From Clostridia bacterium (lineage in GTDB: Bacteria; Bacillota; Clostridia; Oscillospirales; Acutalibacteraceae), in contig JAFXGM010000039.1 in NCBI GenBank assembly GCA_017513195.1, forward strand, positions 1-34,773: a stretch of 34,773 nucleotides of DNA, written 5' to 3'. The notes under the pieces are model-generated. The model had not been told where the DNA came from. It ran no database searches and saw only the letters and a list, made by a program, of their open reading frames with translations. Positions 1 to 34,773 of the stretch are shown in pieces (position 1 is the first letter of the stretch; every line of letters begins with the position of its first letter). A program made the position numbers and the translations under genes.

Positions 1-49
1 GACTCTCCAGCGCCCGCAGAAAGACCTTTAACGAAGGAGAGAAACTAAT

Positions 50-1081
50 ATGAGTATGGATTTTAAACGCAAACTACCAATTCCAAAGGAGATTAAGGAG
101 CAATACCCCGTAACCGAAGAGCTTGCAAAAATTAAGGCTCAACGTGACGCCGATATCAAGGGTGTATTTACGGGCGAATCGGACAAGTTTTTGCTTATAA
201 TCGGTCCCTGCTCTGCCGATAACGAGGAAGCCGTTCTTGACTATATGGGCAGACTAAAAAAAGTAGCGGATGAGGTTAGCGATAAAATTATTGTTATTCC
301 ACGCGTTTATACCAATAAACCGCGCACCACGGGCGAAGGCTACAAGGGTATGTTACACCAACCAAACCCCGATGAAAAACCCGATATGTTAAAGGGAATT
401 CTTGCTATTCGTGATTTGCATATGAGGGCACTCGCCGACTACGGTTTTACCTGTGCTGACGAAATGCTTTATCCCGAAAATTACCGTTATTTGTCTGACC
501 TTTTGGGCTATGTTGCTATTGGTGCGCGTTCGGTAGAAAATCAACAGCATCGCCTTGTTGCAAGCGGTATTTCAATTCCTGTTGGTATGAAAAATCCAAC
601 AAGCGGTGACCTTACCGTTATGATGAACTCTATCAAAGCGGCACAAACCAGCCACACATACCTGTATCGCGGTTGGGAGGTTACGAGTTCAGGCAACGAA
701 ACCGCCCACGCTATACTTCGCGGTTATATGGATTTTGGCGGCAGAAATATATCAAACTACCATTATGAAGATATCGCTCATCTTTGCGAGCTTTACGAGG
801 AATACGGACTTAAAAATCCTGCGGTTATTATTGACGCTAACCACGCGAATTCATCTAAGAAGTATCTCGAGCAAATCCGTATTTCGAAGGATGTTATCTA
901 TAGCCGTAACCACAACGACAACATCAAGCATCTTGTAAAAGGTCTTATGATTGAAAGCTATATTGAGGACGGCGCTCAAAAGATTGGCGAGCACGTTTAC
1001 GGCAAATCTATTACAGACCCGTGTCTTGGTTGGGAAAAGACCGAAAATCTTATTTATAAGATAGCTGATACATTAGAGTAA
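50..1081 (+). CDS. aroF: 3-deoxy-7-phosphoheptulonate (DAHP) synthase, class I
   Basis: This cytosolic enzyme condenses phosphoenolpyruvate with erythrose 4-phosphate, the first step of the shikimate pathway to aromatic amino acids. The 343-residue length fits the AroF/AroG/AroH type. Visible family motifs are IGPCSAD near residue 51, PRTTGEGYKG near 91, GARSVENQQHR near 157 (phosphate and substrate contacts), IDANHANSSKK near 264 and the C-terminal YGKSITDPCLGWE. The ATG start has a GGAGAG ribosome binding site 8 bases upstream. No other aro gene is visible. A terminator follows directly, so it is probably the last or only gene of its transcript, whose promoter lies outside the window. Which amino acid inhibits it cannot be read from the sequence, so the symbol aroF could equally be aroG or aroH. 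Confidence 0.93.
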   Translation: MSMDFKRKLPIPKEIKEQYPVTEELAKIKAQRDADIKGVFTGESDKFLLIIGPCSADNEEAVLDYMGRLKKVADEVSDKIIVIPRVYTNKPRTTGEGYKGMLHQPNPDEKPDMLKGILAIRDLHMRALADYGFTCADEMLYPENYRYLSDLLGYVAIGARSVENQQHRLVASGISIPVGMKNPTSGDLTVMMNSIKAAQTSHTYLYRGWEVTSSGNETAHAILRGYMDFGGRNISNYHYEDIAHLCELYEEYGLKNPAVIIDANHANSSKKYLEQIRISKDVIYSRNHNDNIKHLVKGLMIESYIEDGAQKIGEHVYGKSITDPCLGWEKTENLIYKIADTLE

Positions 1082-1085
1082 AAAT

Positions 1086-1112
1086 AAAAAGAGCGATTTT
1101 TCGCTCTTTTTT
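1086..1112 (+). terminator. Intrinsic terminator after the DAHP synthase gene
   Basis: A perfect 11-bp stem (1086-1096 with 1101-1111) encloses a TTTT loop and its 3' arm runs into a T tract. It sits 4 bases after the stop codon and separates this gene from the pyrH promoter. The A-rich 5' arm means it may also act from the opposite strand, but no minus-strand gene is nearby. Confidence 0.85.
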
Positions 1113-1121
1113 ATTTTTCAA

Positions 1122-1150
1122 TTGACTTTAATTCGTTGTTATTGTAAAAT
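1122..1150 (+). promoter_or_regulatory. Sigma-A-type promoter of the pyrH-polC operon
   Basis: A -35 TTGACT (1122-1127) and a -10 TAAAAT (1145-1150) are separated by exactly 17 bases, 38 bases ahead of the pyrH ATG. No further terminator with a clear T tract or obvious promoter is seen until after polC, so this promoter probably drives about 10.8 kb. Confidence 0.75.
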
Positions 1151-1188
1151 AAATTTAAATATAATATATATTATTGGGGGAGTTATGT

Positions 1189-1893
1189 ATGAAACCCGTT
1201 TACAAGCGCGTTTTACTTAAACTCAGCGGCGAGGTCTTGGCAGGAGAAAAGGGCACCGGCATCGACTTTTCAAAGGTAGAAGAAGTTTGTGGTGCAATCA
1301 AAGAATGCGTTGACCTTGGCGTACAAATTGCCATTGTTGTAGGTGGTGGTAATTTTTGGCGTGGACGCTCTAGCGGACAAATGGACCGCACCCGCGCCGA
1401 CCATATGGGTATGCTTGCTACTACAATTAACTCATTGGCACTTTGCGACACACTCGAACAGTTAGGTGTTACAACCCGTGTTCAAACTGCCATTGAAATG
1501 CGACAGATTGCAGAGCCGTATATCCGCAATAAAGCAGTGCGCCATTTGGAAAAAGGCAGGGTAGTAATCTTTGGTTGCGGCACCGGTAACCCATTCTTTT
1601 CCACTGATACGGGTGCTGCTCTTCGCGGTGCAGAAATTTGTGCTGACGTAATCTTTAAGGCAACCAACGTTGACGGTGTTTATGACAGTGACCCAAGAAC
1701 AAATCCAAACGCTAAAAAGTATGATACTCTTACCCACCACGATGTTTTGGCTAAAGAGCTTCACGTTATGGACTCTACAGCCGCTTCACTTTGTATGGAT
1801 AACGGTATTGACATACTTGTATTTAATCTTAACGACCCCCACAACATTGTTGATGCCGTATGTGGTAAAACCATCGGCACATTAGTAAAATAA
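1189..1893 (+). CDS. pyrH: UMP kinase
   Basis: PyrH phosphorylates UMP to UDP with ATP in pyrimidine nucleotide synthesis; the bacterial enzyme is a hexamer of the amino-acid kinase fold. Motifs are LKLSGEVL at the N terminus, [35 protein letters not shown] and [11 protein letters not shown], all in family order. I place the start at ATG 1189 (234 residues), 6 bases after GGGGGAG; the upstream in-frame TTG at 1174 has no ribosome binding site and would add five unconserved residues. It is the first gene of the operon. In many Firmicutes rpsB and tsf precede pyrH, but here a terminator and promoter lie directly upstream, so that link is broken. Confidence 0.95.
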
Positions 1894-1918
1894 TCTTTTG
1901 ATTTTAAGGAGAAGCTTT

Positions 1919-2473
1919 ATGAATGAACTAATTAAAAATACTGAAGAAAAAATGACAAAATCAATAGATGCTCTTGACCGCGAATACAAATCGGTAAGAG
2001 CCGGTCGTGCAAACGCAGCAGTACTTGACAGAGTAAACGTTGATTACTATGGTGTTCCAACACCTGTTCAGCAAATGGCTGCCATCTCTGTTCCGGAACC
2101 ACGCACACTTCTTATTACCCCTTGGGATAAATCTACACTTAAAGATATCGAAAAGGCAATTCTTACTTCAGAAATCGGTATCAATCCTCAAAACGATGGC
2201 ACCTGCATTCGCCTTAACTTCCCACCTCTTACCGAGGAACGTCGTAAGGACATAGTAAAAGATATTCGCAGAAAAGGCGAGGACGCAAAGGTTGCTGTAC
2301 GCAACCAGCGTCGTGATGCACTTGATAAATTAAAGGCACTTAAGAAAAATAACGCCATTACCGAAGATGATGAAGCCAATGGCGAAAAGAAGATTCAAAA
2401 TCTTACCGACAAGTTCTGTAAGGAAATTGACGAGCTTGCAGGTATAAAAGAAAAAGAAATAATGGAAATATAA
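1919..2473 (+). CDS. frr: Ribosome recycling factor
   Basis: RRF works with EF-G to split post-termination ribosomes. The 184-residue length is normal. Characteristic segments are the N-terminal helix with VRAGRANAAVLDRV, the domain II stretch YGVPTPVQQMAAISVPEPR and INPQNDGTCIRLNFPPLTEERR, then the long charged C-terminal helix. The start is ATG 1919, 6 bases after AAGGAGA; a TTG at 1898 would add seven residues without a ribosome binding site. It lies 25 bases after pyrH, the usual pyrH-frr pairing. Confidence 0.95.
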   Translation: MNELIKNTEEKMTKSIDALDREYKSVRAGRANAAVLDRVNVDYYGVPTPVQQMAAISVPEPRTLLITPWDKSTLKDIEKAILTSEIGINPQNDGTCIRLNFPPLTEERRKDIVKDIRRKGEDAKVAVRNQRRDALDKLKALKKNNAITEDDEANGEKKIQNLTDKFCKEIDELAGIKEKEIMEI

Positions 2474-2478
2474 CAGTT

Positions 2479-2505
2479 AAAGCGGATTTTAATATCCGCT
2501 TTTAT
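2479..2505 (+). terminator. Weak terminator or attenuator hairpin between frr and uppS
   Basis: A 9-bp perfect stem, AAAGCGGAT (2479-2487) with ATCCGCTTT (2494-2502), encloses a 6-base loop. The T run after it is short (TTTATT), and uppS follows within 25 bases without a visible new promoter. It is better read as a partial terminator or a transcript-stability hairpin that sets the ratio of upstream to downstream expression. Confidence 0.5.
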
Positions 2506-2526
2506 TGTCAGGAGAGGTTTTAAAAC

Positions 2527-3243
2527 ATGCCTATCTTCAAAAAGAAAAAAACGGCAGAACGCATTTTGCCCGAGCATATCGCCATAATTATGGACGGCAA
2601 CGGACGTTGGGCAAAAAAACGCGCTTTGCCACGCACAGCAGGCCACGCAGCGGGCAGTAAAAAGTTTAAAGAAATTGCCAGATACTGCAATAAAATCGGT
2701 CTTAAATATCTAACGGTCTATGCCTTTTCCACCGAAAATTGGAAACGTCCAAAGGACGAGGTCGACAACATAATGAAAATCTTTAAAGAGTATTTGGAGG
2801 ACACCAAAAACTTTAAGGATGAAAATATTAAGTTGCAATTCATAGGCGAACGAAGTGTGTTAGACCCTGAAATTCAGCGTCTTATGAAGCAGTCGGAAGA
2901 GGATTCAAAAAATGCTACCGGTTTGCATCTTAATATCGCTATAAACTACGGCGGGCGGGATGAAATAGTTCATGCTGTAAAAGATATAATTGCAAGTGGT
3001 GTAAAAGCAGACGATGTTACTGAACAAATGATTTCAGAAAGGCTTTACACCTCGGGTCAGCCCGACCCCGACTTTATTATAAGACCTAGCGGTGAGTATA
3101 GGCTTTCTAATTATCTTATTTGGCAGTCAGCCTATGCAGAGTATTGGTTTTCCGATATTTTGTGGCCCGATTTTAAAACAAGTGATTTAGAAAAGGCTAT
3201 TGATGATTTTAACAAACGCAACCGTCGATTTGGCGGAGTGTAA
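2527..3243 (+). CDS. uppS: Isoprenyl transferase (undecaprenyl diphosphate synthase)
   Basis: UppS is a cis-prenyltransferase that adds isopentenyl units to farnesyl diphosphate to make the C55 carrier for peptidoglycan and wall polymers. At 238 residues the length is typical. It shows the catalytic motif IAIIMDGNGRWAKKR (Asp and Asn-Gly-Arg-Trp, residues ~18-32), the AFSTENWKRP motif and, near the C terminus, RPSGEYRLSNYLIWQ followed by the AYAE segment. AGGAGAGG precedes the ATG. It is next to cdsA and dxr, so precursor supply (MEP pathway) and carrier synthesis share one transcript. Confidence 0.95.
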   Translation: MPIFKKKKTAERILPEHIAIIMDGNGRWAKKRALPRTAGHAAGSKKFKEIARYCNKIGLKYLTVYAFSTENWKRPKDEVDNIMKIFKEYLEDTKNFKDENIKLQFIGERSVLDPEIQRLMKQSEEDSKNATGLHLNIAINYGGRDEIVHAVKDIIASGVKADDVTEQMISERLYTSGQPDPDFIIRPSGEYRLSNYLIWQSAYAEYWFSDILWPDFKTSDLEKAIDDFNKRNRRFGGV

Positions 3244-3254
3244 GGAGTGTTTTT

Positions 3255-4181
3255 ATGAAACAACGTATAATTTCAGGCGTAGTTATGGGCGCAATTGTTG
3301 CGCTGGTTTTAATCTTAGGACTAAATATTGATGGTATAATAATCACCATCTTTTTAGCGGCTATTGCGGCAATAGCTACTTGGGAGCTTACGTTCAATGC
3401 TTTGGGTATAAAATGGTTACCATTTCAGATTATTCCAATGGTGTATACTGCGGGCTCGGTTTGGATTATATCTAGCTGGCTTTCGGACACAATGGTAGAA
3501 ATTTTTAGAATAAGGGCCTACATGGAAAACGATAGTATCGAAAGCATAGAAATGAACACTGTGTGGGATCCTTTTAAAGAATATGCGCCTGTTATATTGA
3601 TGGTAGTAACTGCCGTATACTTTATAACAATGGCAATATTATCGCTTGTAAAACAAGCCGAGCTTGATCTTACAAAAATATTCTCACTTTGTGCAATGCC
3701 ACTATTTATAAGCTTTGCATTTGCAACCTTGGGAAGCGTTATAACAATTCAGGATTTTTATAATACCGCGCAAAACGGAATATATTATTTATTGCTAATA
3801 CTCAATTTCTCAAGTGTCTGTGATATGGGTGCATATTTTGTGGGTGTAAGTCTTGGCAAAACCAAATTGTGTCCGCAAATCAGTCCCAAAAAGACGGTCG
3901 AGGGTGCACTTGGCGGTATGGTTTCAAGCGCCATTGTAGGTCTTGTAATTACACTTTGCTTTGGACTTTATGACAAAATTTTACCGGTTTTATTGCTCAC
4001 AATTCCATTTTGCGTAGCAGGTATGGCGGGCGACTTGTTCGCGTCTATTATAAAACGCAAGGTAGGAATAAAGGATTACGGCAATCTAATTCCCGGACAC
4101 GGCGGTGTGCTTGACCGTGTAGACAGCATCTTATTTATTGCTCCGCTTGTATTTAGTGCAATATTCATAGGTATTTTGTAA
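3255..4181 (+). CDS. cdsA: Phosphatidate cytidylyltransferase (CDP-diglyceride synthase)
   Basis: CdsA is an integral membrane enzyme that makes CDP-diacylglycerol from phosphatidic acid and CTP, the branch point of phospholipid synthesis. The family signature is visible near the C terminus as SPKKTVEG (residue ~212), GDLFASIIKRKVGIKDY and GHGGVLDRVDS, with the metal-binding Asp residues. Multiple hydrophobic segments span the protein. At 308 residues it is somewhat longer than the common ~260-270; the extra length is a polar segment at residues ~80-110 between early membrane helices. AAGGAGTG lies 5 bases before the ATG. Its stop overlaps the dxr start by one base (TAATG). Confidence 0.93.
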   Translation: MKQRIISGVVMGAIVALVLILGLNIDGIIITIFLAAIAAIATWELTFNALGIKWLPFQIIPMVYTAGSVWIISSWLSDTMVEIFRIRAYMENDSIESIEMNTVWDPFKEYAPVILMVVTAVYFITMAILSLVKQAELDLTKIFSLCAMPLFISFAFATLGSVITIQDFYNTAQNGIYYLLLILNFSSVCDMGAYFVGVSLGKTKLCPQISPKKTVEGALGGMVSSAIVGLVITLCFGLYDKILPVLLLTIPFCVAGMAGDLFASIIKRKVGIKDYGNLIPGHGGVLDRVDSILFIAPLVFSAIFIGIL

Positions 4182-5323
4182 TGAAAAAGCTAATAATTCT
4201 AGGCTCGACAGGGTCTATAGGCACTCAAGCGCTTGATATTGCAAGGGCTAATCCCGATAAATATACTATTGTGGGTTTGGCTGCAGGCAGCAATGCCGAA
4301 CTGCTCGAAAAGCAGGCGAGAGAGTTTGGCGTAAAGGCTGTAGCGCTATTTGACACAAAGGCTGCAGACGAGTTAAAAATCAAACTTGCCGATACCAATA
4401 TAAAGGTTTTTTGTGGAGCCGACGGTGTTTGCGAATTGGCAATGCTTGATTGTGACGTTGTGCTTAATGCTATTGTTGGTATTGCGGGTCTGCGCCCAAC
4501 ACTTTGTGCTATTGATGCAGGACACACGATTGCGCTTGCTAATAAAGAAACGCTTGTAACGGGCGGCGAAATTGTAAACCGCAAGTTAAAGGAAAAGGGT
4601 GTAGAGCTGCTTCCTGTTGACAGCGAGCATTCAGCGATTTTTCAATCACTGCAAGGCGCACCAAAGGGTAGTCTTAAAAAGATTTTGCTTACGGCATCAG
4701 GTGGTCCGTTCTTTGGCAAAACACGTGAAGAACTCCAAAACGTTACCGTAAAAGAAGCGCTGGCGCACCCCAACTGGTCAATGGGCGCTAAAATTACCAT
4801 AGATAGTGCAAGCCTTATGAATAAGGGACTTGAGGTTATAGAAGCGGTGCATTTATTCGGTGTTCCAGCCTCGCAAATTGAGGTGCTTGTTCACAGACAG
4901 AGCATTTTGCATTCGGCGGTAGAGCTTTCCGATGGTGCAGTTATAGCGCAGCTTGGCACACCAGATATGAAGCTACCGATACAGTATGCGCTCACATATC
5001 CCGGGCGTGATATGTGTTTTGAGCAGTTAGACTTATTTAAAGTTGGTAGCCTTACATTTGAACGTCCCGATTGTGGTACGTTCAAGCTGTTACCATTGTG
5101 CATAGAGGCAATAAATCACGGCGGACTTTACCCAACCGCTATTAACGGTGCAAATGAGGAATCTGTAAAACTGTTCCTTGAGGGCAAAATCAAGTTTTTA
5201 CAAATTGCAGAGCTTAACGAAAAAGCTATGAACCTGTGTGAAAATAAAAAAGATTTCACAGTAGAAGATATATTTGCGGCAGACGAGGCTGCAAGACAAA
5301 TTGTCAGAAAGGCTGTATTATAA
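4181..5323 (+). CDS. dxr: 1-deoxy-D-xylulose 5-phosphate reductoisomerase
   Basis: Dxr is the second enzyme of the MEP pathway, converting DXP to 2-C-methyl-D-erythritol 4-phosphate with NADPH. The N-terminal Rossmann motif LGSTGSIGTQALDI, the NKETLV segment, PVDSEHSAIFQ (metal-binding Asp and Glu), TASGGPFFG, HPNWSMGAKITIDSA and the LMNKGLEVIEA stretch are all present. Its 380 residues are a normal length. It overlaps both neighbours by one base (TAATG at each end), indicating translational coupling. IspG, also of this pathway, is encoded three genes downstream. Confidence 0.96.
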   Translation: MKKLIILGSTGSIGTQALDIARANPDKYTIVGLAAGSNAELLEKQAREFGVKAVALFDTKAADELKIKLADTNIKVFCGADGVCELAMLDCDVVLNAIVGIAGLRPTLCAIDAGHTIALANKETLVTGGEIVNRKLKEKGVELLPVDSEHSAIFQSLQGAPKGSLKKILLTASGGPFFGKTREELQNVTVKEALAHPNWSMGAKITIDSASLMNKGLEVIEAVHLFGVPASQIEVLVHRQSILHSAVELSDGAVIAQLGTPDMKLPIQYALTYPGRDMCFEQLDLFKVGSLTFERPDCGTFKLLPLCIEAINHGGLYPTAINGANEESVKLFLEGKIKFLQIAELNEKAMNLCENKKDFTVEDIFAADEAARQIVRKAVL

Positions 5324-6003
5324 TGAAACAGATTGATAAAAATACTGTAAAGGCCGAAAATCAGTTAAGAGATAAACACGATGTCACATTTGAGTGTGAG
5401 CAAAACACCGGCATACGTGTAATGATGGCAGGCAATTCCATCACACTGCACGAGCCAAGCCCTACAATTGGCTGGCATAATCAATGGGGTATGGCGGCAT
5501 CCGCTAAAGAAAAGGATTATGTTCACGTTCTCAAAAGCCATATTCAAAGCGTAAAACCAGATGCAGCATTTTGTATTTGTCAGGCATATAAATGGGAACG
5601 CGATTTTGTAAGCGGTAAGCAGGCATACCCAATTTATGAGGATGCACGTAACTTTAATGCCGATATAATTATTGTTCGCTTTATTGAAAACTGCCCACGT
5701 CAAGATTTTAACCCTGAGGTTTTCAAACGTGAATACGTTGATTTTATAAATTACCTTAATAAAAGCGGTAATGCTAAAGTTATACTTACAACCTCATTTT
5801 GGGAACACACAGCCGATAGTGTGGTGGCAGAAGTGGCGCAGGAAATGGGTTGGTCGCTTGTTGTGCTTAACGACTTGGGCGAGCTTGACGAGATGAAGGC
5901 GCTAGGTTTGTTTGAACACTATGGTGTTGCAAATCATCCGGGTGACCTTGGTATGAAAACAATTGCCGATAGAATTTTTGAAGAGGTAAAAAAACTAATT
6001 TAA
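5323..6003 (+). CDS. SGNH/GDSL-type hydrolase, function unknown
   Basis: This 226-residue protein has no signal peptide or membrane segment, so it is predicted to be cytosolic. It looks like the SGNH hydrolase fold: MMAGNSIT (residues ~34-41) corresponds to the nucleophile block, with Gly-Asn-Ser in place of Gly-Asp-Ser and Ser39 as the candidate nucleophile; IIIVRFIENCP near residue 110 could be the Asn-containing block; ANHPGDLGMKTIADRI at the C terminus matches the catalytic-His block, with His205. The Asp normally three residues before that His is Val here, so the triad may be a Ser-His dyad. It is embedded by one-base overlap between dxr and rseP, a position where no such gene is usual. 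The substrate is unknown; an ester of a lipid, wall or isoprenoid intermediate is only a guess from context. Confidence 0.7.
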   Translation: MKQIDKNTVKAENQLRDKHDVTFECEQNTGIRVMMAGNSITLHEPSPTIGWHNQWGMAASAKEKDYVHVLKSHIQSVKPDAAFCICQAYKWERDFVSGKQAYPIYEDARNFNADIIIVRFIENCPRQDFNPEVFKREYVDFINYLNKSGNAKVILTTSFWEHTADSVVAEVAQEMGWSLVVLNDLGELDEMKALGLFEHYGVANHPGDLGMKTIADRIFEEVKKLI

Positions 6004-6014
6004 TTTTTTAGGTT

Positions 6015-7067
6015 GTGATTATTATTTTAGAATTTTTAAATAATGTTTGGCCTTATGCCATAGCAATACTTTTATTTTTAATACTAATAATTATACACGA
6101 GTTTGGCCACTTTATTGCAGCAAAGCTGTTGGGTGTTCGTGTAAATGAGTTTGCTGTAGGCTTTGGTCCAAAGCTTTTAAAATGGGGTAAAAAGGAAACT
6201 AAATACGCCATAAATCTCGTTCCGTTTGGCGGCTATTGCGCAATGGAAGGCGAGGATGAAACCAGCTCTGACAGTCGTGCTTTTTGTAACAAAAAACCGT
6301 GGCGCAGATTTTTGATTGTAGTAATGGGTGCGGTATTCAATCTTATTTTAGGTTTAATACTTGTTGCTATAACACTTATACCCGGTGATAAGTTCCTAAC
6401 AACCAAGGTTGACGGATTTTATGAAAACGCTGTAAGCTCTGGATACGGCTTGCAAGCGGGTGACGAAATAGTAGAGGTTGACGGTAGAACAATCTTTACA
6501 ACCCAAGATTTAAGCTATGCTTTTAGTAACGTCGACGATGGAATGATAGATATTGTTGTAGAACGTGACGGCAAGGACGTAGAGCTTAAAAACGTAAAAT
6601 TTGCCACCGAAGAAGTAGATGGTATTAGTTATCTTACCGTAGATTTTTACGTGGTTGGTGAAGAAAAGACGTTTTTTGGATTTATTGGTCAAACCTTTAG
6701 CACAGCAATGTCTTATTGCGCAATCGTTTTCCGTTCGCTTATTGACTTAATTACCGGAAAATACGGTATTAGCGCAATGTCAGGTCCTGTTGGTGTTACG
6801 GCTACTATAGGCGCCGTTGCAAAGCAAAGCATATTAGACCTTATTCCTATTATGGCGCTTATTACAATAAACTTAGGTTTGTTTAATTTGTTGCCACTAC
6901 CGGCGCTCGACGGCGGCAGACTTGTATTTATACTTTTTGAAATGATTTTTAGAAAACCTGTTCCGCAAAAGTATGAGTCAATAGTTCACGCAGTGGGAAT
7001 AATACTGCTTCTGACGTTGATGGCGGTAATTTCGTTTAAAGATATTTACGTTTTGATAACGGGGTGA
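6015..7067 (+). CDS. rseP: RseP-type site-2 intramembrane zinc metalloprotease
   Basis: This membrane protease cleaves transmembrane substrates such as anti-sigma factors and leftover signal peptides. The zinc site HEFGH is in the first membrane helix (residues ~29-33). A single PDZ domain follows at about 125-205, then MSGPVGV and the second catalytic motif LLPLPALDGGRL near residue 297 with the zinc-binding Asp. It is 350 residues, normal for the Gram-positive form. I accept GTG 6015 as start because it precedes the first helix by the expected few residues and no other start fits. Only a weak AGG lies upstream, so translation probably depends on coupling to the SGNH gene 11 bases away. Confidence 0.93.
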   Translation: MIIILEFLNNVWPYAIAILLFLILIIIHEFGHFIAAKLLGVRVNEFAVGFGPKLLKWGKKETKYAINLVPFGGYCAMEGEDETSSDSRAFCNKKPWRRFLIVVMGAVFNLILGLILVAITLIPGDKFLTTKVDGFYENAVSSGYGLQAGDEIVEVDGRTIFTTQDLSYAFSNVDDGMIDIVVERDGKDVELKNVKFATEEVDGISYLTVDFYVVGEEKTFFGFIGQTFSTAMSYCAIVFRSLIDLITGKYGISAMSGPVGVTATIGAVAKQSILDLIPIMALITINLGLFNLLPLPALDGGRLVFILFEMIFRKPVPQKYESIVHAVGIILLLTLMAVISFKDIYVLITG

Positions 7068-7071
7068 TTAA

Positions 7072-8127
7072 ATGTTTACAAATGCTACGACTAAAAGGGT
7101 TTATGTGGGCGGAGTAGCCATGGGCGGTGGCGCGCCTATAAGCATACAGTCTATGCTTTGCGCTCACGCACACGATATTGAGGGTAACGTTGCCCAAGCA
7201 CTCGCCTTGCAAGAGACGGGGTGTGATATTGTGCGCGTATCGGTACCCGACGTTGAAACCATAAAAACCGTCGAGGCATTAAAACAAAGCATCACCATTC
7301 CGCTTGTGGCAGACATTCACTTTGATTGGCGATTGGCGCTCGAAAGTGTTGCCGCAGGTGTTGATAAGGTGCGTATAAATCCCGGCAATATTGGTGACGA
7401 AACCAAGGTTCGCGAGGTTGCAAGGGTTTGTCGTGAAAATAATATACCTATAAGAATAGGTGTTAATTCGGGGTCTTTAGAAAAAGAGATACTCGCAAAA
7501 TATGGCGCAGCTACACCCGAAGCTATGGTTGAAAGCGGACTTTATCATATATCACTTTTAGAAAAATATGATTTTGATAACATTGTATTGTCACTAAAAT
7601 CGTCAAACGTAAAGCGTATGTACGATGCGTATGTGTTAGCGGCCGAAAAATGCCCTTATCCGCTACACCTTGGTGTTACCGAGGCGGGCACCGAAAATAT
7701 GGGTGTTATAAAATCTTCTGCAGGTATTGGCGGGCTTTTGCTTCGCGGCATTGGCGATACGCTTCGTATATCACTTACCGATGAGCCTGTAAAAGAGGTT
7801 GCTGCCGCAAAAAATCTACTTAAAGCATTAGGTATTAGAAACGACGGCATAAAATTTGTATCCTGTCCTACCTGCGGCAGAACCGAGATAGATTTAATAG
7901 GTCTTGCAAAGCAAGCTGAGGAGCGCTTTGCAAAAATAGATAAAAATTTAACCGTGGCTATTATGGGTTGTGTTGTAAACGGCCCGGGTGAAGCGAGTGC
8001 TGCCGATATAGGAATAGCCGGCGGCAAGGATTGTGGCGTTATATTTAAAGGCGGCAAAATAATTCACAATAAAGTGCCCGAAGAAAAGCTGCTTGACGTA
8101 TTAGAAGAAGAAATAAATAAAATGTGA
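7072..8127 (+). CDS. ispG: 4-hydroxy-3-methylbut-2-enyl-diphosphate synthase, flavodoxin type
   Basis: IspG is the iron-sulfur enzyme that reductively opens methylerythritol cyclodiphosphate to HMBPP, the penultimate step of the MEP pathway. The TIM-barrel N-terminal part shows SIQSMLCA, CDIVRVSVPD, PLVADIHFDWRLAL and KVRINPGNIG. The [4Fe-4S] ligands are visible as CPTCGRTEIDL and MGCVVNGPGEA in the C-terminal domain. At 351 residues it is the short two-domain bacterial form. It starts 4 bases after rseP, with GGGGTGAT as ribosome binding site inside the rseP stop region. Confidence 0.96.
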   Translation: MFTNATTKRVYVGGVAMGGGAPISIQSMLCAHAHDIEGNVAQALALQETGCDIVRVSVPDVETIKTVEALKQSITIPLVADIHFDWRLALESVAAGVDKVRINPGNIGDETKVREVARVCRENNIPIRIGVNSGSLEKEILAKYGAATPEAMVESGLYHISLLEKYDFDNIVLSLKSSNVKRMYDAYVLAAEKCPYPLHLGVTEAGTENMGVIKSSAGIGGLLLRGIGDTLRISLTDEPVKEVAAAKNLLKALGIRNDGIKFVSCPTCGRTEIDLIGLAKQAEERFAKIDKNLTVAIMGCVVNGPGEASAADIGIAGGKDCGVIFKGGKIIHNKVPEEKLLDVLEEEINKM

Positions 8128-8136
8128 GGAATATAA

Positions 8137-11100
8137 ATGTACTCTTTTGGGGAACTGTTTGGTACATATTTAAGTGCAGAAACGTTAAACGCATTTAGTG
8201 AAGTAACCATTAATGAATGTGCATTAAACAGTGAAGCACGTAATTTAAAATTAAAGCTTTATAGCACAAATTACATACCTTGCGCAAAGATAAATATTTT
8301 GCGCGAGGAGATTAAGCACGCTTTGCAGTTGGAAAGCGACGCTGTTGAAGTTTGTTTTGATAGTGGCGCTTTATGCGTTGCGGCGATAGAGGATATTGTC
8401 TTAGAAATTCGCACAAAGAATATAATTTTTAACGGATTTTTTAATGAGGCGCAGTATACTCTTGACGGCAATAACTTAAAAATATCATTAAAATATGGCG
8501 GTTACAGCAAAATACAAGAGGGTAATTTTGAAACCATTTTTAAAACGGCTGTAAAAAAGCATTTTGGTTTAGATGTCAACATTTCTTTTGACGGCGCGCT
8601 TGAGGACGCACCCATTGTTTTGCCCGAGCCGGAGGTTGTTGTGCATAATACTGCCGAAAAATCAAAGTCAGCACCAAAAGAAGAAAAGAAATATGATTAC
8701 AAGCCAAAGGACGGGCTACCTGTATATCTTGAAAGTGCAAAGCTTTTTTATGGTAGAAAAATAGATACAAACGTAAAAAAACTAACGTCTGTTATATTGC
8801 CGCAAAATGATGGTGAAAGTGTATATGTTTGCGCTTGGGGCGAGGTATTTGGTTGCGAAAGCAAGGTTCTTGACACCAAACGCGGCGGCAAAATGGTTAA
8901 GGTTAAATTTTATTTTAGCGATACCACCAATTCGTTTAGTGCTTCGCTTACAAAATTCTTTGACCCCCAATACACCAAAAATATGGACGAAGCCGCAACC
9001 GACTTTTTAAACGAGGTAGCTCCACTTAAAGATGGTGCGTGCGTAATTGTAAACGGTGACTATTCTTATGACAGCTGGTCGCGTGACTTTGTGCTTGATG
9101 TTAAGGCACTTGCTACTATAAAGAAGTACGAAGAAACCGACGATTTTGACGGCCAAAAGAGAGTGGAACTGCATTGCCATACCAATATGTCGGCAAAAGA
9201 CGCGGTTGCAAGTGCGGGTGACATTATAAACCGCGCATATAAATGGGGCCACAAGGCTGTTGCCATTACCGATCACGGTGTTGTACAGGCTTACCCAGCA
9301 GTCGCAGAGGCGGTTGGCAAAATCCGCAAGGGCGGAGGCGAATTTAAGGCAATTTACGGCGTAGAAAATTATTTTATCGACGATACCCGTTATGATATTT
9401 CAAATCTTACCAATAAAGAGATTGCAAAGCTTCGCAATCATCAGATTTTGCTTGTTAAGGATTTGGTAGGTCTTAAAAATTTATATCAGCTTATATCTGA
9501 GGCGCATCTTCATAACTTTTACGGCAGACCAATTATTTTGCGTTCACAGTTAGACGCTCACCGTGAGGGACTTATTGTGGGCTCTGCTTGTGAGCAGGGC
9601 GAATTATATCGCGCAATAATTGACGGCAAGGACGAAAAAACACTTTTAGAAATTGCCGATTATTACGATTATCTCGAAATTCAACCGCTCGGCAACAACG
9701 AATTTATGGTGCGTGACAGTGTGCGTCCCGATAAGGTAGATAAAAAGGGTAATGTTACACCAAACCGCTTTAAGCACGTTACAAGCATTGATGTTATAAA
9801 AGATTTTAACCGCAAGGTTGTAGAGCTTGCCGATAAGTTAGGCAAGATGGTTGTAGCAACGGGTGACGTACATTTTCTTAAAAAGGAAGATGGCATAATC
9901 CGTCAGATAGTCATGGCCGGACAAGGCTTTGACGACATCGATAATCAAGCTCCGCTTCACTTTAAATCTACTACCGAAATGATGGAGGACTTTTCATATT
10001 TTGGCGATCGCGCATACGAGTTTGTAGTAGAAAATCCAAACAAAATAGCACAAATGGTATCAGATGAGGTTATCCCCGTACCAAAGGGAAATTATCCGCC
10101 TGTAATAGAGGGCTCGGACGACCTGCTTCGTGAGATTTGTTGGCGTAATGCCAAGGCCATGTACGGTGATCCCGTGCCCGAAATAGTTGAAAAGCGTCTA
10201 AACAAAGAGCTTAATTCAATTATCAATAACGGCTTCTCTATAATGTATATCTCGGCGCAAAAGCTTGTTGCCAAGAGTGAAGAATTGGGTTACTACGTTG
10301 GTTCGCGTGGTTCGGTAGGTTCGTCCTTTGTTGCTACAATGGCAGGTATATCAGAGGTTAACCCATTAGCGCCTCACTATGTATGTCCTACCTGTCAATA
10401 TAGCGAATTCTTTACCGACGGTTCGGTGGGCTCAGGCTTTGACCTACCCGAAAAAAATTGCCCGCACTGTAACACACCGCTCGGCAGAAACGGTCACGAT
10501 ATACCGTTTGAGACCTTCTTGGGCTTTAAGGGTGACAAGGTGCCTGATATTGACCTTAACTTCTCAGACGAAGTGCAAAACACAATTCAAGAATATACCA
10601 AAACACTTTTCGGTGCTGAAAATGTTTACAAGGCGGGTACGATTTCTACCATAGCCGAAAAAACCGCCTTTGGTTTTGCTAAAGCCTATGCCGAAAAGAT
10701 GAATGTTACACTATCGCAAGCAGAGCTTAACCGCTTGGCAAGTATGGTAGAGGGCTCAAAGGTTAAAACCACTACCGGTCAGCACCCCGCAGGTATGATT
10801 ATTGTGCCACAGGGTATGACCATTTACGATTTTTGCCCAGTGCAGCATCCTGCCGATGATACTGAGAGCGACATTATTACAACCCACTTTGACTTCCACT
10901 CTATTCACGATACAATTCTCAAGCTTGACGAATTGGGTCATGTGGTGCCTACTACGTATAAATATCTTACCGAGTATTCGGGTATCGACGTAAACGATGT
11001 ATCTATGAGCGACCCCAAGGTTTATAGTTTGTTTACCTCGACCGAGGCTTTGGGTGTAAAGCCTGAAGATATTGAGTCAAACACAGGCACATTTTGCTTG

Positions 11101-11994
11101 CCCGAATTTGGCACCTCATTTGTACGCGGAATGCTTGTTGACTGTAAACCAAAGAATTTCTCTGATTTGCTTCAAATATCGGGTCTTTCACACGGTACCG
11201 ACGTTTATCTCGGTAACGCAAAGGACCTTATCGATAACGGCACCTGTACCATTTCCGAGGTTATAGGTACCCGTGATAACATAATGGTTTACCTTATACA
11301 TCAGGGTATGGACGAGGGCCGAGCCTTCAAGATTACCGAAACGGTGCGTAAAGGCTTGGTAGCTAAAGGTAAAGTCTCTAAAGAAGAATGGGGACAAATG
11401 GAAGAAGATATGCGTGCAGTCGGCGTGCCCGAGTGGTACATAGGCTCTTGCTATAAGATTAAGTACATGTTCCCTAAAGCCCACGCGGCAGCCTACGTTA
11501 TCTCGGCAATAAAGCTTGGTTGGTATAAGGTATATAGACCGCTTGAATTTTACTGTGCTTACTTTACCGCTCGTCCCGAGGATGTTGACGTGCCTACCGT
11601 TATAAAGGGTAGAGGTGCCGTGCTTGCCAAAATGAACGAAATTAAGGCAAAGGGTAAAGAGGCTACTAAAAAAGAGCTTGATACCTATGACGTATTGCTT
11701 ATAATCAATGAAATGATGGCAAGAGGCATCGAGATACTGCCTATCGACATTAAGCATTCACACGCTATGAAGTTCTTGCCCGAAAACGGCAAAATGCGCC
11801 TACCTTTCGGCGCACTTTCGGGTGTTGGTGAAAAAGCAGCATACTCTATATATGAAGCGGCACAAAAGGGCGACTTTGTATCACGCGAGGATTTTGCAGT
11901 TGAAGCAGGTGTTTCAAAAACAATTATTCAAAACCTTGCCGACCTTGGAGCTATGGACGATTTGCCCGACACAAATCAAATGTCATTATTTTAA
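8137..11994 (+). CDS. polC: PolC-type DNA polymerase III alpha subunit lacking the exonuclease insertion
   Basis: PolC is the replicative DNA polymerase of Firmicutes. Order of parts: N-terminal domain (~1-165), charged linker, OB-fold (~210-335), PHP domain beginning VELHCHT (343-349) with TDHG at 379, zinc module (CPTC 750-753, CPHC 775-778), palm with PDIDLNFS (catalytic Asp804 and Asp806), fingers, and a C-terminal QMSLF that matches a beta-clamp-binding motif. Canonical PolC is about 1430 residues because a proofreading exonuclease interrupts the PHP domain. Here the chain passes from IYGVENYF (406) to NHQILLVKD (434) with only about 25 residues between. No FDVETTG or HNASFD-like motif occurs anywhere, and the length is 1285. 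Proofreading must come from a separate protein or be absent. It is the last gene of the operon; proS, often upstream of polC, is missing. Confidence 0.95.
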   Translation: MYSFGELFGTYLSAETLNAFSEVTINECALNSEARNLKLKLYSTNYIPCAKINILREEIKHALQLESDAVEVCFDSGALCVAAIEDIVLEIRTKNIIFNGFFNEAQYTLDGNNLKISLKYGGYSKIQEGNFETIFKTAVKKHFGLDVNISFDGALEDAPIVLPEPEVVVHNTAEKSKSAPKEEKKYDYKPKDGLPVYLESAKLFYGRKIDTNVKKLTSVILPQNDGESVYVCAWGEVFGCESKVLDTKRGGKMVKVKFYFSDTTNSFSASLTKFFDPQYTKNMDEAATDFLNEVAPLKDGACVIVNGDYSYDSWSRDFVLDVKALATIKKYEETDDFDGQKRVELHCHTNMSAKDAVASAGDIINRAYKWGHKAVAITDHGVVQAYPAVAEAVGKIRKGGGEFKAIYGVENYFIDDTRYDISNLTNKEIAKLRNHQILLVKDLVGLKNLYQLISEAHLHNFYGRPIILRSQLDAHREGLIVGSACEQGELYRAIIDGKDEKTLLEIADYYDYLEIQPLGNNEFMVRDSVRPDKVDKKGNVTPNRFKHVTSIDVIKDFNRKVVELADKLGKMVVATGDVHFLKKEDGIIRQIVMAGQGFDDIDNQAPLHFKSTTEMMEDFSYFGDRAYEFVVENPNKIAQMVSDEVIPVPKGNYPPVIEGSDDLLREICWRNAKAMYGDPVPEIVEKRLNKELNSIINNGFSIMYISAQKLVAKSEELGYYVGSRGSVGSSFVATMAGISEVNPLAPHYVCPTCQYSEFFTDGSVGSGFDLPEKNCPHCNTPLGRNGHDIPFETFLGFKGDKVPDIDLNFSDEVQNTIQEYTKTLFGAENVYKAGTISTIAEKTAFGFAKAYAEKMNVTLSQAELNRLASMVEGSKVKTTTGQHPAGMIIVPQGMTIYDFCPVQHPADDTESDIITTHFDFHSIHDTILKLDELGHVVPTTYKYLTEYSGIDVNDVSMSDPKVYSLFTSTEALGVKPEDIESNTGTFCLPEFGTSFVRGMLVDCKPKNFSDLLQISGLSHGTDVYLGNAKDLIDNGTCTISEVIGTRDNIMVYLIHQGMDEGRAFKITETVRKGLVAKGKVSKEEWGQMEEDMRAVGVPEWYIGSCYKIKYMFPKAHAAAYVISAIKLGWYKVYRPLEFYCAYFTARPEDVDVPTVIKGRGAVLAKMNEIKAKGKEATKKELDTYDVLLIINEMMARGIEILPIDIKHSHAMKFLPENGKMRLPFGALSGVGEKAAYSIYEAAQKGDFVSREDFAVEAGVSKTIIQNLADLGAMDDLPDTNQMSLF

Positions 11995-11998
11995 TGTT

Positions 11999-12035
11999 AA
12001 AGATGTCTTGTACAAATTAGTGCAAGACATCTTTT
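11999..12035 (+). terminator. Intrinsic terminator of the pyrH-polC operon
   Basis: A 12-bp perfect stem (11999-12010 with 12023-12034) carries three further inner pairs and is followed by TTTT. It begins 5 bases after the polC stop. The 85 bases after it (12036-12120) are AT-rich with no feature I can name. Confidence 0.85.
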
Positions 12036-12120
12036 GTATATTTACCCAAAAAAATAATGTTTACATTTGGACTTAGTGCAATTTTAACAAAAATCTCAAA
12101 AATTTTTGATTTTTTGAAGA

Positions 12121-12188
12121 AAAAGGTTGCAATTTTGTAACCTTTTGGTATAATAAGACTATAAAAGGTTACAAAATTGTAACAATTT
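12121..12188 (+). promoter_or_regulatory. Promoter with two matching operator dyads upstream of the M23 peptidase gene
   Basis: A -35 TTGCAA (12127-12132) and -10 TATAAT (12149-12154) are spaced by 16 bases. The -35 lies inside a 26-bp dyad (12121-12132 with 12135-12146, one mismatch). A second dyad, GTTACAA/TTGTAAC (12168-12174, 12177-12183), covers the expected transcription start and early leader. The left arm AAAAGGTTRCAA recurs exactly 42 bases apart, four helical turns, which is suited to co-operative binding of one dimeric repressor. I cannot assign the regulator. Confidence 0.65.
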
Positions 12189-12204
12189 CGAGAGGAGAAT
12201 TTTT

Positions 12205-13443
12205 GTGGGTGATGTAATTACGCTGATTATAGACTGTATAAAAAGCGCGGCATCTACAATTAAAAATAGTTCAAAAAAAGCAAAGCAGGGTATGTTTGCA
12301 GCTATAGCTATAATTGCTATTTTTGCAAGCCTTTCTTTTACAGGTACTCGCATTGCTTATGAGGTAAATTACGGTGGTCGTAATATTGCAACCGTTAGCA
12401 GTAAGGAGCAATTTAACGAGGCGCTAAAGCTTGTTACCAATATGGTTGAAAGCAAGGGTGTTGAAACGGTTGTAGAAAAACCCACCTTTAGCACCACCAT
12501 TGTTTTGAGTGAAAACATCAACAGTACAAATGAAATTGCTAACGCAATTATTGATAACACCGATGCAATAGTTGAAGCATCAACCCTTTATGTAGACGGT
12601 AAGGCGGTACTTTGTGCAGAAAAGGCAACACTTGAAAGTGCTCTTAACACTCGTCTTAATGCGTACAAGCCTTCTGACGTTGAGTGTACAAGCCGTTTTA
12701 CTAAAAGTATAAGCCAAGAAAACAGTTACTATATGACAAGCGATCTTGCTAATAAGGATCAGGTTGAAAGTGTTGTAAACGAACTTGAGGTTATTACCGA
12801 GCTTCGCAAAACAACCGACGTTATGGTGCCATATACCAGCACCGTAAAAAAGACAAATGAGCAGATTATAGGCTATAGCGCAGTAACCGTTAAGGGTGTA
12901 TCGGGCGTTAACCGACTTACACAAGATATAGTTATGGTAAACGGCAACGTTACGTCCTGCGTTGACGTAAGCAACGAGGTTGTAATTGCACCTGTTAACG
13001 AGGTAATAGTAAAAGGCACCGCAAAGACCTTGGCATCTGCAAAACAGAAGCAAGAGGCACACGCCGCTGGCTTTATATTCCCGGTACCTGCAGGTACTTG
13101 GAGAATAAGCTCTTACTGGGGTGACGGAAGAAACCATAAGGGCATTGACATTTGCGCAAATGGTGGCACGTCAATTTTTGCCGTAGCAGACGGTAAGGTT
13201 GTTCATGCCGGCTGGAAGGGCGACTACGGTTACTGTGTAATCATTGAGCATGCAAGCGGTATGCGTACCCTTTATGCACACGCTCGTCAGGTTTGTTGCA
13301 GTGTGGGTGACACCGTATCACAAGGCGAGGTAATAGCTCTTGTTGGTACTACAGGTCAGTCAACAGGTAACCACGTACATTTTGAGGTTATTGTAAATGG
13401 TCGCCGTATAGACCCGGCCCCTTATATTGGTCTTGATAAATAA
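12205..13443 (+). CDS. Membrane-anchored M23 peptidase with G5 domain
   Basis: A cell-wall endopeptidase of the LytM/M23 family. One membrane helix (residues ~29-46) anchors it with the rest outside. Residues ~50-185 are an uncharacterised region. A G5-like domain at about 200-270 (VMVPYTSTV, GVSGV, VTVKG and EVIVKGT features) probably binds wall polymer. The M23 domain at 290-412 has the zinc ligands His311 and Asp315 (HKGID) and the HVH pair His390-His392. The start is GTG 12205, 7 bases after GAGGAG. It stands alone between a dyad-rich promoter and a terminator. Similar proteins act in cell division or in spore engulfment and cortex work; I cannot tell which here. Confidence 0.88.
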   Translation: MGDVITLIIDCIKSAASTIKNSSKKAKQGMFAAIAIIAIFASLSFTGTRIAYEVNYGGRNIATVSSKEQFNEALKLVTNMVESKGVETVVEKPTFSTTIVLSENINSTNEIANAIIDNTDAIVEASTLYVDGKAVLCAEKATLESALNTRLNAYKPSDVECTSRFTKSISQENSYYMTSDLANKDQVESVVNELEVITELRKTTDVMVPYTSTVKKTNEQIIGYSAVTVKGVSGVNRLTQDIVMVNGNVTSCVDVSNEVVIAPVNEVIVKGTAKTLASAKQKQEAHAAGFIFPVPAGTWRISSYWGDGRNHKGIDICANGGTSIFAVADGKVVHAGWKGDYGYCVIIEHASGMRTLYAHARQVCCSVGDTVSQGEVIALVGTTGQSTGNHVHFEVIVNGRRIDPAPYIGLDK

Positions 13444-13458
13444 TAGTATGATATATTT

Positions 13459-13487
13459 AAAACCCTTGTCGTTGGACAAGGGTTTTT
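13459..13487 (+). terminator. Intrinsic terminator after the M23 peptidase gene
   Basis: A 12-bp perfect stem (13459-13470 with 13475-13486), GTTG loop and T-rich tail, starting 15 bases after the stop codon. Confidence 0.88.
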
Positions 13488-13499
13488 GTGTTTTTAACC

Positions 13500-13529
13500 T
13501 TGACTAAACCACAATATTTAGTGTATAAT
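13500..13529 (+). promoter_or_regulatory. Promoter of the parE-parC operon
   Basis: TTGACT (13500-13505) and a consensus TATAAT (13524-13529) with an 18-base spacer. A short dyad TATAC/GTATA follows at the likely transcription start, but it is too short to call an operator. Confidence 0.68.
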
Positions 13530-13582
13530 GTATACTGTATATTAATGTGAAAAAATATTGCTAATTGCAAGGAAGTGTAATT

Positions 13583-15571
13583 TTGGCTAAAGCAAAACCA
13601 CAATATGACAATACAAGTATTCAAAAACTTGAAGGCCCTGACCGAGTACGAAAACGTCCCGGCGTAATATTCGGCTCCGACGGTCTTGACGGCTGTGAGC
13701 ATTCGGTTTTTGAAATAATATCTAACTCTATCGACGAAGCGCGTGAGGGTTACGGTAAAAAGATAGTTATTACCTACCATAGCGATAACTCTATCGAGGT
13801 GCAAGACTTTGGTCGTGGTTGCCCTGTAGATTATAACTCTAAATATGACTGCGAAAACTGGGAAATGGTTTTTTGCGAGATGTATGCGGGCGGTAAGTAC
13901 GGCACAGACGAAGGCTCTAACTATAGCACCTCAATTGGTCTAAATGGCTTGGGCCTTTGCGCTACGCAGTATGCGGCTGAGTGGATGGACGTTGAGGTAA
14001 AACGTGACGGATTTAAGTATAACCTTCATTTTGAAAAGGGCTTTAATAAAGGTGGACTTACAAAAGAGGCGTACACCGGTCGAGATACGGGCACCAAAAT
14101 CCGTTGGAAGCCTGATATTGAAGTGTTTACCGATATAAATATTCCGCGAGATTATTTTATCGACACACTTAAAAGACAGGCTATTGTAAATGACGGCTTG
14201 CTCTTCGAATTTCGTGAGCAGCAGGGTGCACGTTATATAACACAAGATATTATTTACGAAAACGGTATCACCGATTACGTAAATGAAACAGTGGGCGAGG
14301 AAAAGCTTACATCGGTACAGTTTTGGTCTGCCGAGCGTAAGGGTCGTGACAGGGAAGATAAGCCTGAATATAAGGTTAAGATAAATGCGGCGCTTACATT
14401 TTCTAACCGCCACACTAAAAAAGAGTATTACCACAACTCAAGCTGGCTTGAATACGGCGGTGCGCCCGAACGCGCTGTAAGAAACGCATTTGTTTACCAA
14501 ATTGATGCTTATTTAAAACAAAATAACAAATACAAAAGCGGTGAAAGCAAGATAACCTTCTCTGATATAGAAGAATGTTTGGTGCTTGTTGTCTCGTCGT
14601 TTTCACCCGGTGGTCTTGTTTCGTATGAAAACCAGACCAAAAAGAGCATCACCAACAAGTTTATAGGTGACGCTATGACCGAATTTTTCCGTCATCAGCT
14701 TGAAATCTATTTTATAGAAAATAAAGCCGAGGCCGAAAAGATTGCCGAGCAGGTACTTATAAACAAGCGTAGCCGTGAGCGTAGTGAAAAAGAAAGAATC
14801 AACCTTAAAAAGACGTTGGCTACAGGCAACACAATGGCAGATCGTGTACAAAAATTTGTCGACTGCCGCAGTAAAGACGTAAACGAGCGAGAGCTTTATA
14901 TAGTTGAGGGTGACTCGGCTTTGGGCTCTTGTAAGCTTGCTCGTGACGCGGCGTTTCAGGCTATTATGCCCGTGCGAGGTAAAATACTTAACTGCCTGAA
15001 GGCTGAATATGATAAGATTTTCAAAAGCGAAATCATCACCGATTTGCTTAAGGTATTAGGCTGTGGTGTAGAGGTTAAGTCAAAGGCAAACAAAAACCTT
15101 TCTAACTTTGATATGAGTAACCTCCGTTGGAACAAGATAATAATCTGTACCGATGCCGACGTTGACGGTTTCCATATTCGCACACTAATACTTACTATGA
15201 TTTACCGCCTTATGCCAACGCTTATAAGTGAAGGCAAGGTGTTTATAGCTGAAACACCGCTTTATGAAATAAACACCAAGGCAAAAACCTATTTTGCGTA
15301 TGACGAAAACGAAAAGACCGATATACTTACCGAAATAGGCGAAGAAAAATACACCCTACAGCGTTCAAAAGGACTTGGTGAAAACCAACCCGATATGATG
15401 AACCTTACTACTATGAACCCCGAAACACGTCGTCTTATAAAGATACTTCCCGAAGATGCCGAATATACAAGCGAGATGTTTGATTTGCTGCTCGGCGATA
15501 ATCTTGCGGGAAGAAAAGATTACATTTCGGAATACGGCTATCTATATATGGATGACGCCGATATTAGCTAA
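13583..15571 (+). CDS. parE: DNA topoisomerase IV subunit B (ATPase subunit)
   Basis: The ATPase/TOPRIM subunit of a type IIA topoisomerase, needed for decatenation. The GHKL ATPase domain shows FEIISNSIDEA (Mg-binding Asn), GRGCPV and IGLNGLGLCAT. The TOPRIM domain shows EGDSA (442-445), a DADVDGFHI segment and, near the end, QRSKGLGE. I choose TTG 13583 as start (662 residues), 7 bases after AGGAAG, because the protein then opens MAKAKPQYDN; a TTG at 13565 is upstream of that ribosome binding site. Partner parC follows 14 bases later. The ParE assignment over GyrB rests on the pairing and on the partner lacking a GyrA-box. Confidence 0.86.
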   Translation: MAKAKPQYDNTSIQKLEGPDRVRKRPGVIFGSDGLDGCEHSVFEIISNSIDEAREGYGKKIVITYHSDNSIEVQDFGRGCPVDYNSKYDCENWEMVFCEMYAGGKYGTDEGSNYSTSIGLNGLGLCATQYAAEWMDVEVKRDGFKYNLHFEKGFNKGGLTKEAYTGRDTGTKIRWKPDIEVFTDINIPRDYFIDTLKRQAIVNDGLLFEFREQQGARYITQDIIYENGITDYVNETVGEEKLTSVQFWSAERKGRDREDKPEYKVKINAALTFSNRHTKKEYYHNSSWLEYGGAPERAVRNAFVYQIDAYLKQNNKYKSGESKITFSDIEECLVLVVSSFSPGGLVSYENQTKKSITNKFIGDAMTEFFRHQLEIYFIENKAEAEKIAEQVLINKRSRERSEKERINLKKTLATGNTMADRVQKFVDCRSKDVNERELYIVEGDSALGSCKLARDAAFQAIMPVRGKILNCLKAEYDKIFKSEIITDLLKVLGCGVEVKSKANKNLSNFDMSNLRWNKIIICTDADVDGFHIRTLILTMIYRLMPTLISEGKVFIAETPLYEINTKAKTYFAYDENEKTDILTEIGEEKYTLQRSKGLGENQPDMMNLTTMNPETRRLIKILPEDAEYTSEMFDLLLGDNLAGRKDYISEYGYLYMDDADIS

Positions 15572-15585
15572 AGGAGATATAAAAA

Positions 15586-17829
15586 TTGGCTCCAAGAAAG
15601 AAAAAAGAAACAGAACAAAAGTCTAAAAAGCCACAAAGCAATGCCTATATTGCGGGTGCGGGTACAGTGGTAGAAAGCTTGGTTACCGAAACGCTTAAAT
15701 CAAACTTTATGCCTTACGCTATGAGCGTAATCATTTCGCGTGCCATTCCTGAAATAGATGGTTTTAAACCGTCGCACCGCAAACTGCTTTATACAATGTA
15801 TAATATGGGCTTGCTTAAGGGCAATACCATAAAGTCGGCTAATATTGTTGGTCGTACTATGCAGCTTAACCCTCACGGTGATGCCGCAATCTATGAAACT
15901 ATGGTGCGACTAAGTGAGGGTAACGAGTCACTGCTGCACCCTTACGTTAAATCAAAGGGCTCGTTTGGTAAAGCATATTCACGCGATATGCAGTGTGCGG
16001 CTTCACGTTATACCGAGGCAAAGTTAGCTCCCATAGCCGAAGAGCTGTTTGTAGATATCGACAAGGACACCGTTGATTTTGTGGATAACTACGACGCCAC
16101 AATGAAAGAGCCGGTGCTTTTCCCCGTAACGTTTCCGTCAATACTTGTAAATGCAAATATGGGTATCGCCGCAGGTATGGCAAGCAATATTTGCCCATTT
16201 AACCTACGCGAAGTGTGTGAAACCACCATTGCTTATATTAAAGATAATGATATAAACGTGGCTGATACACTTTTAGCCCCCGATTTTCCAATAGGTGGCG
16301 AGCTGCTCTATGACCGCAGTGAAATGGAAAAGATTTATGAAACAGGTCGCGGCAGCTTTAAAGTGCGTGGTACCTATGAGTATGACAAGTCAAACAACTG
16401 TATCGATATAAAATCTATTCCGCCTACCACCACAACCGAGGCTATCATTGAAAAGGTAATCGATCTTGTAAAGGCAAAAAAGATTACCGAAATTAACGAT
16501 ATTCGTGATGAAACCGACCTTGGCGGTCTTCAAATTACAATAGATTTAAAACGCGGTGTTGATGCGGAAAAGCTTATGAAAAAGCTTTTCAAAATGACAC
16601 CTTTGCAAGATAGCTTTTCTTGTAATTTTAATATTCTTATCGCCTCAAGCCCAATGGTTTTGGGTGTAAAAGAAATTATAAGCGAATGGGTTGCGTTCCG
16701 TAGTGAGTGCGTGCGCCGACGAGTTTACTTTAAGCTTGAAAAGGCAAAGGGTAAATTACATTTGCTTAAAGGTATGGAGAAAATACTTCTCGATATTGAT
16801 AAGGCTATTAAAATTGTTCGCGATACCAAAGAAGAAAAAGAGGTTGTGCCAAACCTTATGATTGGCTTTGGTATTGACGAGACACAGGCTGAATATGTAG
16901 CCGAAATCAAGTTGCGTCACCTAAACCGTGAATATATCTTAAAGCGTCTTGATGAAATCGAAAATCTACAAAAAGAAATCGAAGAGATGCAGTCAATTCT
17001 TGATTCAAAGGCAAAAATTAAAAAGATTATTGTAAAGGAACTCGAAGAAGTTATCAAAAAATACGGCGTTGACCGCAAGACTCAAATTGTTTCTGCTGAA
17101 ACCGAGGACGTTACAAACGAGCCTGAGGTGGTAGACGAGTCACCTGTAACACTCTTCTTTACAAAAGACGGTTACTTTAAAAAGATTACACCGCTATCAC
17201 TTCGTATGAGTGGCGAGCAAAAGCTTAAAGAGGGCGACGAAATCACGCAGGTAATTGAGTCAACCAATGCTCACGATTTGTTGTTCTTTACCACAAATGC
17301 ACAGGTTTACAAAAGCCGTGTATGCGATTTTGCCGACGGTAAGGCAAGTGCTTTGGGTGACTTTGTTGGCGGCAAGCTTGAGTATGACGAGGGCGAATCA
17401 AGTCTTTATATGGTTCACACCCGCGACTATAGCGGATTTATGATATTTGTTTTTGATAACGGACGCATAGCCAAGGTTCCGCTTAAATCGTACGAAACAA
17501 AGACAAACCGTAAAAAGCTTATTAAAGCGTACTGTGAAAAGCATAAGATTCATACAATTCTTTATTTTGAAAAGGATTGCGATTTGTTGCTAAAGTCAAC
17601 GAACAATCGTATGCTGCTTGTCAATACGGCACTTATTCCCGCAAAGGCTACTAAAGATAACGGTGGTATTGCGGTTATGACTCAAAAGAAGGGTCAGCGC
17701 ATATTTACAGCCGAGCCTTATGTAGACGAGGAGTTAGAAAATCCGCATCGCTATCGCACAAAGAATTTGCCTGCAGCAGGTGCATTGCCACAAAAGGGCC
17801 AAGCAACACAAACCGCACTTGACATATAG
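15586..17829 (+). CDS. parC: DNA topoisomerase IV subunit A (DNA cleavage subunit)
   Basis: The breakage-reunion subunit of the type IIA topoisomerase. SRAIPEIDGFKPSHRKLLY (51-69) and AASRYTEAKL hold the active site, with catalytic Tyr142. A long coiled coil lies around residues 440-485. The C-terminal beta-pinwheel has no recognisable QRRGGKG GyrA-box, favouring ParC over GyrA. In the helix that contacts quinolones, the segment HGDAAIYE puts Ala100 where GyrA has Ser83, and Glu104 where GyrA has Asp87. It starts at TTG 15586, with AAGGAGAT 7 bases upstream, like its partner. The tail (PQKGQATQTALDI) resembles an unstructured extension. No conventional T-tract terminator follows. Confidence 0.87.
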   Translation: MAPRKKKETEQKSKKPQSNAYIAGAGTVVESLVTETLKSNFMPYAMSVIISRAIPEIDGFKPSHRKLLYTMYNMGLLKGNTIKSANIVGRTMQLNPHGDAAIYETMVRLSEGNESLLHPYVKSKGSFGKAYSRDMQCAASRYTEAKLAPIAEELFVDIDKDTVDFVDNYDATMKEPVLFPVTFPSILVNANMGIAAGMASNICPFNLREVCETTIAYIKDNDINVADTLLAPDFPIGGELLYDRSEMEKIYETGRGSFKVRGTYEYDKSNNCIDIKSIPPTTTTEAIIEKVIDLVKAKKITEINDIRDETDLGGLQITIDLKRGVDAEKLMKKLFKMTPLQDSFSCNFNILIASSPMVLGVKEIISEWVAFRSECVRRRVYFKLEKAKGKLHLLKGMEKILLDIDKAIKIVRDTKEEKEVVPNLMIGFGIDETQAEYVAEIKLRHLNREYILKRLDEIENLQKEIEEMQSILDSKAKIKKIIVKELEEVIKKYGVDRKTQIVSAETEDVTNEPEVVDESPVTLFFTKDGYFKKITPLSLRMSGEQKLKEGDEITQVIESTNAHDLLFFTTNAQVYKSRVCDFADGKASALGDFVGGKLEYDEGESSLYMVHTRDYSGFMIFVFDNGRIAKVPLKSYETKTNRKKLIKAYCEKHKIHTILYFEKDCDLLLKSTNNRMLLVNTALIPAKATKDNGGIAVMTQKKGQRIFTAEPYVDEELENPHRYRTKNLPAAGALPQKGQATQTALDI

Positions 17830-17853
17830 TGCATTTAGCGGTAAAATAAAAAA

Positions 17854-17950
17854 CCGTCCGAAAAGCCACATACCTTGAATGTTTTCAAAGTAAAATTCGC
17901 ATCTCGGGCGGCGTGTCCGCCTCGAAATGCAAACGCTGTTACTCGTGGCT
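17854..17950. ncRNA. Putative structured RNA between parC and valS (strand and class unassigned)
   Basis: This 180-base gap holds a compact, GC-richer segment. Six bases AGCCAC (17864-17869) pair with GTGGCT (17945-17950) as a closing stem. Inside are a small CTTGAA/TTCAAAG hairpin (17874-17890 area) and a strong hairpin GCATCTCGGGCGG/CCGCCTCGAAATGC (17899-17911 with 17917-17930, one mismatch, 5-base loop). A competing 8-bp pairing, CCGTCCGA (17854-17861) with TCGGGCGG (17904-17911), would break that hairpin, as in a two-state leader. On the minus strand the segment ends in a T-rich run (17846-17853), so a small antisense-strand RNA is also possible. It lacks T-box signatures although valS follows. 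Confidence 0.35.
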
Positions 17951-18009
17951 GACAATATTTAATATTAACATTTTACATTCAATTATACGTATTTGGAGTT
18001 GGTAAATTT

Positions 18010-20643
18010 ATGAATAAAGAACTCGCAAAGCAGTATGACCCAAAGGACGTTGAAGACCGCATTTATAAAATGTGGCTTGACGGAAAATACTTTCACGCAA
18101 AATGTGAAGAGGGCAAAGATACTTATACAATAGTTATTCCGCCACCAAACATCACAGGTCAGCTTCATATGGGACATGCTCTTGACAACACTTTACAGGA
18201 TATTCTTATCCGTTTTAAGCGTATGCAGGGCTTTGACACGCTTTGGCTTCCGGGTACTGACCACGCATCTATTGCGACAGAAGCCAAAATTGTTGAGGCA
18301 ATGAAAAAGGAAGGTATCACAAAAGAAGATATTGGCCGTGAGGGCTTCCTTGAGCGTGCTTGGGATTGGAAGCGTCAATACGGCGGCAGAATTATTGAAC
18401 AGCTTAAAAAGCTTGGCTCTTCTTGCGACTGGGACCGTGAGCGTTTTACACTTGATGAAGGCTGTAACAAAGCAGTTCGTGAAGTGTTTGTAAACCTTTA
18501 CGAAAAGGGTCTTATCTATCGTGGCGAGCGCATCATTAACTGGTGCCCACATTGTAAGACATCTATTTCTGATGCCGAGGTTGAATATGAGGAGCAGGCA
18601 GGTCATTTTTGGCATTTGCGCTATCCCTTTGTTGACGGCAGCGGTTATTTAGAGCTTGCTACAACCCGTCCTGAAACCTTGCTTGGCGATACTGCTGTTG
18701 CAGTAAACCCAAATGATGAAAGATATAAAGATTTAATCGGTAAAGAGCTTGACCTTCCAATTGTTCACCGTAAGATACCGGTTGTTGCCGATGATTACGT
18801 TGAAATGGATTTTGGTACAGGTGTTGTTAAAATAACACCTGCACACGACCCTAATGACTTTGAGGTTGGTCTTCGTCATAACCTACCCGTTATTTGTGTA
18901 ATGACCGACGACGCAAAGATTACCGATGATTATCCCAAATATGCGGGAATGGATCGCTACGAAGCCCGCAAAGCAATTGTTGCTGACCTTGAAGCAGAGG
19001 GCGCACTCGTTAAGGTAGAGGATTATACCCATAATGTTGGCACCTGCTACCGTTGCGGCACTACCGTTGAGCCGGCTGTTTCAAAGCAGTGGTTTGTAAA
19101 GATGAAGCCACTTGCAACCCCAGCTATTGACGCTGTTAAAAACGGTGAGACAAAGTTTGTTCCACAGCGTTTTGAAAAGGTATATTTCCACTGGCTTGAA
19201 AACATTCGTGACTGGTGTATTTCACGTCAGCTTTGGTGGGGACATCGTATTCCTGCTTGGTACTGTGAAGAGTGCGGCGAGATAACCGTATCTCGTGAAG
19301 ATGCTCACAAGTGTGCACACTGCGGTAGTGAAAAGATTGTTCAAGACCCCGATACACTCGATACTTGGTTTTCATCTGCTCTTTGGCCATTCTCTACTTT
19401 AGGTTGGCCTGATAATACCGAGGATTTAAAACACTATTATCCTACAAATACACTCGTTACAGGTTATGACATTATTCCTTTCTGGGTAATGCGTATGATG
19501 TTCTCAGGACTGGAGCATACAGGTGAGGTTCCGTTTGATACCGTGCTTATTCATGGTCTTGTTCGTGATTCTCAGGGCAGAAAGATGTCAAAGTCTTTGG
19601 GCAACGGTGTTGATCCGCTCGAAGTAATCGATACCTACGGTGCTGATGCACTTCGTTTCTCTCTTGCTACGGGTAACAGCCCAGGTAACGATATGCGCTA
19701 TATCCCTGAGCGTGTAGATGCAAGCCGTAACTTTGCAAATAAGATTTGGAACGCGGCAAGATTTATTATGATGAATCTTGACAGCGATAAGGTATTGCCG
19801 GTGGATGTTAACGCCTTAGCACTCGAAGATAAGTGGATTATTTCAAAATACAACACACTTGTTCGCGACGTTACCGAAAACCTTGACCGATTTGAGCTTG
19901 GGTTAGCTGTACAAAAGCTTTACGACTTTATTTGGGACGTATTTTGCGATTGGTACATCGAAATTTGTAAATCGCGTCTAAACGGTGAGGATGAAACGGC
20001 TAAAAATACCGCTCGCAGCGTACTGGTTTACGTATTTACAAACACACTTGCACTCTTACATCCGTTTATGCCATTTATTACCGAAGAAATTTGGCAGAGT
20101 TTACCACACGGCGATGAAGAAGCATTGATGGTAACTGAATGGCCAAAGTTTAGCGAAGAGTTTAACTTCTCTAAGCAGGAAGCAGAATTTGAAAAGATTA
20201 TGCTTGTAATCAAGGCTATCAGAAACCGTCGCACCGAGATGAACGTACCGCCTTCTAAAAAGGCAAAGGTTTGCATACAAACAAACTTTGCCGATACCTT
20301 TAGCACAGGCACTTCATACATCTGCCGTTTGGCTTCGGCTTCTGAAGTGGAAATCGGCGACAACTTTGACGCCGAGGGCGCAGTTCGCGTGGTTACCGAT
20401 GCCGCTACAGTTTATATGCCAATGAAAGAGCTTGTTGATATTGACGGCGAAATTGCAAGACTTAACAAGGACTTACAAAAGGCTATCGTTGATAAAGAGT
20501 TCTTTGAAAAGAAGCTAAATAACGCGGGCTTTGTGGCAAAGGCACCGGCCGCTGTTATAGAGCAGCAACGTCAAGGCCTTGCAAAAGCGCTTGATAAAAT
20601 AAAGATGATTGAAGACAGCATCGCTGACCTCAAGGCTCTTTAA
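18010..20643 (+). CDS. valS: Valyl-tRNA synthetase
   Basis: Class I synthetase charging tRNA-Val. The HIGH-type motif appears as [15 protein letters not shown] (residues ~41-55) and the KMSKS loop as [11 protein letters not shown] (~533-543). The CP1 editing domain lies between ([31 protein letters not shown]). A zinc-ribbon-like insert CEECG..CAHCG is at about 420-440. The C-terminal ~65 residues form the ValRS-specific coiled coil. At 877 residues it is the normal bacterial length. GGAG lies 11 bases before the ATG, slightly far. It is monocistronic: structured leader before, terminator after. Confidence 0.97.
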
Positions 20644-20660
20644 CTTAAAACTGCATTCAA

Positions 20661-20692
20661 AAAGAGAGCCAAGTGAATTGGCTCTCTCTTTT
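20661..20692 (+). terminator. Intrinsic terminator of valS
   Basis: A 10-bp stem AGAGAGCCAA (20663-20672) with TTGGCTCTCT (20678-20687), GTGAA loop, then CTTTT. Confidence 0.88.
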
Positions 20693-20755
20693 ATTACGGT
20701 AAATGTATTTTTCTCTATTAAATCAATAAGCTTTAAATATATTCACCGTATTTAA

Positions 20756-20777
20756 AAGGATTAATTGCTTAATCCTT
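20756..20777. promoter_or_regulatory. Perfect 9-bp inverted repeat upstream of folC
   Basis: AAGGATTAA (20756-20764), TTGC loop, TTAATCCTT (20769-20777) lies 55 bases ahead of folC in a 139-base AT-rich gap (20693-20831). It has no T tract, so it is not a standard terminator. It may be an operator or leader hairpin. I see no convincing promoter hexamers with proper spacing in the gap. Confidence 0.4.
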
Positions 20778-20831
20778 GATAGTATTATGTGATATTTATT
20801 TTAAAATTTTCAAGTAAAATTTTGGTGTTTT

Positions 20832-22043
20832 ATGAAATATATTGAAACTTTAAATTATATACACTCGTTGGGTGCTTTTTCGCACGAAGCGTCACTTAAG
20901 CGAATAACCGCTGTCTGTCAAAAGCTTGGTAACCCGCAAAATGATTTTCGTGCAATTCATATCGCGGGCACTAACGGCAAAGGCTCGGTCAGCACCTTTG
21001 TATCGAGTGCTTTAAAAGCGGCAGGGTACAAGGTGGGCACCTTTGTATCACCATACATTGTCGATTTTTGCGAACGAATACAAATAAACGGTGAATATAT
21101 AAGTCAAGAAAATTTGTGCCGCCTCTCACAAAGGGTTATTGACACAAAAATAGATTTGACCGAATTTGAATTTATAACAGCAGTAGGATTTTTATATTTT
21201 AGCGAAAACAATATAGACATTGCCGTGCTTGAAACGGGTCTTGGCGGTCGTTTTGACGCTACCAACGTAATAGATTCGCCACTTGTTTCGGTTATAACAA
21301 AGATAGGTATTGACCACATCGCAGTTTTGGGCGATACAATCGAGCAAATTGCAAAAGAAAAGTGTGGCATTATAAAAGACAATACCGTTGTTACAGCCCA
21401 TACTCAACCGCAATCGGCATATGATGTTATAAAATCATATTCGCAAAATGTAATAACACCAAATATAAATGATTTAACAAATGTTAATACTTCGGTTTTG
21501 GGCAACAGCTTTACTTATAAAAATGAAAACTATAAAACTAATCTTGGCGGCGAATATCAAATCGAAAATGCTCTTGTAGCAATCGAAACGCTAAAAAACT
21601 GTGGACTGACAATTACTGATGATAATATAAAAATAGGGCTTGAAAGGGCGTTTATTCCTGCACGACTTGAGGTAGTAAGTCAAAATCCACTTATCGTAAT
21701 TGACGGTGCGCATAACCCCGACGGCGCAAATGCTCTTTGCGAGGCGTTAAAAGATAGCGAAAATATTACCGCCATTATAGGCGTAATGCGAGATAAAAAC
21801 TACAAAGATGTGCTTTCAAAAACATTGCCGTTTTGCGAAAACGTTATTTGCGTGACACCCGATGTTCCGCGCGCACTACCTGCAAATGAACTATCTGTGG
21901 TGGCAATGCCTTACTGTAAAAATGTTGTTGTCGCCGATAATTTAGATGACGCGTTAAATATTGCAATGCAAAACGATAATTCAATATTTATTTTCGGCTC
22001 GCTTTATTTGGCATCACAAATTAGACCACTATTAAAGAAATAA
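20832..22043 (+). CDS. folC: Folylpolyglutamate synthase / dihydrofolate synthase
   Basis: FolC adds glutamate to dihydropteroate and folates in the cytosol, an ATP-dependent Mur-ligase-like enzyme. The P-loop reads AGTNGKGSVSTF (residues ~45-56). Other family signatures are FVSPYIVDFCERIQING, ETGLGGRFDATNV, ITKIGIDHIAVLG and, in the C-terminal domain, VIDGAHNPDGA. At 403 residues it is slightly shorter than the usual ~420-430. The ATG has only a weak GGTG 4 bases upstream, unlike the strong sites of its neighbours, suggesting low translation. It is single-gene, with its own terminator. Confidence 0.93.
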   Translation: MKYIETLNYIHSLGAFSHEASLKRITAVCQKLGNPQNDFRAIHIAGTNGKGSVSTFVSSALKAAGYKVGTFVSPYIVDFCERIQINGEYISQENLCRLSQRVIDTKIDLTEFEFITAVGFLYFSENNIDIAVLETGLGGRFDATNVIDSPLVSVITKIGIDHIAVLGDTIEQIAKEKCGIIKDNTVVTAHTQPQSAYDVIKSYSQNVITPNINDLTNVNTSVLGNSFTYKNENYKTNLGGEYQIENALVAIETLKNCGLTITDDNIKIGLERAFIPARLEVVSQNPLIVIDGAHNPDGANALCEALKDSENITAIIGVMRDKNYKDVLSKTLPFCENVICVTPDVPRALPANELSVVAMPYCKNVVVADNLDDALNIAMQNDNSIFIFGSLYLASQIRPLLKK

Positions 22044-22085
22044 AAAAACCATAATTTGACAATTAAATGTGACAAATTTTACGCA

Positions 22086-22121
22086 GACAAGCTTCTATAA
22101 TAAATTAGAAGCTTGTCTTTT
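22086..22121 (+). terminator. Intrinsic terminator after folC
   Basis: A 12-bp perfect stem (22086-22097 with 22106-22116/7) with an 8-base loop and TTTTT tail. A TATAAT string inside the loop side of the stem is not accompanied by a usable -35. Confidence 0.85.
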
Positions 22122-22140
22122 TATATTTTATTCCTTATAA

Positions 22141-22187
22141 GCCTCCCTTGCCTAAAGGGGGCTGTCACCGCAGGTGACTGGGGGATA
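22141..22187. repeat. Palindromic intergenic repeat, copy 1 (upstream of spoIIAA)
   Basis: About 47 bases made of two adjacent hairpins: CCCTT-GCCTA-AAGGG and GTCACC-GCA-GGTGAC, ending CTGGGGGAT. The second copy is at 23671-23717, in the same orientation, and differs at only a few positions at the left end plus one internal base. It fits the class of short dispersed palindromic repeats common between genes in gut Clostridia. It is translated in silico into a spurious extension (PCLKGAVTAGDWGI) ahead of spoIIAA. Confidence 0.85.
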
Positions 22188-22202
22188 GAAAGAGGTGTTT
22201 TT

Positions 22203-22520
22203 ATGTCAGTAGATATTAGTGTAAACGGTGAGGTAACAACCGCATATATAAGCGGCGAGCTTGACCATCATTCAGCCGCGGCAATACGCGCCACCATTGA
22301 TAACGCGGTAGAACTTAATATGCCGTCACTGCTTGTTCTTGATTTTACCCGCGTTAGCTTTATGGACAGCTCGGGCATAGGTCTTGTTATGGGTAGATAC
22401 CGTAATTTGTCACGGCGCGGCGCCAAGCTGCATATTACGGGAACTTCACCACAAATTTATAAAGTGATGAAGCTTTCGGGAATAGAAAAGCTTGCCACCA
22501 TTGATGAATGTAAAAAATAA
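22203..22520 (+). CDS. spoIIAA: Anti-sigma F factor antagonist
   Basis: SpoIIAA is the STAS-domain anti-anti-sigma factor whose dephosphorylated form frees sigma F in the forespore. It has 105 residues. The key segment FMDSSGIGLVMGRY (53-66) carries the phosphorylatable Ser57, matching Ser58 of Bacillus SpoIIAA. I set the start at ATG 22203, 6 bases after AGAGGTG. The frame stays open upstream to 22113 only because it runs through the palindromic repeat, so that extension is not part of the protein. First gene of spoIIA; no sigma-H promoter is clear in the ~80 bases between the folC terminator and the start. Confidence 0.95.
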   Translation: MSVDISVNGEVTTAYISGELDHHSAAAIRATIDNAVELNMPSLLVLDFTRVSFMDSSGIGLVMGRYRNLSRRGAKLHITGTSPQIYKVMKLSGIEKLATIDECKK

Positions 22521-22530
22521 GGAGATAATT

Positions 22531-22974
22531 ATGGAAATTATAAATAAGTTTAGTATGAATGTATTATCGCGCTCGGCAAACGAGGGCTTTGCGCGCGCTA
22601 CCGTTGCGGCGTTTGCGTCGCAGCTAGATCCAACGCTTGAAGAAATAAACGACATAAAAACCGCTGTTAGCGAAGCAGTTACAAATTGTATAGTTCACGC
22701 CTACCGCGAGTCTTTAGGCAAAATTTACATAAGCGGCGAAATTACCGATACAAATATTATAAAAATTAAAATTCGTGATAACGGCTGTGGCATAGAAAAT
22801 GTAGAAAAAGCTATGGAGCCGCTTTTTACCACCGTTGGTGGCGAGCGTGCGGGGCTTGGCTTTGCTGTTATGCAATCATTTATGGACTCTATTCGCGTGC
22901 GCTCTCGAGTGGGAAAGGGTACTACCGTAATATTAACTAAAAAAATAGCCCCCCGATATACAGTAAATGGTTGA
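22531..22974 (+). CDS. spoIIAB: Anti-sigma F factor, serine kinase
   Basis: SpoIIAB binds and holds sigma F in the predivisional cell and phosphorylates SpoIIAA. The GHKL kinase fold is shown by the N box DIKTAVSEAVTNCIVHAY, the G1 box IRDNGCGI and the G2-type segment RAGLGFAVMQSFMD. The start is ATG 22531 with AAGGAGAT ending 4 bases before it (147 residues); the frame's earlier ATG at 22492 lies inside spoIIAA. The end overlaps sigF by 8 bases, typical of this operon and consistent with matched synthesis of sigma and anti-sigma. Confidence 0.95.
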   Translation: MEIINKFSMNVLSRSANEGFARATVAAFASQLDPTLEEINDIKTAVSEAVTNCIVHAYRESLGKIYISGEITDTNIIKIKIRDNGCGIENVEKAMEPLFTTVGGERAGLGFAVMQSFMDSIRVRSRVGKGTTVILTKKIAPRYTVNG

Positions 22975-23638
22975 TACAAGTTTTCGCGACAGCTTTATTG
23001 AAAGCAATCTTCCGCTTGTGCATTCGCTTTGTAAGCGATTTATAGGTCGCGGCATTGAGTATGACGACCTATATCAAGCGGGGTGTATTGGGCTTATAAA
23101 AGCGGTGGATGGCTTTGACGAATCACGAGGCCTTTGCTTTTCTACTTACGCCGTCCCCGTAATTTTAGGCGAGATACGTCGTATGTTTCGCGACGGCGGC
23201 TCGGTTAAGGTGTCACGCAGTTTAAAGGAATTATCGCTAAAGGTTACGCGCGCAAAATCAGTTTTAGAGCTTAAACTTTCGCGCGAGCCTACCATCAATG
23301 AGCTATCGGCAGAGCTTGGTGTTACACCCGAAGAAATAACCGAGGCGCTCTCGGCCGCAATGCCTACCGTTTCACTAACCTATGAAAGTGATGATGGCAT
23401 AAGCGAAATGGACGTTTGTGTTTCGGGACCCGAGGAATTGCTAACCGACAAGCTACTGCTTCAGCGTGCCTTTAAGCATTTAGACACTACCGAGCAACAA
23501 ATAATAAGATATCGCTATTTTGAATATCTTACCCAAAATGAAACAGCTGCACGGCTTGGGATGTCGCAGGTACAAATATCGCGCGCAGAAAAGAAAATTT
23601 TACTAAAACTGCGGGGCGTAATAGGCTCGGTCGCTTGA
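22967..23638 (+). CDS. sigF: RNA polymerase sporulation sigma factor F
   Basis: Sigma F directs early forespore transcription. The 223-residue protein has sigma region 2 (VHSLCKRFIGRGIEYDDLYQ through GFDESRGLCFSTYAVPVILGEIRR), region 3, and region 4 with LDTTEQQIIRYRYFE and the helix-turn-helix TQNETAARLGMSQVQISRAEKK. The region-2 segment GEIRRMFRDGG is typical of SigF/SigG. Position after spoIIAA and spoIIAB settles SigF. The start ATG 22967 overlaps spoIIAB by 8 bases. A strong promoter for the next gene overlaps its stop codon. Confidence 0.95.
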   Translation: MVDTSFRDSFIESNLPLVHSLCKRFIGRGIEYDDLYQAGCIGLIKAVDGFDESRGLCFSTYAVPVILGEIRRMFRDGGSVKVSRSLKELSLKVTRAKSVLELKLSREPTINELSAELGVTPEEITEALSAAMPTVSLTYESDDGISEMDVCVSGPEELLTDKLLLQRAFKHLDTTEQQIIRYRYFEYLTQNETAARLGMSQVQISRAEKKILLKLRGVIGSVA

Positions 23639-23663
23639 CAAAAAACGGCGCAAGATATATTAT
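23635..23663 (+). promoter_or_regulatory. Promoter of the GT2 glycosyltransferase gene, overlapping the sigF stop
   Basis: TTGACA (23635-23640) and TATTAT (23658-23663), spacer 17. The TGA of sigF lies within the -35. Transcription would start just before or in the palindromic repeat, so the leader of the next gene would begin with that repeat's hairpins. Confidence 0.6.
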
Positions 23664-23670
23664 ATGTATA

Positions 23671-23717
23671 GGCCCCCTTGCCTAAAGGGGGCTGTCACCG
23701 TAGGTGACTGGGGGATA
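23671..23717. repeat. Palindromic intergenic repeat, copy 2 (downstream of sigF)
   Basis: Direct-orientation partner of 22141-22187. CCCCCTT-GCCTA-AAGGGGG forms a better left hairpin here than in copy 1, and GTCACC-GTA-GGTGAC the right one. The single internal change (C to T in the right loop) keeps the stem. It is read through as PPCLKGAVTVGDWGI in a false extension of the next gene. Confidence 0.85.
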
Positions 23718-23753
23718 TTTTATATTCGCGAAGTAATCAAAGGGGGACAAAAA

Positions 23754-24707
23754 ATGCAACCCATATTATATATTGTAATACCTTGCTACAACGAGCAAGA
23801 GGTGCTGCCTATTACAGCGCCTATGTTTTTACAAAAAATTAATGACCTTTATATAGATGGTAAAATCAGCGAGCATAGTCGCATACTTTTTATAAATGAT
23901 GGTAGCCGTGACAAGACGTGGGACATTATTACCGAGCTCTCAAGCCTTGACGAGCATTACTGCGGTATATCGCTTAGTCGCAACCGTGGTCACCAAAATG
24001 CTTTGCTTGCAGGTCTTATGGAAGCTAAAGACAAATGTGATATGTGTGTTTCGGTTGATTGTGACGGTCAGGACGATATTGACGCTATCGACAAAATGGT
24101 AGACGAGTATCTATCGGGTAGTGAAATAGTTTATGGCGTTAGAAGTGACCGCAAAACCGATACCGCGTTTAAGCGTGGCACCGCGCAGTTCTTTTATAAA
24201 ATGATGCGTGGTATGGGTGTCGATATGATATATAATCACGCCGACTATCGCCTTATGTCGCGCAGAGCGCTCGAAGGACTATCACAGTTTAAAGAGGTTA
24301 ATCTTTTCTTGCGTGGTTTAGTTCCAATGGTTGGTTACAAATATTCTTGTGTAGAATATTCTCGCAAAGAGCGTATGGCGGGCAAAAGTAAATATCCGCT
24401 AAAAAAGATGATTTCTTTTGCCATAAACGGAATTACCAGCCTTTCGGTAAAGCCCATCCGCCTTATAACTGCATTTGGTTTTATAGTATCGGCGCTTAGC
24501 GTTATAGGCATTATATGGTCGGTAATAACGGCAATTATCGGTTCGGGCGTTGCCGGCTGGGCATCAACCGTCAGCATAATATGTTTCCTTGGTGGTGTGC
24601 AGCTACTTAGCCTTGGCGTTATCGGCGAATATGTTGGTAAAATTTATCTTGAGGTAAAGGGTAGACCCCGTTACATAATAGATAAAAAAACAGATGAAAT
24701 TAAATAA
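23754..24707 (+). CDS. Family 2 membrane glycosyltransferase (GtrB/DPM1-like)
   Basis: This enzyme probably moves a sugar from a nucleotide sugar to a polyprenyl phosphate on the cytosolic face of the membrane. The GT2 domain starts VIPCYNEQEVLP and continues with FINDGSRDKTWD, LSRNRGHQNALLAGL and the metal-binding SVDCDGQDD. NHADYRLMSR and the RKERMAGKSKYPLKKM segment are typical of the GtrB type. Two membrane helices near the C terminus (~240-265 and ~275-300) fit that type. Start ATG 23754 (317 residues) has AGGGGGA 6 bases upstream; the open frame before it comes from the repeat. Neighbouring flippase or acceptor genes are not seen, so the sugar is unknown. Confidence 0.85.
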   Translation: MQPILYIVIPCYNEQEVLPITAPMFLQKINDLYIDGKISEHSRILFINDGSRDKTWDIITELSSLDEHYCGISLSRNRGHQNALLAGLMEAKDKCDMCVSVDCDGQDDIDAIDKMVDEYLSGSEIVYGVRSDRKTDTAFKRGTAQFFYKMMRGMGVDMIYNHADYRLMSRRALEGLSQFKEVNLFLRGLVPMVGYKYSCVEYSRKERMAGKSKYPLKKMISFAINGITSLSVKPIRLITAFGFIVSALSVIGIIWSVITAIIGSGVAGWASTVSIICFLGGVQLLSLGVIGEYVGKIYLEVKGRPRYIIDKKTDEIK

Positions 24708-24721
24708 ATATATACATATAT

Positions 24722-24750
24722 AAGGAACGACCTGTGTGTTGTTCCTTTTT
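24722..24750 (+). terminator. Intrinsic terminator after the glycosyltransferase gene
   Basis: AAGGAAC (24722-24728) pairs with GTTCCTT (24741-24747), with three weaker inner pairs, followed by TTT. The next 70 bases lead into cotJA; I cannot pick out a convincing sigma E or sigma K promoter there. Confidence 0.8.
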
Positions 24751-24821
24751 GTGTTTCACCTTTTCTCTTGCTTCTTAATAAACTGTAAAGAGGACGTAAA
24801 TTATTAAAAGGAGAAAAGGCT

Positions 24822-25007
24822 ATGAATTATACAGATACCAACTACCGTATGCCGCGCGACGTGGCAGCGGACAAAGATATTCTTGCTATGGCTTTTGTAA
24901 ATTCGCAAAAAATCACCTCGGTATATGACATAGATACCGGATTTACTTGCGGAACAATATATCCTGCTCTTAATAAACCTTTAAGCACAGGAGGCGCATG
25001 GCGATGA
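24822..25007 (+). CDS. cotJA: Spore coat-associated protein CotJA
   Basis: A 61-residue protein. The C-terminal half, with GFTCGTIYPALNKPL, matches the CotJA family; the N-terminal half is variable. In Bacillus CotJA is needed for CotJC to enter the coat and is made in the mother cell. AAAGGAG lies 8 bases before the ATG. Its stop overlaps the cotJB start (ATGA), so the two are coupled. Identification is strengthened by CotJB and CotJC following in order. Confidence 0.85.
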   Translation: MNYTDTNYRMPRDVAADKDILAMAFVNSQKITSVYDIDTGFTCGTIYPALNKPLSTGGAWR

Positions 25008-25261
25008 ACGAAAAAACAATGCTTAAAAAGCGAATACACGCCTATGATTTTGCTATACACGAAACGGTACTATTTCTCGATACCCATCCGAGAGACCAAA
25101 AGGCGCTGCACATGCTGCGAGAATATCGCCGCCGCAGACAAGAAGAGGTCGCAAAGTATGAAGCCCGCTTTGGCAAATATATAGTAACACCTTGCGACGT
25201 GCCGGCTGAAAATTGCTGGGAATGGGTAGACAGCCCATGGCCATGGGAAAGGCAGGTGTAA
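25004..25261 (+). CDS. cotJB: Spore coat protein CotJB
   Basis: An 85-residue CotJB-family protein. Diagnostic parts are the FLDTHPRDQKAL segment and the C-terminal WEWVDSPWPWE, rich in tryptophan. I place the start at ATG 25004, which overlaps the cotJA stop as ATGA and lies 9 bases from AGGAGG. An ATG at 24998 is only 3 bases from that site, too close. The protein is very basic with a DTHP motif of unknown role. cotJC begins 3 bases after its stop. Confidence 0.88.
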   Translation: MNEKTMLKKRIHAYDFAIHETVLFLDTHPRDQKALHMLREYRRRRQEEVAKYEARFGKYIVTPCDVPAENCWEWVDSPWPWERQV

Positions 25262-25264
25262 CGT

Positions 25265-25873
25265 ATGTGGCAATACGAGAAAAAATTACAGTACCCCGTA
25301 AACATTAAAAACCCAAACCCCAAGTACGCTAAAATTATAATAAGTCAGTACGGTGGCCCCGACGGTGAGCTTGGTGCGTCTATGCGATACCTTACCCAAC
25401 GCTACGGCACACCCTATAACGAGGTAAAAGGTCTTCTTACCGACATCGGCACGGAAGAACTCGCCCACATGGAAATGGTTTGCGCTATGGTTTATCAGCT
25501 TACCAGAAACCTTACTCCCGAACAGATTAAGGCAGCAGGCTTTGACACCTATTTTGTAGACCACACAGCGTCGGTTTATCCCGTAGCGGCATCGGGTCTA
25601 CCTTGGCGCGCAGAGTATATTCAGTCAAAGGGCGATATAATCGCAGACCTTCACGAAGATATGGGTGCCGAGCAAAAAGCACGTGTGACCTATGATAACC
25701 TTATTCGTCTTATCGACGACCCAGATATACTCGACCCACTAAAATTCCTTCGCCAGCGTGAGATAGTCCATTACCAACGCTTCGGTGAAGCGTTAGGTCT
25801 TACAACCGATAGACTAAACAGCAAAAACTTCTACGCCTGCAATCCTAATTTTGACAAAAATTGCGGGAAATAA
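25265..25873 (+). CDS. cotJC: Spore coat manganese catalase CotJC
   Basis: CotJC belongs to the manganese catalase family (ferritin-like four-helix bundle with a dimanganese centre) and sits in the spore coat. Its 202 residues are the family length. The motif TEELAHMEM (63-71) supplies Glu and His ligands; a second Glu-His set lies in LRQREIVHYQRFGE near 165-175. It ends in a Cys-containing tail, NFYACNPNFDKNCGK. It is the last gene of cotJABC and is followed by a terminator. A shortened relative of this gene lies at 27433-27666. Confidence 0.93.
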   Translation: MWQYEKKLQYPVNIKNPNPKYAKIIISQYGGPDGELGASMRYLTQRYGTPYNEVKGLLTDIGTEELAHMEMVCAMVYQLTRNLTPEQIKAAGFDTYFVDHTASVYPVAASGLPWRAEYIQSKGDIIADLHEDMGAEQKARVTYDNLIRLIDDPDILDPLKFLRQREIVHYQRFGEALGLTTDRLNSKNFYACNPNFDKNCGK

Positions 25874-25882
25874 CAATAAAAA

Positions 25883-25918
25883 CAGCAGAAGCAGCATTAT
25901 CTGTTTCTGCTGCTTTTT
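25883..25918 (+). terminator. Intrinsic terminator of the cotJABC operon
   Basis: A 12-bp stem (25883-25894 with 25901-25912, one G-T pair), CATTAT loop, TTTTT tail. Confidence 0.88.
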
Positions 25919-26058
25919 AATAGTGGACAAGATGTGCTTGTTGTGATATATTAAATATAAGATAAAAGAATTAAAAATTTTTTTAAAAATTATAAAACCA
26001 TCTGCTTTTTTATCTTTGGCAAAGTGTGTTTATATTTCGCCGCATGGTTTGGTTTTGC

Positions 26059-26102
26059 TTGACAATGTATATACATATATAATATGATGGTAAAAACATC
26101 AT
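26059..26102 (+). promoter_or_regulatory. Promoter with palindromic spacer upstream of the tandem-repeat protein gene
   Basis: TTGACA (26059-26064) and TATGAT (26083-26088) with an 18-base spacer; an overlapping TAATAT gives 15. The spacer begins with a perfect 12-bp palindrome ATGTATATACAT (26065-26076), and ATGATG/CATCAT (26084-26089, 26097-26102) straddles the start point. Both look like repressor sites. The preceding 25919-26058 is AT-rich and contains a partial copy (25981-26014) of the shared upstream element described at 28893. Confidence 0.55.
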
Positions 26103-26120
26103 AATTCAAGAGGTGTCAAT

Positions 26121-27350
26121 ATGGATTCTCAAAATAATAACATTCATATTTTAAAAAGGTTAAAAAACAGCATGTGTGCTCACTCTAAGATTCTAATTGT
26201 AGTGCTTGTGCTTGTTGTAGCTTTGGTATTCTCGTTCTTTGCATATATTTTGCCGGAATATTATTATTCCAATGCGTTGGAGTATATAGAGGCGGGGGAT
26301 TATGCTAACGCATATTATACTCTAATCGACTGTGACGGTTACAAAGACAGTGAAGAATTGCTTAAAAATTTTAAGTGGGTGTATGACAAAGTTATAGTGC
26401 GTGGCCAAAATGGAACTATAAAAAGCATCGAGGAATACAAATACGACGCCGATGGTAACCAAACGCTAGAGGCTCACTATATCGCAAACGGTGATATAGA
26501 TTATAAGTATGAATACGAGTATGACGCTATCGGCAACATGACTCTTTATGTTATTTATGATAGAGACGGCAACGTACAAAGCAAGCATGAATACAAGTAC
26601 GACGCTGGCGGTAATCAAATACAAGATGTCGAATATGACGAATATGGTAATATAGTTTTCAATAATGAATACAAGTACGACAAAAACGGCAACAAAACAC
26701 TTATGATTTGTTATAATAGTGTCGGCAACATGAGCTATAAGAGTGAATATACGTATGATAAAGATGGTAACTTAACGTTATGGGTAACTTCCGATGCATC
26801 TGGAAATATATCTTATAAGCAAGAATGCAAGTATGATGCTAACGGCAATAAAATACTTGAGGTTCATTATGGCGCGAACGGTGAAATAGCGGTTAAATAT
26901 GAATACGAGTATGACTCTAAAGGCAATCAAACGCTCGAAGTTTTTCATGACGAAAAATACTACGGTGCGGATTATAAGTATGAATACGCGTATGACCATG
27001 ATGGAAATAAAATACGTGAGATTAAGTATGATGCAGATGGCAATATAACGGTTAAGTGCGAATATAAGTATGATGATAATGGCAACGTAATACTCAAGTC
27101 TAATTATGACGCAAATGGAAATATAGAGAGCAAGTGCGAGTACAAGTATGATGCTAATGGCAACAAAACGCTTGAGGCTTGCTATGACAAAAACAATGAT
27201 TTGGATTATAGGTACGAGTACGAGAAAGACGAATTTGGAAACGATATTTCAGCAAAATACATATCTCGCCTATCTAATGGTGAGAAGGTAGAAAACAAAT
27301 CAAGTTTCGAATATATCAATTCGAGATTCATATATTTAAAAAACAATTAG
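26121..27350 (+). CDS. Membrane-anchored protein with ten 26-residue YD-like tandem repeats
   Basis: No known function. The 409-residue protein has a short basic N terminus, one membrane helix (~24-46), then a helical stretch, SNALEYIEAGDYANAYYTL and GYKDSEELL, of a TPR-like kind common in gut Firmicutes surface proteins. Residues ~105-365 are ten repeats of 26 residues (one of 27) and a partial eleventh, each with EYKYD..GN near the start and a second Y..xGNI near the middle. This resembles YD/RHS-type beta repeats, and the region is predicted to be extracellular by the positive-inside rule. No signal-peptidase site or toxin domain is seen. It has its own promoter and lies between cotJC and the truncated cotJC copy, so it may have arrived with that duplication. 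Confidence 0.8.
   Translation: MDSQNNNIHILKRLKNSMCAHSKILIVVLVLVVALVFSFFAYILPEYYYSNALEYIEAGDYANAYYTLIDCDGYKDSEELLKNFKWVYDKVIVRGQNGTIKSIEEYKYDADGNQTLEAHYIANGDIDYKYEYEYDAIGNMTLYVIYDRDGNVQSKHEYKYDAGGNQIQDVEYDEYGNIVFNNEYKYDKNGNKTLMICYNSVGNMSYKSEYTYDKDGNLTLWVTSDASGNISYKQECKYDANGNKILEVHYGANGEIAVKYEYEYDSKGNQTLEVFHDEKYYGADYKYEYAYDHDGNKIREIKYDADGNITVKCEYKYDDNGNVILKSNYDANGNIESKCEYKYDANGNKTLEACYDKNNDLDYRYEYEKDEFGNDISAKYISRLSNGEKVENKSSFEYINSRFIYLKNN
26433..27215 (+). repeat. 78-bp in-frame tandem repeats inside the repeat-protein gene
   Basis: Ten units of 78 bases (one 81) follow each other without spacers. The most constant DNA is the part coding for EYKYDxxGN. No two units are identical, so the array is old or under selection to diversify. 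It is coding, not CRISPR. Confidence 0.8.
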
Positions 27351-27432
27351 AAAAAATAAAAAGCTTTAAAATCGTTTTCATCGTTAATTTCCTTTAATTA
27401 ACAAAAGATTTACGAGTTTAAATGTGACATTA

Positions 27433-27666
27433 TTGTGGCAATACGAGAAAAAATTACAATACCCCGTAAACATTAAAAACCCAAACCCCAAGTACGCTAA
27501 AATTATAATAAGTCAGTACGGTGGCCCCGACGGTGAGCTTGGTGCGTCTATGCGATACCTTACCCAACGCTTCGGTGAAGCGTTAGGTCTTACAACCGAC
27601 CGCCTAAACAGCAAAAACTTCTACGCCTGCAATCCGAATTTTGACAAAGGTTGCGGCAAGCAGTAA
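27433..27666 (+). pseudogene. cotJC: Truncated, mosaic second copy of cotJC
   Basis: The frame, open from GTG 27424, encodes residues 1-46 of CotJC joined directly to residues 173-202 plus one extra Gln. The missing 378 bases (126 codons) lie exactly between two CCAACGCT direct repeats at 25396 and 25774 of the intact gene, so the loss looks like slippage or recombination between them. The metal-binding core is gone and catalase activity is impossible. The original ATG is TTG here and no ribosome binding site is visible. The first 138 bases match cotJC at 137 positions; the last ~90 differ at about 8 positions plus a 3-base insertion. Confidence 0.88.
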
Positions 27667-27670
27667 AATA

Positions 27671-27700
27671 AAAAGCAGATGGATTCTCCATCTGCTTTTT
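27671..27700 (+). terminator. Intrinsic terminator after the truncated cotJC copy
   Basis: A 13-bp perfect stem (27671-27683 with 27687-27699) around a TTC loop, ending in TTTTT. It stands in the same place as the terminator after intact cotJC but differs in sequence. Confidence 0.85.
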
Positions 27701-27708
27701 ATAGTTGG

Positions 27709-27788
27709 TTGAAAAATGCGTTTAAATATGATAAAGTATTAAAAAATAAAACCATTTGAATTTTAAATTGCCCTTATTAAATGTAACG
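27709..27788 (+). promoter_or_regulatory. Promoter candidate and shared upstream element, copy B
   Basis: TTGAAA (27709-27714) and TAAAGT (27732-27737) are spaced 17 bases. Then comes a copy of the shared island element: AAAACCATTTG (27748-27758), TTTTAAATT, and CCCTTATTAAATGTAA (27771-27786), 39 bases before the next start codon. Its CCC arm has lost the matching GGG arm seen in copies C and D. Confidence 0.5.
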
Positions 27789-27826
27789 ATAAAGTTTTCA
27801 AAAAAATTTAAAGGAGAGCTAAATAT

Positions 27827-28882
27827 ATGATTAGAAAAAAGGCAATAAAACGCGTTATTTGGAAAATGCTGCTTTTTACAATAGGCACCATAATATTTGG
27901 AACACCATTTGTTCCGGTACTTATTATGTACGCATTAAAAGCGATCGGTTTCAGAGGACGTAATTTTGATCCCGAAGCAGATGCGAAATTAAAGGCAAGC
28001 ATGTTTCCCGAAGATGTTGCAAGTTACGAAAACACCGATATATTTGTAACGCTTGCATTGCCGTTACTTCCGTATCTTATTTTTACGCTTATTTTTCCAC
28101 AGTATCAGGAAATCGCAAACGTTATAGCACTATTAACAGTATATTTCTTGTTTTTTAAACCGCTTGTTGTTGATATTATCAGGATAATAACCAATAGTGA
28201 AGAATCAACGGCCAAGGTTAAAAAAATAGGGAATATAGGAATGATTGTTCTAATTGTTGGTTGTATATTATATATGATCTTTTTCCCGGTTTTTGTAAAA
28301 GCAAATCTTGACCACATTGGGCTTTGGAAGGATTACGTAAAAGAAACAAAACTTGATGCCCAACTTGCCTCATGTTTAGATGACGTAGAACTTGAATTCA
28401 ACTCGAAAAATACAAACGCTAAGGCCATAAAGGAAATGGAACCCATAAAAGAGAATGGTTTTATATATGAAAATAAACTTTACGTGTATTATGCATATAA
28501 TGCCGAAACAAAAGAATGGTTCTGTGAGCACGATTTTATAAAAACAAATACTAAAGAAATTTATGAAACTACGTCATGGAGTGGCACAGGAAACGATATG
28601 TTTCATACGGTATTGTTTAGTGATGATAAAACATACACACTTACGTTAGATGTCGGTAAGTTATCAGAGGTAACGGGTACGTTCGCAATTTCAGATACCA
28701 ATGGAACACTAATGGAAGAATATAACGTTACGTGTGTTGAGTCTAAGGAAGACAGATATAGACTCTCTGCTGACCGAACAATAGGAAATTATATTGATAG
28801 CTTTATCGTTGTATATGACGAAAAACAAAATACTTTTGTGTTTGATGATTATAATATTAAAGGCACTTTGACAAAAAAATAA
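27827..28882 (+). CDS. Four-helix membrane protein of unknown function
   Basis: I do not recognise this 351-residue protein. The N-terminal half has four hydrophobic segments (~12-37, 71-90, 95-120, 136-158); residues ~160-351 are soluble, with many aromatic and acidic residues and a beta-rich look (NKLYVYYAYNAETKEWF, DKTYTLTLDVGKL). With an even number of helices both ends should be on the same side, and the lysine-rich N terminus suggests the cytosol. AAAGGAG precedes the ATG by 9-10 bases. Preceded by shared element copy B and followed by copy C. Confidence 0.75.
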   Translation: MIRKKAIKRVIWKMLLFTIGTIIFGTPFVPVLIMYALKAIGFRGRNFDPEADAKLKASMFPEDVASYENTDIFVTLALPLLPYLIFTLIFPQYQEIANVIALLTVYFLFFKPLVVDIIRIITNSEESTAKVKKIGNIGMIVLIVGCILYMIFFPVFVKANLDHIGLWKDYVKETKLDAQLASCLDDVELEFNSKNTNAKAIKEMEPIKENGFIYENKLYVYYAYNAETKEWFCEHDFIKTNTKEIYETTSWSGTGNDMFHTVLFSDDKTYTLTLDVGKLSEVTGTFAISDTNGTLMEEYNVTCVESKEDRYRLSADRTIGNYIDSFIVVYDEKQNTFVFDDYNIKGTLTKK

Positions 28883-28892
28883 AAATTATAAA

Positions 28893-28950
28893 ATTTTTTA
28901 AAAATATAAAACCATTTGCTTTTTTCATTCCCCCTAATTAACGTAAGGGG
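28893..28950 (+). promoter_or_regulatory. Shared upstream element, copy C
   Basis: The best-preserved copy: an A/T tract, TATAAAACCATTTG (28905-28918), a T run, then the inverted repeat CCCCT-AATTAACGTA-AGGGG (28931-28950), 42 bases before the next ATG. The parallel copies are B (27741-27786) and D (32721-32773), with 15-16 bases between ACCA and the C run in all three. Its role is unknown: promoter-operator, leader, or a repeat carried along with duplicated genes. Confidence 0.5.
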
Positions 28951-28992
28951 CAAAACCCAGAACAAAAATATATGTTTTAAGGAGAATTTGAA

Positions 28993-29691
28993 ATGGAAAA
29001 GAAATTGAGAGTTTTATTTACAATTATAATGGCGGCTGTAATGTTTTTTGCGCTCGCTGTTCCGGCATCGGCGGAAACAGAGTTTGAATTTGATAGCAAT
29101 CCACAATGCATATGGTCAATTTCTATTTATGAAGGCAAAGAATACACCGGTTTTTGTGATCGCGTAGCTGCGGGCCATAAAATTTATTCGAATAACGAAA
29201 ATATAATGTCTGTTGAAGAAGATGGAACACTGGTCGCTAAAAGTGAAGGCCGTGTTGTTATAGCAGAAGTTTTTGAAGGTGAGCTTTGGCATTACTATGG
29301 ATTCTCGGTAAAACCAGCACAAACGGTTGTTGAATCGGACTATGAAACAATAAAAGATGAAGTAATAGAAACTATAAAAGAAAAACAAGAAGACGAAATA
29401 CATGTGATGGAAATTTTAGGTCCAATATTAATTTTGCTTGTTGTTTCTCTTGTTTTGGCAGAAATCGGTTACATATTTGTCACAGCACCCAAATGCGGCA
29501 TGTCAAGGCTTTGGGCATTGGCGCCGGTTATTGGTAACGTTTTTGGTCTTGTGGTATTTTTGGTGTTAAGATCTGTAGCAAAGCAGAATACCGCGACTAC
29601 GAAAAACGTTATAGTATGTCCGGTATGTAATGGCAGAAATCCATACGGTACCGACGTGTGTTCAATATGCGGCACTAAATTAAATAAGTAA
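28993..29691 (+). CDS. Secreted/membrane protein with Ig-like stretch and C-terminal zinc ribbon
   Basis: A 232-residue protein without an assigned function. It has a signal peptide (1-27, ending VPASA). Next is a short region resembling bacterial Ig-like (BIG2) strands: YSNNENIMSVEEDGTLVAKSEG. A charged helix (~115-135) precedes two membrane segments (~139-160 and ~176-196) linked by CGMSRLWALAPVIGNV, a pattern seen in several membrane zinc-ribbon proteins. The C terminus has a zinc ribbon, CPVC followed by CSIC. AAGGAG is 8-9 bases before the ATG. It lies 14 bases before another zinc-ribbon gene, so both are probably co-transcribed. Confidence 0.75.
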   Translation: MEKKLRVLFTIIMAAVMFFALAVPASAETEFEFDSNPQCIWSISIYEGKEYTGFCDRVAAGHKIYSNNENIMSVEEDGTLVAKSEGRVVIAEVFEGELWHYYGFSVKPAQTVVESDYETIKDEVIETIKEKQEDEIHVMEILGPILILLVVSLVLAEIGYIFVTAPKCGMSRLWALAPVIGNVFGLVVFLVLRSVAKQNTATTKNVIVCPVCNGRNPYGTDVCSICGTKLNK

Positions 29692-29705
29692 AGGGGAATA
29701 TAAAA

Positions 29706-30203
29706 ATGTTTTGTACAAAATGTGGTAAAGAAATAGAAAACGATGCGCTCTTTTGCTCAAACTGCGGCGCAAAACAGGTTAATACATATAAAGAGGTTTT
29801 TGTTAGAAACGGTTTGTCCGAGCAGGATTTTATTGCGAATATCAATAAATGGTTTCAGTGGCATCCAAACGCCGCAAATATAAAATGCAAATTTGGTATT
29901 GATTCGTCTTTTGGTATGCTGGCAAACAAATATGTGCTTAATCAATTTGTAATAGAATATGAACTATATGAAAATAACAACACCATGCAGTACGGACTTG
30001 TAAAGGAAGAAAGCACTGCAATGATGAAAAAAGATACCAAAGATTTTATCGGTGCATGGCAACAAGCTCACCCAAATACAACTATTGTAAACTGGCAGGG
30101 CGGAACCCACCAGCGCGGTCACATGGGTGCACTTGCTCTTGGTGGAATAGGCGCAGTTAACCGAATGAATGCATATATATTCTTTAAATTTCCACGCCAA
30201 TAA
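29706..30203 (+). CDS. Zinc-ribbon protein of unknown function
   Basis: A 165-residue soluble protein. The N-terminal zinc ribbon has Cys3, Cys6, Cys17 and Cys20 (FCTKCGKEIE, FCSNCGAK). The rest (25-165) is a single domain I cannot place, with conserved-looking aromatic pairs (NKWFQWHPN) and a glycine-rich stretch HMGALALGGIGAVNRMN near the end that is too weak for a membrane helix. It follows the membrane zinc-ribbon gene closely and is closed by a terminator. Confidence 0.75.
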   Translation: MFCTKCGKEIENDALFCSNCGAKQVNTYKEVFVRNGLSEQDFIANINKWFQWHPNAANIKCKFGIDSSFGMLANKYVLNQFVIEYELYENNNTMQYGLVKEESTAMMKKDTKDFIGAWQQAHPNTTIVNWQGGTHQRGHMGALALGGIGAVNRMNAYIFFKFPRQ

Positions 30204-30224
30204 TAATTACAATTAATATATCTT

Positions 30225-30248
30225 AAAAGGGCGTAACAACGCCCTTTT
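30225..30248 (+). terminator. Intrinsic terminator after the zinc-ribbon gene pair
   Basis: A 10-bp perfect stem AAAAGGGCGT (30225-30234) with ACGCCCTTTT (30239-30248), AACA loop, T-rich tail (TTTTAGTTTT). Confidence 0.88.
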
Positions 30249-30275
30249 AGTTTTCGTGTCGGGAAAATGCGATTG

Positions 30276-30304
30276 TTGACAGCAATATAGTTTGTTGCTA
30301 TAAT
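30276..30304 (+). promoter_or_regulatory. Perfect consensus promoter of the membrane sigma factor gene
   Basis: TTGACA (30276-30281), 17 bases, TATAAT (30299-30304): both hexamers and the spacing are ideal for the housekeeping sigma factor. Arms AGCAA (30281-30285) and TTGCT (30295-30299) form an inverted repeat across the spacer. A promoter this strong usually needs a repressor, for which this dyad is a candidate site. Confidence 0.75.
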
Positions 30305-30347
30305 TTAACAAAAAGATTAGTTTTTGGTTTTAAAAAGGGGAACGCTT

Positions 30348-32714
30348 ATGGCGATGGAAAAAGAAAGGCTGGTAGCGCTTGTTGCAGCGGCACAAAAAGG
30401 TGACGGTAATGCTACTAATGAATTGTTCAATGCGTTTTACAATGATTTGTATTATTTTGCATTAAAAACTATAAAAGATGATGACCTTGCGCTTGATATT
30501 ACGCAGGAGGCTTTTGTTGAAATAATAAACACTCTTGGCAATTTGAAAGAGCCTGCCGCCTTTGTTACCTGGGCAAAGCAAATTACTTATCATCAATGCA
30601 CACGATATTTTAAAAAGAAAAAAGATGTTATTGTTGACGAGGACGAAGAGGGCAACACCGTATTTGATACGCTTAAAGAGGAAAATGTCGAGTTTATTCC
30701 TGACGAGGCACTTGACAAAAGCGATTTTCAAAAAACAATACTGGGTATTTTAGACGAGCTTTCCGAAGAGCAACGCTCGGCCGTTATGATGTATTATTTT
30801 GACGAAATGTCGGTAGGTCAGATTGCGGAAATACAGGGTGTTTCAACGGGTACTGTAAAAAGCCGTCTTAATTATGCGCGTAAAGCTATTAAGGAATCGG
30901 TCGAAGATTACGAAAAGAAAAACGGAATCAAGCTGCACGCCATTGGATTTTTCCCAATGTTCAAGTGGCTTTTCGAGGGTTCGTTTGGTGGTGGCATTCC
31001 TGCGGCTACTGCGCAAACTATTGCCGAGGGTGTTACAGCAGCTACAGGCACTGCCGTTACGGCTTCGGCAGCCACAACATCGGCAGTTGCTACTACCGCT
31101 GTAACTACTACCGCAGTGGGAATAGGTGCAAAAATTGCTTCTATACCACTTGCTGCAAAGCTTATTGCTGCCGCAGTGGCAGCCACAGTGGTTATCGGTG
31201 GTACCACAACTGCAATTGTGCTTAATAATGATGATAATAACGATAAAAATGTTACGTATGTAAACTCGCAAGAGCAGTTTGAAGAAGATGACAATAAGAA
31301 CAACGTTGAACAAGACGCGATTGAAAACGAAGAAATCATAAAACCTGAAACAGAAGAATTGGTGCTTGAGGGCATCATACCCGAAGGTTGCACGTATACA
31401 CTATATAATGGCACTGTATTGACGGCTGGACAAAAATTTCCCGAAACTTGTACTGCTGGCGATAAGGTTGCATATGGTGACTATCTTTACGGTTATGAAT
31501 GTGTGTATGCTAAAAATATTGAAGGCATAGACACTTGGCATATGTGGAAAGATGGTTTTGATAGCGGCGATAGCGGCGTTGTAGAAAGTGACGTGTTTGG
31601 AAGTTGGTCTGTTATGGTAGCCGATCAAAGCAAAGAAACTTATGGAACAATAGTTTATAAAATAAATGGTAAGCCTATAAAAACCTTATATGGAACGTTT
31701 TTTGGTTGTACCAATATGACCGAATCACCTAAAATACCATCTACCATAACGGCGATACCGTCTGCATATTGGGGTTGCTCTTCTCTTAAAAAAGCACCAA
31801 AAATACCTGCAAATGTGCAAAGAATTATGATGTCTTTTAAAGACTGTGCTTCTCTTACCGGTGATGTTGAAATTGACGCCACTCTTGATAAGAGTTTAGA
31901 ATGGTATTATAGCGAAACGTTTAGTGGCACCACCCAAAATATTAACCTTATAGGCAAAACACCAGAAAGTGATTTAATCCTTATAGCACAGCATTCTGAT
32001 AATGTTAATATTACGGTAAACGGAAAAGTGCTTAACGGTTCAGGCGGACCCGAAGAAACACCAACGGACACACCCACTCAAGATGATGAACCAACAATCA
32101 AAGAGGAGACAATTGCTGCCCCAAATGTCGAAAACGTTGTTCCGACTTATGTATCGCGCCTAATGTTTTCAGCGTTGCCACACTTTTCGAGTGCGGATGA
32201 GCTTACTGCATCAAACGCATTTTGGTTTGCTTTTTATGGTTTGAATCGTGATAAATATCAAACTAGTATTTTATCGGATGGAACCACCGTATATGAAATT
32301 CCGGTTTCTGTTATTTCTGAAAGCACTGATATGACATTCGGTACGTCCTATGATTTTACGTCGATTCAAAACGAAGCCGATCCATTCATAGCCTCGTTTA
32401 CCGCTACATATACCGCAGTTGGCGGCGAGGACGTTATGCGGGTTGAGGCATTTGGCGGAGGCGGTGATGATTATCACCCCGAGGTTACCGAGTATATTAA
32501 ACTAAGCAATGATGAATATCAGGTTAATATTGCTTGGTATAGTGGGTCGAGTGAAAAACCAACAGAAGAAAACGCCGACTATTATTATAATGAGGAAACG
32601 GGCGACTATTGGATAGCCGATCGTTGGGAAAAGATGATAGTAAAATTAGCGCTTTTTGAAACGACTGATGGTAAAAAATTGAACTGGCGTATAGTTTCAT
32701 ATTCGGAAAGATAA
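30348..32714 (+). CDS. ECF-type sigma factor fused to a membrane segment and large extracellular region
   Basis: A 788-residue one-protein signalling candidate. Sigma region 2 is at about 10-85 (ALDITQEAFVEIINTL, FVTWAKQITYHQCTRYFKK). Region 4 is at about 135-185 (LDELSEEQRSAVMMYYFDEM, then the helix-turn-helix SVGQIAEIQGVSTGTVKSRL). Next is a low-complexity Ala/Thr/Val stretch (~218-265) and one membrane helix (~268-292). The remaining ~495 residues, predicted outside, contain an acidic linker, a BspA-like leucine-rich stretch around 448-518 (FFGCTNMTESPKIPSTITAIP) and a C-terminal aromatic-rich domain. No separate anti-sigma gene is visible. Start ATG 30348 has AAGGGG 7 bases upstream; ATG 30354 is the alternative. 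Release by proteolysis is inference. Confidence 0.88.
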   Translation: MAMEKERLVALVAAAQKGDGNATNELFNAFYNDLYYFALKTIKDDDLALDITQEAFVEIINTLGNLKEPAAFVTWAKQITYHQCTRYFKKKKDVIVDEDEEGNTVFDTLKEENVEFIPDEALDKSDFQKTILGILDELSEEQRSAVMMYYFDEMSVGQIAEIQGVSTGTVKSRLNYARKAIKESVEDYEKKNGIKLHAIGFFPMFKWLFEGSFGGGIPAATAQTIAEGVTAATGTAVTASAATTSAVATTAVTTTAVGIGAKIASIPLAAKLIAAAVAATVVIGGTTTAIVLNNDDNNDKNVTYVNSQEQFEEDDNKNNVEQDAIENEEIIKPETEELVLEGIIPEGCTYTLYNGTVLTAGQKFPETCTAGDKVAYGDYLYGYECVYAKNIEGIDTWHMWKDGFDSGDSGVVESDVFGSWSVMVADQSKETYGTIVYKINGKPIKTLYGTFFGCTNMTESPKIPSTITAIPSAYWGCSSLKKAPKIPANVQRIMMSFKDCASLTGDVEIDATLDKSLEWYYSETFSGTTQNINLIGKTPESDLILIAQHSDNVNITVNGKVLNGSGGPEETPTDTPTQDDEPTIKEETIAAPNVENVVPTYVSRLMFSALPHFSSADELTASNAFWFAFYGLNRDKYQTSILSDGTTVYEIPVSVISESTDMTFGTSYDFTSIQNEADPFIASFTATYTAVGGEDVMRVEAFGGGGDDYHPEVTEYIKLSNDEYQVNIAWYSGSSEKPTEENADYYYNEETGDYWIADRWEKMIVKLALFETTDGKKLNWRIVSYSER

Positions 32715-32720
32715 AAATTC

Positions 32721-32774
32721 TTAAAAAATATAAAACCAAAACAAATTTTAAATCCCCTTTATTAATGTAAGGGC
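32721..32774 (+). promoter_or_regulatory. Shared upstream element, copy D
   Basis: TTAAAAAATATAAAACCA (32721-32738), a 15-base AT stretch, then CCCCTTTATTAATGTAAGGG (32754-32773), with arms CCCTT/AAGGG, 40 bases before the lipoprotein start. It matches copy C in order, spacing and the ATTAAYGTAAGGG core. A further GGCC-rich dyad (GGCCAAAATGGTCC, 32772-32785) follows. Confidence 0.5.
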
Positions 32775-32813
32775 CAAAATGGTCCAAAACGTTAATAAAG
32801 GAGATTTTTTATT

Positions 32814-34241
32814 ATGAAAAAAATTATTGCACTCGCACTTTGTTTAGGCTTTGCGTTATCACTTGTCGCTTGTCATAATCCCGAGGATGGAGCGAATCAA
32901 CAATTAACTAGCGATGCTGTGGTATCAACGGAATCAAAAAAAGAAAACATCAATGATGAGGCAGATGTTCATGATGATGTGACCGATACGGATATATCTT
33001 TTGAGAACGTTACAAGTTTTGAGGATTTCAAAGAAAAATTTGACAAGGCGGGATATAAGCCTAATGTTAAGGAAACAGAAGATAAAAATGTGGTTATAAT
33101 AGATATTCAAACACCTGAAAATGATGACGATACTGACAAAGAAACTACAAGTACAACGGTTGCTCCCGCGATTCCTACGATAGATAGGATAGAAAAACCC
33201 GAGAAACCTATTGCCCCTGCAAATCCTACACCGGATAAGCCCGAAGCCGAACCGGAAGAAGATACGAAAGAGGATACAGAAGATATAGCTACACCTGATC
33301 TTATTGTTACTCCGGACGAACCTGCTGTTGAGCCTGAAAAGCCGCAGATTCAAAAACCTCAAGAACCCCAATATACCTATACAACCGGACAGACTCACAC
33401 AAAGTTGCATTACAGCAAACGTTATTTGTATTCAACGCTTAATGATGAGCAAAAGGAATGGTATCAGGCAATAGATAAAGCGGTCAATAACATTGATGAA
33501 GAGGTGCGTATCAATGCTAATCTTTCTGTTGATAGAAATCATTATATATTCTATATGTATCTTTTTGACAATCCCGAGCATTTTTATTTGTGCAACTCTA
33601 TTTGTGTGCACAATCACGGCGACGACACGACTACGTTGAGTTTTTACTATTCGGTAGGCAACCAAAAAGGTGAATACTGTGGTTACGGATATGGTCCTCT
33701 TACCGACGAACTTAAAAGTAAAATCATAGCAAAAAAAGCAATTTTCGAAGCAGAAGTGGACAGCATTATTAGCACCATACCGGCAGATGCTCCTGACGTT
33801 TGGAAAGAAAGACTCATTTATGACCGTATTTTAATGGATAGCCACTACAATCTTGGTGCTCGCTGGGATGGCCTTGCAAACGATAACTGGACAGCGTACG
33901 GCATCCTTGTAAACAAATACGGTGTGTGTGAATCTTATTCCGAAGCCTTCCAAACACTTTGTGCTTATGTGGGTATTAAATGTACGGGTGTTGTAGGTAC
34001 GGCAGGTGGAGGACACAAATGGAATGCTGTAGAGCTTGATGGCGAGTGGTATATGTGCGACATCACTTTCGACGATCCCATAGGTGGTGAGCAAGGTGCA
34101 GCATATCATTATTACTTCAACCGAACATCCGAATGGTTTATAGAAGATTGTCACGATTGGACAAATTGCGATTTTTCAGTACCGGAGTGCAATGGTACAA
34201 AATATGATTTTGAAAATTGCTTTGGCACTGACCGTTGGTAA
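32814..34241 (+). CDS. Lipoprotein with C-terminal transglutaminase-like domain
   Basis: A 475-residue exported lipoprotein. The signal peptide ends in a lipobox LVAC with lipidated Cys20. Residues ~21-190 are an acidic, Pro/Glu-rich spacer suited to crossing the cell wall. The C-terminal domain is transglutaminase-like, with the triad in order: Cys372 (GVCESYSEAF), His401 (GHKWNAV) and Asp416 (MCDITFDDP). Such domains act as cysteine peptidases or protein cross-linkers on the cell surface. AAAGGAG lies 10 bases before the ATG, and shared element copy D upstream. No partner substrate is evident, though the neighbouring repeat protein or sigma-factor ectodomain is possible. Confidence 0.88.
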   Translation: MKKIIALALCLGFALSLVACHNPEDGANQQLTSDAVVSTESKKENINDEADVHDDVTDTDISFENVTSFEDFKEKFDKAGYKPNVKETEDKNVVIIDIQTPENDDDTDKETTSTTVAPAIPTIDRIEKPEKPIAPANPTPDKPEAEPEEDTKEDTEDIATPDLIVTPDEPAVEPEKPQIQKPQEPQYTYTTGQTHTKLHYSKRYLYSTLNDEQKEWYQAIDKAVNNIDEEVRINANLSVDRNHYIFYMYLFDNPEHFYLCNSICVHNHGDDTTTLSFYYSVGNQKGEYCGYGYGPLTDELKSKIIAKKAIFEAEVDSIISTIPADAPDVWKERLIYDRILMDSHYNLGARWDGLANDNWTAYGILVNKYGVCESYSEAFQTLCAYVGIKCTGVVGTAGGGHKWNAVELDGEWYMCDITFDDPIGGEQGAAYHYYFNRTSEWFIEDCHDWTNCDFSVPECNGTKYDFENCFGTDRW

Positions 34242-34260
34242 TCGTTAGGGGGAATTTTAT

Positions 34261-34407
34261 GTGATAAACATCCCAAGCGACAGAGAACATTATAACTTGT
34301 ATTATATATTCAAAGATGACAAAGAAAAAAAGTCGCTTTCAAATATAGAAATAGAAAATCAATACAAAAATTTACTTTTTAAAATTAAAAATCATAAATC
34401 CTCCTAG
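34261..34407 (+). CDS. Small ORF of 48 codons, unknown
   Basis: This frame begins GTG 34261 and ends TAG 34405-34407. Its AGGGGG ribosome binding site (34247-34252) is 8 bases upstream and lies 5 bases after the lipoprotein stop, good spacing for a translated gene in the same transcript. The product is charged, lysine-rich and has no membrane segment: it opens INIPSDREHYNLYYIFKDD. I recognise no family. An ATG one register earlier (34259) is followed at once by TGA, so only the GTG frame is useful. The terminator follows 12 bases after the stop. Confidence 0.5.
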   Translation: MINIPSDREHYNLYYIFKDDKEKKSLSNIEIENQYKNLLFKIKNHKSS

Positions 34408-34419
34408 TTTATGCGTGTG

Positions 34420-34466
34420 CAAAGCAAGACGATGCTTTAAAAAAGTGTTGTCTTGCTTTGTTTTTT
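34420..34466 (+). terminator. Intrinsic terminator before the rRNA operon
   Basis: An 11-bp perfect stem CAAAGCAAGAC (34420-34430) with GTCTTGCTTTG (34450-34460), a 19-base loop and six T residues. Confidence 0.85.
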
Positions 34467-34527
34467 GTTGATTAAATTGTGCATCATATGTGTATAAAAA
34501 CCCAATATCTTGTGCACCAAAAAGTGG

Positions 34528-34604
34528 TACAAAAAAGTTTAAAAAAATTTTTTAAAAAAATGAAAAAAAGTGTTGACAAACCCCAATTGATGTGGTAATA
34601 TAAT
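34528..34604 (+). promoter_or_regulatory. rRNA operon promoter with A/T-tract UP element
   Basis: TTGACA (34573-34578) and TAATAT (34596-34601), spacer 17; an overlapping TATAAT (34599-34604) would have a 20-base spacer. A dense run of A and T tracts at 34528-34570 is placed like an UP element that binds the alpha subunits. Combined with the leader that follows, this identifies an rRNA operon starting at the window edge. The gap 34467-34527 shows nothing else nameable. Confidence 0.8.
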
Positions 34605-34773
34605 CGGGCACCTTTGAGAGAGGGTGCGCTTGGAGTGCCCAAAAGGGTGCAAACGAACCTTGAAAATTAAACAACGACAAGATAATAAGGACCCGACAAT
34701 TCTAAAGAGAAATCTGAAAGAAATCAAGGACAATTATTAATGCGTCAGCATTAAGTAAATGAGTCGAAAGAAC
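34605..34773 (+). other. rRNA operon leader (16S gene begins beyond the window)
   Basis: The leader holds GAACCTTGAAAATTAAACA (34656-34674), a sequence typical of Firmicutes pre-16S leaders and probably containing the boxA-like antitermination signal. GGGCAC/GTGCCC (34606-34611, 34635-34640) and two GGGTGC copies (34622-34627, 34645-34650) permit competing hairpins. TTAATGC/GCATTAA (34737-34743, 34748-34754) forms a small stem near the edge. No mature 16S sequence (AGAGTTTGATC) is reached. Confidence 0.75.

Follow-up and report, generated by a model that had tools for sequence, protein, structure and literature searches.

How could a sigma factor act on its promoters if its own chain holds it at the membrane, and which promoters would these be? 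The question is raised by a gene on contig JAFXGM010000039.1 of a Clostridia bacterium (Acutalibacteraceae), whose 34,773 nucleotides form the window analysed here (Table 1; G numbers designate genomes and L numbers loci). A sequence-only reading had described a single 788-residue frame in which ECF-like sigma regions 2 and 4 are followed by a membrane helix and an outside part, and the analysis confirmed this. Both regions scored above their curated Pfam cut-offs (Sigma70_r2, 36.1 bits, cut-off 24; Sigma70_r4_2, 50.8 bits, cut-off 25.7), as did TIGR02937 above its own (96.7 bits, cut-off 42.9). No region 1.2 or 3 was found among the 9 Pfam hits of the chain, which by domain content, region 2 and region 4 only, fits the ECF (group 4) sigma factors. 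The second methionine of the ORF is the start in most homologues.

Table 1. Features of the window, in order of position
Feature	Position	Strand	Basis or remark
RseP/site-2-type M50 protease, candidate for release	6015..7067	+	PF02163 (Peptidase_M50) E 6.7e-65
Element copy 1, upstream of the 27827 gene	27748..27788	+	2 mismatches to pattern
Predicted target: 351-aa membrane protein	27827..28882	+	by eye, no Pfam hit
Element copy 2, exact; ATG 85 nt downstream	28908..28948	+	
Predicted target: secreted protein with Ig-like part, membrane helix and zinc ribbon	28993..29691	+	by eye, no Pfam hit
Zinc-ribbon protein, probably in one operon with the 28993 gene	29706..30203	+	
Likely intrinsic terminator closing the upstream operon	30225..30256	+	by eye
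Perfect sigma-A-type promoter TTGACA-N17-TATAAT, GCAA/TTGC dyad in spacer	30276..30304	+	
Fused ECF sigma factor, 788 aa	30348..32714	+	single ORF without interruption
Sigma region 2, residues 26-92	30423..30623	+	Pfam PF04542 (Sigma70_r2) E 5.5e-9
Sigma region 4, residues 131-181	30738..30890	+	Pfam PF08281 (Sigma70_r4_2) E 1.3e-13
Conserved hydrophobic juxtamembrane motif (KLHAIGFFPMFKWLF) + Ala/Thr-rich linker without Cys	30924..31142	+	
Membrane helix, residues 266-284	31143..31199	+	hydropathy + flanking charge
Ectodomain module 1, residues 341-565, LRR-like	31368..32042	+	AlphaFold, Foldseek
Ectodomain module 2, residues 566-788	32043..32711	+	low-confidence AlphaFold model
Element copy 3, exact, between sigma and lipoprotein genes	32732..32772	+	
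Predicted target: lipoprotein (by eye) carrying a transglutaminase-like domain	32814..34241	+	PF01841 E 4e-6

Rather than an island, the fused architecture is widespread across the order. Among the matches listed in an order-wide survey, 40 of the 42 that reach the anchor run in one uninterrupted frame of 333-1303 aa, with no stop or frameshift between the parts, and these anchor-reaching matches come from 29 of 394 genomes (the G023 and G015 matches are the genes also numbered L034 and L035). A single-genome oddity is ruled out by these relatives with the same fusion, and a chance ORF or frameshift fusion by the single frame, the frames of the homologues and dN/dS. Within the chain, the sigma part is conserved most strongly and shows the lowest dN/dS (0.03-0.061, three pairs with unsaturated dS), compared to 0.075-0.124 for module 1 (six pairs, 68-89% identity) and 0.277 for module 1 against L038 (34% identity). 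Regions 2 and 4 have residues that are invariant across 13 alignment rows, and both regions are intact and under purifying selection. The large, surface-type ectodomain and the moderate membrane helix might suggest a protein that is mainly a surface LRR protein with a degenerate sigma factor at its N-terminus, but the conservation of the sigma part, together with the fact that the exchangeable part is the ectodomain, makes this reading very improbable. These comparisons show, at the level of sequence, one conserved polypeptide that contains the two sigma regions, the linker-plus-helix anchor and the ectodomain.

The membrane helix was assessed by hydropathy. The best 19-residue stretch, residues 266-284, has a moderate Kyte-Doolittle value of 2.09, with flanking charges of +1 inside and -3 outside. 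A hydrophobic segment follows the sigma part in 29/29 loci of the order survey, the inside flank being more positive in 24, equal in 2 and reversed in 3 by a by-eye tally; these 29 loci include G196 (L112), whose match ends at model position 214, while G334 was counted in the survey and is absent from this set. The hydrophobic stretch stands as a predicted membrane helix, which shares its chain, along with the outside extension, with the sigma factor. The linker of 74 residues that precedes it has a pLDDT below 50, and a folded anti-sigma domain was rejected there, two AlphaFold models having no confident structure in this region. As the earlier reading had noted, no separate anti-sigma factor was found nearby: none of the 10 window proteins scanned had a Pfam anti-sigma match, a negative that covers these 10 proteins; the neighbour proteins of relatives were compared by clustering.

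Upstream of the gene, the perfect consensus promoter pointed out in the same reading is real, being the sole perfect match in the window (0/100 shuffles), and its GCAA...TTGC dyad was visible by eye, but it is not conserved: no promoter matching at 12/12 positions was found within 200 nt upstream at any of 12 homologous loci. The idea that it is a conserved part of the system was therefore rejected.

The ectodomain had been described as about 495 outside residues with leucine-rich repeats. This is only partly right because the LRR-like fold is confined to residues ~341-565, residues 566-788 not being LRR. The first module is modelled with confidence (pLDDT mostly above 85 over residues 341-560 or so), its Foldseek match is a T. 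pallidum LRR protein (E 2.8e-3), and LRR_5 matches it weakly (E 0.02, residues 450-504, below cut-off); three scanned relatives (L034, L038 and L039) have LRR_5 above cut-off. The second module shares 18-28% identity with the same place in seven relatives. Across relatives, the ectodomains are of DUF3298, LRR, WG, Big_2, Cu_amine_oxidN1 and RCC1 types, and 46 of them fell into 26 clusters, two of the 46 being duplicates (L087 of the window, L088 of L040). From their sequences, ectodomains have been exchanged between relatives while the sigma-plus-anchor part was retained.

Which promoters could this sigma factor use? Some 85 nt before the neighbouring lipoprotein and surface genes, we found a new promoter-like element with the pattern TAAAACC-N16-CCCC(T/C)T. 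It comprises A/T tracts, a -35 TAAAACC, a 16-nt spacer, a -10 CCCC(T/C)T and a start near GTAAGG; the choice of CCCC as -10 is an unusual one, made from the spacing. The window holds 3 sites, compared to 0/100 shuffles. A first profile gave sites scoring 23.3-48.3 at 6/7 loci outside its training, with at most 8.9 in a shuffled control of 5 windows. It also gave a score of 15.7 to an unrelated position of the window (2466), above that of the L042 site (11.9); the later 28-site profile has no match there. In 18/24 sites a start codon follows at a distance of 82-87 nt; the list is without L063 (where a neighbouring site was picked), L074 (start not found), L076 and L083, and identical sites were merged, leaving 28.

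The element was then compared with the distribution of the sigma factor. Among 60 relatives, sites with up to 2 mismatches occurred in 4/4 genomes whose sigma is close (E no worse than 2.1e-90) and 1/56 others (Fisher 1e-5), a test that is partly circular, as three of the four sigma-positive genomes had fed the profile and G027 had not. In 14 sigma-positive genomes there were 28 sites (20 outside the profile), compared to 1 for a reversed-pattern control. G272, from another family and outside the profile, has three, of which one directly follows its sigma gene and another stands ahead of the lipoprotein gene that comes before that sigma gene. Two genomes with a close sigma, G428 and G273, had no site with up to 2 mismatches, G067 and G069 none with up to 3, and all four showed looser profile matches only. 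Among the genomes searched, the element rises above background only in those carrying the sigma, as their sequences show, and it largely tracks the sigma across genomes. It precedes the sigma operon itself in L036 and, in looser form, in L040, L042, L120, L121 and probably L119, where it is a candidate promoter suggestive of autoregulation; the window's own sigma gene has the sigma-A-type promoter instead. Autoregulation is common among ECFs (PMC5826349).

The element could belong to another regulator or sigma, the fused protein being merely a linked gene. The conserved block does extend past the promoter to take in GTAAGG and a small hairpin, the -10 is atypical, the genome has other sigma factors, and the two close-sigma genomes lacking near-exact sites also point this way. 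However, the element follows the sigma in the 60 relatives, if less completely order-wide, and precedes the sigma operon in several relatives; the fixed 16-nt spacing and the AAC of the -35 fit ECF promoters as well. We consider this alternative distinctly unlikely, and the switches adjoining the fused sigma gene are probably worked by that sigma.

The suggestion that neighbouring surface genes are its targets gains strong indirect support from this common element, and we treat them as predicted targets. A homologue of the lipoprotein (cluster clu1) lies directly 3' of the fused sigma in 7/13 neighbourhoods, and a homologue of the 28993 gene lies downstream of an element in G065 (L082). The 29706 product is similar to targets L051 and L065 in their C-terminal part. 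Targets and sensors also resemble each other: the C-terminal part of the 27827 product weakly matches the ectodomain of the G027 fused sigma (E 0.002), and the Ig-like domains of the L043 sigma match predicted targets of other genomes (E 1e-11). An RNA hairpin over the ribosome site of the lipoprotein gene was examined separately. Its outer stem (alignment columns 27-41 with 66-80, 6 sequences) pairs in 93.3% of cells compared to 41-59% when slid, but most measures were not above shuffles (cells paired 87/500, both-side changes 118/500, further types 342/500, the other two 42/500 and 41/500).

We think it rather likely that the protein is a one-chain transmembrane receptor, an ECF sigma held at the membrane, released by proteolysis and driving a small envelope regulon that sometimes includes itself. 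Its own anchor would keep the sigma at the membrane, away from RNA polymerase, until a signal sensed by the ectodomain opened the chain to cutting, first outside and next within the membrane by an M50 protease, for which the RseP-like enzyme already recognised at 6015 is a candidate. The freed N-terminal part would guide RNA polymerase to element promoters and turn on the transglutaminase-like lipoprotein, the Ig-like/zinc-ribbon membrane proteins and similar surface genes, as well as its own operon in some relatives. Both the promoter use and the release are what we infer for the fused sigma. Alternatively, the tethered sigma might remain uncut and, by capturing RNA polymerase at the membrane or changing conformation in response to a signal, transcribe nearby genes there. 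Many element sites do lie beside the sigma gene, as membrane-bound transcription would favour, and the linker is long and flexible-looking with low pLDDT. Yet some sites are on contigs other than that of the sigma (in G027, G063, G064, G071 and, as C39, in the window's own genome), an M50 protease is encoded in the window, and proteolysis activates IutY, a membrane-fused sigma that has been characterised (PMC8999054), as truncation of SCO4117 suggests for that protein too. We hold an uncut mechanism to be unlikely.

The fused sigma falls among the known membrane-fused ECF sigma factors, such as ECF52 and IutY, and is not a new kind; its conserved fusion to a membrane extension places it there, and by analogy its activation may be proteolytic. 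ECF52 (SCO4117 of Streptomyces coelicolor) likewise joins an ECF sigma, a membrane helix and an outside domain. PMC5826349 describes ECF52 as exclusive to Actinobacteria, with a zinc-finger domain and a carbohydrate-binding module, proposes release by proteolysis and reports its own motif at one of its own promoters. In contrast, the window protein has no Pfam zinc-finger match between sigma and helix (0 Cys in residues 193-266) and no carbohydrate-binding module among its 9 Pfam hits, its motif is TAAAACC-N16-CCCC rather than CSGYN-17-SRHA, and the ectodomains here are exchangeable. IutY (ECF243, Pseudomonas putida) also carries sigma and membrane part in one chain; according to PMC8999054, the latter is a membrane anti-sigma part and cleavage by Prc and RseP activates the protein. 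IutY serves iron-siderophore cell-surface signalling, whereas the window chain has no FecR hit in Pfam and none of the 10 window proteins scanned is an outer-membrane receptor partner. The same review names the actinobacterial ECF48 and ECF53 and some ECF36 as membrane-fused. A third likeness is to SigV-RsiV of Bacillus subtilis, since DUF3298, half of the outside part of RsiV, occurs in the relative L092. RsiV is cut by signal peptidase and then RasP (PMC5014341, PMC6066255), but SigV and RsiV are two separate proteins in Bacillus and the window protein's ectodomain is LRR-like, not DUF3298. No clostridial membrane-fused ECF of such design appeared among the literature titles listed, and the word 'firmicutes' is absent from the review of non-canonical ECFs.

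More tentatively, and at a little under even odds, we suggest an order-wide clostridial class of receptor-sigmas, in which a fixed sigma-plus-anchor module would carry freely exchanged sensors, among them part of the RsiV lysozyme-sensor fold, in the manner of receptor kinases. Each subfamily would have its own promoter and small surface regulon, and in some cases an extracellular domain common to sensor and target suggests that what the sigma senses is the very ligand or structure built or bound by its regulon. A one-chain receptor-sigma would bring sensing, membrane signalling and promoter choice into one protein, and its outside domain could be compared directly with the genes that it turns on. 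The swapped ectodomains would form a natural receptor series with a common transmission module, while a direct assay is supplied by the predicted promoter. The fused sigma may also serve as a scaffold from which one-gene sensors could readily be built in laboratory bacteria, and it suggests, in a form that can be tested, how uncultured gut Clostridia could control surface lipoproteins without a separate anti-sigma factor.

In order to place the 788-residue product of the fused sigma gene, we compared it with family profiles, structure models and homologues. The sequence-only reading had claimed a sigma factor, a membrane helix and an extracellular region in one frame. The single frame is real, and regions 2 and 4 match their family profiles above the curated cut-offs (residues 26-92 and 131-181). 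They are followed by a 74-residue linker with no cysteine (residues 193-266), a moderately hydrophobic helix (residues ~266-284) and about 500 further residues. In an AlphaFold model built on 13 rows, region 2 (pLDDT ~68-80) was better predicted than region 4 (~45-63), residues ~341-560 mostly exceeded 85, and the linker and residues 566-788 were of low confidence. Foldseek aligned the sigma part with AlgU, sigmaE and SigW structures (best E 4.1e-7) and the ectodomain with a leucine-rich-repeat (LRR) protein (E 2.8e-3). The proposed LRR ectodomain was matched weakly in the window protein itself (LRR_5, E 0.02) and significantly in the homologous loci L034, L038 and L039. The perfect promoter TTGACA-N17-TATAAT noted upstream was also confirmed, as the sole copy in the window (0/100 shuffles); no perfect sigma-A-type promoter occurs within 200 nt upstream in the 12 homologous loci, the best being an 11/12 match in L040.

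The fusion recurs. Of 60 related genomes, 41 gave a hit of some kind (E at most 1e-3), in many cases to plain ECFs or LRR proteins; closely similar fused copies (E at most 2.1e-90) were found in the window's own genome (G000), G015, G023 and G027. A scan of public genomes returned 12 loci. Their titles read Clostridia, Oscillospiraceae or uncultured bacterium, and several come from the gut of water buffalo or goats. The order was surveyed with a model of the sigma part plus anchor (alignment A2), and 134 of 394 genomes reached E 1e-20 or below. Most matches listed were ECFs that stopped around model position 180-195, typically with frames of ~200 aa; among the matches listed across the 394 genomes, 42 extended to at least position 263 (counted by eye). 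Forty of these, in 29 genomes, lay in uninterrupted frames of 333-1303 aa (by eye), the exceptions being G170, with a TGA inside, and G052, a 206-aa frame with stops. A hydrophobic 19-residue window scoring at least 1.55 followed the sigma part in all 29 loci examined (L087-L115), with flanks, tallied by eye, more positive inside in 24, equal in 2 and reversed in 3. The window's own genome holds a second, divergent fused sigma, and long frames resembling it occur in G001, G008, G010 and G018. A separate family of ~550-aa sigma factors from the same genus and order (L027, L029, L030, L031) has a C-terminal part without any predicted membrane helix.

The outside parts differ between relatives. 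We sorted 46 ectodomains, two of them duplicates, into 26 clusters (blastp E 1e-5). Domains above cut-off were LRR_5 (L034, L038, L039, L094, L098), Big_2 (L043, L103, L109), RCC1_2 (L044), WG repeat (L096), Cu_amine_oxidN1 (L097) and DUF3298 (L092, E 4.5e-9), with LRR_14 below cut-off in L095 (E 4e-8); 9 of 20 order-survey ectodomains scanned had no family at E 0.01 (3/10 and 6/10 in two batches). According to an excerpt of PMC5014341, RsiV, an anti-sigma factor that serves as a lysozyme receptor, has an outside part composed of DUF3298 and DUF4163. Part of a two-protein sigma/anti-sigma sensor of the SigV-RsiV type, half of the RsiV outside part, therefore occurs on the one-chain sigma of L092. 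Nei-Gojobori dN/dS of the sigma part was 0.03, 0.039 and 0.061 in three pairs with unsaturated dS, sigma-part dS being saturated in 6 of 7 pairs involving the window. Module 1 of the ectodomain (residues 341-565) gave 0.075-0.124 in six pairs of 68-89% identity and 0.277 against L038 (34% identical). Module 2 (residues 566-788) of the window is only 18-28% identical to the same-place sequence in seven relatives whose sigma parts are 74-89% identical, and the same discontinuity separates L033 from L034 (sigma 89%, module 2 23%). L033 and L035 have almost the same module 2 (98% identity); its dS is 0.07, vs 0.48 for the sigma part and 0.57 for module 1, as if module 2 alone had recently been exchanged between the two.

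The DNA between the fused sigma and the downstream lipoprotein gene is strikingly similar across loci: TAAAACC, 16 nt, CCCC and (T/C)GTAAGG or a near match. A first profile of this element, built from 8 sites, found additional sites before other neighbouring genes; the window has three, vs 0/100 shuffles. In six of seven loci that had not contributed (L006, L037, L038, L040, L041, L044), sites scored 23.3-48.3, with a maximum of 8.9 among five shuffled windows. The test is weakened by L042, the seventh, at 11.9, and by an unrelated match at window position 2466, which outscores it at 15.7, so that the L042 site is unconvincing by this profile; this makes it slightly more likely that the element serves another regulator or sigma factor. 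With a 28-site profile, L042 scored 33.5 and 28.7, position 2466 had no match, and the window gave two sites at 82-83 and a third at 44.4, vs 10.3 for the best unrelated place. The 28 distinct sites comprise A/T tracts, TAAAACC, a 16-nt spacer, CCCC(T/C)T and (T/C)GTAAGG, and the start codon, counted from the first A of AAAACC, comes 69-97 nt later; in 18 of 24 sites the distance is 82-87 nt. If this is an ECF promoter, the spacing would place the -35 at AAAACC, the -10 at CCCC(T/C)T and the start at GTAAGG. Most sites could form a short hairpin directly after this predicted start, with a stem that varies by site; compared with mononucleotide shuffles, 21 of the 28 have z below -1.

Across genomes, the element largely occurs together with the sigma. 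At up to 2 mismatches, the 60 relatives had sites in all four close-sigma genomes and in G046, where no gene start lies downstream (Fisher 1e-5, partly circular because three of the four had supplied profile sites). Allowing 3 yielded 17 sites spread over 11 genomes; the four sigma genomes held 10 of them, and the remaining 7 roughly equal the reversed-pattern count across all 60 (8, from the table). Twelve of 14 sigma-positive genomes had sites at this threshold, 28 vs 1 reversed-pattern, 8 of the 28 having served to build the profile; G067 and G069 had none within 3 mismatches and looser ones at their loci L040 and L042. In the order set, at up to 2 mismatches, 4 of 394 genomes had sites (3 reversed-control sites, read from the table): the window's own, G272, and G377 and G046 with one each. 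The three of G272 lie directly after the sigma gene, 87 nt before the lipoprotein gene preceding it, and on another contig. Co-occurrence with a sigma of E below 1e-120 gave Fisher 5e-4; such a sigma is present in G428 and G273 as well, which have no element within 2 mismatches.

Neighbouring surface genes had been proposed as targets, and elements do precede window genes 27827, 28993 and 32814, which are predicted targets. Of 13 neighbourhoods, one of them (L042) stopping inside the sigma gene, 7 have a homologue of the last immediately after the fused sigma. Predicted targets of the 28 sites are transglutaminase-like lipoproteins (7), a lipoprotein family with a common C-terminal domain (4; one scanned, no Pfam match) that we take to be SLAP-like, Ig-like/membrane/zinc-ribbon proteins (4, forming two homologous pairs; by eye), and, with 2 each, a family of 140-aa proteins, a further lipoprotein family and proteins with cysteine motifs. 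Other sites precede a lipoprotein that is DnaJ-zinc-like (below cut-off), a membrane protein, gene 27827 of the window and, in L036/L086, the fused sigma; for the last three sites (L074, L076, L083) no target gene could be clearly assigned. Looser elements precede a small gene plus sigma in L040, L042, L120, L121 and probably L119, and positive autoregulation is common among ECFs according to an excerpt of PMC5826349. These small genes and those of L041 and L006, the last lying after the sigma gene, loosely share the motif F..DK.EN.MP (by eye) and possibly encode a small regulator of the fused sigma. In the window, the start of a cotJC-like gene reappears as a fragment on the far side of an RHS-repeat gene, a pattern that would fit the insertion of a segment with a duplication.

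Coordinates of the features
Feature	Location	Remarks
Fused sigma	window:30348-32714
Perfect promoter	window:30276-30304
Element	window:27748, 28908, 32732
Hairpin, example	window:28944-28958
15-bp inverted repeat	window:32754-32803	CCCC block could pair with the lipoprotein gene's ribosome site; 6 lipoprotein loci aligned
Predicted targets	window:27827-28882, 28993-29691
Predicted target	window:32814-34241	lipoprotein, transglutaminase-like domain
Second fused sigma	L002:1345-3558 (G000:C21)	737 aa; outside part beta-propeller-like (by eye); two hydrophobic segments
Small genes shortly before fused sigma	L040:6722-6862, L041:7855-8004, L042:1712-1879, L119-L121	45-59 codons
Small membrane protein gene (clu10)	L033:7410-7907, L035:3978-4379	directly upstream of fused sigma
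Gene family clu2 near fused sigma	window:26121-27350, L036:3124-4362, L040:2873-3913	window copy has RHS repeat
cotJC-like manganese catalase gene	window:25265-25873	start recurs as fragment at 27424-27666
Sporulation cluster	window:22113-23638	antagonist-like (anti-sigma factor), kinase-like, sigma with regions 2, 3, 4; presumably spoIIAA-spoIIAB-sigF (sigma alone checked)
M50 protease	window:6015

By analogy with IutY, ECF52 and RsiV, as excerpts of the literature describe them, the fused chain would stay at the membrane until an outside signal permits a first cut; the M50 protease would then release the sigma part, which would guide polymerase to the element. Membrane insertion, inhibition by the tether, the cuts and promoter recognition are predicted steps of this probable scheme, the main rival being a fused sigma active from the membrane without cutting. 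Sensor and predicted target can in some cases share homologous extracellular domains: the two outside Ig-like domains of the L043 sigma are homologous to those of predicted targets L065 (E 1e-11) and L051 (4e-9), both from other genomes, with weaker matches between L090 and L084 (2e-4) and between L006 and the window's 27827 product (0.002). ECF sigma factors fused to a membrane part have been described before (IutY, ECF48, ECF52, ECF53 and some ECF36; PMC8999054, in excerpt), and some clostridial ones may already bear a group number in the 2021 classification. ECF52 carries a zinc finger and a carbohydrate module, whereas the window's fused sigma has neither. The apparently new part is a set of clostridial fused sigmas that share an anchor, have exchangeable sensors and come with a predicted promoter.
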